64,000 bases of DNA from Brachionus manjavacas (lineage: Eukaryota > Rotifera > Eurotatoria > Ploima > Brachionidae). Positions 1 through 64,000 of the stretch are shown in pieces; the stretch's first letter is position 1; each line of letters starts with the position of its first letter. The position numbers and the translations under genes were made by a program. Below the pieces are notes generated by a model. That model was not told the origin of the DNA and did no database searches. It was given only the letters and a program-made list of their open reading frames with translations. The stretch is taken from the NCBI GenBank assembly GCA_019054805.1, contig JAHQIY010000005.1, positions 603,501-667,500 of the forward strand, given 5' to 3'.

Positions 1-41
1 ATAAAAAAAAATTTTCTTTTAAAAATAAAATTATTTACACT

Positions 42-43
<2 letters not shown>

Positions 44-73
<30 letters not shown>

Positions 74-74
74 A
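44..74. repeat. (AAAT)n microsatellite
   Basis: A run of about seven AAAT units lies just beyond the 3' end of the minus-strand Ral-like gene. It is a simple repeat with no sign of function. Similar AAAT or AAATA tails follow LINE 3' ends elsewhere in the window, so this could be the tail of a vanished LINE, but no LINE sequence is visible next to it. Confidence 0.8.
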
Positions 75-173
75 CGATGTAAAAAATTTTGAAAAAATGC
101 TATTATTTTGATTTTGAAGCGAATAATCATAATTTATCTCTGTTGGAATAAGAAAAATTTGGTAAAATAACAT

Positions 174-1003
174 CTAGGAAATTTTGCACTTTTTTTTGAA
201 ATTCTGATAGAATTTTTTAATTCTTTTTCTCAGTGAATCTTCTCGAACAGCTTTCTCTTCATCAGGAGTCATTACTGAACTTGCAGGTACTTGATACTGC
301 TGTGGATTTTGTCTTCGAATTTGCTTTATATCTTTGATCTTCAGAAATATCTCCGAAAAGGCCCTGTCAACATTTTCGCGAGTTTTGGCCGAAGTTTCAA
401 TATATGAAATGTTCCATTGTGACGCCAAAGAATTGGCCTCTTCGAAGGATATTAGACGATTTTGTCTCAAGTCACTTTTATTTCCAATGAGGATTATGGG
501 CAAGTTAGCATCATCCGCTTTGACACGAAGCACATTTTCTCTAATTTAAAGTCAAATTTAAGTAAAAAACTTGACTAATAATAAAATTTTACCTGTGACT
601 TCGAATAGATTCAAAAGTCTCTCTATTAGTCAGATCAAAGACTAGCAGAAAGCCATCACCGTGCTTTAGATAACCATCTCTTACAGCTTTTTGTTTTCAA
701 AGAGTAAAAAATCAATTTACAGAGCGGCAATTAGTCCTACCTGGATAATCTTCTTGACCAGCAGTGTCCAATATATCTATCTGCACATCTTCGCCTTGCA
801 AAGTAATTGTTCTTCTATAGGCATCAGCTTTAGTCGGCTCATACTCTTCTACAAACTAAAATGAAAAATTTCTAAGCTTTTGATCACAATTTTTCCATCA
901 AAATTACATCATGATACATGTACTGCAAAATGAGACAGGACTTGCCAACACCACCATCGCCCACTAAAGTAAGCTTTAGAAATGAGGCCATTTGAGCTGT
1001 CAT
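174..1003 (-). CDS. Divergent Ral-like small GTPase (5' to 3' on minus, four exons)
   Basis: This is a membrane-anchored Ras-superfamily GTPase switch of the Ral subfamily. The exons I can join are 908-1003, 741-855, 593-686 and 174-540, all with GT-AG boundaries, giving 223 residues. The start MTAQMASF precedes the P-loop GDGGVGKS. The Ral-type effector segment [11 protein letters not shown] follows, then DTAGQE (switch II), NKSD and ETSAK (guanine specificity). The C-terminus is a lysine-rich tail ending in the CAAX box CKIS. A terminal Ser predicts farnesylation, unlike the Leu of canonical Ral proteins. It is about 17 residues longer than vertebrate Ral and has [16 protein letters not shown] where Ral has [17 protein letters not shown] second, canonical Ral lies 11.4 kb away on the same strand, so this is probably a diverged local paralogue. 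Upstream 5' UTR exons cannot be seen. Family assignment is firm; the effector partners are not known. Confidence 0.9.
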
Positions 1004-4000
1004 TGTAAATTTTTGATCTAAAAAAATTCAATGTGACAAACAAATTTCATAAAGCTCCAAGGTAAAATTTTACAACATCTTAGATTTGGTAGCAGAAATA
1101 AATTTTAATTTTTTATTAGAAAAAAATGTTGACGATGATTCAAACTTATGAAATTAAAAAAATATAAAAAGCTTTTCTTTTTAACATTCTTAAATAGGAC
1201 TAAGGTAAATTAAGCTGCAATTAAGTTTATTAAAATAGCTTTGCGTATATTTACTCTTAGGCAATCTTTAATTTTTTTTCATAATTTTTAGATTTTAAAT
1301 TATGTAACCGAACATACATTTGAAACTGGGACCATATACTTACAAAAAAGAGTGTCTCGTCGACACAAATAAAAGATAGGGAATTTTATCTTTTTTTCAT
1401 AATGAACATTAATATTTTAAATGATTTAAATCCTTTGTTGTTTAGAAAACTAAACTTGTTTTATATGATATTTTTTATCTTCAAATGAACTTATTTGTAA
1501 TTTGAATATCATTTAGCCTTATCACTTTAGCTACAGTCAAATTAGTAATTACTTGTATTTCCTGTTTAGAAAAAGTCAAGTTTATGCAATCTAAATTTTA
1601 GAAAATATTAGTCACTAACTTTGTTCAAATTAGTCATTTTTTTTCAATGGAAAAAAAATATTTAAAGACATTGTTAAAAAAATCAATTAATTCAAAAGGT
1701 TTTACAAGTAGAAAAATTAATTTTATGCTAAATAAAAATTTTTCATAAACAAATTTCGAATCAAATAGACGGAATTTAGAGTCTCAGCTGAGTAAAAATG
1801 AAATTTTTAATGATTTATTTTTAAAACCTTTTTGGAAAAATCAAATTCGAATAGAAAAAAATTACGCGCATATAATTTTAATAAACAAAAAAGTTATCAT
1901 TGATCGCCTCAGGTTGGCTTTCAAATATTTTCCAATTCTAAGACCCTCTTTCTTATCGATTTAATTGAGAAATCAGATAAACCTGGTGCAACAAGCACTT
2001 GGAAGATTCAGCTATTTAAATGAATCTAACTCTTTTCTAAAAGATCCGATTTAATCATTTTTCTCTAAGATTTAAATTCAATTAAAACGAGGCTATTCTT
2101 TATTCTGTGCTAATTCATCAAAAAAGGCCTTAATTAAATAAAAAAAAAACTAAAATAAAAATCTATTTGAAAACAATTTAAGGCAATTTTGGGACTTCGA
2201 TTTTAATGGAATTAAAACCAACGAAAAAATATACTCAAGACCTGAGTATCTTTAAAGGTTAACTTTAGATAAACCTGCTTATAGCAGCTTAAAGCGTTGC
2301 ACTTGCTAAAACCGATTTATAAAGCCAAAAAAAATTTTAATTGAAATTTAAATTACTTTTCTAATTACTCACTGTAAACAAGTATTCTTTGGTTTTACAA
2401 TATTCAAATTAAAAGTCAGTGTAGTTGGTTTTAAATTGGAAAATAAAATGTAGGCTGAGAAAAACTTTTGCTTTTACATTAATCCTTAGTCTAGCTGGCT
2501 AAACGTGACTTTAAAGAAACGGGCTTAGGATAAATCGAGCCGAGTCTCGAATTTAATTCACCAACACCCTCGAAAAAGATGGATTTTGTCGCCAAATTAT
2601 AGAACAAATTGGACTTAAAAGCTGGCATTTGAATAAATATTTGAACTTTTGATTTGTTCTATGAGAATTAGGACCAATTTTTGTTTATGATTAAAATAAT
2701 TTAGAATAAAACCAAATTGGGCTTTGAAATTTTAATTGATTAAAATCTTCGAGGGCACACAACCACGAAGCTAGTGGACAAGTGTCAACCAAAACTATTT
2801 GAAGCTTTTATTTGACTTACAAAGCCAAAATTTAGTAGAAGTAATCATAAAAGCCGAGCATTTTAATAATAATCCTTGATTCAAAAAAAAGAAAATAAAG
2901 GTCATTCGTGAGAGTTGGTATTTGTAGGTCAAGTGCTCAAAGAAATTTAATAAAAAAATTATTCACTAATCCGAGTGTAAGGGAGGCAAATGCTGAGCTA
3001 GGCTGAATCGAGCCAAAATCTATCTTATCCAGCATGATGGTTACTTTTTATGATCTTTAGAATTGATAAAATATGAGATACACGCTCTTATTCTTTCATT
3101 AGTTCCTTTCAAAGATTATAATTGCATTCATGGTTCATAAATCCGCATACCAAAAGTAAATATTTATTTTCAAAACAATGGTTCACAATTTAAATACTTT
3201 AGGGAAAGGAAATATTCAATTAAAGATGAGAAATAGGTGGAATACTAATAAATTGATATTTAATTAACCCAATTAATATTAAATATTGTACGTAATGGCC
3301 TTCTTTTTGTTGTTGTCTTTTTAAACAAAAATAAATCATGTTTGTTGAATTTAAATTGAATTTTTTAATTTAATGTCGTGTCTTGATACAATTTTAAATG
3401 GTTTTAGAATGACCCTCTTTCGAGGCTTAATATCAACTAGACATTGAAATTCGATAAAAATTTTTGAGCATATTTTGGTTTTTTATTTAGGCAAGCTGAA
3501 ATTTCTAATTACTATTCATTCGAATCTTTGAACCATTTTTGTTAAAACTCTTCTTAATTTTTTATTATTTTATGAAGCAATTTTAATTTATTCTAAAATA
3601 ATAAGATTTGGATTTGATTTTCTGAAATCATTTTAAGGTTTTGATCAGTGCTACGTGTTTCAAAGCTTATTTTATGATAAATAATTTAAATAATTAAAAA
3701 AATATTTTTTATCAGCATAATTTCAAGTAAAAAACTGTTTGTTTAAATAATTAAAAAAATCAAAATTATATTGCTATTTAAAAAAACTTATTTAAATTTT
3801 TTAGAAAATAAACTTATTTTTATTTACAGCTCCATCGAAATCACTTGACTCTCGATTTCTAGTATTTAAGTCATTAAGACATTGTTATGCCAAGTGATCT
3901 GATAATCTCTTTATCAAATGCCTTCGCTAATTCGTAATAAATTTTTAGATTAAAATAAATAAAAAAATGTTTTTTTTTTGTTAATTCATTCAAGTTCCAT

Positions 4001-4280
4001 TTTGATTTAAAAACTTTTAAATAAATTCAAATAAAAGTTATTTTATAATTAAAACAAAACTTAATTAAATTTTAATTTCTTCTGAAATTAAAGTAGTTCT
4101 GATTTTTAAGAAAAATTTGAATTTCAACTTTAAGGGTCTAGTGAGTAAAATGATCAGTTGATCACATAATTAAAGAAAAAAAGATTTAAAAAAATTAATC
4201 ACATAATTTTTAGTTAAATTTTTTTCATTATATATTTTCGGTGAACAATGAATTGTTTGAAAAAATAAACAAAATTAAAA
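1004..4280. other. Gene-free AT-rich spacer
   Basis: I see no open frame with coding character, no RNA gene and no clear repeat. The stretch is long poly-A/T runs with slightly GC-richer patches around 2270-2320 and 2490-2600 that match nothing I recognise. It contains whatever promoter serves the minus-strand Ral-like gene, but no core motif stands out. Confidence 0.6.
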
Positions 4281-4289
4281 TGATTAACT

Positions 4290-4700
4290 AAGATTCAACC
4301 AGCTACAGCAAGGAAACAAAACTTTAACCGTCCAACACTGTAGTAAAATCGACACTGATGTACGGTAGCGAATGTTGGGGGATATGTGAATCTGACAAGA
4401 AAAGTCTGATCACATTCCAAACTGGAAGCCTGCGGAGGATACATGGGATACACTTGCCTGAGACATTGTCAAATGCTGAGTTAAACACAAGAACAAATTC
4501 AGAGCCAATAAGTCACTGTACAAAGAATAAAAGACTGCGATGGCTAGTACTTAGAAAGAAAGAAACACGAATGCCTAAAAGAGCCCTTCAATGGACACCT
4601 ATTAGGAGAAGGTAAGGAGGCAAGGGTAAAGGCAAAAATCGAGTTCAGTGTAAATCAAAAGTAATGACCCTATGCTCCACAAGGAGCGAATAAGGAAAAA
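4290..4700 (+). mobile_element. LINE relic: C-terminal part of a non-LTR reverse transcriptase ORF
   Basis: The frame from 4358 to 4615 reads MYGSECWGICESDKKSL, then RRIHGI, then RLRWLVLRK. This is the characteristic region after the RT domain of RTE/jockey-type endonuclease-reverse transcriptases (LLYGSE.W ... RLRWLGHVLR). A stop interrupts it. Homology resumes in another frame to about 4695 with LCSTRSE, matching the usual ALC.TR.EED ending, followed by an A-rich tail. Upstream, 4290-4357 carries the preceding part (the QLQQGNKT region). It is a dead, 5'-truncated copy. A second fragment of the same family lies at 43860-43990 in the opposite orientation. Confidence 0.8.
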
Positions 4701-6570
4701 AAAATTAAAATGGAAAATTTTTTTTATTATTTTAAAAATTTATTTTATTTTTTAAAAAAATAATATAATAAGTATTTATCAAAGTAAACACGTTATAATA
4801 TGTCTGAAATAACTAAATTTTAATAATATTAATAACAATAATAAAAAAAATAGATTATAAAAATAAATTGCTAAAAATTCATTTTGAAAAATTTTTAAAT
4901 ATTTTATTTGAACTATTTGCTCCCCTCCCTATTAGTATTAGTAAAAAACTACTTCGAAAAATTAACTTTAAAAAAAAGCGTTTCCATTTTCAAAGTCAAC
5001 TTAATAAAAAAAATTTTAATTTTAATTTCAATTTTAATCAATCTCTTATAACAGAAATAATTTCTTTTATTATGATTTTCAATTTTGGTCGGATGATTTA
5101 TAAGTATCACATTTTTCAGTTTTGTTTTTTATATCAAAAATTGTTTAATAAAAACATTTTAATATTGAACTTAAAACAAGGACTGAATTCCATGATTCAA
5201 GTCTTACCATATTTAGAATAAATATCAAATTATTAATTATTCCGTTGTTAAAGACTGAAAAAAAACTATTAAAAAGCAAAATATTATTATTTAATTTTTT
5301 TTAAATATTAACAATAATATCGAAAGCAAGAATTTACAAGAAAATTGAAACCTTGAAAATACTGAATCAATAGAAGAAAATAATTATTATGACTAAATCC
5401 TTAACAAGTTTTATAATAGAGAAATTAATTTTAAATATAATTTTAAAAAACGCTTTAGATCATTCTCCGATGAAGAACCTGGATTAATTTGTGAAATCTT
5501 AGAAACAGAAGAATTTAGAATTTTTAATTTTCTCATTTTTTGAAAAAAATTTTGATATTTTATTTTATTAAACCAAAAAAAAATTGTAACAATTTTCAAA
5601 TGAATTAAGATAAATTCTTACTTCTTTTAATATCTTTTCCTTAATATTTCTAAAATTTTCCGACATGTTTTTAAAACTTAAATAAAAACCTAATCAAAAA
5701 AATTTGAAAAATTTTACCTTTAAGTGCTTGTAGTAGATTTAGCATTATTAATTATTTTTTAAGACAAGTCACAAAAAAATGAGAAATTCAACTTTAGTTT
5801 TATTTTCCATCAAACAAAAGTTGAATTACTGATTTATGACATGCTCGATACTTAATCAAAAATTAATATTTATCAATTAATATTTATTTCCTTGGAGATT
5901 AATTCGTGGTCACATCTTGATTTTAAAAATTTAATTAACACGGAATTTGTCGATTTTTTCAATTTTTAAAGACTTTTTTGTGGAATAAATTTTATTATCC
6001 TGTTAATTTTGTTCTGGAAGATATGAAGGTTATTTTTAATACTTTGGGTGCTACATTATAGAATAATAAAACAATAATAAAAAAGACCTGTTTGAAGAAA
6101 TTAACTTCTTCCATTTGAATCCTTTAATTTTTCGAAGGATGTTGACTTTAGTAGAGACTTTTTTGATAAGCTCAGTGTAGATTCGAAAGAAATTACTTTA
6201 TTTTCAATTTTCAGATATTTTGTTGTACTATTGTGCCATCTAGACCCAATAGCATATTTTAGACTTGTTTATTTTAAAACCCAATTTTTAAGCATGTTTT
6301 ACCGCTCTATTAAGTTATGGAAATTTTTAAAAACTGGGTTTTTTTATTTTTAGGTAATCCAGATTTAAGATATTTTGGTTGTAATTTGGTACTGGTTGAT
6401 ATTTAATTCTTGTTGAGAAGTTACAATGTGGCGTCTATTTTGCGATGTGTCACGGTAATCCAAATTTTAGTCAAAAAATCAAAGTGTCATAAAAAAGAGG
6501 ATCATTAAAAAATTTTATTTCAAAATAATATAATATAATGTGTAAGTCAAGTTTTGACTTTGACTTAAAA
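4701..6570. other. AT-rich spacer without a convincing gene
   Basis: Two open stretches exist (4868-5221 plus, 5411-5599 minus). Both are dominated by Phe, Asn, Lys and Ile from A/T homopolymers and I assign neither. Around 5445-5545 the plus strand reads KRFRSFSDEEPGLICEI, which looks less random and may be a scrap of a mobile-element protein, but it is too short to name. Confidence 0.5.
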
Positions 6571-6584
6571 CTGTGACTAATAAA

Positions 6585-6714
6585 CAAATCTGGCTCAATG
6601 TCGTAGAGTCTAGAAAGGATCTAATCCAGTTACTCAAGTAACGAGGTGGATTCATTTTAATTAATTTATAGAGTAAACTTTCATGCCAAACTCTATCAAA
6701 GGCTTTGGAAATAG
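6585..6714 (-). mobile_element. LINE relic: reverse transcriptase palm fragment
   Basis: Read on the minus strand, one frame gives SKAFDRVWHESLLYKL followed by MNPPRYLSNWIRSFL. This is the conserved block of jockey/CR1-type non-LTR reverse transcriptases (AFD.VWH..LL.KL, then NWI.SFL) that contains the first catalytic Asp. Only about 40 codons survive, with a stop just upstream. No open element surrounds it, so it is an isolated fragment. Confidence 0.85.
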
Positions 6715-6798
6715 GCTACTACTTAATATAATTACTTAATTGAAAAAATAATTAAACTAGTAGCAAATTTAATACAAAATCGTAGAAAATTTTACTTT

Positions 6799-6842
6799 AT
6801 TATTTGTTTGTTTTGTCCGAGCTAAAGCTCCTTCATAATAAA
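6799..6842 (-). repeat. LINE 3'-end motif, copy 1 (minus orientation)
   Basis: The plus strand shows CCGAGCTAAAGCTCCTTC flanked by TTTGTTT and an AATAAAA run. The same motif occurs at 24928-24972 (minus orientation), directly downstream of a LINE reverse-transcriptase C-terminus, and at 8808-8850 in plus orientation. It is therefore the 3' UTR end of one LINE family with an AAATA-type tail. Confidence 0.65.
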
Positions 6843-6863
6843 AAATAAAATAAAAATAAAAAT

Positions 6864-7065
6864 AAATTTGAAGGTTATTCTTGTGTAGCAAAAGATAAAC
6901 AAAAATCGAAAATAGGAGATAAAGAATTTTTTCAAATGTTCAAGTTGTGATAAAAGACTTAATATATTCAAACCGAATAATAATGACATTCAAACTATTG
7001 TACAACCAACAACATCTTCAAATTTATCTCCTAGAAAAAGAGGTCGTTTTAGAAAAAATCCTTAA
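6864..7065 (+). pseudogene. FLYWCH-like zinc-finger fragment with frameshift
   Basis: One frame reads KFEGYSCVAKDKQKSKIGD and KEFF. After a one-base slip in the T run near 6925-6932 it continues KCSSCDKRLNIF, then PRKRGRFRKNP and a stop. The order F.GY, a basic linker, an aromatic pair, C..C and a downstream basic tail resembles the FLYWCH zinc finger, which is common in MULE-type transposable elements and in some host regulators. No transposase is recognisable next to it. The histidine pair expected of FLYWCH is not clear, so the family call is tentative. The AT-hook-like basic C-terminus resembles the ending of the exon at 44020-44237. Confidence 0.4.
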
Positions 7066-7621
7066 AAAATCACTACAAAACATTTCAAAACAAAACATGT
7101 AATGTGTGAATATTTTAATTAATAAATATCTAATATAATTATTTACTATTTTTTTATTTTTTTTTCTACTGATCAATTTTTTTTTTGCTACTTTTACTAA
7201 TTATTTTTTTTAATTTTAGGTATCATCAAAATTAGGTCCTTGCATGAATTCTGCAAAGCACAAGAACAAGTCATTAAAATTAAATTACAGAGTTATTGAA
7301 AAACAATAAATTTAGATGATACATAGCTTTATCAGATCGTACATTTTGCAGAAATTTTTTCATACCCTATCAAAAAAAACAATTTCAAAATAAAATTTTT
7401 GTTTTTGTTTCGAAATTCGGTAAATAGTAAAATCATCCCGTTTTTTTTATATCAAAAGAAAAATAAGAAAATTGTCCCTTCTTTTCAGAAATATAAAATG
7501 AGAAATTATTAAGGCAATCATTATTTATTTAATATATATGAAAAAATATAGTAATATATTAAAAAATTAAATTAATCCAAAAAATTTACTAGTCCTAATA
7601 GTTAGGATTACCCGAATATCT

Positions 7622-7951
7622 TTACAAAAAATCCAGGTCTTTTCTTTGATTTTCCTCAGTTCTTATTTTACTGATCAAACTTGCTTTTTCTAATTCTCGG
7701 TCCATTTTTGATACCCGTTTTTTATTAGTACCATTTTTCGCCCATAGCCTCTTTGCTTCATTCTTGATATCCGAATCTGTTAAAGCTTCTGTTCTCTCGT
7801 CAATTGCTCTTTCAACAAGTTCTTGCTCATCTCGTTTGGCTTGTCTCATTCTTTCTAAATTCTCACTTTTTATAAGCGACTCAATTATATTACTAACACT
7901 ACACAAATTAAAATTGATGAAACTTGAATTATACATAAGGTTGCATAACAA
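7622..7951 (-). CDS. Hypothetical charged protein or exon (possibly TE-encoded)
   Basis: An open frame of up to 109 codons. The first 30 residues are hydrophobic and may be non-coding. From about residue 23 it becomes a highly charged helical sequence with segments SENLERMRQAKRDEQELVER, EAKRLWAKNG and SKMDRELEKASLISKIRTEE, consistent with a coiled coil. It ends KDLDFL. Amino-acid composition differs from the A/T-homopolymer frames around it, so it is probably real or recently real coding sequence. It resembles no family I can name. It sits inside the putative TIR element at 7431-9010 and could be part of a transposon protein or a single exon. Confidence 0.35.
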   Translation of the reverse strand: MLCNLMYNSSFINFNLCSVSNIIESLIKSENLERMRQAKRDEQELVERAIDERTEALTDSDIKNEAKRLWAKNGTNKKRVSKMDRELEKASLISKIRTEENQRKDLDFL

Positions 7952-7999
7952 TGATTACACTAGATTGATCTTAGCCGAACTAGAAACGGAATATCACAA

Positions 8000-8167
8000 A
8001 TGAATTATGGAACCTCCACCTTTGACGCATGCAAAATAGCAATAGATAGATTAAATGAGCAAAAGAAGTTAGATATGAAGTGTGATGAACTCAGCGCTCA
8101 AGTCACTCATGCATTTGTCATTAAGGACAAACAGAAAATGTCTGTAAGTGAATTATTAAAATTTTAA
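8000..8167 (+). CDS. Hypothetical 55-codon frame or exon
   Basis: The frame starts MNYGTSTFDACKIAIDRLNE and continues with a charged sequence (KLDMKCDELSAQVTHAF). At 8144 it contains GTAAGT, a textbook 5' splice donor, so the coding part may end at 8143 and splice onward; if not spliced it ends at 8167. Composition is more protein-like than the flanks. It lies divergent to the 7622-7951 frame with about 50 bp between, inside the same putative TIR element. No homology recognised. Confidence 0.3.
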   Translation: MNYGTSTFDACKIAIDRLNEQKKLDMKCDELSAQVTHAFVIKDKQKMSVSELLKF

Positions 8168-8384
8168 ATATATTAACTAGTTTATATAAACATAACCTTT
8201 ACCATTACGACCATATATTATTCTAAGACTCAATTAACATCACCTTTTTTAGATGAAATTGAACTATGTCCCTGTAAATACGTTTTCTTTTCTTTTATTC
8301 AATTTTATATTAGATAACTTAATATGACAATCATATCTTAAAATATTTTTATTTTTATTTTGTAAAATTTTTAAGTATGCTTTA

Positions 8385-8462
8385 TTTCACAGCATACTTA
8401 GTTAATGTGGTCCTTTGAGGACCCTTGCCTAGTCTGAAATAAATAAAATAAATAAATAAATA
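8385..8462 (+). repeat. LINE-like 3' tail with (AAAT)n
   Basis: The sequence GTCCTTTGAGGACCCTTGCC is followed by TAGTCTGAAATAAATAAAAT and more AAAT units. A GC-bearing hairpin (CCTTTGAGG) next to a microsatellite tail is the usual look of a non-LTR 3' UTR end. No reverse-transcriptase sequence is detectable upstream, so this is a short, probably 5'-truncated insertion. Confidence 0.45.
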
Positions 8463-8807
8463 TTAAAAGAATCATTATTATCACTGAAATCTAATTCAGC
8501 TGAATTAATTGCTAAATTTCTAACTGTTTCTAAATTTGCATGCGGTAAGCAAGTAAACTATAAAGAAATGTGCAACCCTAATAAATAAAAGAAAAATTCT
8601 TGACATAATTTCAAAGCAAGAATTTCATGTAAAAATCTTACTTAGTAAATAAGATAATTTTCTAATTTGCCAAAACGGAATAACTTTCTAAAATAAGAAA
8701 AAGGGATTTTTTTGTTAATTAATTTCAATATATATCTTCTTAACTTACTTTATTGATTTTTTAAACTCATTTATTAACTTAAATTTAATTTTTTTTTTTA
8801 AATTTAT

Positions 8808-8850
8808 TCTGTAGGAACACTAGCTCGGTACAGAAAACAAATAAAAATTC
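8808..8850 (+). repeat. LINE 3'-end motif, copy 2 (plus orientation)
   Basis: ACTAGCTCGGTACAGAAAAC followed by AAATAAAAA is the reverse complement of the motifs at 6799-6842 and 24928-24972, placing a truncated copy of the same LINE family in plus orientation here. Confidence 0.6.
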
Positions 8851-9010
8851 ATTTGTTAATGTAGAAAATGGGATGTTTTTTCTATTTTTAAAAACGGGAT
8901 AATTTTTTTAAATAAGAAAAAGAAATAATTTTCTAATATTTTTTTTGGGAAAAAAAAACGGGATACTTTTCATCGGGATATTTTTTTGGGGGTAAAAAAA
9001 CGGGATGATA

Positions 9011-9505
9011 ATATCAATATAGTATCCACATTAATTGATAAATTACATGTAATTTTTTACTTATTCGAAACTAATAAACATGCAAATAAAACATAATATT
9101 AAAGTTAAAAGTTAACGCCTCCTTACTCGCAATTATAAAGCCCTGCTTCCCTATCTTAATTAAATATCTAAACAAAATTCTTCAAATAATGTTCAAGCAA
9201 ATTATAAAAAAAATAAAGACTAGTATTGTTAACATAACCAAAATAATAAAGAGACTAAAAAGTAATTAAAACCACAATCGACAAAAATATTTTAAAAAAA
9301 AATAAATTCTTCTAATTTAATAGAATCAAAAGCTAAATGAATTTTGGGAATTTATTTTATAAATTGTTTCTTTATTCATAATTTAATTGATCATAATAAA
9401 ATATTCTAGAATTAAAATGTTATAATCAGAATTTTATTAATAAAGTCCTAATTAAAATGAAAATTGATATATTTTTAATAATTAAAAAATTTTAAAAATA
9501 AAATA
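9011..9505. other. AT-rich spacer, 3' flank of the sulfotransferase gene
   Basis: No gene is visible. On the minus strand an AATAAA hexamer lies near 9431-9436, about 70 nt beyond the sulfotransferase stop, a plausible polyadenylation signal. Confidence 0.5.
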
Positions 9506-10453
9506 TTATCTAAGGAAGCCTAAAACTCTGAGCATTTCAAAATTTTTTTTGACATACTTTTGGTCATATCCCTCAATTTTGCCCATCCAACTTTTAAAAG
9601 AACCATTGTTTATTGGCTTTTTAATTTGCCGATAAGACCATTCATCATTGACTGCGAACACTTCGGAACCGATATAATTTTGGTGATTTAAAAACTTGTC
9701 TGTCCACTCGATCTCTAAAAAATCACATATCATTTCTAAAGTATACCTTGTGTTACTAATTAAGTCCTTGTAGCGAACTTTTTTGCAAAATTTAGGCCCA
9801 ATTTTGTCACAATTATTTAAATAAATTTTATTTTGCTTGTTCCAAGTACTTAAAAATTTAATAAACATTTCAAAATTCGGTGGCTTGTTTAGTTTTTTAA
9901 TAAAGGAATAAGCAACTTCTCTACCATCACGAAGCATGTAAATAAATTTGGCGTTTGGTAAAGTTTTGTGTAGATCTTTAGAAATGGACATAATTGATGG
10001 GAATTTCTCACACAAAATATCACCAACTTTGTTCTTATTTTCCATTGAATAAATTAAAAAAATTGACATGGCTCTGTTTAAAAAATTTGGCTCATAACCT
10101 CGCTTTATTGTTTTACTTAAAGTTGTGGTGTCTCTTTTTAGACTTTGATAAAAGCGTATGAAGTAGCTAAGAAATGGCGATTCAGGCCCACAGTTAATTG
10201 ATGAATGTGTGTCCAATATTGACCGCATCAATGTAGTTCCAGATCGTCCGACTCCGCCAATAAACAGAATTTTTTTGTCCAAAACATGTTCGATGAATTC
10301 TGGGTCAAAGAGTCTTCCTTTATGTAAATATACGCTATTGAACGCTTTTCTGGATGATGAAGAACTCAAGAAGAAAAAACTTTGCTGATAATATAATTGC
10401 ATAAAAATAAAAAAGAACACAAACAAAAACAAAATTTTTTTTGACATTTTCAA
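9506..10453 (-). CDS. Tyrosylprotein-sulfotransferase-like enzyme (Golgi type II membrane protein)
   Basis: An intronless gene of 315 codons. Residues 5-30 are a hydrophobic signal-anchor, as in Golgi sulfotransferases. The PAPS 5'-phosphosulfate loop is FIGGVGRSGTTLMR at about 65-77 (TPST has GGVPRSGTTLMR). Glu91 in the CGPES segment aligns with the TPST catalytic Glu of CGEETR. The 3'-phosphate motif RDGREVAYSFI lies near 175-185, and a KSWMGKI segment near the C-terminus matches KWVGKI of TPST. TPSTs transfer sulfate from PAPS to tyrosines of secretory proteins in the trans-Golgi. At 315 residues it is shorter than human TPST1/2 (about 370) and quite divergent, so substrate could differ. 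It could start at Met3. DPH4 lies 270 bp upstream on the same strand. Confidence 0.85.
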   Translation of the reverse strand: MKMSKKILFLFVFFFIFMQLYYQQSFFFLSSSSSRKAFNSVYLHKGRLFDPEFIEHVLDKKILFIGGVGRSGTTLMRSILDTHSSINCGPESPFLSYFIRFYQSLKRDTTTLSKTIKRGYEPNFLNRAMSIFLIYSMENKNKVGDILCEKFPSIMSISKDLHKTLPNAKFIYMLRDGREVAYSFIKKLNKPPNFEMFIKFLSTWNKQNKIYLNNCDKIGPKFCKKVRYKDLISNTRYTLEMICDFLEIEWTDKFLNHQNYIGSEVFAVNDEWSYRQIKKPINNGSFKSWMGKIEGYDQKYVKKNFEMLRVLGFLR

Positions 10454-10723
10454 TTTTTTTTAAATAATTTTTAGCGATTAAATTTGCCTATTCTAGCCAA
10501 CAAGCAATTTTTTATATTAATTTTTTAATGGAATTTTTTAAGCATAAAATTACATTGGAAAATAACTTTTTTTTATATTTTTTCGAAAATCAATTTTAAT
10601 TCAAAAAATTATTTTGATTAAAGGCTTTTTCCATTAAACATCAAAGCATCATGTCATTATTTTGCCCAGCTAGAAGAATTTTTTAAAAGCATTTTAATTT
10701 CATTTTCAATCAATTTAAAATAA

Positions 10724-11215
10724 TTAGATTATTAAAATATTTATTAATAAACTACAGGAATCACATTCTAAACCAAGAATAAATGAGTCAACAGTGACTA
10801 AACCTGAGTTCGAACTATTTGATTGTTCTAATAAGATTTCATTTATTTGTTTTTGATTGAATCTGTAAATACTTCCACACCGGCAACTACGGGTGTATTC
10901 ACCTGAATTGCTATCAAATTCGAAATCTTTTTTCAAGCTTGATACAAACAAGTTTTCTTCATTGTTGTCAAAATGTTCAAAATCATCACTTTTTTTTTTC
11001 AAATCCTGCTGTTTTAGAATAGAATCATATGTTTTACGCTCTAAAGCACTACTTAATATTTTATATGCTGATTGAATTTGAAGAAATTTATCTTCAGACT
11101 TTTCGCAGCCTAAATTTTTATCAGGATGATAAATGAGTAATAATCGGTGATAGCTTTGTTTTATTTGCTCCTGACTTGAAGATCTATCACACTCTAATAA
11201 ATCATATGCGTTCAT
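10724..11215 (-). CDS. dph4: DPH4 / DNAJC24, J-protein for diphthamide synthesis
   Basis: An intronless gene of 163 codons. Residues 1-70 form a J domain beginning MNAYDLLECDRSSSQEQIKQ with the HPD tripeptide at 30-32, which stimulates Hsp70 ATPase. After an acidic linker, residues about 107-160 form the CSL/DPH-type zinc ribbon: CRCG at 111-113 and CDSCSLLI at 151-158, giving the four zinc-binding cysteines C111, C113, C151 and C154. DPH4 delivers electrons or iron with DPH3 to the DPH1-DPH2 radical enzyme that starts diphthamide formation on eEF2. Length agrees with the family (human about 149). The loop between the two Cys pairs is longer than usual. The start is the first Met, immediately before the J domain. 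Assignment is firm. Confidence 0.93.
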   Translation of the reverse strand: MNAYDLLECDRSSSQEQIKQSYHRLLLIYHPDKNLGCEKSEDKFLQIQSAYKILSSALERKTYDSILKQQDLKKKSDDFEHFDNNEENLFVSSLKKDFEFDSNSGEYTRSCRCGSIYRFNQKQINEILLEQSNSSNSGLVTVDSFILGLECDSCSLLINILII

Positions 11216-12386
11216 TTATCTAAATTTAAAAAAAATCAAATTTTAGATAACAAAAAATTGATAATTAAAAACAACAAAATTTGTTAACTGGTCAATGGAC
11301 GCCACAAATTGACTAATTTTATTCTAATTTTAGAAATAGATAAAAAATTGAATTAGTAAGAAAAACGAAACTTAAGAATGATTACAGCTGCAAAAATAAA
11401 TTATTTTATTTTCAAAAAATACAGTTTTACATTAAATTAGGTTTAAAATTGATTTTTATTAAATTATTTAAATAAATTTTGGAATCTTTTTAATTTATTT
11501 AAAAAGCATTATTTGAATGTCAGTAAAAAGAAAATGTTTTAAGGAGATATTCACGCTTAAGCTTTATTAAGAAATTTTTTTTTTTTTTCAAAAGGATTAC
11601 CGAAAAATATTTGATTTTTTAATGTTATTAAAAAGTTAATTTAGTAATTGATTCAGTTTAAGTTTTATCTATATATAATTTAAAAAAAAACTAACTAAAA
11701 CTTTTATTTTATATTCAAATCTTAAAAAGCACTCAACTCATCTTAATCTACAACTAGATTTGAAAATTTTTTTTCAACATTACTTGATCCATTTTCTTTT
11801 CCTTCTAAAACTTGGTCAATGATAATTTAATGAACTATTTTTGAAACATCACAATATTTAAATTAACAAAAATTTGTTAATTCTTTGATAAAAAAAAAAA
11901 AAAACTTGTTACAAATAATCTTTCACAAATTAAACTATAAAATGAATTTAAACCTGTAAATTTTTAAATTGTCAATGAATTTTTTTAATTCTAATCTTTT
12001 CTTTTGAGATATTTGTAAAGCTACTTGATTAGAAGCAGTACAGAATGAATTTGTCAAAATCGAATTTTTATAAAAATTTACTAAATAATTTTATTAGAAT
12101 AAAAAAAATAAATTTTTAATAAGTATTTGTTTTCGATAACAGTATCAGACAAAATTAAAAAATAAACATCTATAATAATAAGCACTAGATTTCAAAATTT
12201 CTTTAAAATCAACAAATTTAAATTTTAAGGAGGAAATCTCCGAGAAAAAATAAAAGGTATAACTTTGATTAATTAAACGAAAATAATAATTCTCGTTTTG
12301 ATCAAATTTGACTGCTTAACTATTCGAAGTTAAGCCGAAAAACTTTTTTCAATAATACTTTTCTAATTTATTTCTAATTAAAATAT
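11216..12386. other. AT-rich spacer between DPH4 and Ral
   Basis: No coding frame or RNA gene is seen. Long A/T homopolymers only. It includes the upstream region of DPH4 and the 3' flank of the canonical Ral gene. Confidence 0.6.
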
Positions 12387-13041
12387 TTAAAGAATAGTGC
12401 ATTTTTTCTTTTTTTTCTTATCTTTTTGTTTTGTATGTGGCTTGCTATTTTCGGCGATTTTCCGATTCCTGATCTCTCGCATCAGATCAAAAAAAGCCTT
12501 GTCCACATTATCTCGAGTTTTGGCCGATGTTTCAATGTACGGCTTCAGCCATTTGTTCGCTTTGTCTGTAGCTATTTCTTCCCGAACCTGGCGATTCTGC
12601 TGTAAGTCTGACTTATTTCCGATCAAAATCAGCGGCACATCCTCGGCATTTTTTACTCGTAGAATTTGTTCCCTTGAAAGAATTCATTTAAAAAATTCAA
12701 AAATGCACTCAATCTCCTCACCTAAACTCGTCCAGAACGTCAAAAGATTCCTGTTCAGTTATGGAAAATACTAGTAAGAACCCCTCGCCACTTCTAAAAT
12801 AATTATCTCTGATTGCTGCGTAGTCCTCCTGACCAGCTGTGTCTAGGATATCTATCTGAACCTCTTCGCCATCTAAAAGAACTTTTTTTCGGTAAGAATC
12901 AGCTTTGGTCGGCTCGTAGTCCTCCACAAACTCATCATACATGTACTGGAGGGTGAGAGCCGATTTTCCGACACCGCCTGAGCCCACCATAATCACCTTG
13001 TAAATAGGAGCTTGCTTTTTGCCATTTTGCGAGCTCGCCAT
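12387..13041 (-). CDS. ral: Canonical Ral GTPase (RalA/B orthologue, two exons)
   Basis: Exons 12722-13041 and 12387-12672 join through a 49-bp GT-AG intron at the arginine of [11 protein letters not shown], giving 201 residues (vertebrate RalA has 206). Landmarks in order are the P-loop [13 protein letters not shown], the diagnostic Ral effector loop [37 protein letters not shown] (switch II), NKSD and ETSAK. A Lys-rich tail ends in CAAX box CTIL, whose terminal Leu predicts geranylgeranylation. Ral couples Ras-RalGEF signals to the exocyst (Sec5, Exo84) and RLIP76 at the plasma membrane, and the effector region is identical in type to Ral proteins binding these partners. The exon structure differs from the divergent Ral-like gene at 174-1003, which has three introns. 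Assignment is firm; RalA versus RalB cannot be applied to invertebrates. Confidence 0.97.
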
Positions 13042-16000
13042 GTCACTTTTTTAAAGACTAGAAAATTTTGGGTTGAAATTTTTTCTGTTTTTAAATTCTA
13101 AAAAAATATGAATTTAAATAAAACAAAGTTTTATTACAGATAGAATAAATTATGTTGATTTAATGGTTCGATTTGGTACCTTTGGTTGAATGCCATTTTG
13201 AGTAACTTGACTTTGAGGAAAGAAATAGAAAATTAGTTGAATAATGAGTGGCATTTTGTAAGGTTTGTATTAACATTGACTAAGACTAGTGAGTAAGATC
13301 TAATTTAAGTCAAAAATAATTATTAATACGAACCGACAAAATAAAATTAACAGTAGGATACATCTTTTAAAAATTTTACCAATATTAGTTTAATTAAAAA
13401 GTTAAATAAACACTTTTGTTTCTTTAAATAGAAACTAGTAATTCAAATTAACTCTGAAGGCTATGGATGGAGATTTTGTTGAAAACTAAAAGTCGATGTT
13501 TACTTCAATGGAACCGAGTTATTTATCGACCTTTTTTTTAAAAATGATATTTTTTTAATTAATAAAATCTTGATTTTTTAATCAGGCAAGAATAAGTCGA
13601 TAAATTCCAGATAAAGATCAGAAAAAAATTTCCGATGCTTTATTTCTTGAGGCCAAATAGTGGAAAACTAAAAAATATGGACAGTGAATATCCAACTTAG
13701 CCTAGTAACTAAAATGAGCATCAAGCTAGTTTCCAGATTTTTTTCTTAAGTTTTTTAAACTATTTATCTATTGATAATTTGATGCACTGGGCGGTCAAAT
13801 GAGAGTTCTGTTTATAAAAAATAAATCAGATTCAGTTTCTGAAATAAACAGAAAATAACAAAATTAATCTCTTTATTATCTTGAAAAAATCATCATTTTT
13901 CCATTAAAACTTAAAAATTTTTTCTTTTTGAAAGGCAATAACTCATGTGATGATTGAAAATGACATAAAATAAGAAGTTGACTCATAAATAGAAATTTTC
14001 ATAACTAAAAAGATAAAACAATATAAAAAAAAAGTTTCTTTTTTAGTGTTTTTTTTTATTTTTCTCTAAAAGTCTTTTAAATGATCAATGAATTTTAAAA
14101 TTATTTTGATAACATTTATCTATCATTTTTTGTAGTTGTTAAATAAAAAAAAAAAAATTGATTTTATTAAAAAGAATTTAATTTTTTTTTGTAATTAATT
14201 GAGAACTTAGAGCACCTTTATTACTTGCCTTAAAGGATTCGACTAAAAAAAAAGAAATGAACTTGCTTAAAAATAAAAGAATCGACTTTAAGAATATAAG
14301 AGAACTTCAAAAAACTTATTATAATAAGAATCATAAATTCTTGATCAATTTTTCGTTATGATTAATCGAGTGAATAAGAAATAACAATGAAAATGATTAA
14401 TTCTATTTACGTTATTAAATTATTTTGTTTACTTGATCTCAAACTGAATTACTACATATAGAACTTATTTTTCAGCACTTAAAGTTTTTATTTATATAAA
14501 TGCTCATATTTTGCCGAATCAATTTTTTGTATAAAAAATCCCAAATTTTAATGAACCCTTTTGTATCTAAAATATCTATCAGATTAAAAATGCTCTAAAA
14601 ATTCACTTTCTGATCTATTTTTCTTATTTATAATTTTTTTTATGTGTTTTGCTTAAAGACCCTTATGGTGCTCACTTAATTAAAAAATTAAATCTGAAAT
14701 AATATTTTAAGATTTTTAATAAAACAAAAGGTAAATTTAGGACGTAGAATTTATTATGAATTTTGTTTTATTACTCAACCATTAATTATTTAAATTCGTG
14801 ATCTAGAGCAAGATTCAATAAAAAAAAATAATTATTTGGTTTATTTTTAATTAAAATTTTAAGTTATTTTTTTTAATGAAAATTTTAAACCTGGCTAACG
14901 TTTGTGAGATTAATGGATTATGATACCAAAGCTCAAAATTAGAACAATAACATTTACACAAAAATATTTTTGTTTATATCAAATTGTTTAATAGTGTAAT
15001 GAGGAAATCTCAAAGCATAAATTTACGAAACAAAATATTAAAGTATTTTAAGCTCAAATGTTGAATAAGCAAATTCATAAGATTACCCTTTTTATATTTG
15101 ACTAAAATTAATAAGCTTATTATTGTTGAAAAATAATTTGTTGTTGATTAAAGTAACTTAAATTCTCTTTTTTTTTTCTAATCCAGAAAAAAAAATAAAC
15201 CTTGCCATATTTTTTTTTAATTCTTATGAATTCAAAAAATTTTTAATTAGTAACTCAATTTAGTAAAAAAAAATATTTTTCATGTTTTTTTATAATTTCA
15301 AAAATTTTTTTTAATATTTGTATTGTTAATTTTCTCACCAACCTTTGACTTTTAAATAATTATAATTTGCTAGAAAAAACTTTGATTAATTTATGAGGGC
15401 TAATGTATTTTTTATTAATGTTTTTTTACGATTTAGTGTTTTAAATGCATGTTATTATAAAAGAATTTATTTTTTTTTCATCTTAATTTTGTAAGATTCG
15501 CTAATGTTTCTCAAAAAAATATTAAGAGGCAAATTTATTTTTAATTAAAATTTTTTTTAAAAAGCCCGATTTCACCGAGCCCAAGAAAGGACATTTTTCT
15601 TCATCATTCCGTAATTAAGCTTTCTAATTACTGTATTTATCAGATCATAATTTTGAATTTTTGAAATTTTGGCACATTTAAGGCTGGTATCAATCAATAT
15701 ATCAAATAAAATTTAAAATGTGTCATTTTTTTAAGTTTCCTAATAAAAAAGTTAGGATAGAATTTTATTGAGGGTTTAAATTTTTCTCGCTTGAAAATAG
15801 AGATTTTTTTATTTCTCTAAGATATACTACAAAGGTCTTATCAAGTATCATCTATCATTCATATTGCACTTACTGCACTTTTTTAACTTGATGAAATTTT
15901 CATAAAATTACTTTAATTGCTTTGATTTTAAAATCGACAAGAATTTTAGAGAAATTCTTCGATCCAATGCTTGAATGCTAGGAAGTTATTTTAAATAAAA

Positions 16001-16251
16001 AAAATTTTAATTAATACTTATTAATTAATTGACCAGGCTTGTGCATAAGTCATTTTAAAGTCTTTTAAAAGTCAAGCCAGTGACTTATATATTCCAATTC
16101 AATCAAAGAGACCAAAGGTCAAAACCTATAAAGGGATGATTGAGCCTGAAAAAATTAATAAAAAAAACACATAAAAATTTATAGAATTAATAAAAAATTA
16201 GATTTCTGAAATTAATACCAAAATTAGAAAAAATTTTACAAAAATTTATGA
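13042..16251. other. Gene-free AT-rich spacer
   Basis: I found no coding frame, RNA gene or recognisable element. Near 16028-16084 a small imperfect palindrome is built of AAGTC/GACTT words (ATAAGTCA ... TGACTTAT). This word family recurs at 6543-6580, 32440-32500 and 45570-45895, where it belongs to inverted-repeat elements. Confidence 0.55.
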
Positions 16252-16298
16252 AAATTAAATTAATGTTATTGTTTATTCTTCGTTTAAATAAGACAAAA
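16252..16298. repeat. 47-bp segment duplicated at 18106-18152
   Basis: The sequence around TGTTATTGTTTATTCTTCG is identical at 16252-16298 and 18106-18152, in the same orientation. At the second site the sub-word AAATTAAATTAATGTTATTG is repeated again at about 18153 and 18171. The first copy is the 3' UTR end of the minus-strand LINE relic, so the second is probably another truncated insertion of that LINE. Confidence 0.7.
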
Positions 16299-17020
16299 TC
16301 TAAATGGAGATCATCAATAAGTAATTTATTGATGAACTTAGAATAAAAATAATCAAACGTTTATTCACCATAATCACTAAACTTTCCTTTAGAAGGAACG
16401 AGATAGTCATTTGAATTTCTTAGATTATAATCAATATTTTTCGAGCGGTTGCTGATTAAAACTTCTCTTAAGTCAACAGGCGATCTTTTTAAATTTACAA
16501 TTTTATGTAAAAAATGAGCAAAACGTTTGATAATTCTATGCAGAAAGCAGTCTATGTTAAATTTATTCAACTCGATATTTAAAGTGTTAAAGTCATCATT
16601 GCCATGAATATTTTGGGCGAATATTTAATAATCTTTGAACACAATAGTAATAAGAATTAGCTAATTTTTGAATTGATCTTTTTGTAAAATATATTGATAA
16701 AGATAGACAGTAGTCAAATAACGATTTGAAGAACTGGAGCTTGACTTTGTGCGATAAGTAAAATAATCTTCTTATAGCATAAAGTCGTTTTTTCTTGAAG
16801 CTTATTACGTGTTGCAAAAAAGTGAGCTTGTTATCAATTATCACTCCGAGAAGTTTAAATTTATCAACAACTTCAACCATAATTTCACCATAAAATCTGA
16901 AAGGAATAAAACAATATCATTTATGTAAATCAAAAATACAAGTGGGCTTAGGACACTTCCCTGGGGGACACCTAAACTTGATTTTTAATAATGTTATTTG
17001 TCTCGACTTAGAATTTTTTT
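16252..17020 (-). mobile_element. LINE relic: RT motif C to the C-terminus, with internal deletion and frameshift
   Basis: On the minus strand 16990-16890 gives SLGVPQGSVLSPLVFLIYIN, the RT block before the catalytic FADD. The sequence then jumps to KLLGVIIDNKLTFLQHV, so the FADD segment is deleted. The frame 16880-16596 continues through CVQRLLNIRPKY. A one-base slip moves homology to the next frame: NIHGNDDFNTLNIEL, then the 16570-16361 frame ending RNSNDYLVPSKGKFSDYGE, a typical LINE ORF2 C-terminus. The 3' UTR runs to about 16252. It is a dead copy of a CR1/jockey-like element. Confidence 0.85.
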
Positions 17021-17229
17021 TTCTTAAGTCTTTTTTCAAAGAAGATGAGTTGGTCTTTAAAAGAATAAGAAAGAGAAAAATTCTTGTTTTTACTTATTTA
17101 TTTAATTCAAACTAAAATCTTATTTATTTATTTATTTAATTTAATATTTAAATTAAATTGATTTCACCAGACGCCTATCGCTACCAATTGACAACAGCAA
17201 CCTTTCATCAAATAAGTTCAAAGACTTTG

Positions 17230-17312
17230 ACTTAAAAGTGTCCGGAAAGACAACTACCTGGAACGGCAATAAAATCTTGTGGATGCGATCATGACTCAAT
17301 GGAGCAGTGAAA
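17230..17312 (-). repeat. Single-unit relic of the minisatellite-bearing TIR element
   Basis: GGAACGGCAATAAAATCTTG followed by GATGCGATCATGACT and CAATGGA corresponds, in reverse complement, to one 40-bp unit of the array at 32591-32892. The preceding bases, AAAGTGTCCGGAAAGACAAC, correspond to that element's terminal inverted repeat. This is a decayed family member that carries only one interior unit. Confidence 0.6.
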
Positions 17313-17534
17313 CTTCAGATATCAATTTTGACTCTTGAACAATTCCCAAGTTGACCATACTTTTTTTCAATTAAATACCAAAAAATTTTTTCTTTCAATG
17401 TCAAGTTAATAGTGATTTTTAAAAAATTAAAGTTAATTCATTATAACAAGTAATAAGTATCCAACTAAAAACAAAGTGTTGGAAATAAAGAATTTACTTC
17501 ATTTACTTTCTAATGGAAAAGATGTCAAGCTCAT

Positions 17535-17819
17535 TTGTTTTGTAATATCTTAATGCGTTTAAATTTTTTTGGAAGCCCTAAAATTTTAAACTCATTTTGT
17601 TTTTTTGGGAATCTGAACTCTCTAATCCGGCCAAATCAAGAGGAGAAGATTTCACTTTATAAAGATAATCTACTTCTTTCTCGACTTCTTTTTTTTGTGA
17701 ATGATTTTCTGTTAAAAAAATTTGACAATAAAATGTTTGCTGATGACACAACTACTAGTTTTTCGTATAAAAATTTAGAGAGTGTATTTGTAAATTTTAA
17801 TTTGTCTGTTATTTTCTAA
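17535..17819 (+). mobile_element. LINE relic: RT fragment with FADD motif
   Basis: The frame ends with FVNDFLLKKFDNKMFADDTT followed by TSFSYKNLESVFVNFN. MFADDTT is the catalytic motif C of non-LTR reverse transcriptases and SYKNLE is typical of the following segment. Upstream codons do not align, and the frame stops at 17819. Orientation is opposite to the relic at 16252-17020. The GC-richer patch at 17880-17945 just downstream may belong to it. Confidence 0.65.
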
Positions 17820-17959
17820 AATGAATGGTGTTTCTATAATAAGATTGATATTAATTTATTTTATTTTAACTTTGTTCCCTTCTTTTCGGCCTTCTTTTAC
17901 TCATCTGCCACAGCCGGGCTTATGAACCCCAACTCCGCGAGCTATGCGCAATGCAGATT

Positions 17960-19005
17960 ATTTATAATAATAATTGGTCAAAAACATTTTTTATGATTTT
18001 TTCTAATAAAACTAGCAAAAATCCTGAAATGGTAAATTTGTGTGGTTATCATATGAAAGTTGTTTAGGAAATAAGTCTTTTGGACTTTAAGATTGATCAA
18101 GGTTAAAATTAAATTAATGTTATTGTTTATTCTTCGTTTAAATAAGACAAAAATTAAATTAATGTTATTGAAATTAAATTAATGTTCCAAAGCTATATAT
18201 AAAAAAAATTTTCTATTTACAATACAAAATTTAATTAATATAGATTTTGTTAGAAAATTTAAAAGATATGATTTAAATTTTACAGTGTTTAATTTTTCTA
18301 ATTAATCAAAACTATTATTTTATTTTATTTTTTTTAAAGAAATCAACTTTTTTTTACAATTAAATAAATAAATGAAGTGTTAATCAGTCTATTAGACAAG
18401 GGCAGCCTGTTGATTAGCTTTGAAATTTTAAATTGTAAAAAGATAATCTAGCTTGAATAAATTTTATATGAAATTATTTTTTTGATATAATGAGTACATT
18501 TTCATTTTTTTGCATTAAGAGGATATCTTTATCAATAAATATAGTTTATTTAATTAATTTTGTTTATTAGCCGGAAATCAGTGGATTTTTACGATAATGG
18601 ATTTCAAAATAAAATATGACAAATGACAAAAAATTTGAAATCAAAAAAATTGTGAAATTTTTTCAAAGATATAAGATCTAGCAATTTAACCTTCAATTAA
18701 ACTCTTACAGTCTTTATAGAAATCAATGTTCCATAATAAACATTATAATGAGAAATGGGTTACTCATAAATATTATTAATTATCCGCGTATAATATATAT
18801 AAAAAACAAAATTTTTTAGTTACAAAACAAAAATACTGAAAATAGGTTTATTTTTAATCAACAATAACAAAATTAATAGTGCCAAATATAATTAAAAAAG
18901 ATTCGTTTTTTATTTCTTCGAAACAATTATACTCGAAAATAAAAACAAAAAAATTTGAATAAAATAATTAAGCCTTATTTCAAAGCAATATGCAATTGAT
19001 TGTCA
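17960..19005. other. AT-rich spacer
   Basis: Apart from the 47-bp duplicated segment at 18106-18152, I see nothing assignable here. Confidence 0.5.
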
Positions 19006-19011
19006 TTTATC

Positions 19012-19375
19012 ATCTGAGTGTATTTTATTTCCTTTCTAGACTCTAGGATATTTAATGTGTATGACTGCTTAAGCGAAGAATACCAAATAATTGCAGGTGT
19101 CCCTCAAGGCTCAGTAATTAATCCTCTTTTGGTATATATATTAATGGAATCCCCAAAAGACACAAAACAAATAATGAATACTCTCTGCTTTTCGCAGATG
19201 ATCTAGTTGCATTCTTTATTTACTTCAAAAAGGGAAACCTAGAGCATTAGATAATTAAATACACCAATAAACCAGAACAGTGGCTTATTAAGAGGAAAAC
19301 TAAGATATCAGTTGAAAAGCCTTGTCTAGTAGTGTTTTCTAAATATAAGAAAGTTTTAATTTTAAAATAAATTTG
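19012..19375 (+). mobile_element. LINE relic: RT motifs B-C and downstream
   Basis: The reading QIIAGVPQGSVINPLL, then MESPKDTKQIMNTL, is the GVPQGS motif and the following INDIP... segment of a non-LTR reverse transcriptase. A frame change at about 19195 gives ADDLVAFFIYFKKGN, holding the catalytic pair (ADDL). INKYLNK-like and EQWLIKRKTKISVEK segments follow (the W...KT..V.F block). At least one frameshift and one stop break it. Confidence 0.85.
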
Positions 19376-19736
19376 GTTCTAAAAAAAATTTTTACTAATT
19401 ACTTTTGTAAAACCATAAAAATTTTGTTTTTTTAGTTTTATTTTTGCATCAATTTACACAATTATGCTCCTTTTTAATAATATTAGATATTTATAAATAA
19501 AATTTTTCCTTACATCAGTATTGTTGTTTTTATAATGCATGAAAATAACATAAGTAGTAATTATATGCCTTTATTATCACTAATAAAATATTAAAGAATT
19601 TATTTTTGAATCAAATAAAAGTTAAAAATTCCATTTCTGAGACTTTCTAGAATCACTTTTTAAATTTTAAGATTTTCCGATTCCGATTATGATTTTGAGC
19701 ACAATTTAATTAAATTATAATTAAAAAATTACTAAT

Positions 19737-19836
19737 TAATAATAATAATAATAATAAGCTACAGCAGGAGACCTGTGAAGCGAGACTAGATGTAGTTTCG
19801 CTATGGTAGCTATCTTTCTGCGACAAAAAAAAAAAA
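19737..19836 (-). repeat. LINE 3' end with (ATT)n tail, copy 1
   Basis: AATAATAATAATAATAA is followed by a GC-richer block with TGTAGTTTCGCTATGGTAGC. A related block, AGTAGTCCCGCTATAGTAGA, next to AATAATAATAATAA, occurs at 25893-25990 in the same orientation. Read on the minus strand both end in (TTA)n, as expected for a LINE 3' terminus. Confidence 0.5.
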
Positions 19837-19903
19837 ATTTCACATATTTTTACTTTTATTCAGTTATTAAATAATACTCAAGAATATTATAGAATTCATT
19901 CTA

Positions 19904-21636
19904 TTATTGAACCAACTGTTTTGATTTTGCTGTATCCACTTCTGAATTGCTAGTGGTATGCTTTCGTTTGCCTACTGTCGCATTAATTCTTTCTTGCTTC
20001 CGCTGAAAATAATCACCCATATTGTTAACAATTGTTTTAAAATAACTTAGATAATTTTTATCCAAATTATTTCTTAGTTCCAAAGCTAAATAAAACAATG
20101 ATTAAAAATTGAATAAATTTTCTACCATGCTAAAAGATTACGCTTTTCAAATTTTATCTCTGAGTTAAGTTTGGTACGCAATTCCTTAAATTTTGATTCA
20201 TTATCTTCTAAGTCAAACAATTTATTCTGCTCTAATTTTTTAATAGATAAAATTGATTTCTCATCACCCAGATTAGCCATCAAATATAAATTAGAGGAAA
20301 GACTGATAAAATAGTCAATCTGATAAGCCAAATCAATTTTTTGCAAAAATTCCAATCTCTTCTTGTCCATATCATATTTGAAATGTAACAAAAATGTTGA
20401 TTTAAAAACATGCACGAATAAATTTTGAGATTCTGAATCATAATCAAATCTATCAATTCCTTTTATTTCCGTATCTCCGAGAATTGAGTTTAGCTGAAGC
20501 TTTTGAATTTGTTTCAATGATTCCAAGTCCCAGATAATTATACAAGAATCACCAGATGCTGAAACCAAAGTCAATTTATCAATAAAGTCAAATTGAATGA
20601 CAAACCTTAATTTTTAAAATTCTTTAATTTTTTATTTAACCTTAAATAAAAATTACTCTTTGTGACCCAACAGATAACCTTTAATATTATATGAATTCGG
20701 ATAGTGACTGATGCGAATTTTTTCATCTCTATCACTTGTTATAATATATTTTTCATCATGACTCAATTTCTAGCAAAAAAATTAGCTCAATACTTCAAAT
20801 TTAAATAAAAAAAAGATACCATGTCTGTCAACATAGATAAATGTCCCATAATCAAGTTGAATTCAGAGTTATCCAGGTCTTTTAAGTTTATGGAATAAAC
20901 ATCTCCGGTTTTATCCCCTAAAAGAACAACTGATTCTTCTTTGTTTATCAGAAGTTTTGCAGCTTTTTTTTGAAAAGATCTAAAACATTTTTTAAAATTC
21001 GAATTTAAATGTTCAACTTAACTTGGCGTAGCCAGAATTTTAGGAATGGAGATGGCTCAAGATAAAAAAAATCTATTTATCAACTGGAATTCAGATAAAA
21101 TTACTGACACATTTAAAAAACTTTAATAAATTTGACTTAATGCTTCTAAATTAACTTTTCAATAAATAAATTTTTCAATGCTTTTTATCCTTAAAATTTA
21201 AAAATAACCTAAGTTTATGTAAATTCTGGTACAAAATATCAAGCTAGTTAGTTAGTTTTTTTTGTTCTATGGCTGATTTCAGAAAATTTTTTCCTAAAAA
21301 ATTGTTAATAATCGAATTCCCTTTAATTGGCTACGCCTCCGCTTGATTTGAAGCATACTTTTTGGTTATTATTTGATCATTGTTTTTGTAATCGAGTAAA
21401 TAAAAAAATTTTTCCAAGTCAGTCAATGCAATCAAATTTCTTTTTGGTAAAAAGTTTGCAGACGTTATTTCACACGAATGCTTAAACTTATAGGCCGAGA
21501 ATTCACTAAAAAAAAATCATATTTTTTTTTTTTAAAAAATGCTTAATTACTTGTCAAATATTTTTAATAGATGAATTGTATCATAGTTGACTGCTAAGAT
21601 AATCGAGTTATTAAAAAAAAATTGTATATCAAGCAT
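19904..21636 (-). CDS. wdr4: WDR4 / Trm82, non-catalytic subunit of the tRNA m7G46 methyltransferase (six exons)
   Basis: Exons read from the minus strand are 21551-21636, 21359-21505, 20820-20979, 20657-20769, 20126-20605 and 19904-20045, all GT-AG. They give about 375 residues (human WDR4 has 412). The last junction (20046-20125) is the frame-consistent choice but is less certain. WD-repeat landmarks align with human WDR4 in order: [62 protein letters not shown]. The C-terminus has YFQRKQERI and a basic tail, as in human (YLKKKEERL). WDR4 scaffolds METTL1 to methylate G46 in the variable loop of tRNAs. Introns are about 45-80 bp except intron 2 (379 bp), which has swallowed a hAT-like relic. 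An AATAAA lies about 45 nt past the stop. SLC33A1 starts 280 bp upstream of it on the same strand. Confidence 0.93.
21020..21340. mobile_element. hAT-like non-autonomous relic inside WDR4 intron 2
   Basis: The ends TTGGCGTAGCCAGAATTTTA (from 21023) and, inverted, AGGCGTAGCCAATTAAAGGG (ending about 21337) form an imperfect terminal inverted repeat. The word GGCGTAGCCAGGAATTTT is typical of hAT-family termini (CAGTGGCGTAGCC...). The insertion accounts for nearly all the extra length of this 379-bp intron. A clear 8-bp target duplication is not visible, so the copy is old. Confidence 0.6.
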
Positions 21637-21916
21637 TTTCGAAAAATTCTAATTTTTTTTGTAAATTCAAATATTTTTCAATTAAATCAAGGTACAAAAA
21701 TGGTGCTCTCGTTTGAATGAAATTTTTTAATTTTATTTCAGATAAAAATTAACAAAAAATTGTTAAAAATATTTTTTTAATGAAATATCTAATCTTGCAT
21801 TTAAATTTTTTTTTTTTTAAACAAATAATTTATTCAACGAAAAGTGTGTGATGAAATTTTTTTGTATAAAGTTTTAAAAAAAATTAAACTAAAACGACAA
21901 AAATATTATATATTTT

Positions 21917-23746
21917 TTATTGAATAGCTTTTTTTGATATTTTCCACATGCTTTTTGACATTGCTTGTAATTTGTACATTAAATTTCTAAACATTAAAAT
22001 CCACACAATACCTATAACAGTACATGCTACAGTCTCTACGTAAAATGCATCCACTTTGGTCAGACACATTCCACCAAAACCAGCGCAATCTTCAATTTCA
22101 ACTTCATTTGAACACATGTTTTGGCTAATGGAGTTTAAAACCGTCGAGTTGGACCTTATAGAATTATCAGCCGATGAATTGAGGACACAATTTTTGACAG
22201 TTAAATAACTAGCTAGATAGAGTGCTGTAGTCGATGGCCAATTTCCGCCCATGTTGGTTATTGTGTTCAAAAATGTCATGTAAGTTCCTCCAATCTTTTT
22301 ATCGGACACTCTGGAAAAAAATGCCATCTGAGAGACAAACATCGAATAGGTAAAAATAGATTGAATTGAGTTGATTACTAAACACAGGAGATAATAGTAG
22401 AAAGGATAGTCATTGTTGGCGTCGGCGAAAGATGGTGTAAAATAAATCCAAACAGCTCCAACTATGTTCATAAATAACCTAAATGGAATTGCCTTTATAA
22501 ACAGATCCAAAGGACGTGCTCCATTCGTATAGCGACTTAACATTAGCGGCAAGATAATTTGCAATGGTGTTAGAGGAACAGCTAGTAGACCAAGTTTTTC
22601 TTTGGGGACTCCGTTTTCTATCATTTTTAAATAAGCCATTGACTCGGCTGCAAATCCTATCTAAAATATAAGATAAATTTTTTTTCTTTGATTTAAATTA
22701 ATTTTTTTTAATTCTTACTTTAACTGTCATTAAAATAAGTATCATTTTTTTAACAGGAATTAGCCATAAAATTTTCCACATTAGTTTATAAGTTTGACCG
22801 ACAGTTAATTTACTCTCTAATGAATTAGGGTCTGTGTGAGTGTCCTCTTCTTTTTTAAAAACTAACACCAAAGTGGTTGATACCAAAAAAATTATTCCAA
22901 AAAAATACATGAATTCTAAAACAAGATACATTTAAAAAATCAATTATTTTGTAACAACTGATTTACTGTCAATAGGACAAATTCCGTACGGTTGATTTTC
23001 CCAACCAAAAAAAGGTCTAATATATTTGTTTGAGAAATCGGCAGATTCAATAGTTAAAAAAAGGACATTTCCCACAAACCATCCGGCTGTTTGACCAACA
23101 GTGTTACAAGTTGAACCCCACGAAACATTCTCTCTAAATGTTTTTTTTGAATTTAAATTTTTATGATTTTAAAATATCAAAATTTTGAATACTTTGACAG
23201 CATGGTTAGGGCCCATCCATCCACTGCTATGTCCTGTGTAGCTGCCAGAAAGGTGAATACAAAAAAAATAGCAGTAATTCCAAATATATCATGATGAGTA
23301 TGAAATTCTGCAGGTTTTTCTTCTAGTAAATGTTTAATATAGCCAGAAAAGAGAACCATAAACGCGCCTATCAAATACTGAATTGGTATCAGCCAGCTTT
23401 TTCTACGTCCCATTTTTTTAAAATAAATCGAATCGACTATCGGAGCCCACAGAAGTTTAAGAGAAAATGGCCAAAATGCAAAGCTAAAAGTTCCCTGGTC
23501 TGCATAGCTGACTTTACGTGACGAAAGAATAAATGGCAGACTTCCGGTCAAGCCTAAAGGAATTCCTTGTAAAAAATACAAAAACATCAACAGGACGATG
23601 TTTTTATAATCTTTTCGAAGATCTTGTTTTTTGTGTCCATGTTCATGGTGTTCTGATTCTTCATCGGAATGATCTAAAGGCTCGAGAGAGGATTGCACCA
23701 AATGAATGGAATCATCTTTGGGAATGGTTTTTTCCAATCTTTTCAT
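21917..23746 (-). CDS. slc33a1: SLC33A1 / AT-1, acetyl-CoA transporter of the ER and Golgi membrane (four exons)
   Basis: Exons 23193-23746, 22967-23133, 22719-22915 and 21917-22660 join with consistent phases to 553 residues (human SLC33A1 has 549). It is a major-facilitator-type multipass protein. An acidic, His-rich N-terminus (residues 15-45, with EHHEHGHKK) is followed by about 11-12 membrane helices. Family signatures in order are FLQGIPLGLTGSLPF, LLWAPIVDSIYFKKMGRRKS, ATQDIAVDGWALTMLSKENV, STCNTVGQTAGWF, EKLGLLAVPLTPLQIILPL, KIGGTYMTFLNTITNMGGNW and the Cys-rich loop before the last helix. It imports cytosolic acetyl-CoA for acetylation of ER proteins and gangliosides. The polyadenylation hexamer AATAAA overlaps the stop codon (CAATAAAAAA). 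Assignment is firm. Confidence 0.96.
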
Positions 23747-24871
23747 TTTAATTTATAGATTGTTACTTTAATTGATTTTTTTTCTATTTTTTTGTGACAC
23801 GACTCAAAATTAAAAAAAATTAATGAAAAAATATTAACAATAATCAAATGTTGGTGATAAGTAACTTAACTTTAAATCAAAATGATTTTTTTAAAACTTA
23901 AAGCATAATAAAAAAAGAATTAATTTTAAATTATTGTCTATTTGATAAATAATATAAATAGACTATTTTCAAGTAAAAATTATCATTTTTTAAAGTTGAT
24001 TAACATCTAGTTTTTCATTTTTCTAAGATTATTTTTTTTATGAAATAATAAAATTCTTTGAAATAATAATAGGATTGTTTTATTAAATTGAATGATGATT
24101 ATTGCCCATATTTTTCCTCACTGCTATTAAACAAAAATAAACCCCTAAATTTAAGTTAAGACTAACTTATTAAAAATACCGTATTACACGTGTAACTTAT
24201 TTAAAAAATTAAAAAATTAGACAAAAAAATCTGATACTTATTTATATTTAAAGACATTTACTTCGAAATTTAAAAATTATCATATCATTAGCTCAATATT
24301 TAAATATTGAACAATCTAGGAAGGAAAGAAAAAATATTGAGTTAAGTAATTTTTTTTTGAATTGGATTGGAAATTTAATGAAAGATAAAAAAGTTGTTTT
24401 CATTTAATTTTTGGTATAAAAATATAGTAATTAAGATTTAATATTTAATATTTAAATATACTAATACAATATGAGATCATTTGAACTTTGTTTATCTCGA
24501 AAAATATTAAGATGCTTTTTGTAAGTTCTGAAAAAAATAATTCATCTGATGGTTTTTTAGAAGGAATCTAATGTCTGGTCATTATTTGTTTCACATAAAA
24601 ATTGGCTTATGATAGGTTGTGGCTATGATTGTTGGAGAATTTTCTATATTGGCTTGTTATAAAAAGTTTATTCAAATTAATCTATTATTAAATTTTATCC
24701 AAATCTTTTTGTGCGCCAAATAGAAACCACTAAAATAATCATGACATAATTCAAGGATTTCTTTTTTTAAAAATCAGGTACAAATAACTGAAATTTTTGC
24801 TTTTTGTTTTCTTATTTTTAGGATTATTCTACCCTTAATTTGAATCCTTTTTACTTTTTGAGCTCTAATTT
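23747..24871. other. AT-rich spacer
   Basis: No coding frame or RNA gene is seen. It contains the upstream region of SLC33A1. A hairpin-like ATTTAAATATTGAACAATC block near 24296 is unremarkable for this composition. Confidence 0.55.
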
Positions 24872-24924
24872 TCACTTGAGTTTCGATATTTCTTTATCCT
24901 TGTTTTGCAGTTTATTTATTTTAT

Positions 24925-25600
24925 TTTTATTTATTTGTTTTCTGTACCGAGCTAGGGCTCCTTCAGAATAAATTAAAAAAATCAAAATCAAAATAAAAAA
25001 TAAAATTAAAGTTAATAAAATGAGATAAAAAAATTCAAAATAAAGTAAATAAGCTAAAAAAAATAATGAAAGTTTAGAAGACATAGATTGTTACATGTGG
25101 CAAATTTTTACATTGTTCAGGTTTCAGGAAAAAAGGAGGAAACAGTAAGGTAGCAATTACACAATGGAGTTGGGTATTCAATATATCTCGATTCGAAACC
25201 TTCTTTGTATTCCTCCACCAGTCTTACAACTAATGGAATAGAATGACTCAGTCCTGTCACAACATATCTCTTACTAAACTCAAAAAGCCGATTTGAGACT
25301 GTTAGTAATTTAAGTTTATTATAAGTTTCATGATGCATCATGTTGGAGGGAGTATCATATTTTAACTTAAGGATACATCTGACTGCTGTATTCTGAATTG
25401 GTTGTAGTTTTTTGATATTATTTTCTGAAAATGAATTCAAGCAAGGAAAAGAATAGTCTAAAATCGATCCGACTAAAGATTTATATAAACTTCCTAGTGT
25501 GTTTTGAGTGAGTGATTTCCTAGTGTGTTTGCAGTTTGGCTTTAGCAGTGTTTGTATTTGGGTTATTGAATATTCATTTTGATTAATAGAGCCAATTGTT
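24925..25600 (-). mobile_element. LINE relic: ORF2 C-terminus with intact 3' UTR end
   Basis: The minus-strand reading from about 25530 gives SLYKSLVGSILDYSFPCLNS, then IKKLQPIQNTAVRCILKLKY, NRLFEFSKRYV and ESRYIEYPTPL, ending FFPET at 25117. This is the region after the RT domain of CR1/jockey-type LINEs (LQ.IQN.A.R.IL.L...). Downstream is the family 3' end CCCTAGCTCGGTACAGAAAA (24930-24965) and an AAAT-rich tail. The upstream RT core is absent. This copy ties the 3' motif seen at 6799 and 8808 to its LINE. The hydrophobic frame at 24872-25084 is 3' UTR read-through, not a gene. Confidence 0.85.
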
Positions 25601-25892
25601 CATCAGTTCAATGACACTTTACATTTAATACCTTGATTTTCGTTCATTATCCTTTACCACTGATTAATTTTAGAAAGAGCAACTATGTTTCTTTTCAAAA
25701 CATTAGTTATAATATCTAAGCAAAACTTAGATTTTCTTTCCTATTTTATATTTTACTTCGTGTTTGGAAACATCGTACAAAATTTACATTTTTTTCCTAA
25801 TAGTTGCTGAAAGAAGTTTTTTTGTAATCCTTTGTCAAGATTTTCACTTTAAATGGGTACCAAAGGTACATTGCAGTTAATGTACTTTACAA

Positions 25893-25990
25893 TAAATAAT
25901 AATAATAAAGTTTATATTCTACAGTCAATTTAGTTTAACTAAATTAACAAAGTAGAACGACCAAAGTAGTCCCGCTATAGTAGACTTTTA
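25893..25990 (-). repeat. LINE 3' end with (ATT)n tail, copy 2
   Basis: AATAATAATAATAA followed by AGTAGTCCCGCTATAGTAGA is the relative of the block at 19737-19836; both read as a 3' terminus on the minus strand. Confidence 0.5.
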
Positions 25991-26159
25991 ATTCTTTTAG
26001 TTTACTTATACTGACGTATTTGATTCGGTTGATCTTCTTTATTGAATGCTACCGTTACACATTAAAATGCCTCTTTTTCACAAAATTGATAGTTTAGACT
26101 AAAACCAGTAAACTGTGGTTTAAAAGGGTATTTTTAGTAACTTGAATTCCGTGCAAAAT

Positions 26160-27225
26160 TATGAAAAGCATAATAGGAACCAAAACGGAAGACTATCTTT
26201 ATAAGAATAATATTATATCTTAAGAACAGCATAAATTTGTCAAGATAAAGTCATGTACATCTAATCTTCTGGAAACTCTAGATTTCATCTTAATGAGTCT
26301 AAACAAAAGTATTCATGTTGATGTAATTCTGCTAGATTTTGCGAAAGCATTTGATACAATTCCTCACAGACGACTTATAGCTAAATTGAAAGCGTATGGC
26401 TTTGATGTTAAAATGGATTGAAGCTTTCTTGAAAAATAGAAGACAACGATTTGTTCAAGGTGAAATTTTGTCGGATTGAGTTGAGATTTTTAGCGGTGTA
26501 CCACAAGGGTCAGTGATTGGTCTCCTATTGTTCGTTTTGTATTTCAGTGATCTACCAAAAGGTATAGAGAATGTTGTCAAAATGTGTGCACATGATACTA
26601 AAATACTCTCGCAAACGGTTTCAGAAATAAGCACGAAAAGTTTAAATTTAATTTTCAAAAGGACCCAAGATTGACTTCTTCTCTTCAACACATCAAAATG
26701 TGTGGTTATGCATTATGGTCATAAAAACAAAGAAATCGCTTATTTTATTAATGGTAAGCAGTTATCAACGTCAGAAACTGAAGGAGATCTTGAAGTTATT
26801 CTCAATACAAACCTTAAATGGAAAAATCAAGTGATAGAGGCTACAAACAAAGCAAGCAGATTGAAGGCTTTGAAAATTCCAAATCTGGTGGAAAGAAGAA
26901 AAAGAGGTGATCTAATTCAATTATACAACTTCATGCACGGAATAGAATTGGCTGAAAAAAGCAATAATTTGAAATTTCCAAAAATCCAAGGTAGAAGTCA
27001 CTGCTTCAAATATCACAAAGAAATTTCGAGGCTCCAAGATAGAGATAACTTTTTTTTTTTTCAACAGAACCGCTAACAAATGGAACTCACTGCCAAATCA
27101 ATTAGTTTAAGCCTCCAATGTTAACAGCTTTAAAGCAGGCATTGATTGCTGCTCATCCAGCAATCAAGCATGATAATTTAACTGTAGTTATGAGAACTCG
27201 TTTTTATCATATTAAATAATTAAAG
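26160..27225 (+). mobile_element. LINE relic: longest RT copy in the window (CR1/L2-like)
   Basis: This copy covers most of a reverse-transcriptase domain in changing frames. It contains EQHKFVK and SCTSNLLETLDF, then DVILLDFAKAFDTIPHRRL (motif A Asp). GVPQGSVIG and PLLFVLYFSDLPKG follow (motif B), then FAHDTK-like (the second catalytic Asp changed to His), then the 26702-27076 frame with VILNTNLKWKNQV and RRKRGDLIQLYNF. The ending reads NRTANKWNSLP in broken frames. The catalytic FADD is lost as AHD, and several stops and frameshifts are present, so it is dead. The RRKRGDLI..Y block is diagnostic for CR1/L2-like ORF2 C-termini. Confidence 0.9.
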
Positions 27226-27229
27226 TAGT

Positions 27230-28039
27230 TCTGTAATATTAATTTAATTTTTTTTGAAAATATTTTGGATTAAAAAAACACGAATAAATACTTGGTGCTT
27301 CTAATGTTAAAGTCGACGTAAAAAAATTACTTTAAAACGGATTTAAACTTTTCAACATAATAAATTAAATTCTTAGACATACATCAATTTTTCGCAAAAT
27401 TAAAATTAATTCATTATAAAAATTAATAATAGATAAAGACTGACTTTTATGAAGCCTTGAACTTGACTTTTATCTTTTTTGCTTGTAGCCCAATTTTTAT
27501 TTATTTATTACTTTACTTATCATAAAATAGCTCTTTTACAAATAAATTTTCAAACAAATTTTTGTAATTAAAAGATAAAAATATTATAACAAAAAATATA
27601 AAACTGAAATTGAAAACTTTTGAATTTCAAATTTATTTACAGAATAATTTTATTCTCAATTTGGTATTATTTAAGTATCTAATTGAAAAATTCTCATTAC
27701 TTTGAATTTTTTTGTTTGTTTTGAAAATGTTTTTAGATGTATGGAAAAATAATTCCAAAAATTTGAACAACTGTTAACCGGTAAATATTTTTAAATTTCA
27801 TGATTTGTGTAGCTACAGTGGTTGAAATTATTAATACAAAAAAAGTATTTAAAAAAAAATCAAGAATTAACTTTTTATATTTTATTTCGAATAGATGGAA
27901 TTTAATCTTAAGTTAATGCGACAATTTCTGAAAAGTGTTCATCAGTGTTCAGTGTTCTGAAAGGTGTATATCTGAAAATTGTTCATTTTTTTCTCCTTCT
28001 TCATTTTTGGCGGGTTTTGAAGTTCATTTCAATTCGATC
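27230..28039. other. AT-rich spacer
   Basis: Nothing assignable. At 27267-27290 the word TTGGATTAAAAAAACACGAA occurs; it is repeated at 29675-29699 next to a second copy of part of the LINE just described. Confidence 0.5.
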
Positions 28040-28335
28040 GTTTCAATTCAGAAAAACTTGAATAACTTTTTTACTAAAAGAGATAATTGATTTCTGTAAA
28101 ATGCTAAATGGTTAAGCAACTTTGCTTAATCCAAAAATATACGTCTGCAAAAACTAAGCAATTTAATTGCACACTTTATTGTAATACTTTTAAATGACGT
28201 GCAAAATGCAGAAAATTGCAGAGTATTTTGCATACTTATTTTACTGCATTAAGCAAATTTGCTTATAATTAAGCATTTTACAGAACTAAATATCTCTTTT
28301 AGTAAAAAAGTTATTCAAGTTTTTCTGAATTGAAA
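28040..28335. mobile_element. Foldback/MITE-like element with about 65-bp terminal inverted repeats
   Basis: The left arm starts GTTTCAATTCAGAAAAACTT (28040) and runs to about 28105. The right arm, 28272-28335, is its near-perfect reverse complement. Homology continues inward in looser form (GTTAAGCAACTTTGCTTAAT against ATAAGCAAATTTGCTTAATG), so nearly the whole 296 bp can fold. No coding capacity. The superfamily is unclear because no target-site duplication is evident. Confidence 0.85.
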
Positions 28336-29280
28336 CAATTTTTTCAAAGGCTAACTTGAAAATTAAAGAGCAGTACATTTTTTTAATTTTTTGTCTCCAG
28401 AGCTTCAAAATGAGCTATATTTGGTTTTTAACTTTAAGAAAAAATTCGAGCAAGAGAAAAATGGACTCTTATCCGACAAACTCCTTTTCATCAGCTACCT
28501 ATGTTCAGGAAATCAATTTTTAACTTACAAAAATTAGAATTTTAATGGTGTTTCAGTCTTATGCCGAAAATTTAGATAAAGATAAGGATCTGAAAATTTA
28601 ATTGAAATATATAGTGACAAACCCTTAGTTTTTTGTATAAAAGCTGAATTTAAAAGCAGATTTTAGGAAAATTGAAATTTAGCTTATTTATTATAGTATT
28701 CTCTAGATAATCTAAGCGCTGATTGAAAATTTGGGTTCTCTCTAAATTTAATCCCATCGAAACCATATTATAAAAATTTAAGTTTAATTCCTATAAAAAT
28801 ATGTACTTAGAATATTGTTCAAGAGATTACGGTTTTAAAATTTTTGAAATATTTCATTATAAAAATCGAATTATTAACCATTTTTTTCAATTTGTTTATT
28901 AAAAAAACAAAAAAGATTGAATATTAAGGTTGTTGTACTTTATATAATATTAAAGCTTGAATAAAAGAAAAATAATGTAAAAATATTTGTTAAACGTCCA
29001 GCAATTATACAAAATACTTTTTTTTTTAATGAAGAATTAAATTAAGTAACAAATTCAACTAAAAACATATGCAGTAAAAGGTGTTTTACGAATTATCATT
29101 CCATTAATTTTAAATTTTACTAAAAATAAAGATTTTTAGAATGCACGAGGTTTTTTTAGTATTTTTTTAATTTTTCAAATTTTATATTTTTCTGTAGTTT
29201 AAAATTTAATTGTGCTTCAAGAAAGCCCTAAAATCGTAGGGAGAATTTATCAAATTTTTTTACATAGTTATATTTTCATG
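28336..29280. other. AT-rich spacer
   Basis: No gene or repeat recognised. Confidence 0.5.
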
Positions 29281-29690
29281 ACCTCTGACTAAATAAACAA
29301 ATTTGTATATTTTAAGATAAGCCCATACAGTAATTGAAGTCAGAAAAGCTGATATTGGTTCTTTAGCTACCCTTGTGGCATCATAACTTGTTGGGTCAGA
29401 ATTATTTAATTTCTAATTTTATTTTCTTCCCTATCTCTCAATTTTGTCCAAATAATACCTGATTTTGATGCTTTATCTAGATTTGGATCAAAATAAGAAA
29501 GTTAATAATATTTTTTCATCATGATAATCATGATCACAGGCGTCAAATACAAAACTATTATCATCATCAGAATCAAAACAATTGCCATGAGCGAAATTAG
29601 ATTTAGTCTGACTCCCAGTATTTGAGTCATTTTCATCTACTTGGGTCAAGCTTTCCAAATCTTCCAAAACAACTTTTCTTTGGATTAAAA
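29280..29690 (-). pseudogene. Broken acidic coding fragment, unidentified
   Basis: On the minus strand 29690-29495 reads VVLEDLESLTQVDENDSN and then CFDSDDDNSFVFDACDHDYH before a stop, about 65 codons of acidic, protein-like sequence. After a gap, 29405-29280 reads NSDPTSYDATRVAKEP and ISAFLTSITVWAYL before another stop. The composition is clearly unlike the flanks. I do not recognise the family; a mobile-element protein is likely given the neighbours. Confidence 0.35.
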
Positions 29691-29710
29691 AAACACGAAT
29701 AAAATAATAA

Positions 29711-29779
29711 TTTGTATTTCAGTGTTCTACCAAAAGGTATAGAGAATGTTGTCAAAATGTTTGCACATGATACTAAAAT
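29711..29779 (+). mobile_element. Second copy of a 69-bp LINE RT segment
   Basis: The block around CTACCAAAAGGTATAGAGAA matches 26536-26604 almost base for base. It encodes the same LPKGIENVVKM segment and ends at TACTAAAAT in both. Here it is isolated. Confidence 0.85.
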
Positions 29780-29793
29780 TTCCCATTGAATTT

Positions 29794-30540
29794 ACAAAGC
29801 AAAGATATTTCTTTACTTTTTTAAGATTTTTATTCTAAAAATAACCTGAATCCAAGTTTTACGACTGACTCCCACTATTATTGAAGAGTATATCAAGAGC
29901 CTTCTGAAAATCTGCTTAGCTTTTGTGCAGGAGGTATAGTTTTTGAAATACTACAGAAATTTTAAAGATAAAATTATCTAAATATGTTTATGATAGTTTT
30001 TCAAGCAAAAGAATTTAAAATATAATATTTTTTTGTAAATTTTAACTCAAATGAAATTATGTCAAAAGCGGATAAAAAAAAATTTGATTTTGTAATAAAA
30101 CCAAGTATAAAATTTCCAGACATTCTCTCAAAATATCTTACTTCAAACGATATAGAAAGTTTTAGCAAAAAAATTAATACTGAGTTAAATAAATTGAAAA
30201 CAAATTCAATTTCAGAATTACTTTAATATTTTAAGACTGTGTGGATAAATCAGATAAATCAAGTAAAATTATCAATTTATGACTCCGGTGATTATAAAAT
30301 TGCTAATCTAAACAAAAGTTTGTCAATCTTTCTTCCTGGATGAAAGCTCTTGAAATTCTCTACTATAATTTTGAGGGGTCATTTGGAGGTCAGATTTTTA
30401 AAAATTAAAAAAAAAAATCTTTTAACAAAAAAAATAAAATTATTGAAAAGCAGTTAATTTAATTTTCAAAAAGGACAGAAAATTCCGAACTAAAAGTCAA
30501 ATTCGAAAAAACATCTAAAAATATCTTTGCTTTGTAAAAT
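29794..30540. mobile_element. Possible small element bounded by inverted ACAAAGCAAAGATATTT
   Basis: TTTACAAAGCAAAGATATTT at about 29795 recurs inverted at about 30520-30540. The 20-bp pair encloses about 745 bp, including the 55-codon frame at 30059-30226. Similarity does not extend further inward and no target duplication is apparent, so this could be coincidence or an old element. Confidence 0.35.
30059..30226 (+). CDS. Hypothetical 55-codon frame
   Basis: An open frame beginning MSKADKKKFDFVIKPSIKFP and ending NSISELL. It is lysine-rich but has a mixed, protein-like composition with a balanced hydrophobic pattern. No splice donor is obvious and no homology is recognised. It may be a remnant of a larger mobile-element protein. 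Confidence 0.3.
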   Translation: MSKADKKKFDFVIKPSIKFPDILSKYLTSNDIESFSKKINTELNKLKTNSISELL

Positions 30541-31345
30541 AAGCGGGGGTCAGTTTTTTAGCAGCATTGTAATTAAGCGTCTAAAGTAGAGTGAAAATAT
30601 TTAATTAAAAAATTCAAACTAATTTTTTGTTAAGTTAATTTTGAAACAAATAAAAAAGTCAGATAAATACTAAAGTCTTTATTAGAGATGATTTTAAGAA
30701 CTAAATTTTCATTTTAGTCCTAATAATAATATTAAAAATTCAATTTAAATATTTGCATTTATACCCCAAAAGCAACAAAAAACAATCATAAAAAATAAAA
30801 AATTATAAATTAAAAATACTCTAAAGGTATTCATATCTTTGTGCATTAATCGTTACAATTTTGGCTAAATATTATGTCCAAGAAACGAGACAATTTCATC
30901 ATAATACCGTTCATAAATTAGAGTAGTGGACTCTAAAAAAAGCAACAATTTCTTTAATTAAACCGGCTCTTTTTAATTGTCCATAAATCAAAGATCTTTG
31001 AAAAAATTCACAAAATAATTAGTCAACATTCAAGAAATACCTTCTTTCCATTTATTAACAATTTTTTCTTGTCAAGGAGGATGCAGCCTATTGTGAAAAA
31101 GTGACAACAATTTTTCTCAATTTATTTTTTATTAGATAAAAAAACGCATGAATAATAGAAAGTCGTTGAATTTATTTTAGTGAAATATTTAGATATTATT
31201 GCCAAATCAATGCTATAGACCGATCATTTGAGGTAAAATGTTTTTTATAAATTTAACTTAAACTCATAAGTCCGACAAAGACTCGCCCGTCCCTACACAG
31301 TAATCTGAACAAAAAAGCCTGACAAAACAAGCTTAAAATCGTATT
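30541..31345. other. Upstream region of the deubiquitinase gene
   Basis: AT-rich. From about 31265 to 31345 it becomes GC-richer (TCCGACAAAGACTCGCCCGT), typical of a 5' UTR preceding the start at 31346. No TATA box is convincing. Confidence 0.5.
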
Positions 31346-34300
31346 ATGTTTTTAAATGGGCCTAGTTTGTCCAAAAAAAATAATCCAAACGATTCGGACA
31401 ACTCGTCTTCGCACACTTCTTCGCCATCGTCGTCCAGTTCCCATCACTCGCAAAAGATTTGCTTGCAGAAGTCCTTTCTAAAAAAAGACGCTTGCGACTG
31501 GGTCGCCAAGTCCTTGCTTACCATCGACGAGAGCGACAGTTTTAAGAGCCAAACTATCCGATCGGCAGCAATACGCAACCAATCGTCACTTACTAACCAC
31601 TTAAATCAATCGCTTGACTCTGCTGTTAGAACTAACCCTAAGTATGGCTTTTTGTTGAGTTTGGCTTTGATCTGTTTTTTAAACTCTTTGAAGCACTTAG
31701 TCAAGTTTTGTCTTTTTTTTTACTAATAATTTTCTCAGCTAGCTTTAGTTGTCATTAGATACCTTAAAGCGCTCCTTATTTTCATTTATTATTCCCAAAA
31801 AAAAATCATAATTTTCCCTCAATAAAATACACACATTAGTTTGATTTTGTATAGGTAATTTATGACATGATTTATTTTAAAACTTTTTTTTTTAATTTCG
31901 TTTCAAGACAAACGGTGATTGAGAATAACTTTTTGCTTAAAATTGCTAAAGGTAAGTAATTGTGCTTTTTTCTGAGAAGTTCCTTTTATGTTTCTTCAAA
32001 TTTTGGTCATTGAAAATTTTAGAAAAAAAATTAAGGTCCAAATGTGGCCCAAAATTAGGCAATTAAAAAAGTAAAACTAAAAATAAATCCAAAATTGAAT
32101 ACCATCATCCAAGTCGAAATCAATCGAAAGGTTTTGTCAAAGTCAGTAAAAAAGAACATAAAAAATGATGAGTTTTAAAATATTTAAAAAATTAAAAGAT
32201 AAAATATTTAAATAATGACTAGTTCAAATCTGCTTACCAAGGCTTCCTCGTTTAAAATTCAGCCTATTCTTCAAATAGGTTTTTAGTGAAGTACATTCTC
32301 AAAGTATTTTTTGTATTTGAATTAATTTTTATTTTTTAATTTAAATTCATTTTATCAAAGAAAGCATTTTGAATAGATTCAAGTCATCTATCAAGTCAAT
32401 TAAAATGACTTTATTATAAAAAAAAATATCTTGAGTCTAGTCCCTGACTTGACTTTGACTTGCGCAAAAGTCGAAAAAAGTCATTTTAAAGTCTTAAATG
32501 CTGCCGCCTCAATAACTACATGAAACGGCAAAAAATTCACTTAAAAAATCAACTCAATTTTTTAATAAAAATTAATAATCAAATTTGTAGCGTTCCATGC
32601 AGCCGTGATCGCGTCCTCATGAATTTTTGCCGTTCCATGCAGCCGTGATCGCGTCCTCATGAATTTTTGCCGTTCCATGCAGCCGTGATCGCGTCCTCAT
32701 GAATTTTTACCGTTCCATGCAGCCGTGATCGCGTCCTCATGAATTTTTGCCGTTCCATGCAGTCATGATCGCGTCCTCATGAATTTTTGCCGTTCCATGC
32801 AGTCATGATCGCGTCCTCATGAATTTTTGCCGTTCCATGCAGTCATGATCGCGTCCTCATGAATTTTTGCCGTTCCATGCAGTTATTGTGGCGGCCACAT
32901 TTGAGACTTTGACAGAAAATATTTTAAGTAAAGTCAAAAGCCTTTTTTAAATAATATAGTGACTTAACTATGATTTTATACTTTTTAAGCAACTCTATTT
33001 TTATTCTGCGAATGCTACATGTTGCATTATAAATAGTTGCATCAGCTGTTAAAGTCTAATAATTTCTGCAAATTTACCACAGTGCAAAGATCTACAGAAA
33101 TTTTGCAAATCATTATTAGACTTTGACAGTTGATTCAACTAGTCAAGAACTTTTTAAAAACAATCTTTTGTCAATTTCTTTTCTCTATTCTTATTTTGTA
33201 CTAAATTTTAACCAGGATTAATTGAACTAGCTAATAAAAAAATAGTTAAAATAGATAATTATATTCTCTAGGTAAAAGGATAAGCTACTTTTTATTTATT
33301 TTTCACTAGATAAAAAATAAAAATATAAGATAAAAAGATGAAAAAAAGCAAATAAAATTTTTTAAGACTAACTATTTTTTATTCTTTTCCTTCTCAACTT
33401 GAACATGTTCCCTTTTATGTTGATTCATGACTCACTGTCAAAGTAGTCTTCATCACCTGAATCAATTTCATCAATTAATAATTCTTTTATTGTAAATACT
33501 CTTTTTTTCTAGTGATTTTTTTAGTCTATTATTTTTTTTAATTAAAATAATAGAAAGGGGAGGACCCAGGGCAGTTTGGAATGGTATTTAACCTCCCTTT
33601 GAGCCCCGTTTTAAGTAGTTTTGATAATTAAGAGAAAAGTGGACAAAATTTTGAAAATGATACAAGACAAACATATGAAGATCTTTTTTTTTGGGCTATT
33701 AGATTCGTCCTTTTATCTAGTAATATTTTGCGTTAACCTTGAGGACTTAAGTTGAGAAGGAGCTCGAATAGATGGGTCTAAGGGTACTGATGTAACGATT
33801 AAATCTGGCGAAGGATAAAAGCTCCAGAAGACTAATTAAAGTGCTTCTCGAAGGCAGTAATTTTCACTGTGCGAGCATCGACTACTTCGCGATTGTTAGT
33901 ACCTAGGAAAAATAATAGTCTTTGGATGATCCGGCAGTGATCTCAATGGTCGACAATTCTCTAGCATTCGTCTTGTAGAAGTGAGGGAATTTGTGACATC
34001 TCTGGCAATATCGCTGGATTAATTAATTAACCATGAACGCCTAAGCTAAGAAGGAAAATAAATAGCTGCTATAAGTCAAACGAGGACAAAGTATACCATA
34101 GCTTTATATTGAAAAAGTTTTGTTTTAATTTTTAAGTCAATTTAAAAATTTGATTTTTGACATTTTTGAAGTAAATGATCAATTTTTGATGCCCAAAATT
34201 ACTAAAATAAAATTCTTTTTCATTAATTTAAAATGATAAAACTGAGCTTTTTAAAATTTGATGAGTGAACAACATGAAACAAAATATGTTTCACTAAATT

Positions 34301-37300
34301 CAACAAAAAATATTAATGATAAAAAAAGAATATCAATATTTTGGAATTTATTTATTTCTAGTCTCTATGATATATTCAAATTAGAATTAGAATTTTTTGC
34401 ATTTTGAAAATTTATTTTATTTAAATGTTAAAATTCTGTTATCTTTACAATTCTAAAAATTTTAGTTTTCATTTCTAAAATAACATACAATTTGATTAGA
34501 AACAGTCAATTTATTGGGGAATATTTATTTAAATTTTTTCTTAAAATGGACTGTTAAAAGAAACAATATTTGTTTCACCTTTTGCAAATTATAGAAAAAT
34601 CTGTAGTTCAAAAACCATAGTTTTATTAAGAATTCAAATTTTGTTTTGGAATTTTTATATGAAAATTAACAATTCCTCAAAATGATCAATTCAAGTTTTA
34701 TAAATTGTTATTTTATAATAGATTAAGCTTAAAATTAAGCAAATATACATTTTTGGATTTAACATACTATATTAAATAAAAATGCACATTTCAGACTGCA
34801 CACCATTTAAACAATGCTATTGCAGATTTTTGTAGATTTTACCTTTAGAATTAACATAGTATGCATAATCCAAAATGTCCCTCTGCATTAATTCTATTAA
34901 AAATAACAATTTATTCAATAATTATAACTTGATAAATTTCACGTTGACGATTTTTTGGAATTAAGTTTAATTTTTTGAATTTGATCCTTTTGAAGAATGA
35001 AAACGAGCATTGGACACTATTTTGTAAGATAAGTAAAATTCAAACCATTTAATGAAAATTTTTAATTTTTTTTAATTAAATAAAAAAAACTTTAAATTTA
35101 TTTCCAATTAACACTAGAAGCACCAAACATTTTTCTCGTGTTTTTACAATAAAAAAATAAATAAAAAATAATCTTTGCAGAGCATAAATTAAAAAAAAAT
35201 AAAATCCACATGATAATAAAAAATTTATTCATTTATTTTAAAAATCTTTTCAAAAGATAAGAGGATTTAAAATATTTTATTAAAAGTCGAAATTACTCGT
35301 TTGGTATTTCGAGTGTTAAAACAGTTTTTTATTTGTCTATTAAATTAAAGGGGTCCGGGGCAAAGCACTGGTTTAGAGATTCGGATATGTTATAGATTAG
35401 AGAACTATTAATAAATTAGAATCTTAAATTTAATTATCTATAAGACAATTATATTTATTTTAAAATGAAAATTTTATTATTGATATGTCGGGTTAATATT
35501 CATCCTTTTTTCACCTTTAACTTATTCATCGACCCATCTATCCCATTTATTTTAATTATTTGTCAAATTAAGATTAAATCTCACGGACATATTAAAATAT
35601 TTGATTAAAATACAATAATCAATAAAATAAATTGAATTTTTGATCATTCAACAGTTAGTTTTCTTTGTTTCATCTAAAATTACGATTTTACCTATAAAAA
35701 TTCAGAAATCAGAATAGAATAATTATTTTGAATTTTATCTTAATTATTGAAAAGTCAAATATCGTCTTTTAAACAAACTTAATTTAAAATTTTGATAAAA
35801 AATCACAATTATTAGTCACAACAATTATTAAGACTTGTTATTTTTTATAATTTGTTTTGAAATTTAATATTTTTTTCATTTCGAAGTAAACCTGGCAGAA
35901 TAACTAATTAGTTCTTTTAAATTTTTTTTATTTCGTCACCTCTTGAGGATGAAGAAAAAGAAATTGTAAAGCTAAATAAAAATAATTTTAGACTAAAAAT
36001 AAAAATTTTATTTCTCAAAATCGAATACCACAATCTTTATCTAAGATAGTAATGACGATTCGCATCTTATCAGCTTCAAAAAAATATACAACTAACTTTA
36101 GCCTTTAAAAAAATTAATTGACTGATATTTTAAATTCACAATGGCAATTTATCAATTAAATTAATTAAATTGAATTATTTTTGTTAGTTCAAGATTAATT
36201 AAAATTTAATCTTTTAAACAGAAATTTAGATTCTTATTTTAGATACGTAGAAAGTGTACATTAATTAAAATTGAACTGAATCAAAACTTTTTTTATGATA
36301 CCCCAATTTTAAAGATAAAACATTTTGATAAAGATTTTAACTCCCATCTATACTCGATTTAAATAAATTTCTATCGAAAATGGAATTTTTCTTTTCTTAA
36401 AAAAGTTATGATAAAAACGAGAAGAATTTAGCTGCCAAAGTTAATAGATTGAATATTTTTTAATAAATTTTTTCATTTTCTTATAATTTGAGCTTTCTCA
36501 AAATAATTTGATTTTCAATATTTTATCATTTGATATGAAAAATTTGATTTTTTTCTATGTGAGAAAGCTTTTTAAAAAACGACCTTTATTTATTCGAAAA
36601 CTTTTTTGTCACACAAAAACCACATTCTGATTACACATAAAACATTTTGGTACTGAAGCACCAATTTTTTTGTATGATGCATTTATTTTTTAATTTGAAT
36701 CCAAAAAAATATTTTTTATTAAGAAAAAAAATAATATTATTTCATTAAAGAAACAAAATTTTTAATTTTAATTATAAAACTCAATTAATTTTGCTTCTCA
36801 TATTTTATTTTTTATATAATAACTGTTTCAATAAGAAACCGATTCAATATTATTATTATTTACTATTGTTTATTTCAAAAAACACCACTTGGGTGATAAA
36901 AGTAAAAATAAAAATCAAGTTAGAGAAAAAAAAAATGAAAAGTTAAATAGGAAAAAGTTAATTTCATTTTGTTTTCTTTTTATCTTTTTTTGTTAGTAGT
37001 GATTTTTTTAATACTTCTTAATTTTAATACTGCAAAATTTTTTAAAACGGACAACTTTTGATATCAACTTTGTATTTTGATTATTAAACGATTATAAATA
37101 AATGAATAATAATTAAAAAATCTAAAAAAAAATGATTTTAACTCAAAAAAAAAAATACAAAAATTTAAGGTAAAAAATTTATTCATGAAATAAAAATCTT
37201 GTCATATAGGAGTTATTTTCTCTAGAAATTTAATCGCTTTTTTTTTTTTTTATTCCTTATAAAGGGATTTCATTTAAAAGAAAATTAGAAATTTTTTTTA

Positions 37301-40300
37301 TAAAAATCGGTTCCTGGATTCTTATTCTTAATATAGAGGATTTCGTTATACGGAGGATAGACTGTAATAGTTGATTTTCGAAAATTGGCGTAAATTTACT
37401 CTAAAAATGGATAATTTTAATGATCAAATACAAAGTATGATCCGCTTTTTAAAAAAGAATAAAAAATTTTATCAACAATTATTTATTTTAATGTTTTAAA
37501 CCATCCATTTTCAGATACTTTAATACTCTAAAATAATGTTTTTAGAACCAGAAAAGTCATTTTTTTGTCTTGAATTAAAATTTTTTAGATTTTTTTTTTA
37601 TTCATCATTGTCGATCAGTTTTTGTAAATGAATGATCAGAAGACTGACAACTTACTTCTTTTTTTTTAAAATAATTCTAAAATTTATCTTGAAATTAGAT
37701 CATTTGAATTTTTTAATCAAAACTTTAATTTGGAAATTAATGTAATTTGAAACTTAATGTACAGAAATAAAATATTCAATTAACTTTTTGCATCGTAGTT
37801 TAAAGAAAAATAGAAATTTTTTTAATAAATTATTTTATTTTAAAAAAATAATTTTTTCTGTAATTGTTTAATTAACTTTATAATTTTAACTTTCATTCTA
37901 TTTTAGAATTTCAAGATTAAAAATCTTAGGAAATAGATTTAAAAAAAAAAAAATTTTTTGTCAAATCTTTTGTCGTGTAAATCTCAAAAGATAATTAATA
38001 TCAAAAGATCCAAGAGCATATTTGATCAATGTCGATGAGCTCGACCAACATTTTTAAGTCAAAATTTTAAATTGTGAGAAAAATTAAAATTTTTCAAAAT
38101 TAATCATTGCTTATGCTAATTTAATAATTAATAATTAACCATCAGCATCTGTTGACAATTTAGTAGTTAGTTTTCACCTTGCTAAACAACTGCATCCTCA
38201 CTTGACTAAAAAGCTCTTTTAAAAAACAGACAATCTTCTTAAATAAAAAATTAAATTGCTAAAAATTTTAGGCTATTTGGGCGCATCGAACCCGTCGAGG
38301 TCATAGACTCGGTCAAGAGCATCGAGCCTGTCCACTCATCTTGTACACAATTTTTGGATATTTTGCTAACCGAGCCACAGCTCACTCCGTCACCCAGCTC
38401 GTCCTCTTCGCCACCATCGCCTCTCTCCTCATCCAGCTCATCAATCAACTTTCGCACTCTACCAATCCGCAAAAGACTCAAAAAAAGCCTCAGCATCAAA
38501 TCGACCAGTTCAACACTTCAATACGGAGTCAAAATACTGAACAAGGTTTTTGCCAAGAACACAACCAGTGAACCACCTGAGGCAGTGTCATTGAGCGAGC
38601 AAAAAATGCTTGCCAGACCAACCACTGACCTTTTTTTGCCAAGCAGAAAAATCCGCAAGCTGATACCGTTCAACAATGGCATAAAAAACCACGGCAACAC
38701 ATGCTTCATGAACTGTGTGCTCCAATCTTTGTTTCACTCGATGCCATTTGTTCACTTTTTTTTCACCGAATACGAAAAAACAAGGCGCAAAGTGGAACAG
38801 CAAGGCCTAAAAAACTGGACCAACAAACAACTCAGTCCATTTATTTTGTCCGAGCACATCCAGCGCATGCTCAAGTCACTGTGGCAAAACGCTTACGACC
38901 CGCTCTATTCCCACGAGCTAAAGCAGCTAATCGGATTTTTGAATCCGACCTTTGCCGGTGTGGAACAAAACGATTCGCACGAGTTTTGCATCTGGCTCTT
39001 GGACAGACTGAGCCAAGAGCTCACAGTTAAAATTGGTGCTGAGCCAGCATCAACTACATCTTACATAGACAAGCTATTTCGCATCGAGTTCAAGTCCACA
39101 GTCACATGTTCCAAATGTAATTACAAAAGTAGCAAACTAGAAACTGATATGATGCTTTCGCTGCCGCTACCGCAAGCCAGTGATGCACGCCGAGACAAGA
39201 ATCGCGTGTCACGCTGCCTCCTATACACTTACTTAATTGTGACCAGTGAAAAGACTTTGAGAAGTTTGCTCGCCGAAGCCGAGAGCCCGTACGAAAATGT
39301 CAAATCAAAGTTTTACATTGACCAAGAGAGTGACCGGTGCTACAAAATACCCTCAATAGTTCACCTGGTTGCTGAAAACCTGTTGAGCAAAAGCAATGGG
39401 TCGTTTGGTCACTTGGTCAAGAGTAAAATAAATCCGACATTCGGGGACTTGAGGCTGTTTTTGGCGCGCACTCTAAATCTAAATCCTAAAAGTTTGCTGC
39501 TATTGCAAATGGCCAAGATAGAAAGGGTGATTCGGGACACGGACCAGATTAGAGATGTGTTGTATTCTAGTTTGAGTAATTCGCCAGTGCCTAGACTCTT
39601 TGTGTATGAGATGGCCGAGGACAAAAAACCGTCCAAGCCCGTCGAGCCGGTCATCAATTTGCTTTGTTTTAATGTGTACGAAACCGAGACAAGTCCAAAC
39701 ACTTGCTACAGTCTGCCATTTTTGGTCAAAATCAATCGCGACTGTTCCTACATAGAGTTGAGTCAACAGGTTGTAAATGCACAGTCGAAATCTTTAAAAA
39801 CCAACAAATTGGAAAAGTATAAAGTGAGTTTATCTGTTTTTTTTATTTTTTAAATGTTAGAAATATTAATCAATTAATTTAATATAGAAAAAAGAGAAAG
39901 AGAAAAAAATAGTATCCTAAAATAATAGATAATTTTTTTTTTAATTCCAAAATTTCTTGTCTACTACTCTTGGAAATAAGGCGAAAATCAAGCTTTATTG
40001 CTTATTTTTTAAGAATATTAAAATAAATAAACTAACAAAAGTAGATTAAAGTTTTTAATTGAAGATATTGATTTTTTTAATCTTTTTGATTTTTGCTCGC
40101 TATCATTGTGAGTTTTTTTGGGAATATTGTAAAAATTTTATACCAAATAGTCAAAAACTGCGAAAATTCCGCAAAAAACATTCTTTTTTTTTAATTCAAA
40201 AATTCATCCAAAACTTGCTTTTAATAAATTTTTTTTTAAATTAATGATGTAACAATTGACAGAAAATTAATAAAACAAAATTGTATTTTAAAGAAAGAAA

Positions 40301-43201
40301 GCATATTAACCTGTAATATCAATAATTAAATTTATAAAAAGTTTAATTTTAATTTTGACTAATAGTTCCCTAATCTACAACATACCTGAATCTCTAAACC
40401 ATAGCTCTGCCCCGAACCCCGTTTAATTTTTATGTCACAATCAATTTTTGCTTTAAATGACGACTTAATCATTGATATGCTGGCTTAATATTTTTCCATA
40501 AAAACATATACTCATTTAGTTTTTTAAAGAAGTTTTAACAACCATGAAGAAAAAAAAATTTGATCAAATTAAATAAAATTAATTTAAAGTTTTTTATTTA
40601 GAACAAATTTTGAATTTATTTGTACAGTACTGCTACGCCATTATGATTTTACGTGAATTTACGAAAAATAACGATAATTGACGTGTATTTACGTACATGT
40701 TTTAAAACACGTTTTTTTACGTAAATAAAAAAACGTATATTTACGGGAAAATTCTAAAAGGACAAAAATCAAAAAATCTGCTTTTTTTCTTAATTATCTT
40801 GAAATTTTTAAAAATATAATACTAACATTTTTTAAATTTTTAGCTATTTTTATCTAAAATTAAAAAAAAAAGTAATTTTACGTAAATTCGCGTAAAATAA
40901 ATTAAAAAAAAGTAATAAAAAAAGTTAAGAAACGTAAGAAAATGTAAATTTAAAATGTAAATCATAAATTTTTAATTTGAAAATGTAAATCATAAATTTT
41001 TAATGACAAACACACCCGTCTAAACATTTGTAATGATTAGACGGGTTTCCATTTTTTCATTCACTTTTTTGATTACCTTTTTTTGAATATTTAGATTTTA
41101 TTGAATAAAAGTATTTTATAAAACCTTTTTTAAATGTTCTATATAAGATAAGCATTTTTCGTTATCCAAGCTTTTTTGGAAATCAATTATCGCCACAATT
41201 GCTTTGATTTGGTGTTATCGTTATAGGGACTGTGATTTTAAGGAATACATTTTCGTTGAAGAGACAACAGTTGTAGTTTTGGAAAAATGCCAATCTAAAA
41301 TCATCGTGGCGTAGCCGTACTATTAAAAACTAACAAAATTAATTAAACAAAAAATAACTTATTAAATTAATTTTTTAATAATAAAATATTTTTTTTACAT
41401 TTTTGAAAAATTTTTAAATATTCTGTCAATTTATTGTCTACGAAAAAAAAGCAAAATTTTACAAATTTCCAAAATTCTATCATTAATCAATCTACTTACC
41501 ATTTTTTCTTTATTTTATCTATTAAAAGCTTTCAATGATAATAACTCTACTAAATTTAAAACATTCACCATTAAAATTTACCCGATTTTTGAATAGATTA
41601 AAAAAAATTTTAGTTTACTTAAAATTTATTTTTCTAAGAGCATTCTGGACAAACTGTTCGCAATTTACTTGGTCACAGGTGACAATAACCAACTATACAG
41701 AATAAGTCCACTAGATGAGCTGCCGCTCTATATCGAAAGTGTGGAAAATGCCCTCAATAACACAATCAAAAATAGTGATGTAGCCGAACACGTTCGTATT
41801 TTAATAAAATGGAATTCTTACGAGGACATTTATTATTGCATAAAAGAACAAAACTTTACCCAAATCGATTACGATCTGTCCAAAAAGCTTATTTCCTATG
41901 ATCCGGCCGAGTACGATCTCCATTTCAGCGATTCAGTCAAGCTAGATGAGAAAAGCATCATTTCTCTGGAGACCTGTTTTGACATGTTTACCCAATGCGA
42001 AGAGCTGTCAGACGACAACTCTTGGACATGCACCAAATGCAAAAAACAAACCAACGCCTACAAAAAACTGAACATCAGCTCTTTGCCACCAATTTTGATA
42101 ATTCATTTAAAGCGCTTTTTCTATCAGTCTAGAACAAGCAATTCTAAATTAACCACCCCGGTCTGGTTCCCAGTGTCAAAATTGGACATGAGCAAATATG
42201 TGATTTCGGAAGAGGTGGCAGAGCCGCGACTAAATGACACCTATCTATCAAACACTTCTTCCAATGACTCGCAGCACATTTACGATTTGTACGCTGTTTG
42301 TAACCACAAAGGCCGCGACATGGCCAATGGTCATTACACTGCCTATTGCAAAAATTCATTTGACCTTAAATGGTATTGTTTTGATGACCCAAATTGCATT
42401 CCTATGTCAGACCTGAACCCGCAGTCAACCAGCCCCTTTTGGAAAATTTACAACAATGGAAGCGAAAACATTTTTACTGAAAATGCGTACATTCTTTTCT
42501 ATAAGAAGCGCGGGTGCATGGTCAACGAAAAATGGTGGGTCAATTATGTGGACCGAAGCCTGCTTGACTATGATGAATATGACTACTTTTTGCACCACTA
42601 TGACCTCATCGAATCAAAACAGAACCAAGAGCAAGACAAAAATCAGAAATTGTTCTGCAGAACTAATTTTCAGTCCATCTATGGCACAATCAAGCCCAGG
42701 TCGGAATCTAGAGAAGAAGTGGCTAGCTCGCCAACTAGTTATGGCTACGAGATTCCTGTTAATTATTATGATGAAAATAAAAGACCAAGAAGAGTGACAA
42801 ATAAGTATCAAACGCTGTGCGCTTCACTCAACAGCTCACCAAACAAGCTGAACCATTCTAATTCACCATCTACAGCGTCCTCCTCCTCCAAAGACTATGC
42901 AAATGGCACAATTTTGAATCACACAATCGGCTCGTCACACAACTTTGATGAATTGAATGTGACCAAGAAAATAAGCACTATGGATCTATCAGATGATTAT
43001 CTTAAGTTTCCAAACGACAATGAATTTATTTACAACACATCGCCAAGCTCAAATGTTTACTATCCACAGTCGGATTTTTTGACCGAGAGTAAATTGGCTG
43101 ATCAGAAAAAAAAATATGTCACAACTGTGAAAAGATCGGTCAACTCGAATCCCACTGCCGATCGGTACAGAAACCCGAACAGCATTGAAACTACTATTTA
43201 G
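31346..43201 (+). CDS. Ubiquitin-specific protease, USP31/USP43-like (three exons)
   Basis: Exons 31346-31641, 38272-39823 and 41639-43201 join in frame (AA|G and phase 0) to 1,136 residues. The enzyme is a cysteine deubiquitinase cleaving ubiquitin isopeptide bonds. The N-terminal 220 residues are Ser-rich and disordered, with poly-Ser at about 140-156. The Cys box GIKNHGNTCFMN carries the nucleophile Cys243, followed by QNDSHEFCIWLLDRL. The zinc-binding pairs are CSKC (near 380) and CTKC (about 747-750). The core ends with PPILIIHLKRFF, then the His box NGHYTAYC with His848 and the FDD pair near 865. The Ser/Asn-rich tail after about 930 is disordered. Insertion between the two CxxC pairs and the long tails match USP31/43. 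Introns of 6.6 and 1.8 kb are far larger than others here and are filled with repeats. Exons are distinctly GC-richer than flanks. A possible AATAAA lies at about 43288. Catalytic residues are intact. Confidence 0.92.
32488..32910. mobile_element. TIR element carrying a tandem array (in USP intron 1)
   Basis: The left end AAAGTCTTAAATGCTGCCGC (32488) to TTCA (about 32539) matches, inverted, the right end 32860-32910 (AAAGTCTCAAATGTGGCCGC when reverse-complemented) over about 51 bp with few mismatches. The inner part of the right arm (TTTTTGCCGTTCCATGCAG) is also part of the 40-bp repeat unit, so the array seems to have grown out of the right terminus. No coding capacity. Confidence 0.8.
32591..32892. 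repeat. 40-bp minisatellite, seven full units plus a partial
   Basis: Units start at 32591, 32631, 32671, 32711, 32751, 32791 and 32831, with a partial eighth from 32871. Each begins CGTTCCATGCAG, has a GATCGCGTCCTCATGAA centre and ends TTTTTGC. Units 1-4 have AGCCGTGATC and units 5-7 have AGTCATGATC, so the array contains two blocks that arose by separate amplification. It is strikingly GC-rich for this genome. Confidence 0.97.
33030..33142. repeat. Short foldback element
   Basis: AGTTGCATCAGCTGTTAAAG (33035) and AGTCTAATAAT continue to TGCAAAT. The stretch at 33098-33141 is the reverse complement with few changes (AGTTGAATCAACTGTCAAAG). Arms are about 40 bp with a loop of about 25 bp. No coding capacity; possible MITE. 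Confidence 0.65.
33540..34085 (-). other. GC-richer unassigned fragment in USP intron 1
   Basis: This stretch is less AT-rich than its surroundings. Read on the minus strand from about 34010 it gives an open reading LARDVTNSLTSTRRMLEN and CRPLRSLPDHPKTIIFPRY before a stop, with further protein-like text to about 33740 in broken frames. It is presumably a decayed mobile-element ORF, but the family is not recognised. Confidence 0.35.
34745..34885. repeat. Imperfect inverted repeat
   Basis: CATTTTTGGATTTAACATAC at about 34749 pairs with ATAGTATGCATAATCCAAAA at about 34857-34878. The AAGCTTAAAATTAAGCAAAT preceding it resembles the inner part of the foldback element at 28040-28335, suggesting a relative. 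Confidence 0.45.
35343..35510. repeat. Dispersed repeat, copy 1 (partner at 40362-40505)
   Basis: GGGGTCCGGGGCAAAGCACT through GATTCGGATATGTTATAGAT is the inverted counterpart of 40362-40430 (about 75 bp). Further right, TTATTGATATGTCGGGTTAA matches 40470-40495 in direct orientation. The two copies thus carry one module inverted relative to the other. Confidence 0.65.
35511..38271. other. AT-rich remainder of USP intron 1
   Basis: No gene or clear repeat. The intron ends with AAATTTTAG at 38271. Confidence 0.6.
40362..40505. repeat. Dispersed repeat, copy 2 (in USP intron 2)
   Basis: AATAGTTCCCTAATCTACAA through GCCCCGAACCCCGTTTAA is the reverse complement of 35343-35410, and the following CATTGATATGCTGGCTTAAT matches 35478-35500 directly. 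Confidence 0.65.
40625..41325. mobile_element. TIR element of about 700 bp in USP intron 2
   Basis: The left terminus CAGTACTGCTACGCCATTAT (40625) matches the inverted right terminus TAGTACGGCTACGCCACGAT (ending about 41325) over about 27 bp. The left end is preceded by TA. Inside, ATTTTACGTGAATTTACG (about 40647) and its inverse at about 40877-40905 form a nested palindrome, with many TTTACGTAAA words like those in the MITE at 58740-58868. No ORF of note. Confidence 0.65.
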
Positions 43202-43855
43202 ATTTTTAATTATTTTTATTTTCTTATAAATGAATATAAATTAAATTTTAAACCGAGTGAATTTATGTTTTTTTTCTTTTAAATGTAAATAAATGAATTT
43301 AAAAAAAGAGGATGAAATATGTTCCATTTAGAGTTTAGTTCAGGATAAAAGTGCAAAACCATTATTTTCGAGCTATATGGGCCAGTCAATCTTTTATTTT
43401 AAAATTTGAGAAACTTATTTCATGCTTTATTGATTAATTGATATATTTTTTAATTAGATTTTTAAAAAAATAAATTTTATAATATTTATAGTTTTTATTA
43501 CTTTTTAGAATATGATTTTATGCAATTATGATAAACTTCACTGCATCCTTTGAGACTCGTCATTTTATAGTATTTTCTTATCCACTCCGTGTGGATCATA
43601 GGCTCATTACTAGAGATGGTAAATGTTGTTTTTTTGAAGTAAAGTTAAAACTAGAATTCTTTTTTAAAATTTTTTATTTTAAATAAAAATTATTTCTCGA
43701 ATTTTGATTTTTTTAAACTACATTTTATCATTTTTAATTTTTCATCATTAATAATTAAAATGATGTTTTGACATAAATTAATAAATAATCAGATAGAAAA
43801 TTATTTAAATATTGAAAACAAAAGATAAATTAATAATTTATTTAATATCTTGTTT
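43202..43855. other. 3' flank of the deubiquitinase gene
   Basis: A possible AATAAA polyadenylation signal sits about 90 nt past the stop (about 43288). The rest is AT-rich with nothing assignable. Confidence 0.5.
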
Positions 43856-43859
43856 AGTC

Positions 43860-43990
43860 AGACTCAGACATTCCCCAACATTCGCTCTCATGCATCAGTG
43901 TTGTACAGTTTAATTTGTGTTACCTTGTTGTAGCAGATTGATTTCCATGCTGGTAGAACCAGCATTCAGTCTGACAGAGTCATTCTTTTC
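43860..43990 (-). mobile_element. LINE fragment, same family as 4290-4700
   Basis: In reverse complement the segment reads ATGCATGAGAGCGAATGTTG, then GGGAATGTCTGAGTCTGAC. It matches 4355-4399 (ATGTACGGTAGCGAATGTTG...). Upstream it contains the CAACAAGGTAACACAAA block corresponding to CAGCAAGGAAACAAAAC at 4307. It is a short orphan piece of the RT C-terminal region. Confidence 0.75.
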
Positions 43991-44019
43991 TTTAGCAAGA
44001 TTTTTATTTGAATTTTAAG

Positions 44020-44237
44020 ATGGTGAGAAAGTAATAGATGATGAATCGGATGAAGATGAAGTTGATATAATCCAAGAACCACAAACTAAGAGAATTGCTT
44101 GTAATCAAATAGATAAAACTTCATCAAAAATTCAAAGAGAACCATCTACTTCTGGTAACTCACAACAGTCTTCAGTCACTCAGCCAATTGTTAAAAGAAG
44201 ACCAGGTAGACCAAAAGGTTCGAAAAATAAAAAATAA
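44020..44237 (+). pseudogene. C-terminal exon or fragment with AT-hook-like tail
   Basis: An open reading starts after a TTTTAAG (acceptor-like) at 44019. It reads KVIDDESDEDEVDIIQEP, then SGNSQQSSVTQPIVK, and ends RRPGRPKGSKNKK with a stop. The acidic stretch, Ser/Gln-rich linker and RPGRPKGSK core (an AT-hook) mark a nuclear, DNA-binding protein tail. No 5' exons are visible, because a LINE fragment abuts it, so it is either the last exon of a lost gene or the tail of a mobile-element protein. The ending PRKRGRFRKNP at 7033-7065 is similar in kind. Confidence 0.45.
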
Positions 44238-44485
44238 TTATTTTTTTCAGATATTAATTTTGTATTTTTTTTCTATATTAATTTCAATAAATAATAAAAA
44301 TTTTGTTTTTTTAACAAATCATTTAATTTATTTAATAGTTTACAATTATATTTTTTAAGATATAAAAACATTATTTTTGGTAATCATAAATATTTTTTAT
44401 GTAAATCAAAAAAATATTTTAATCGAAAAAATTTTTTTGTAGATCAAAAAAAATTATCCCGATTTTTATTAATGAATTTTTGTGT

Positions 44486-44689
44486 TCACATCGCTGCATT
44501 CAGGTCCTTTCTAAGCATGCGAATTGGCTCACACACTTGATTTATGTACCAGTGATCGATGTATCCAATTTGGTGTGATGACTTTTGTTTTGAAGCCATT
44601 AATTTCGAGTTCAGTTGGTTTAGAACGAGGTAGAACGAAACATATAAAATGATAAAAAAGCATAAATAAAGAAGAAAAATTTCAGACAA
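44486..44689 (-). CDS. Unassigned 67-codon frame
   Basis: The first 28 residues are hydrophobic (a possible signal anchor or A/T artefact). From residue 30 the sequence is protein-like: SKLMASKQKSSHQIGYIDHW, then YINQVCEPIRMLRKDLNAAM and stop. The second half is too regular to be noise, and may be the end of a mobile-element or host protein. I cannot identify it. Confidence 0.3.
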   Translation of the reverse strand: MSEIFLLYLCFFIILYVSFYLVLNQLNSKLMASKQKSSHQIGYIDHWYINQVCEPIRMLRKDLNAAM

Positions 44690-44848
44690 AAAACATTTTC
44701 AATTGAATAAAAAAGATAAAAAACTTAAACCAAAATCAAAAATTTTTTGATTTGTTAAATTTAATTTTAGAGAAAAAAATATTATATAATATAATTTTTT
44801 AATAGAGTTAATAATAGAGGTAGTAATTAACTCCTTACTAGTAGTAAA

Positions 44849-44975
44849 ATGCTGCACTAAAAGCTAAAACGTGCAATTTAAAACATCAAATTAAAAATTT
44901 TTTAGCATGGGTGAGATGTACTTTGGTGCATTGTCCAAAAGCTGGTAGTTTAACTTTTGGTGCAGCATAATTGGT
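44849..44975. repeat. Short inverted-repeat element
   Basis: ATGCTGCACTAAAAGCTAAA at 44850 pairs with the inverted copy ending about 44972 (ATGCTGCACCAAAAGTTAAA in reverse complement). The span is about 123 bp with no coding capacity. Confidence 0.6.
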
Positions 44976-45572
44976 CGAGGAAATACGGTATAATTATAAG
45001 ACCCAGTCTAATTTTCACCTCATTTTAATTAATTAAAGTCTTTTTATTTATTCTATGTTTTCTCTCTTTTTGATTTTTAAAATTTAAGTTTTTTTTCTCT
45101 TTATATAAGCAAAATTTTTTAAATTAATTAAATGCTTTTTTATCTTTTTATATGCTTTTTTCTACCTCACCCGTTGGTTTAGCGTTGTTCCACAAGTCTT
45201 GAGTCATCATTTCAACATGTGTTTTTTTATTAGATATTATCACCATGCTATACACTTTAAAGCCCTCAGATTGTCCTATTCCATAATCAGTAGTGTTGGG
45301 TGTTAACTTAACTTATTTAGTTTAGTCGAATTAGATAGATGTGAGATATCTCGGGATTAGTATGATATTAAGGAAAACAGAAAGTTGTAATGGAAAAAGT
45401 GCAATATCTTTGGAATAGTGAGAAAATTGAGCGATAGTGGGATATTATGTGGAAAGCGATAAGTCTGAGAAAAAAAAATCTTTAAAAACATTTAATTGAA
45501 GTTTTATTATTTTTTTTGGATTTTTAGTAAAAATCATCTAAAAGTTTTAGATATATTAATTCATTGAATTTT

Positions 45573-45895
45573 AACAGACTTGTTTTTAAGTCACAGTTTT
45601 AAGTCTAAGTCAGAAAAATTTAAGTCATGACTTTGACTTAAATTTTTTTTATTAAGTCAAAGCCAATGTCTTAAAAAAAATTTTCATTTCTTTAGTGAAG
45701 TTTAGTCGAGTCAACTAATATTCGGATTTTAAAACTAAACTTTTTTTGGATTAAAATAAAAAATCATATTTATTTTTTAGTTTAAAAATCAGATAATTGG
45801 TTCACTTGACTAAACTTCACTAAAAAAAAAAAAATTAAAGACATTGACTTGACTTGACTTAAGACTTGTGACTTAAAAACAAGTCTGAATTTTAA
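45573..45895. mobile_element. Foldback element with arms over 100 bp
   Basis: The left side AACAGACTTGTTTTTAAGTC (45576) and the inverted right side CAGACTTGTTTTTAAGTCAC (ending about 45888) pair. Interrupted pairing extends through TTTAGTGAAGTTTAGTC to the centre near 45750. The arms contain repeated AAGTC/GACTT words. No ORF. Related words flank the minisatellite-bearing TIR element at 32488-32910. Confidence 0.75.
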
Positions 45896-46922
45896 TTAAA
45901 ATAAATATTTTTTTAGACAGGTATTAATTTTTTTCTATGATAATTTTACCATATTTTTTAAAATGAGTCCTTGCTACAGAAAATTCACGCTAATTTCTTT
46001 AAAGTTTAAGTTTAATTTATAAATATTATTTTGTAAAAATTTGCTAAAAAAATAGATTTTAAAAATTATTCTTTAGTTAATAATTTTAGTTTTAGTTTAG
46101 TTAAAAAAATAAAATCAAGTTCTTTTTTCTAAACATTTCAATTTTTAAAATTTATAGTTTTTTTTTAAAACTCAACTTTTTAGTCTGCATCAAAAGTCAT
46201 GATTCAAAATTTTTTAATGAACAATGATTTTAAATTTTATTTTAATTTTTGATATTTAATCCTGCACAAGAAACTGAAAAATCGTTTTTATAATGCAGCA
46301 CTAGAGTAGGATTTTTGGTTTTTAATTTAAAGTGATAGAATAAATTGATTAATTTTTCCTCCCAATATTTTTGAATTAAAAAATTTCGAATAGATTACAG
46401 CTATTCATGATTTTAAAAGAGAATTTAACAGAAATAAAGAAAGAAATTTGACAATTGTTTCTTTGTTTATTGTTTTCAAGAAATTTGACTTTCACTTAGT
46501 CTATCTTTCAATTAGTTTATCTTTGGTTTATTTTATGGTTAGTTTTCTTTAACTTAAATAATAAGTTTATAATTTTTTTTCTGATTTTTAAACCTGAAAC
46601 TAAATAAAATACATAATGGTTACGTTTGATAACAATAAAGAAAACATAAAGAATCTTATAAGTAATCTTATTGTTAAATAAAAGATGCATGCTGCGCTTT
46701 TAAGACTTTTAAGATTAACAATAAATGATTATAATGGAAATAATACTCATGTCAAAAAAAGTTTTGTAATTTAAAAGATTAAAAAAAATATATTTCAGCA
46801 CAATATTATAAATGTTTTTATTTGGAAAAAAAATTCATAGTTAATTTTTTTTAATTATAATGAATTAAAAAATGAAGAAATTTGCTAGAAATATTGTGAA
46901 ATAATAAAACTATTTATGCTGT
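45896..46922. other. AT-rich spacer upstream of the DUF924/hydrolase/LRR gene
   Basis: Nothing assignable; presumably holds its promoter, but no core motif is clear. Confidence 0.5.
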
Positions 46923-49900
46923 TTGAATTTTTTATTTATTTTTAATTTTTTGTTAATGATTGACAAAGTGTTAAAATATTGGTTTGGATCAGAAGATTCT
47001 GATTTAAGCAATTTTGAAAACAAACCATGTTTCTGTTTGGAAGCAAACAGCGAAAATATCGATCAAATCCATGCTGAATTTTATGATTTGATTCAAGAAG
47101 CCGAGAATGGCTTTCTTGACAATTGGTTACTAGACAAACATGGAAAGCTCGCTTTTATTATTTTGTTAGAACAATTTTCACTATTAATCCACCGAAATTC
47201 ACCTGAAGAGTATAAAATAAATCCAAAGTGTGTCCAAATTAGTCTTGATATAATAGAGAGAAATAATTTACAATCATATTCATTACTTGAACAAATTTTT
47301 GTAGTCATGCCACTCATAACTTCCAATGATTTGTCTTTGGCAAACAAAGGTTTTGTCTTATTCAAAAATATAGCAGACCAAAGTCCCAACAAACAGAAAC
47401 CAATATTTTTCCAATATGTTAAATGGGCCAAAATTTATTTAGAAAATCTTAAAGAATATGACCGATGCCAAACTTTTTTTCTATATCCTACCATAAAAAT
47501 CAAAAGTGTTCACTCATCATCAGACAGTAAGTGCCTTATTTCCAACTCAGCTTCAAACAGAGAAAAAAATCAACCAGAATTGGTAAAAAAAAAAATTCTT
47601 TTTCTGCACGGACTTAGACAAAATGCGAACAAATTGAAAAAAAGAACTTCAAATTTGGCCAGAATGCTACGCGAATGTAATGTTTATGTTGAGTATTTAG
47701 ATGGAACTCATTCATATAGAAGTGGAAATAGAGATAGTTCTGATTCAGCATCGGCTATTGAATCACAAAGGGCTTGGTATCAGTATGATGAGAACAACAA
47801 AGAATATATTGGACTAGAAAAATCAATTGAATATGCTTTAAATTATGTCAAGCTTCATGGACCTTACATTGGTCTAATAGGATTTAGCCAGGGCGCAGTT
47901 TTAGCTTCGCTACTCACAAAATTATATCCCAAATTGTTCCACTTTGTGATAATTATAAGCGGGTTTGAGCCACAAGACTCAAAATATGGCAAATATATTT
48001 TTTCCATTGAACGGCCCTTTGATTTTGCATCAATGCACATTTATGGCAAAAATGACCGAATAATCACCAAAAATCGATCAGAAGATTTTTCAAAATGCTT
48101 CAAAAATCCTCTTTTATTCGAGCACCCAGACGGGCATTTTATGCCGCTTTCTTGGCCTAATGAAAAAATTTCTGATTTTGTCAAGTATCAGATCAAAATA
48201 AACAAATGTCCCAGATTTTTATCAGCTGCTGAACCTGAAGTCAAGATAAAACAAATAGATGATGCAATGCAAAGCTTTGATCTATTTGAAATACAATTTG
48301 ATGCGTTGTTTGAGTCCAGGGATACCAAGGAATTTGTCAATTCTTTAAAATTCAAAAATTTAGATTTCACTGCCCAAGACCTGTGCGTGTTTAATCCAGA
48401 TGAATCTCTGATCATTTTGTATTTATCGACTCAATTTTCTACCAGATTAGATGGCCAAAATTCTGAAAATTATTCGAATACGAGAAAATTACTCAAAATT
48501 TTACTCGATATCCAGGAAATCTCAAAATTTTCAAACACTTTTGTGTATCGTTTTTTCTACGATAAATGGAAGCTTTTGATTTTGCTCTGTGATTCAAGTT
48601 TCTGTGACAAAAGAAACCATGCAATTGACTTGTACACTTTTTTGGTAGAAAAATTTTTCCATCAAATTTTGTCAGACTTAAGATTCATTGACAAGCAAAA
48701 TGGTTCATATTTGTTCCAACAATTGACCAGTGTGATCCAATATGAGCCCGATGCGACCTCTCTGAGCGACTTGGCCAAGTACCTGCCTAGAATTCGATCA
48801 TCAATTGACAAAAGTTCACGCATTGGCCGCCAAATTGCGGCTAAACTCAACCCGATAAGTGATGCAGACTCGAAAATAAAGTCTTACAATCTATACAGAA
48901 AATTCTTGTCCAACATATGCAGTTTTATTGATAATTTGACCAAAAATTTGCATTCAAAAAATCCAAGACAAATTTTTCTAGTTGCCAGACATGATAAAAA
49001 AGTAATGAAAAGTCTATTAAATTTGCCATTGTCTGACTCAATAGTGAATCCAGTTGCTGAGCCAGTCGATGTCAGTTCGTATGATAAAATGAAGCCTTTG
49101 TACGACTGGCTCAGTGAAAATAAAGACCGTATTTTGAACAAAGAAAATCTGAAATTTGAGCGTGGAACAATTACTCCAGATGGCCGACTGGATCTTTGCA
49201 AGCAAGTGATCGGACCTAAAGGCATACAGCCTTTGTTAGAATCAATAAACAAAAATGAAAATGTTGATAGACTTTTGCTTGGAAATAACATAGTGGGAGA
49301 TCAAGGAGGCAATTTGATAGCCGAATTTATCAAAAGTGGCAGCTCACCTTTGGCAATCTGGTACATTGCGGGGAATAATTTGACCGCAAAAGGCATACAA
49401 CCAATAGCTGATGCGCTTGTCAACGATACAAAAGTGACAGCTTTATGGCTGAAAAGAAATCCGCTTAAAGCACAAGGTATGATTCATATAGGTAATTTGA
49501 TGCGCTACAACAGCACCATTTCTACATTGGACTTGTTGAATTGTGGTCTGTTGGACAGTGGTATTGAGATATTAATGGAAGCGTTGAGTGCAAATAAATC
49601 ACTTAAAAATTTGTACCTAAGTGCGAATGGTATTAGTCCACTTGGCTTAAAAAGTATTAAAAATTACTGGACTGGAAATTTGGAGACTTTATTTTTGGGT
49701 GCAAATCGCATTGGCGACGATGGAGCTAAGATTGTGGCAGAAATTTTAAAAACTGATTCAAAGTTAAGCAGGCTTAACATGACTTCTAGTCGAATCGGAC
49801 CCGAAGGCATGAAATATTTGGCCCAAAGTCTGCACAGTAACAAAAGCTTGTTGCTGTTGGATCTGGGCTATATGAAAGCTAGCATGGATATTGGTGAATT

Positions 49901-50234
49901 GGGAAATTTTATTCAAGACGAAGGCGCTGAATACTTGGCCCAAATGATCAGAAAAAATAATTCATTATTGAGTTTGAATGTGAATAACAATCACATGACT
50001 AGAATTGGAATTATGAAAATAAGAGATGCGGTCCGGGATAACGATAGTCTGATACAATTGGATTTTTCACTTGGACATGGACTTTATATTGACAAAATTA
50101 TCATTGCTGAAATAAACGAAAAATTGAAATTTAACAAAGGAAAATTAATTAGTCAAAAACCTGACTTTGATATCGAAGAACTTTTTATTCCATTTCATGT
50201 TAAAGAAATATACAGTGTTTATAGGACTCATTGA
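46923..50234 (+). CDS. Three-domain protein: DUF924, FSH1-type serine hydrolase and leucine-rich repeats
   Basis: An intronless frame of 1,103 codons. Met12 (46956), immediately before VLKYWFG, is the more likely start, since residues 1-11 are A/T-derived. Residues 15-190 resemble the DUF924 family (VL.FWFG; LDNWLLDKHGKLAFIILLEQ; the PL..S.D... block). Residues 223-422 are an FSH1/OVCA2-type alpha/beta hydrolase: LFLHGLRQNA, then GFSQG with nucleophile Ser322, Asp378 in YGKNDRI and His405 in HPDGHFMPL, a complete triad. Residues 430-745 are helical and unassigned. Residues 760-1070 are ribonuclease-inhibitor-type LRRs of about 28 residues (GIQPIADAL..., LKNLYLSANGISPLGLKS). No signal peptide or membrane helix is evident. 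The substrate is unknown. AATAAA begins a few bases past the stop. Domain calls are firm; biological role is unknown. Confidence 0.88.
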   Translation: MNFLFIFNFLLMIDKVLKYWFGSEDSDLSNFENKPCFCLEANSENIDQIHAEFYDLIQEAENGFLDNWLLDKHGKLAFIILLEQFSLLIHRNSPEEYKINPKCVQISLDIIERNNLQSYSLLEQIFVVMPLITSNDLSLANKGFVLFKNIADQSPNKQKPIFFQYVKWAKIYLENLKEYDRCQTFFLYPTIKIKSVHSSSDSKCLISNSASNREKNQPELVKKKILFLHGLRQNANKLKKRTSNLARMLRECNVYVEYLDGTHSYRSGNRDSSDSASAIESQRAWYQYDENNKEYIGLEKSIEYALNYVKLHGPYIGLIGFSQGAVLASLLTKLYPKLFHFVIIISGFEPQDSKYGKYIFSIERPFDFASMHIYGKNDRIITKNRSEDFSKCFKNPLLFEHPDGHFMPLSWPNEKISDFVKYQIKINKCPRFLSAAEPEVKIKQIDDAMQSFDLFEIQFDALFESRDTKEFVNSLKFKNLDFTAQDLCVFNPDESLIILYLSTQFSTRLDGQNSENYSNTRKLLKILLDIQEISKFSNTFVYRFFYDKWKLLILLCDSSFCDKRNHAIDLYTFLVEKFFHQILSDLRFIDKQNGSYLFQQLTSVIQYEPDATSLSDLAKYLPRIRSSIDKSSRIGRQIAAKLNPISDADSKIKSYNLYRKFLSNICSFIDNLTKNLHSKNPRQIFLVARHDKKVMKSLLNLPLSDSIVNPVAEPVDVSSYDKMKPLYDWLSENKDRILNKENLKFERGTITPDGRLDLCKQVIGPKGIQPLLESINKNENVDRLLLGNNIVGDQGGNLIAEFIKSGSSPLAIWYIAGNNLTAKGIQPIADALVNDTKVTALWLKRNPLKAQGMIHIGNLMRYNSTISTLDLLNCGLLDSGIEILMEALSANKSLKNLYLSANGISPLGLKSIKNYWTGNLETLFLGANRIGDDGAKIVAEILKTDSKLSRLNMTSSRIGPEGMKYLAQSLHSNKSLLLLDLGYMKASMDIGELGNFIQDEGAEYLAQMIRKNNSLLSLNVNNNHMTRIGIMKIRDAVRDNDSLIQLDFSLGHGLYIDKIIIAEINEKLKFNKGKLISQKPDFDIEELFIPFHVKEIYSVYRTH

Positions 50235-50239
50235 TTAAT

Positions 50240-51435
50240 AAAATATTCAAAAATTATTCAATTATAGCATTACTTTAGAAGATTAAAATTTTTAATATCT
50301 TGAATTTATCTTTTTTTAATCTTTAAAATATTCAAAAAATAAAAAGCTGTATGATCTAATACATTTATTAATTTTAATATATTTTTTTTTAATTGAAAAA
50401 AATTGAACAGTGTTATAAACTGTTCATATTTTACTTTTTTGCAGATCTGAACTGGGCTTTTCATTATTGTACATGATGTTATTTATTTAACATTACTGAT
50501 GCAATCATTTAAAATACTGTAGGATACCAAAAATTTCTTTTTAAAAATTAAAATAAGAGTAATAGTTCTGTTACAATCTGTTCTGCTAAAATCTTTTTAT
50601 TTTATTATTACCATTCACTGTTTTTAAATAAAAAAAATTTTCAAACTAAACAAATGTAAGATTTTTTTTTTCAATTTTTTAAAAATTTAATTAAATTCAA
50701 GTGGAAAATTTAATTTTTATATTTCAATTTAAAAATAATTTTAAAAATTAAAAATTGCTTTTTTAATAAATTTTTACATTACTGAGCAACTTCCGGCAAG
50801 TTTTTATTAGTAATTATCTATTTATATAGATATTTTAAAAACTTTAATTTATAGACCATATAAATGAACTTCATAGCCAATTATCCAAATCATTGTGAAA
50901 AACATGGTCAAAAATTAGGAATAAGTAATGTTAAATGATAAATATATTAAAATAATTTAATTTTTTATTAAAGTTGACTTCAGATTTAGAAGAAAAATTT
51001 TTAACCAATTTTTTCAACTCGTCTCCCATTAAGGTTAGTATAAACTTTTGAATGTATTAAAAATCTTATTAATCGAGTTTTTTTTGAATTGGTCGGGAAT
51101 ATTAAAAATTCTGTTACCATAATCATCTGACGATGGAAAGAAAGTGATTATATTATTAAAATATAAATTAAGCTATTTTTATAATATTCTTCAAATTTTA
51201 AAAGATTAATAAGCAACACCGTGAATAAATATCTTAAAATTTAATTATTCAATGCAAAAATATTACTAAATTCTAATTTAATCATTAGAATTTCAAATAT
51301 TAAACTGTTTTTTTATTTTACTAAAAAAGCAAAAAAAGTCAAATGGTACTTATTGTCTCTTTAAATTAATCAAAATACAAAATAATTGTCAATCTAACTT
51401 TCCATTAGTAAAAGAGCTAATATTTTTAAAACTTA
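50240..51435. other. AT-rich spacer
   Basis: No gene or repeat recognised beyond the polyadenylation hexamer right after the upstream stop codon. Confidence 0.5.
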
Positions 51436-51439
51436 AATA

Positions 51440-51468
51440 TAAGGCAACATTTTCGTCGCGGAAATTAG
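51440..51468. repeat. 29-bp direct duplicate of 51720-51748
   Basis: AAGGCAACATTTTCGTCG followed by CGGAAATTAG occurs at 51441 and, with one change, at 51721. In the second copy it is coding sequence for the coiled-coil segment NFHDENVAF. The first copy is an orphan beyond the truncated RING, so a partial tandem duplication has been eroded. Confidence 0.85.
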
Positions 51469-51469
51469 T

Positions 51470-51845
51470 ATATATGTATATATGTATATAAGCAAGCTTC
51501 GCAGAAAACATGTCCGCACTTCACACACGCAAGTGTACCTGCTTCGGCAAGCTTTCCGAAACAGATGGCGCAGGTCCCTTCACCCAAGGGGGTATGGGAG
51601 TCTGATGATGACTTAGGTATTTCGTTTCCCGAAGTTAGTCTTGGTGTAGACCGAGGAAAACTATACATTTGAGTTTTGCCGCTTGGTAGATTTCCTCAAG
51701 TTCCTGATTTCGTAGTCGGAAGGCAACATTTTCGTCGTGGAAATTAGCGATTTTTGTCCGGAGTTTGCTGATTAGGTCTTCATTGACCTGCGCTGCTACT
51801 CTCCCTCGGTCACGCAGTCTCGCGAGTTGTAGTACTATCTTTCAA
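51470..51845 (-). pseudogene. Coiled-coil plus RING-finger fragment, frameshifted and truncated
   Basis: On the minus strand 51840-51675 reads LQLARLRDRGRVAAQVNEDL, then NEDLISKLRTKIANFHDENV and RLRNQELEEIYQAAKLK, a coiled coil. A +1 slip at about 51668 leads to MYSFPRSTPRLTSG and then the RING half CAICFGKLAEAG and CVKCGHVFCEACL. The final CP.C pair of a C3HC4 RING is missing: the frame ends in a TATATG repeat at 51472-51490. The order suggests an E3 ubiquitin-ligase-like protein, now dead. The segment is much GC-richer than its flanks. Confidence 0.7.
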
Positions 51846-51869
51846 CTTTACTAGATCAAACATGTATCT

Positions 51870-52410
51870 AGCATTTAATCAAGAACATTCTGAAATCCGT
51901 ATTCTTACTTTGTAGTACCCTACGCAATTTTTGTCTGATTGGAGGTAACCCAGGGAATAAGAGTTTAATAACATGCTCAAAACATCTGGATGGTCTCAAC
52001 TCTTTTAAGCATTTTGCTGAAGTGTTTTTGATATGTTGGTTGATCTTTGATATTTAATCATCTACAGCTACGTTACTTAGTTTCCTTATCTGAAGTTCGT
52101 TTGGATTATGTTTTTGATGTAGCGTTTTGGCTTTTCAATCACTTTGTATGAAAGGGTTTCAACGGTTCGCCTTAATTGGTCTAATGGTTCCTTGAAAAAT
52201 TGAAACTTCGGTCATACGTCTACTCCTAGCAAACAATCCATGACTAAATTTTTGACCACTACAATAAATGTTAACACAGAGATATCTCCAATCTTGAATT
52301 CGACGTAAATCTTGCCTAAAACTTCTAGGCCATAACCATTTGCACCAGAAACAAAACTTGTGACTTTTTCTAATGGTGATAGGTTTTCGATAAAATTGTA
52401 TACTTCTTCA
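51870..52410 (-). mobile_element. LTR-retrotransposon pol fragment (aspartic protease region)
   Basis: Minus-strand reading from about 52395 gives EKVTSFVSGANGYGLEVLGK, then IYVEFKIGDISVLTFIVV and KNLVMDCLLGVD. This is the pattern of the C-terminal half of retropepsins (V.G......G...V.F.IG...F.VV.....LLG.D). The N-terminal DTGA active site lies in a gap and is not seen. Text to 52190 continues PLDQLRRTVETLSYKVIEK. Below that only broken protein-like pieces remain to about 51880. No LTRs were found. Dead copy. Confidence 0.6.
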
Positions 52411-52519
52411 CTTATGACTTATTAATTTTCATCTTCCTGCCAATGCCTATATTTATCCATACATGGTATAATTTTCTTCTAAGCGTTTTGAAAACAACAT
52501 CTTTTCATCCGAACTTAAA

Positions 52520-53630
52520 TCTGAAATTTCTAACCATTCATTTTAAATAGGGATCCAAAAAAGAAGATATATCCCATGAATAAGTTGGAATAAGATTGGC
52601 ACTACTTGGCTTAAAGTCGAATACTGTTCTCCTTGGATTTCATTTGTAACGTATAAAAATGGTTCTAAAATATTGATAGCGTCTGTCAGTCTCGAATGCT
52701 CTTTTTGACTTAAAATTAATCCATGGTTATGGATATTTTTAAGGCGATCATTAAAGTCGGTATATTTGATCCTGCAATTAGCCCTCAAACAATCAATATC
52801 ACTATTCCAGCGTACTTTGATAGGCTTGGGAATTGAATTGTAATTTTTTTCGGTTAAAAAAGTGGAAAGCATTTTTCCTTTAATTATTTTGCTGATATTG
52901 TAATATATTTTTTGATTAACACTTAACGTTGTTTATTTTAACAACGCTTTTTTAACAACAAGCTCTAGGTTTTGTGCAAAGCATCTCAAATGTTTCAACC
53001 CCGAATTATTAAATATGTCGCTCTCTGAAATATTCGCTGTTAGATCTTTTTTTCGTCTTCAGAGCTAGTAATTTCGCCTTCAGTCTCATTTGTGCTTTCT
53101 TCATAAATCGGTTCAGTTAAGTCGAACTCATCTTCACCGACAAGATCCATAAGCCTGCCCATTTTCACCATATTTGAACCATTATCAGTAACTATATGTA
53201 CTAATTTATCAAGTTCCCCTTTTATAGCTTTTCCAGTAGTTTAATTTTTGTATGTTTAGACATATTAGAAATCGCTTTATTTGGTAAATTTAATAGATTT
53301 GCCCTTGATGTTGGCTTCCATTTTTTGCATATAAGAGACATGAAATATCGGAAATCTTCACATTCCATCAAGCTATAAGGGAGATCTCATCCAATAATTA
53401 AATATTTAGAAATAAAATCGTTAATTATATCTGCCGTCAAGGTTTTTTTACTATCTTCGTAAAAAATTTCATTTTTCGTCGTCTTTATCATTTTAATCCA
53501 ATAATAGCATTCTTTATCGTACTTTTTCAAATATCTTTTTCAAATATCAAAGTTCGAGAAATTGCACTTTATATCTGTAATGTAAGTTTTACAATGTTTG
53601 CATTTTGCTTTTCTTGAAATTCATTTATTA
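52520..53630 (-). pseudogene. hAT-family transposase, decayed
   Basis: Minus strand. A BED-like zinc finger start RKAKCKHCKTYITDIKCNF is at about 53600-53545. IINDFISKYLIIG and DLPYSLMECEDFRYFM follow near 53430-53350, then KKWKPTSRANLLNLPNKAIS, then LVHIVTDNGSNMVKMGRLMD near 53190, where hAT enzymes have the TDNA.N block of the RNase-H fold. The frame 52872-52543 carries IKVRWNSDIDCL, SRLTDAINILEPF and TLSQVVPILFQL, the RW.S...ML and LEPF..T blocks. Several stops and frameshifts break it. It is the only transposase relic in the window that could have mobilised the hAT-like MITEs. Confidence 0.8.
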
Positions 53631-53639
53631 TCAGTACCT

Positions 53640-54590
53640 GCTTTAAAAATTTAAATTGAAGTATTTCTTAATGCTTGTTCAAAAATTTATTTTTTTAAGT
53701 TAATTCATTGTAAGCAAAGTAAATTATTTCTTGTTCCTTCAACGATTGTTCCTTATAATCAACGGGACTAGAAATTTGATTTAACAGGTTGAAAAAATGG
53801 ATGTGTTTCGGTGATATAATTTTTTAAATTATTTATTGACGATTTTTTACCTAAAATTTTCAAAAAATATAAGACATTAAAAATTTTATTAAATTTTTCA
53901 TTTTTGAATTTAAAATCTGAATTAATAAAAACTCACAGTAGCCAAATAACAGTCTACGCTTAAATTTGAGTCTAAGATTACAAAAGTATTAATTTGACAA
54001 TATATTAATAAATTTAAACAAATTTATAAAATAAATAAGTTAAATTTAAATAAAATATTCAATAGCTCTTTTTCAAATCAATTTAATTCAATTAATTTTC
54101 ATATAAAAAAAAAGTATTAGATTTGTTTAGAATTAAATTCAAGAACAAATTCATAAGGTGCTTTTTGAGATAAAATGAAGCAAAAAATATTAAATTGAAT
54201 TAAAAACGATACATCAAAAAGTGATTATTTAAAAGTTTTTTTGAAAAACAAATTTAATTGAACAAAAATACAATTAAATCAAAATAATCAAAATTTTATT
54301 TATTAAATTTACAAATATAAATTAAAATAAAATAGTGGAATATCCGGTTGTTTGATTGATTGTTTGACGCTATTTAGAATAAATTGCTTGTAATATTCGA
54401 AACCTTAAATAAAAATTAAAAATATGCAAAAGCTTTGCGTGACAAAAGAAAATGAATAGTATTGTCCATTATACGGCCAGAATCTCCTATTTGGTTTGGG
54501 ACTGCGCGTATTAAGTCCAAATAACTAATGTGAATGCTTTTTATTTTTAAATTAAACTTAAAATTCTTAACAAAACTTTACTTTATACGA
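53640..54590. other. AT-rich spacer
   Basis: Nothing assignable; flanks of the hAT relic are expected here but no terminal inverted repeat was found. Confidence 0.45.
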
Positions 54591-54637
54591 AAGAAAAAGG
54601 AAATATGATAAAATGATTGATTGCCTGATTGTCCAAA

Positions 54638-54775
54638 GGTCCATCCATTTTAAATCCATTCATCCACTCCAGTCCTTCATTCCATTCCAATCCATTAAAA
54701 ATTCCATTCCATGCTGCGCTCATCACGATGCCATTTTTAATAAACTATTTACTCTATTTCATGCTATTCGATACA
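54638..54775. repeat. Degenerate TCCAT-rich low-complexity tract
   Basis: Irregular TCCATT/TTCCA words (TCCATCCATTTTAAATCC, TTCCATTCCAATCCATT) recur over about 140 bp. The open frame across it (54613-54804) has matching low-complexity residues and is not a gene. Confidence 0.55.
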
Positions 54776-54829
54776 AAGTCATTATGAGAATGTCTATAGC
54801 ATGATATAGAGATCTAATTATCTTAAAAA

Positions 54830-55955
54830 TGGGCATCCCTCAGCTTGAAATATATTTTTTAAGGAATTCCGTCCCACGGGAACCCTTTTTAGGCGCATAT
54901 GTGTAAAGAACTCTTTTACCAATCTTTAACCACCATAGTGATCGTATCAAAACTAACAATATGATAGGCAGAGGTCATCGCCAGAATCACTAGCTATTTG
55001 TCACCATGACAACATAGCCGTGTGACTCAACACGTGAGGGTCTAATCGAAAAGTCTGCTTGGATACGGGCGAGTGGTATCCAAACCAACCCCTGTTAAAG
55101 ACTGACAAAAGCAGTACAGACTGGTAGCCATTAGAAAGATCATGAGTTTTTTCTCTGGATACGAATGTGAAAGATTGACTAATTTTCTCGAAGTTTGGCC
55201 ATATGCTATGTGGGGACGAAGAATAATTCATAATTTATGACCTAAGGGGGAAAATTGGTTTGCCACATTTGAAGGAAGGAGAACAGAAATTTGTTGAAAA
55301 TTATGATACCTAAGGTTGCAAATCTGTAGAAAAAGGAAAGAGGGTAAACAGACTTTAAAATGAAATATTGTTGAACTCCAAACCTTGAGGTTTTCTTGGT
55401 GTTCTTAGCTTCAACCAATAAAAGATTAAGAAGTTTATTTTAAAAACTTTATTGGAATCCAAAGTCTTAAAAAAATTGGTAGTAGTTTGCATAGTAGCTA
55501 AAAAGTGGGTTTTAGTTGAAGAAAAAAAAAGTTAAAAAAGGACAAAGTAGAACAAATCATAAAAACAGCTGCATGTTTCTGACTGGATCACAACATAGCG
55601 TCCCCTTTAAGACAAGTTACCCAAGGTGCGATACAAAATGGGTTATTTTGGTGGATAACAAATACAAAAAAAAAGTGAAAAAGTGAAAATTAAAATAATA
55701 AAATAAATCATTAATTGAACCATTATCGAGACGTGAGAATTTGAGCCGAGTGTAGTAATTAGAGTAGAGTGGTGCTCTACAATTTGGACAATTAAAGTCG
55801 GTTGGTTTCGAGCCATAACTAAATCTACAGCTTAATTCACAATATGATCAACAATTGTGTCTTCTTTAAGTCTATTACAGTTTTGAATTTTTTAACGAAA
55901 CTTTACTCTCGATCGTGCGCTGTTTAAGCCTTGAATGAAAAATTGCTTCATTACG
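54830..55955. other. Unassigned, moderately GC-richer region
   Basis: From 54830 to about 55300 and 55740 to 55900 base composition is more balanced than the flanks. A 76-codon minus-strand frame (55001-55231) contains GWFGYHSPVSKQTFRL and SHTAMLSW but shows no family resemblance. Likely further mobile-element debris. Confidence 0.35.
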
Positions 55956-55959
55956 ACCT

Positions 55960-56335
55960 CAAAAATTTCAATAGGTTGTTTTGGAAAAGCTCCGGTTTGC
56001 ATTTTTTAAATGCAGATTGGGTTTGACGACGCTAAAGACAGAACGTGAACGGGGAGATTTAATCGAGACCTTCAAAATATCAAACGGACTGATTACAGTG
56101 GAATGGCAAAATCCGTTTATCAATAGCAACGCACTGTCAAGTAACGGTCCAACTGGAAGAATTCGTTGACATCGAAGAAGATTTACCAAGCAATTGACAA
56201 TAAAGAACAGGGAGAGCTTTTTAACAAATATAGTGGTTAACGCGTGGAACAAATAACCGACTGAAGTTGCTAATGCAAAATCTAAAAATGATTTCAAAAA
56301 CAAACTTGATAATTATCAAAAACAAAACAATTAAT
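55960..56335 (+). mobile_element. LINE relic: ORF2 C-terminus, CR1-like
   Basis: One frame reads RLGLTTLKTERERGDLIETF, KISNGLITVEWQNPFI, a stop, HRRRFTKQLTIKNRESFLTN, IVVNAWNK, a stop, PTEVANAKSKNDFKNKL. This is the complete end of a CR1/L2-type ORF2 (R..RGDLIE..KI..G, then F..N..V..WN.LP) in a single frame with only two nonsense changes, making it the youngest-looking LINE end in the window. A short AT-rich 3' UTR follows to about 56400. Confidence 0.9.
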
Positions 56336-56399
56336 TTATTTATTTTTTTATATATATAAATAAGTGTGTCATTATGATGCTCCTTGTGTAGTTTTCATT

Positions 56400-56700
56400 T
56401 GATCGTTGGTTTCTTTCAAAAAATAGTCTTAACTCATCAAGTTTTTTTAGGCTTGCCATCCGCTTTAATTGAATCAATAAAATTGCTTTTAAATGCAACC
56501 TCAATCTACTCCACTTTGTCTCTTTGATTTAAATTTAACATCAAAATAGCCATCCACGTTCTAAAATTGTACTTTTCGGTTAACAAAGGTATTTTAATTT
56601 CGGTTATATCCTTATTACCATCACTGAATAACTTATTTGATTGTTCCTTGTAGACGTGCACGGTATTTACAAGATTAACGTTTGATACATTGGTAGCGCG
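56400..56700 (-). mobile_element. Copia-type Gag N-terminal fragment
   Basis: Minus-strand reading gives LVNTVHVYKEQSNKLFSDGN, then ITEIKIPLLTEKYNFRTWMA, ILMLNLNQRDKVE, a stop, IEVAFKSNFIDSIKADGKPK. The motif ..L.E.YNF..W...M...L matches the start of copia-like Gag polyproteins (FDG.NY..W...M...L). One stop interrupts it; no pol or LTR is seen. Confidence 0.55.
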
Positions 56701-56848
56701 TTCCGATTTTTAGAGTGCCTCCCTTTAATAACAAAATAAAGGATAATTTTGACTAGTATAGCTATCACAGACTCGCAGGTTCTTTGAAAAATTATCCATT
56801 CCAACATTGCAAGACATGATTTGAAAAATCGTTACAATCAACATAAAA

Positions 56849-57190
56849 TTATTTTACGTCATTTAACATAATCGACCTGTTACAATTCCATATACAAAAC
56901 GCTTGTACATGTGACACGTTCAACAACATTAACATGCATAAAAAAACTCTGTTTTCATCATTGTTTAACACGCGGTTGGAATCTAATTTTAAATTTATCA
57001 ATTTTAAATTTAATTTGTAAGGAAAAATATGACGTTTGTTTTGGTGATTCTCTTTTATGGACGCCACTGTTGAGGTCTTGTACCTCTGGCTTTCACTAGT
57101 ATTCGGTTTTGGAGGTTTGAGGACGGCCAAATTAAAGAGTGTTTTAATTTTAATATTTATTAATTCCAAAAAAATATAAGAAAAAAGCAA
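56849..57190 (-). other. Unassigned minus-strand frame
   Basis: A 113-codon frame with a moderately protein-like middle (LAVLKPPKPNTSESQRYKTS, then TVASIKENHQNKRHIF) and a Cys-containing end. It resembles no family I know and lies beside the Gag fragment, so mobile-element origin is likely. Confidence 0.3.
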
Positions 57191-57469
57191 AAGAAATTAT
57201 TATTAAACATACGCATTAGTCATTTACCTAAGTAAAGTACTGTTAAGTACTTTTAGTAAAATTATGAAGGACTAAGTAATTATATATATTTAAAATATTT
57301 ATTTTATTTAGATAAAATATTTTGTAAAATAAGCAAGAATAATTTATTGTAGGTTATTAATTTTTTATTATTAATCATTAATTATTTTTACTTTTGATTC
57401 AAATAAAAATACATTGAAAAAATAAAAATTTTTATTATCTTCAAATTTGAATCATAAAAATTTCCTATT

Positions 57470-58164
57470 CTAAAAAGGAGTTTTTGGTCTGTTTTGAATC
57501 CATTCTTTTACACCTGGCAAGTCTCTAACATATTCATCAAGAGCCTTCACTTGAGGATACTTGTCTAGATATATGTTTTTATATTTGTCTAAAAATTCTG
57601 TCATTTGTGAAATAAATATGTCTGCCCATGAAAGTTTACTTCCTACAAGAAATCCATTTCCATTTTTATTCAGTCTGTCCTCAAAAAATTTGAAATTTTG
57701 GTTTAGAACTGCATCAAATTGCTGGTTTGTTAAATTTTTCCCGATAGTTGAGTCAAAAAGGTCCCCCAATTGACACCCATACATATCAATCAAAGCTTTA
57801 TCAATTTCATTCTCACCATTAAATCCAAATCTGTCGGCCAAAAAACGAGCTTTATTTAAAAAGTAAGCAAAAAGTTTAATTAAAAGAAATTTTTACCAAT
57901 AGCTTTGGATTGAGCGAGAATTACAGTCTCAGAATCTTGATGAATTTCTAAAGTTGGCAACTGCTGGAACGGCGTTGAAGGTCTCAAACTAGGCCAATCT
58001 GCTAGACTGATTCTATTATCTTCAAACTTATGGTTGGCAGCTGCAAAAATGAAACGGATGAATTCTCCTCTACCTCTTATATCAAAATAGGTAAGCTTGT
58101 AGTCAGCTTCTGAGCATGAATATCCTATAATAAGAATCAAAGCTATAATTGTGATTTTAAGCAT
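57470..58164 (-). CDS. Sigma-class glutathione S-transferase with N-terminal signal peptide (two exons)
   Basis: Exons 57897-58164 and 57470-57849 join (G|CT, Ala) to 215 residues. Residues 1-20 (MLKITIIALILIIGYSCSEA) are a clear signal peptide, which cytosolic GSTs lack. The thioredoxin-like domain starts with YKLTYFDIRGRGEFIR, where Tyr26 is the sigma-class catalytic tyrosine activating glutathione. QLPTLEI carries the cis-Pro70, and the glutathione-binding QSKAIARFLA follows. The helical C-terminal domain contains SKLSWADIFI, the conserved N-capping segment. Family members include haematopoietic prostaglandin D synthase and invertebrate S-crystallins. The intron is 47 bp. An AATAAA lies about 35 nt past the stop. 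Secretion or ER residence is inferred; no KDEL-type signal is present at the C-terminus (RPKTPF). Confidence 0.94.
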
Positions 58165-58737
58165 TTTTTTATTTTCTTTTTTTTTATTAAAAAGTAATAA
58201 ATTTATAGTAAAATTTAATATTTACACAAAGTTTTGATTTTAAGAATCAAACTTTATCAATTAAATGAAATTTGGTTTTTTAAATTAAAAACTGTCTTGT
58301 TTTAATTCATGATATTTAAGTTTTTTGTTTTAATGTAGTTATTTGACATCAAAGCTTTGTACACAAATTTTGGATTTCTTAATGCCAAATAGTATTTAAA
58401 TGTCAATTGTTGATTAATTTCTAAATTTTTTTCTGAAAAATTTACCAAAAGTATTTTTTTATTTAATTTGAAGTTTTGGAGCTATTATTATAAAAGAAAT
58501 GTTTGTTTAACAAACTTTTGAATTTGATGAAAATCGTAAACTTTGATAAATTTTTAAAAAAAATATTAAATTTTAAACCGCCCTATTTTCTACTGTTTTT
58601 TTTGCTCTAACTTTGATTCTATTATTGATTTTGAATTTAATATACCGAATTAGAACATGGAAGAAAACGATTGATTTTAAAAATTCTGGAAAATTCGGTT
58701 CAAAAAACAAGAACAAAATTCTAGAAGTCTAAAAACT
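58165..58737. other. AT-rich region upstream of the GST
   Basis: Nothing assignable. Confidence 0.5.
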
Positions 58738-58739
58738 TA

Positions 58740-58868
58740 CAGTCCCGTTCTTTTCACTTATTTTACCAAATTATACGTAAAATTACGTAAATTGACAAAT
58801 GTAAAAAATGGTAATTTTACGAAAAATTACGTAAAATTTGGTAAAAACAAGTGAACAGAACGGGACTG
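58740..58868. mobile_element. Mariner-like MITE, TA-flanked, 129 bp
   Basis: Ends CAGTCCCGTTCTTTTCACTT and inverted CAGTCCCGTTCTGTTCACTT, each flanked by TA (58738-58739 and 58869-58870). The arms of about 35 bp continue through TTTTACCAAATT, and the interior is TTACGTAAA-rich and nearly palindromic. CAGT termini and a TA duplication mark a Tc1/mariner-type non-autonomous element. Confidence 0.9.
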
Positions 58869-58870
58869 TA

Positions 58871-60185
58871 TTTTTCTTCTTCTGGCCCAAGTTAAGAAGA
58901 TTAAGAGAAAAATTTGTTAGAGATATGCACAGATAAAACAGATTTTAATATTTGTTAAAACAGATCTTTTTGATTTTAAAATCAAGTTCTAGATCATTTT
59001 GACAAAAATTTATTAATTTTTTAATCTAAATATTTATTTGAAAGAAAATTAAGTTCATTTTTAAATTTAAAAAAAATCCAATTTTAATTGTTAGCTTTTT
59101 TTAACTTTTAACTTTAAATTTAAGACATTTTACCGAAAAGCATTACAATATTTTAAAATAATAAAAAAATTCTAAAGGTTTAAATAAAAATAAATCCAGA
59201 TTTTTCATTTTTCAAGCTACTTACTATCCTTTGGATTACATAAAGGATGCATTTCTTTAAAGCAAAGCTATATTTAAAAAAAATTTAAACAAAACAAATT
59301 TTCGTCTCTTTTCTGAATTCTTATTTTTATTTTAAAAAAATCCTTAGATAAATAATTAAAAATTTTAATGAAAATTAATGATTCTTTAATTCCTTAATTT
59401 TGTAAATAAAGACCAACATTTGGTAACGCAACTTGAAGAAATAAAAGTTTGCAAAAAAAAGCATCGAACCTAGAATTAATAAAATTTAAATCCAGGTTTT
59501 GGATTTCCTTTTAAATTTAATTTTTAAATAGGCATTTAAAACTGAAACCTAAGTTTAGAATATTTAAAAAAATTTAGATTTTTGGGCTAATATGATGGCG
59601 ATGACAAACGTCGCATTTAAATTTAAATATCAAGTTTAAAGAGATGTCGTTTAAATCAATCAGAGAATAAAAAAGGCTAAATGATAGAGTCCAAATCTTT
59701 GTTTTCAGTCGCTTTAATTAAAAAAAAATTTTAAATACTTTTCTAAGTATTTATTGTCTCTTGCAGTAGCGATATATTCATGTTTGCCTCTTTGAATACT
59801 TTTTGATACTTAGTTTATTGACTTTTTTTGCCAAAATTTATGTTAAGTTTAACTTCTTTTGGTAAGAGAATATAAAAAGTAAAATATGTTAAATGATTCC
59901 TAAATGATCCTTAAAAAAAGATATGTAAAGTAAAATTAATTAGGGTAAAATTTTTCCATTAAATTTGTGAATGTACAATAATATTTTTTAAAAAAGATTG
60001 TAATTAATAGAATTCTATGAGATTATTTTGAAAATCAAAATTAATAATTTTTCTTTTCATTTCCTCTTTTTGATTCATATTTACCTTTACTTGCTAAAAA
60101 TAGCTAAAGCTTAATGTTAACGTTAATTTTAGTCAAAAAAGTCAATCACCGAAATTTATTAAAAAAAATTCTAAATATTGATAAA
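58871..60185. other. AT-rich spacer
   Basis: Nothing assignable. A slight GC rise at 59640-59720 has no recognisable content. Confidence 0.5.
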
Positions 60186-60187
60186 TA

Positions 60188-60424
60188 CAGTGCCGGAAAT
60201 TAACTTGTAACATCATATCATCTGATATCATTTAATATCATTTTTTTAAAGTTTCCACATATCAGCTGATATCAGCTATTATCATTTGATATAAGATAAT
60301 ATTAAGTGAATTAAAATTTGAATTTCTAATGTAAAAGTATGTAAATAATTCTTTTTTTCATGATATTAGCTGATATCAGTTGATATCATTATGATATGAT
60401 GTGACAAGTCAATTTCCGGAACTG
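60188..60424. mobile_element. Mariner-like MITE, TA-flanked, 237 bp
   Basis: Ends CAGTGCCGGAAATTAACTTG and inverted CAGTTCCGGAAATTGACTTG, flanked by TA at 60186-60187 and 60425-60426. The arms of about 36 bp continue into CATCATATCAT. The interior is a series of TGATATCA words, several of them palindromic. No ORF. This is a different family from the 58740 element, given the distinct termini. Confidence 0.92.
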
Positions 60425-60754
60425 TATGAACATTTTACTTTAAACAAAATTTTTCATCTAATGCGTTATATAGTACTAATTTACAAGATTTGATGTTACA
60501 AATGGCAATTTTCATAAAATCAGGGTGGTTCTTTGGATATTAAAAGTAAATGAAATTAGTGGAAATATTTTTTTTTAAATTATTTTAATTGATGGAAGAA
60601 CTTTAAATGAATAATGTATTTAATAAATGCACCATTTCAAACTAAACAAAGAATTTTAGGCAAATCTTTAAAAATTTATTTTAAAATATGAGTATTTTAG
60701 ATAAATATATTTTTATGATATGAGGCTGGCTAGAATGGAATTTTAAAGTCAAAG

Positions 60755-61095
60755 TGAAAGAACAGTGAGAAGGGACTTGATTGAAATGTACAAATTAGTG
60801 AATGGAATAGAAAAGATCAAGAATCAAGAATCTGCTGAATAGATCAGAAAACAAGGGTCCTGCCGGGGCGTTAAGAGGAAATAACATAAGAGTCCAGAGA
60901 GATTCAGCTGCGGTGAGGTCAAGACATGACTTTTTCTCAAACAGAGTAGTTCCGCATTGGAATAAGTTGCCAAAAAATGTGGTGAAATCTAAATTTTAAA
61001 ATGGCTTTAGATAAGTTAAATGGAATCGCTACATCCCTACATGGCCTATCGGCTGTGATGGGCTCTGATACTACTACTATTCCTACCACTACAAC
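60755..61095 (+). mobile_element. LINE relic: ORF2 C-terminus with (TAC)n tail
   Basis: Readings RRDLIEMYKLVNGIEK, then (frame-shifted) FFSNRVVPHWNKLPKNVVKS match the CR1/L2-type ORF2 end. The 3' end is TGTGATGGGCTCTGATACTA followed by CTACTATTCC, a TAC-type tail. Stops and frameshifts are present. Confidence 0.85.
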
Positions 61096-61334
61096 TAATT
61101 ACCAAATAAAAAATTTGAGATTTTTTGATTAAATTTTTTTCGAAATTTTAAAATTAAAAAAAATTGTTAAAGGATCTCCATTAACAATTTTTATTATCAA
61201 AAAGTTTCTTTAAATTTTTTCTTTAAATCATCAAGAATTGCGTTTTTTAAAGTATTTAATATTTCTCATTTATTCAAATGTCCCTAAAATATTAAATTTG
61301 GTTTGAATCGAGAATCTCGAATAAATCTAAAAAG

Positions 61335-61560
61335 TCTTGATGCCAGTAAAGCATTTGATAAACTGTAGCGTGCTGGGCTTTTCCATAAACTAATTGAAAA
61401 AATTAATAATCTCTGGAAAATATAATATAAATATTATTATGAAATTTCTAAAGTCAACCACTAGCTTCAATCGAATCGGCTGCTACAGGTCCACACTGCC
61501 AAATGGTGTTGTTGTTGATGGGCTAAGACACTACTACTACTACTTCTACTTCTACTAGAA
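61335..61560 (+). mobile_element. LINE relic: RT motif A joined to a (TAC)n 3' end
   Basis: The frame reads DASKAFDKL, a stop, RAGLFHKLIEKINN (RT motif A). Within about 100 bp it is followed by GTTGATGGGCTAAGACACTA and CTACTACTAC, the same 3' end as in the element at 60755-61095. The central kilobase of ORF2 is missing, so this is an internally deleted copy of that family. Confidence 0.8.
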
Positions 61561-61980
61561 CATTTATTTTTAGCAGAAAAATGGCATCAAAAAAAGCTAT
61601 TTTTTAGATGACGTCAATTAGACGATGTAAAGTGTTAAACGCCAGCTGATAATCAAAAATATTTTCAGATTTTAAATTACTTTAAATTGAAATTTAAAAC
61701 TAATTTTTATTTTGGTGACGAAAAAAATTGTGGTCGGGTGCGGGAAGAGAAAAAAAAATTATTTTATTTCAATTTGACTTTTAGTCACGTTAGAATAAAA
61801 TTCTTTGACGTCAATCAATTTTTAAAAATACATCGATTGAACAGTTTTAATAGTTAGAACTTTTGTACAAAACGTCACTGAATACAAAATAAAATACTTG
61901 AACACATCACGTATATTTACTTTTATTCACATCCTGTTTATTCCTAAATAGCTATTGATGTAATCTAAAAATTCTAACCA
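61561..61980. other. Upstream region of the IL-17-like gene
   Basis: AT-rich with a TGACGTCA-like cluster: GATGACGTCAATTAGACGAT at 61607 and TTTGACGTCAATCAA at 61804. Such TGACGTCA words are CREB/ATF-type sites in animals; here this is only a sequence resemblance. Confidence 0.4.
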
Positions 61981-61987
61981 TATAAAA
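61981..61987 (+). promoter_or_regulatory. TATA box of the IL-17-like gene
   Basis: TATAAAA lies 57 bp before the start codon. Transcription would be expected to begin about 25-30 bp downstream, near 62008-62014, leaving a short 5' UTR. Position and consensus fit well. Few other genes in the window show such a motif. Confidence 0.65.
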
Positions 61988-62037
61988 ACTCAGTTTCCAT
62001 ATCTAATAGCACAAATTGTCAAGCTAGAATTCAAAGA

Positions 62038-62661
62038 ATGAGAATAAAACTTGAAGTGTTATGTTTATTTGTAATTTTCATTAATCTATCAAGACGTTCC
62101 TCTTCAGTGAGACCTAAGCGGAAAATGGCTAGTCTAGAGGAATTTGAGTATGTTAACCAAGAAAAAACAGCTAACTTAATTGGGTGTAAAGATTACTCGG
62201 AAGGCGAAATGAAGCGCCTGCTGGAAAAAAGCTTCAGATTAAATATAGACAAAATTTTGGATGCCATCGAATTCTATCCGCCAGTGCAACTTAAATATGC
62301 CAGAAATATTATGAACGCAAGTGAGCCAGATACCAGGAAAAATTATTTAATTCATGGAAACACGAATTGTTCTATTAACAAGCAAACAACTTGGCAAGAA
62401 AACCAAATTTCAATTTGTCCACACCATTTTGTCGAGCTAAGACGCCAAGACCGCTATCCGTTTGTCATCAAACAGGCAGTCTGCAATTGCAAGTCATGTC
62501 TAGATGTAAAAAGCGAATTTTTAAAGTGTATACCAAATTATATTGTTAAGCCTGTTCTAATAAGACACATATGTCTTTCCAATGGCTACTATGGTTGGAA
62601 AAGAGCTTTTGAGTATGTGCCAGTGTCTTGTTCATGCAAGCATTTATTACATGTTGACTAG
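62038..62661 (+). CDS. IL-17-like secreted cytokine
   Basis: An intronless gene of 207 codons. The N-terminus MRIKLEVLCLFVIFINLS is a signal peptide, followed by a basic RPKRK (25-29) that could be a proprotein-convertase site. Residues about 36-125 are a poorly conserved pro- or N-terminal region. The C-terminal domain carries the IL-17 signature: ICPHHFVELRRQDRYPFVIK, then QAVCNCKSCL (IL-17: .. C.W.....D..R.P..i.eA.C.C..C), IVKPVLIRHICL and the terminal PVSCSC (IL-17: PVGCTC). Cysteines at 127, 149, 151, 154, 179, 198 and 200 fit the IL-17 cystine-knot-like pattern, with extra C111 and C164. IL-17 proteins are homodimeric ligands of IL-17R/SEFIR receptors in innate immunity. Homology rests on motif spacing; receptor and function are unknown. 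Confidence 0.8.
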   Translation: MRIKLEVLCLFVIFINLSRRSSSVRPKRKMASLEEFEYVNQEKTANLIGCKDYSEGEMKRLLEKSFRLNIDKILDAIEFYPPVQLKYARNIMNASEPDTRKNYLIHGNTNCSINKQTTWQENQISICPHHFVELRRQDRYPFVIKQAVCNCKSCLDVKSEFLKCIPNYIVKPVLIRHICLSNGYYGWKRAFEYVPVSCSCKHLLHVD

Positions 62662-62785
62662 TTTGTTGATAATACGCAATCAGGGATCAATTGTAAATCT
62701 GGGTTCATTTTCCAAACTCAAACAATATTAACTTTGTATCTAAGTTCAGATCTCAGGTCGTTTTAGTATTTTAAAATTTAGATTA

Positions 62786-62791
62786 AATAAA
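62786..62791 (+). promoter_or_regulatory. Polyadenylation signal AATAAA of the IL-17-like gene
   Basis: AATAAA is 125 nt past the stop codon, inside GATTAAATAAAAAATTT. In such AT-rich sequence the hexamer occurs often by chance, so the position is the main support. Confidence 0.45.
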
Positions 62792-64000
62792 AAATTTTAA
62801 TGAGATTTTTTTTATTTTTTTTTAACCTATAATTCAATTTGAGATACCCGAGTCCACTATTGGCTTTGGTGAAAAGCAAAATGATCACGTAATATTTTTT
62901 TCAAGAAGAAGTTAAAAAAAAGCGTTTACCAAAATTTATTCAAGATTATTAATGGTAATATTATGTTTTAAATGTACATTTTTTTGTTCTTTATTTTACT
63001 CATCTTTTAAAAAATGAAAATTTTTCTTCTATAATTTTTCAGTTAATTGTATAGTTTAGAAAAATTAAAGAAGCCTTGATATTAATATGTGTCAATTAAA
63101 CATGCTTCAAGTGTATTGTGGTAAGAGAGACATAAAATTAGTTGATGTAAATATCAAGCATTTAAATTTATTTCTAAATTTAAATTGAAAATTAAGCCCA
63201 AAAAAATTTTTAAATTAAAGTTTTAATTATAATTCAATTCATGATTGTAATTCTTAACAGAATTAAATTAAGCTATTATTTGAAATTCAAAAAATAATTC
63301 AAAATTTTTTAAAAATTTTTAAATAAATGTGTCATTTAGCAATCATCACATATTTTGGGATAAAAAAAGACCAAAAATTTTTTCAATCAAAAATTAGTTT
63401 GAAATTTAAAAAAATAGGAATATTTTGGTCATATAATGTGTAACCCAAACTTATGTGTAGCATATACAATTTAATTTCCTTTTCTATCTTTATAATTTCA
63501 CCACAAATGGTACAGAACACTAGATTTTAGTGTTTGATTTATTTTAAACTGAGATCGCTTCTACCGGTGGAAAAATTTAGATATGAATTTAAATTCTACT
63601 TCACATAAAGTCGAATAATGACCAATTATAACAATAATTATAATTGAATAAATTGATTTTTAATTCAATAAATTCTGTTTCGATTTTTTTTGCTTATTAA
63701 ATAATTTTTAAAATCATATAAATATTTAAAATCTTTATTAATTTTTTTTTTTAAATCCTATTTTTTTTTGTTTGAAAAAAATTAAATTTAAAACTCGAAA
63801 TTGTAATTTTAGCAATTATTTAAGTTTGAATTGTAATAAATACGTAACTTACGTATTAAATTTAATGATTAAATTATTACTTAACATTTGCAGATATAAT
63901 TTAGGAAATAAATCTCATTTTTTTAAATTCAACGCAAAAATTTGACATTAAGATTCGAATAATGATTTAAAGTCACCTTATTTTTATTCAAATCAATTTG
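62792..64000. other. AT-rich terminal spacer
   Basis: No coding frame, RNA gene or clear repeat is visible to the end of the window. Confidence 0.55.

Follow-up and report, generated by a model that had tools for sequence, protein, structure and literature searches.

How did a rotifer come to carry, in one uninterrupted reading frame, a DUF924 domain, an FSH1-type serine hydrolase, a helical middle segment, and an LRR array of the ribonuclease inhibitor (RI) type, in this order from N to C terminus? In the current study, we addressed this question at a locus of Brachionus manjavacas, in a window of 64,000 nucleotides (the whole stretch of DNA that was analyzed) within a contig of 6.97 Mb, in a genome of 61 contigs and 114.17 Mb. 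Taken as a whole, our data are best explained by an old, fully naturalized bacterial gene, a fusion taken in whole by an ancestor of the animal, and we put the probability of this reading at roughly two in three (0.65). The comparison behind it covered bacterial and archaeal genomes, with the genome of B. manjavacas itself as the sole eukaryote.

The reading frame and its four parts

The open frame at 46923-50234 (+) is present and uninterrupted. The TTG at 46923 is a start only under table 11; the first in-frame ATG lies at 46956, and from there 1092 codons run to a TGA. Because this ATG is the natural start, the residue numbers of the first-pass annotation are 11 too high, and the complete catalytic triad that it correctly recognized (as Ser322/Asp378/His405) consists of Ser311, Asp367, and His394, all of which align with the FSH1 family. 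The frame is well beyond chance length: across 200 single-base shuffles, read in the three forward frames, the window gave open frames of 153 codons at most, and the ORF, shuffled as often, gave a maximum of 150 codons. The frame and the Pfam matches thus bear out the three-part fusion proposed earlier for this locus. The gene is a putative single exon, as it had been labeled, in the sense that the frame is unbroken and can be aligned with bacterial proteins over its whole length. The features are collected in Table 1.

Table 1. Features of the fused gene and of two of its neighbors in the window
Feature	Residues	Position	Strand	Basis
Whole coding frame, ATG start, TGA stop	1092 aa	46956..50234	+	Frame; end-to-end alignment with bacterial proteins
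DUF924 domain, without C-terminal PxRN part	5-170	46968..47465	+	Pfam profile 1-156 of 180
FSH1 serine hydrolase domain	211-399	47586..48152	+	Pfam E 9.5e-46; PDB 1ycd E 7.8e-17
Predicted nucleophile (GFSQG)	Ser311	47886..47888	+	Alignment with family
Predicted triad acid	Asp367	48054..48056	+	Alignment with family
Predicted triad base	His394	48135..48137	+	Alignment with family
Middle segment, predicted helical, low model confidence	416-690	48201..49025	+	AlphaFold models
DUF2828-like piece	559-639	48630..48872	+	Pfam, 13.7 bits here; 32.8 bits in L193
LRR entry motif (F-x-RGT...DGRLDLCKQV), family signature	734-751	49155..49208	+	Alignments
RI-type LRR array, 11 predicted strands	744-1036	49185..50063	+	AlphaFold, Foldseek
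C-terminal SVYR signature	1087-1090	50214..50225	+	Alignments
USP gene, split over two frames		38255-39853 and 41597-43201
IL-17 domain		61978-62661

The DUF924 (PF06041) match is above its cutoff (E 2.5e-20; 73.8 bits against 27), and the B. manjavacas genome holds no second DUF924 match, which is in keeping with acquisition of the gene. The match ends at profile position 156 of 180; in five fused bacterial proteins scanned separately (L196, L197, L198, L084, and L201), the profile reaches 178 to 179. A PxRN motif toward the domain's end, which was defined in this analysis and not taken from a database, is absent from the animal protein and present in all 37 bacterial rows (6/6 fused and 31/31 others, the latter from 32 other DUF924 loci, 31 of which yielded a stretch of more than 110 aa and entered the comparison). 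Given the loss of this conserved motif, we find it doubtful that the protein contains an enzyme pair, as had been suggested: the hydrolase half of that claim stands, its triad being complete, but DUF924 is not an intact copy and is now a structural piece at most.

The FSH1 (PF03959) match covers profile positions 4 to 204 of 211, with 156.6 bits against a cutoff of 21. The animal domain belongs to the same fold family as yeast FSH1 (PDB 1ycd) and human OVCA2, and, like OVCA2, it has a Ser-Asp-His triad (PMC7077851). However, yeast FSH1 and OVCA2 are single-domain proteins, whereas the animal FSH1 sits inside a 1092-aa fusion. The triad is likewise intact in five of the seven fused bacterial proteins; those of Pyxidicoccus fallax and genome G145 have alanine in place of the nucleophilic serine that the animal copy retains. 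Elsewhere in the B. manjavacas genome there are two more FSH1 genes and one fragment, all on contig C7. In the bacterial genomes searched for it, FSH1 is rare (6/189 at E 1e-15 or better), and two of these six cases are the fused protein. The first-pass statement that DUF924 and FSH1 proteins normally stand alone does not hold for every FSH1: among four such myxobacterial proteins, both of those examined have it downstream of an FAD-type oxidoreductase.

The middle segment had been proposed, as residues 430 to 745, as a possible new domain. Part of it is probably a diverged DUF2828 (PF11443) piece of some 80 to 110 residues, since the match here, below the cutoff of 29 bits, is joined by one above it in the homologue L193. 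Two further homologues, L192 and L195, score slightly under the cutoff (28.8 and 27.9 bits), and, of seven middles that were aligned, six match DUF2828 with an E value of 10 or lower, the best being 4.4e-7. The likeness lies on profile positions of about 180 to 300, and the animal piece is only a fragment of this 405-position family. With this piece, the proposal of a new middle domain is rejected in part; the remainder of residues 416 to 690 is unassigned. We claim no fold for the middle, given a mean pLDDT of 59.2 when it was modeled alone and a single match, at E 4.1, in a PDB profile search; in the B. manjavacas genome the segment has no second match.

For the C-terminal array, "at least eight" RI-type repeats had been counted, and the AlphaFold model agrees, with 11 strand-helix units that begin at residue 744, end at about residue 1067, and are mostly spaced 26 to 29 residues apart. 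Pfam detects LRR_6 units (E 1e-9). In the AlphaFold model of the whole protein (seven-row alignment input; mean pLDDT, 61.6), DUF924 is helical, the hydrolase is of moderate confidence, the LRR is confident, and the middle is mostly below 50. An NCBIfam search gave weak matches only, far under the cutoff.

Full-length relatives in bacteria

Having turned the LRR entry peptide DGRLDLCKQ into a degenerate DNA pattern and scanned one genome per bacterial or archaeal species with it, we found an entry-motif family of at least 118 loci spread over many bacterial phyla. DUF924/FSH1 relatives occur at 5/119 entry-motif loci (the matches listed plus one viral contig), in all five cases in one frame. 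By blastp, residues 4 to 1092 of the animal protein align with L022, from a deltaproteobacterial MAG, at 28% identity (E 1e-131); L022 measures 1123 codons from stop to stop, and such frames in GC-rich genomes can exceed the true gene length. Four others (L023 from P. fallax, L084, L094, and L024) each align in two pieces over most of the length. The multiple alignment is colinear over all four parts, the animal start matches that of L094, and the C-terminal EIYSVYRTH is common to the animal protein, L022, and L023.

Altogether, full-length relatives are present in seven distinct bacterial genomes, the five named ones being Myxococcota. The same domain order, for which a search had been recommended, therefore does exist elsewhere, and this locus is not the only one with the fusion. 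Alignment-based searches of overlapping genome sets returned 2/195 (G002 and G145), 1/282 (G004), 4/317 (G001, G003, G004, and G621), and 1/71 (G005). A viral carrier was ruled against, because scanning viral contigs with the whole protein yielded no relative; the one viral contig with the LRR motif has an LRR-only gene, whose neighbors in the tree are cyanobacterial rows. A plasmid carrier was likewise rejected: FSH1 occurred in none of 72,556 plasmid records, DUF924 matched in 19 records, and the middle-LRR unit gave one weak match.

With the Myxococcota DUF924-FSH1-LRR proteins (L196 of P. fallax and the MAG proteins L022, L084, L094, and L197), the animal protein shares the four parts, their order, the ends, the entry motif, and SVYR. 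It differs from them in its DUF924, which lacks PxRN and is 18 to 23% identical; its LRR is 39 to 47% identical. Averaged over the seven fused proteins, identity to the animal copy is 20% for DUF924, 31% for FSH1, 16% for the middle, and 44% for the LRR, and the corresponding means over the deepest bacterial split are 41, 44, 22, and 53%. Relative to that split, DUF924 is the part that has fallen most in the animal copy, with an identity ratio of 0.49 versus 0.69 for FSH1, 0.73 for the middle, and 0.83 for the LRR.

The two C-terminal parts also occur on their own. In the order of Candidatus Marithrix, the LRR occurs in 4/42 genomes, in three of which the middle piece accompanies it; none of the four has the DUF924 or FSH1 enzyme. 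Candidatus Marithrix and other Beggiatoales have middle-LRR proteins (L195, L192, and L193) with a DUF2828-like piece and the same LRR as the animal protein, from which they differ in lacking both DUF924 and FSH1.

Origin of the animal gene

A 107-row LRR tree places the animal protein in a nine-row clade with the fused bacterial proteins, L069, and L195 (SH-aLRT, 100), apart from the 98 other rows; the tree holds 97 motif loci as segments of 330 to 480 aa, six loci having been given separately or skipped. L192, L193, L194, and L184 are missing from it because they match the motif pattern inexactly. When L192 to L194 were added in a 31-row tree, for which 20 of the other 97 were selected manually, the animal protein fell in an 11-row clade that includes four Beggiatoales rows (support, 100/100). 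Inside this clade, a grouping of the bacterial full-length rows alone was not rejected (P = 0.279), and the animal protein together with these rows as a clade gave a P of 0.074; in a full-length tree, the seven bacterial rows as a clade also were not rejected (P = 0.097).

The other parts are less easily placed. The animal DUF924 sits on a very long branch (3.83) outside the fused bacterial domains, and forcing it to join them was not rejected (P = 0.135). In a 13-row tree, the animal FSH1 groups with the two further FSH1 genes of B. manjavacas (81/82), a grouping flagged as a meeting of long branches; by blastp, six fused bacterial FSH1 domains score 96 to 120 bits and the two genes of the same genome 97 and 79 bits. 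The tree for each domain that had been called for thus groups the LRR with the fused bacterial proteins, but the FSH1 and DUF924 trees, with their long branches, give no supported placement there, and joint transfer accordingly rests on colinearity and the LRR and not on all domain trees.

An animal-specific fusion is ruled out by the full-length bacterial relatives. A variant, in which the animal independently fused its own FSH1 and LRR genes with a bacterial DUF924, could draw on the two other FSH1 genes and the other LRR genes of the B. manjavacas genome; however, the domain order, the DUF2828-like middle, the entry motif, and SVYR are all common to the bacterial proteins, and the LRR is far nearer to bacteria (up to 355 bits against the bacterial family) than to the LRR loci of B. 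manjavacas (57 bits at most). Given the full-length alignment, we regard such independent assembly as very unlikely.

That bacterial relatives span the full length could also point to contamination or an assembly artefact. Against this, the gene lies in a contig of nearly 7 Mb with animal-type neighbors on both sides in the window, where, besides those in Table 1, frames encode an acetyl-CoA transporter (Acatn, split over two frames), a DnaJ/CSL protein, a sulfotransferase, and a GST. Its GC content by codon position is 0.40/0.30/0.32, the third-position value of 0.32 being within the range of eight neighboring frames (0.22 to 0.53). The flanks of the gene have 18 to 19% GC; for some nine monogonont rotifer assemblies, values of 25 to 31% are given (PMC11954553). 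Moreover, an identity of about 30% and AT-rich codons match no bacterial donor among the genomes compared, and we consider this explanation scarcely credible. A point against transfer is that none of the bacterial relatives found is a close donor, the best identity being about 30% overall and 47% in the LRR.

A more serious alternative is a eukaryotic origin: an old protein family with this fusion would have disappeared from most lineages, and a few Myxococcota would have acquired it from a eukaryote. The rarity of FSH1 in the bacterial genomes searched for it and its absence from the plasmid records are in keeping with this, as are the patchy distribution of full-length bacterial copies (2/195, 1/282, 4/317, and 1/71) and the FSH1 tree, which weakly sets the animal protein with the genes of its own genome. 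However, the entry-motif LRR family extends over many bacterial phyla and Beggiatoales hold middle-plus-LRR proteins without the enzymes, which argues that the parts were assembled in bacteria. The bacterial copies are also deeply split among themselves (51 to 92% LRR identity), and the animal copy has no introns. On balance, we think a eukaryotic source unlikely.

Horizontal acquisition, which the first-pass annotation had allowed for, therefore remains our preferred reading in its bacterial form, which the full-length bacterial relatives and the LRR kinship best support. A bacterium belonging or close to the Myxococcota would have carried DUF924, FSH1, a helical piece derived from DUF2828, and an RI-type LRR already fused. 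The entire gene would then have passed into the germ line of an ancestor of B. manjavacas (the direction of transfer is one that we infer) and been retained without gaining introns; thereafter DUF924 presumably lost its PxRN motif, with the FSH1 triad and the LRR being kept. Rotifers and other animals are known to have received genes from bacteria (PMC3499245). In the present case, a four-part protein of 1092 residues seems to have been adopted already assembled and retained. Most known transfers from bacteria to animals concern enzymes.

Possible functions of the hydrolase-LRR protein

Since its triad is kept, the animal protein is probably, as predicted from its sequence, an active acyl hydrolase that works near, or is controlled by, an LRR partner. 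We picture a soluble intracellular protein whose LRR solenoid would bind a macromolecular partner and whose FSH1 domain would hydrolyze a long-chain acyl ester or thioester close by; catalytic activity, ligand, and LRR control of the enzyme are here what we infer. The regulated hydrolase or intracellular sensor suggested in the first-pass annotation is likewise a putative role. Human OVCA2 and yeast FSH1 are reported to prefer long-chain alkyl esters (PMC7077851).

One possibility is an immune-type sensor, in which recognition of a ligand, foreign or stress related, by the LRR would switch the hydrolase much as NLRs switch their effectors. The top Foldseek matches of the model in the PDB are NOD2, ribonuclease inhibitor, NLRP, and axonemal LRR chains, and bacteria have enzyme-plus-LRR fusions with differing enzymes. 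However, these structural matches mirror the LRR fold generally. With NLR and other RI-type proteins, the animal protein shares the fold and a repeat of about 28 residues, but it has enzyme domains where they have a NACHT domain, and its LRR sequence is nearest to the bacterial family. No NACHT/NOD or other ATPase preceding the LRR was found among the Pfam matches, PADLOC gave 0 matching families for four members, and the gene is single copy, with no diversified family seen in its own genome. For want of a NACHT domain and of a PADLOC match, the protein is neither an NLR nor a listed defense protein, and the candidate of a known anti-phage defense protein was rejected on the PADLOC result for the same four proteins. 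Immune sensing of this kind thus strikes us as improbable, and the protein may act like a simple sensor-effector.

A broader and still speculative idea, which we would not favor over its negation, is that bacteria possess an undescribed modular class of enzyme-LRR proteins, in which a single LRR module, with a constant entry motif and an SVYR terminus, is combined with interchangeable enzymes (DUF924-FSH1, an aldo/keto reductase, or a short-chain dehydrogenase [SDR]), and that the animal domesticated one of these as an intracellular, ligand-controlled hydrolase. Selection would then keep the LRR while the enzyme parts decay by lineage, making the LRR, rather than catalysis, the conserved function. 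In the open-licence papers searched, we found no description of such a class, no mention of DUF924, and no report of this protein under the topics of rotifer transfers or LRRs. The gene offers a direct test of what an LRR does for an attached hydrolase when no NACHT ATPase is present, and it bears on why enzymes may decay while the LRR persists.

From the few cases at hand, the LRR looks like a constant core and the enzymes like exchangeable outputs. In L184, an aldo/keto reductase is fused to the middle-LRR unit, and in L123 the LRR is fused to an SDR; in a scan of ten long LRR-family members for attached domains, eight had no family beyond the LRR. At L192 and L194, an aldo/keto reductase gene adjoins the LRR gene on the same strand.

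The hydrolase nucleophile in bacterial relatives

Because alanine replaces the FSH1 nucleophile (GFAQG) in two bacterial full-length DUF924-FSH1-LRR relatives, L196 from Pyxidicoccus fallax and L198 from genome G145, their FSH1 hydrolase part is, judging from sequence, probably inactive. The LRR is nevertheless retained in both.

Other enzyme partners of the family LRR and other FSH1 contexts

The LRR module of this family is also found joined to, or adjoining, other enzymes, and FSH1 domains occur outside the full-length fusion (table). In the myxobacterial proteins L187 and L189, a single frame encodes an FAD/NAD oxidoreductase followed by an FSH1 domain.

Features located in the window, its own genome (G000) and bacterial loci
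Feature	Location	Strand	Pfam E
Aldo/keto reductase fused to family LRR module	L184:1396-3849	-	
Short-chain dehydrogenase fused to family LRR module	L123:3090-5786	+	
Aldo/keto reductase gene adjoining Beggiatoales LRR gene, same strand	L192:717-1484	-	
Aldo/keto reductase gene adjoining Beggiatoales LRR gene, same strand	L194:765-1547	-	
Two FSH1 genes and short FSH1 fragment in tandem (L134, L135, L137)	G000:C7:4520531-4522773		
IL-17 domain within open frame	window 61978-62661	+	5.3e-8

Further LRR proteins

An LRR-only family member lies on a viral contig (L014, IMGVR_UViG_2687453458_000001) and clusters with cyanobacterial members. Elsewhere in the window's own genome, a second long frame for an LRR protein (L007, G000:C20) spans 1063 codons.
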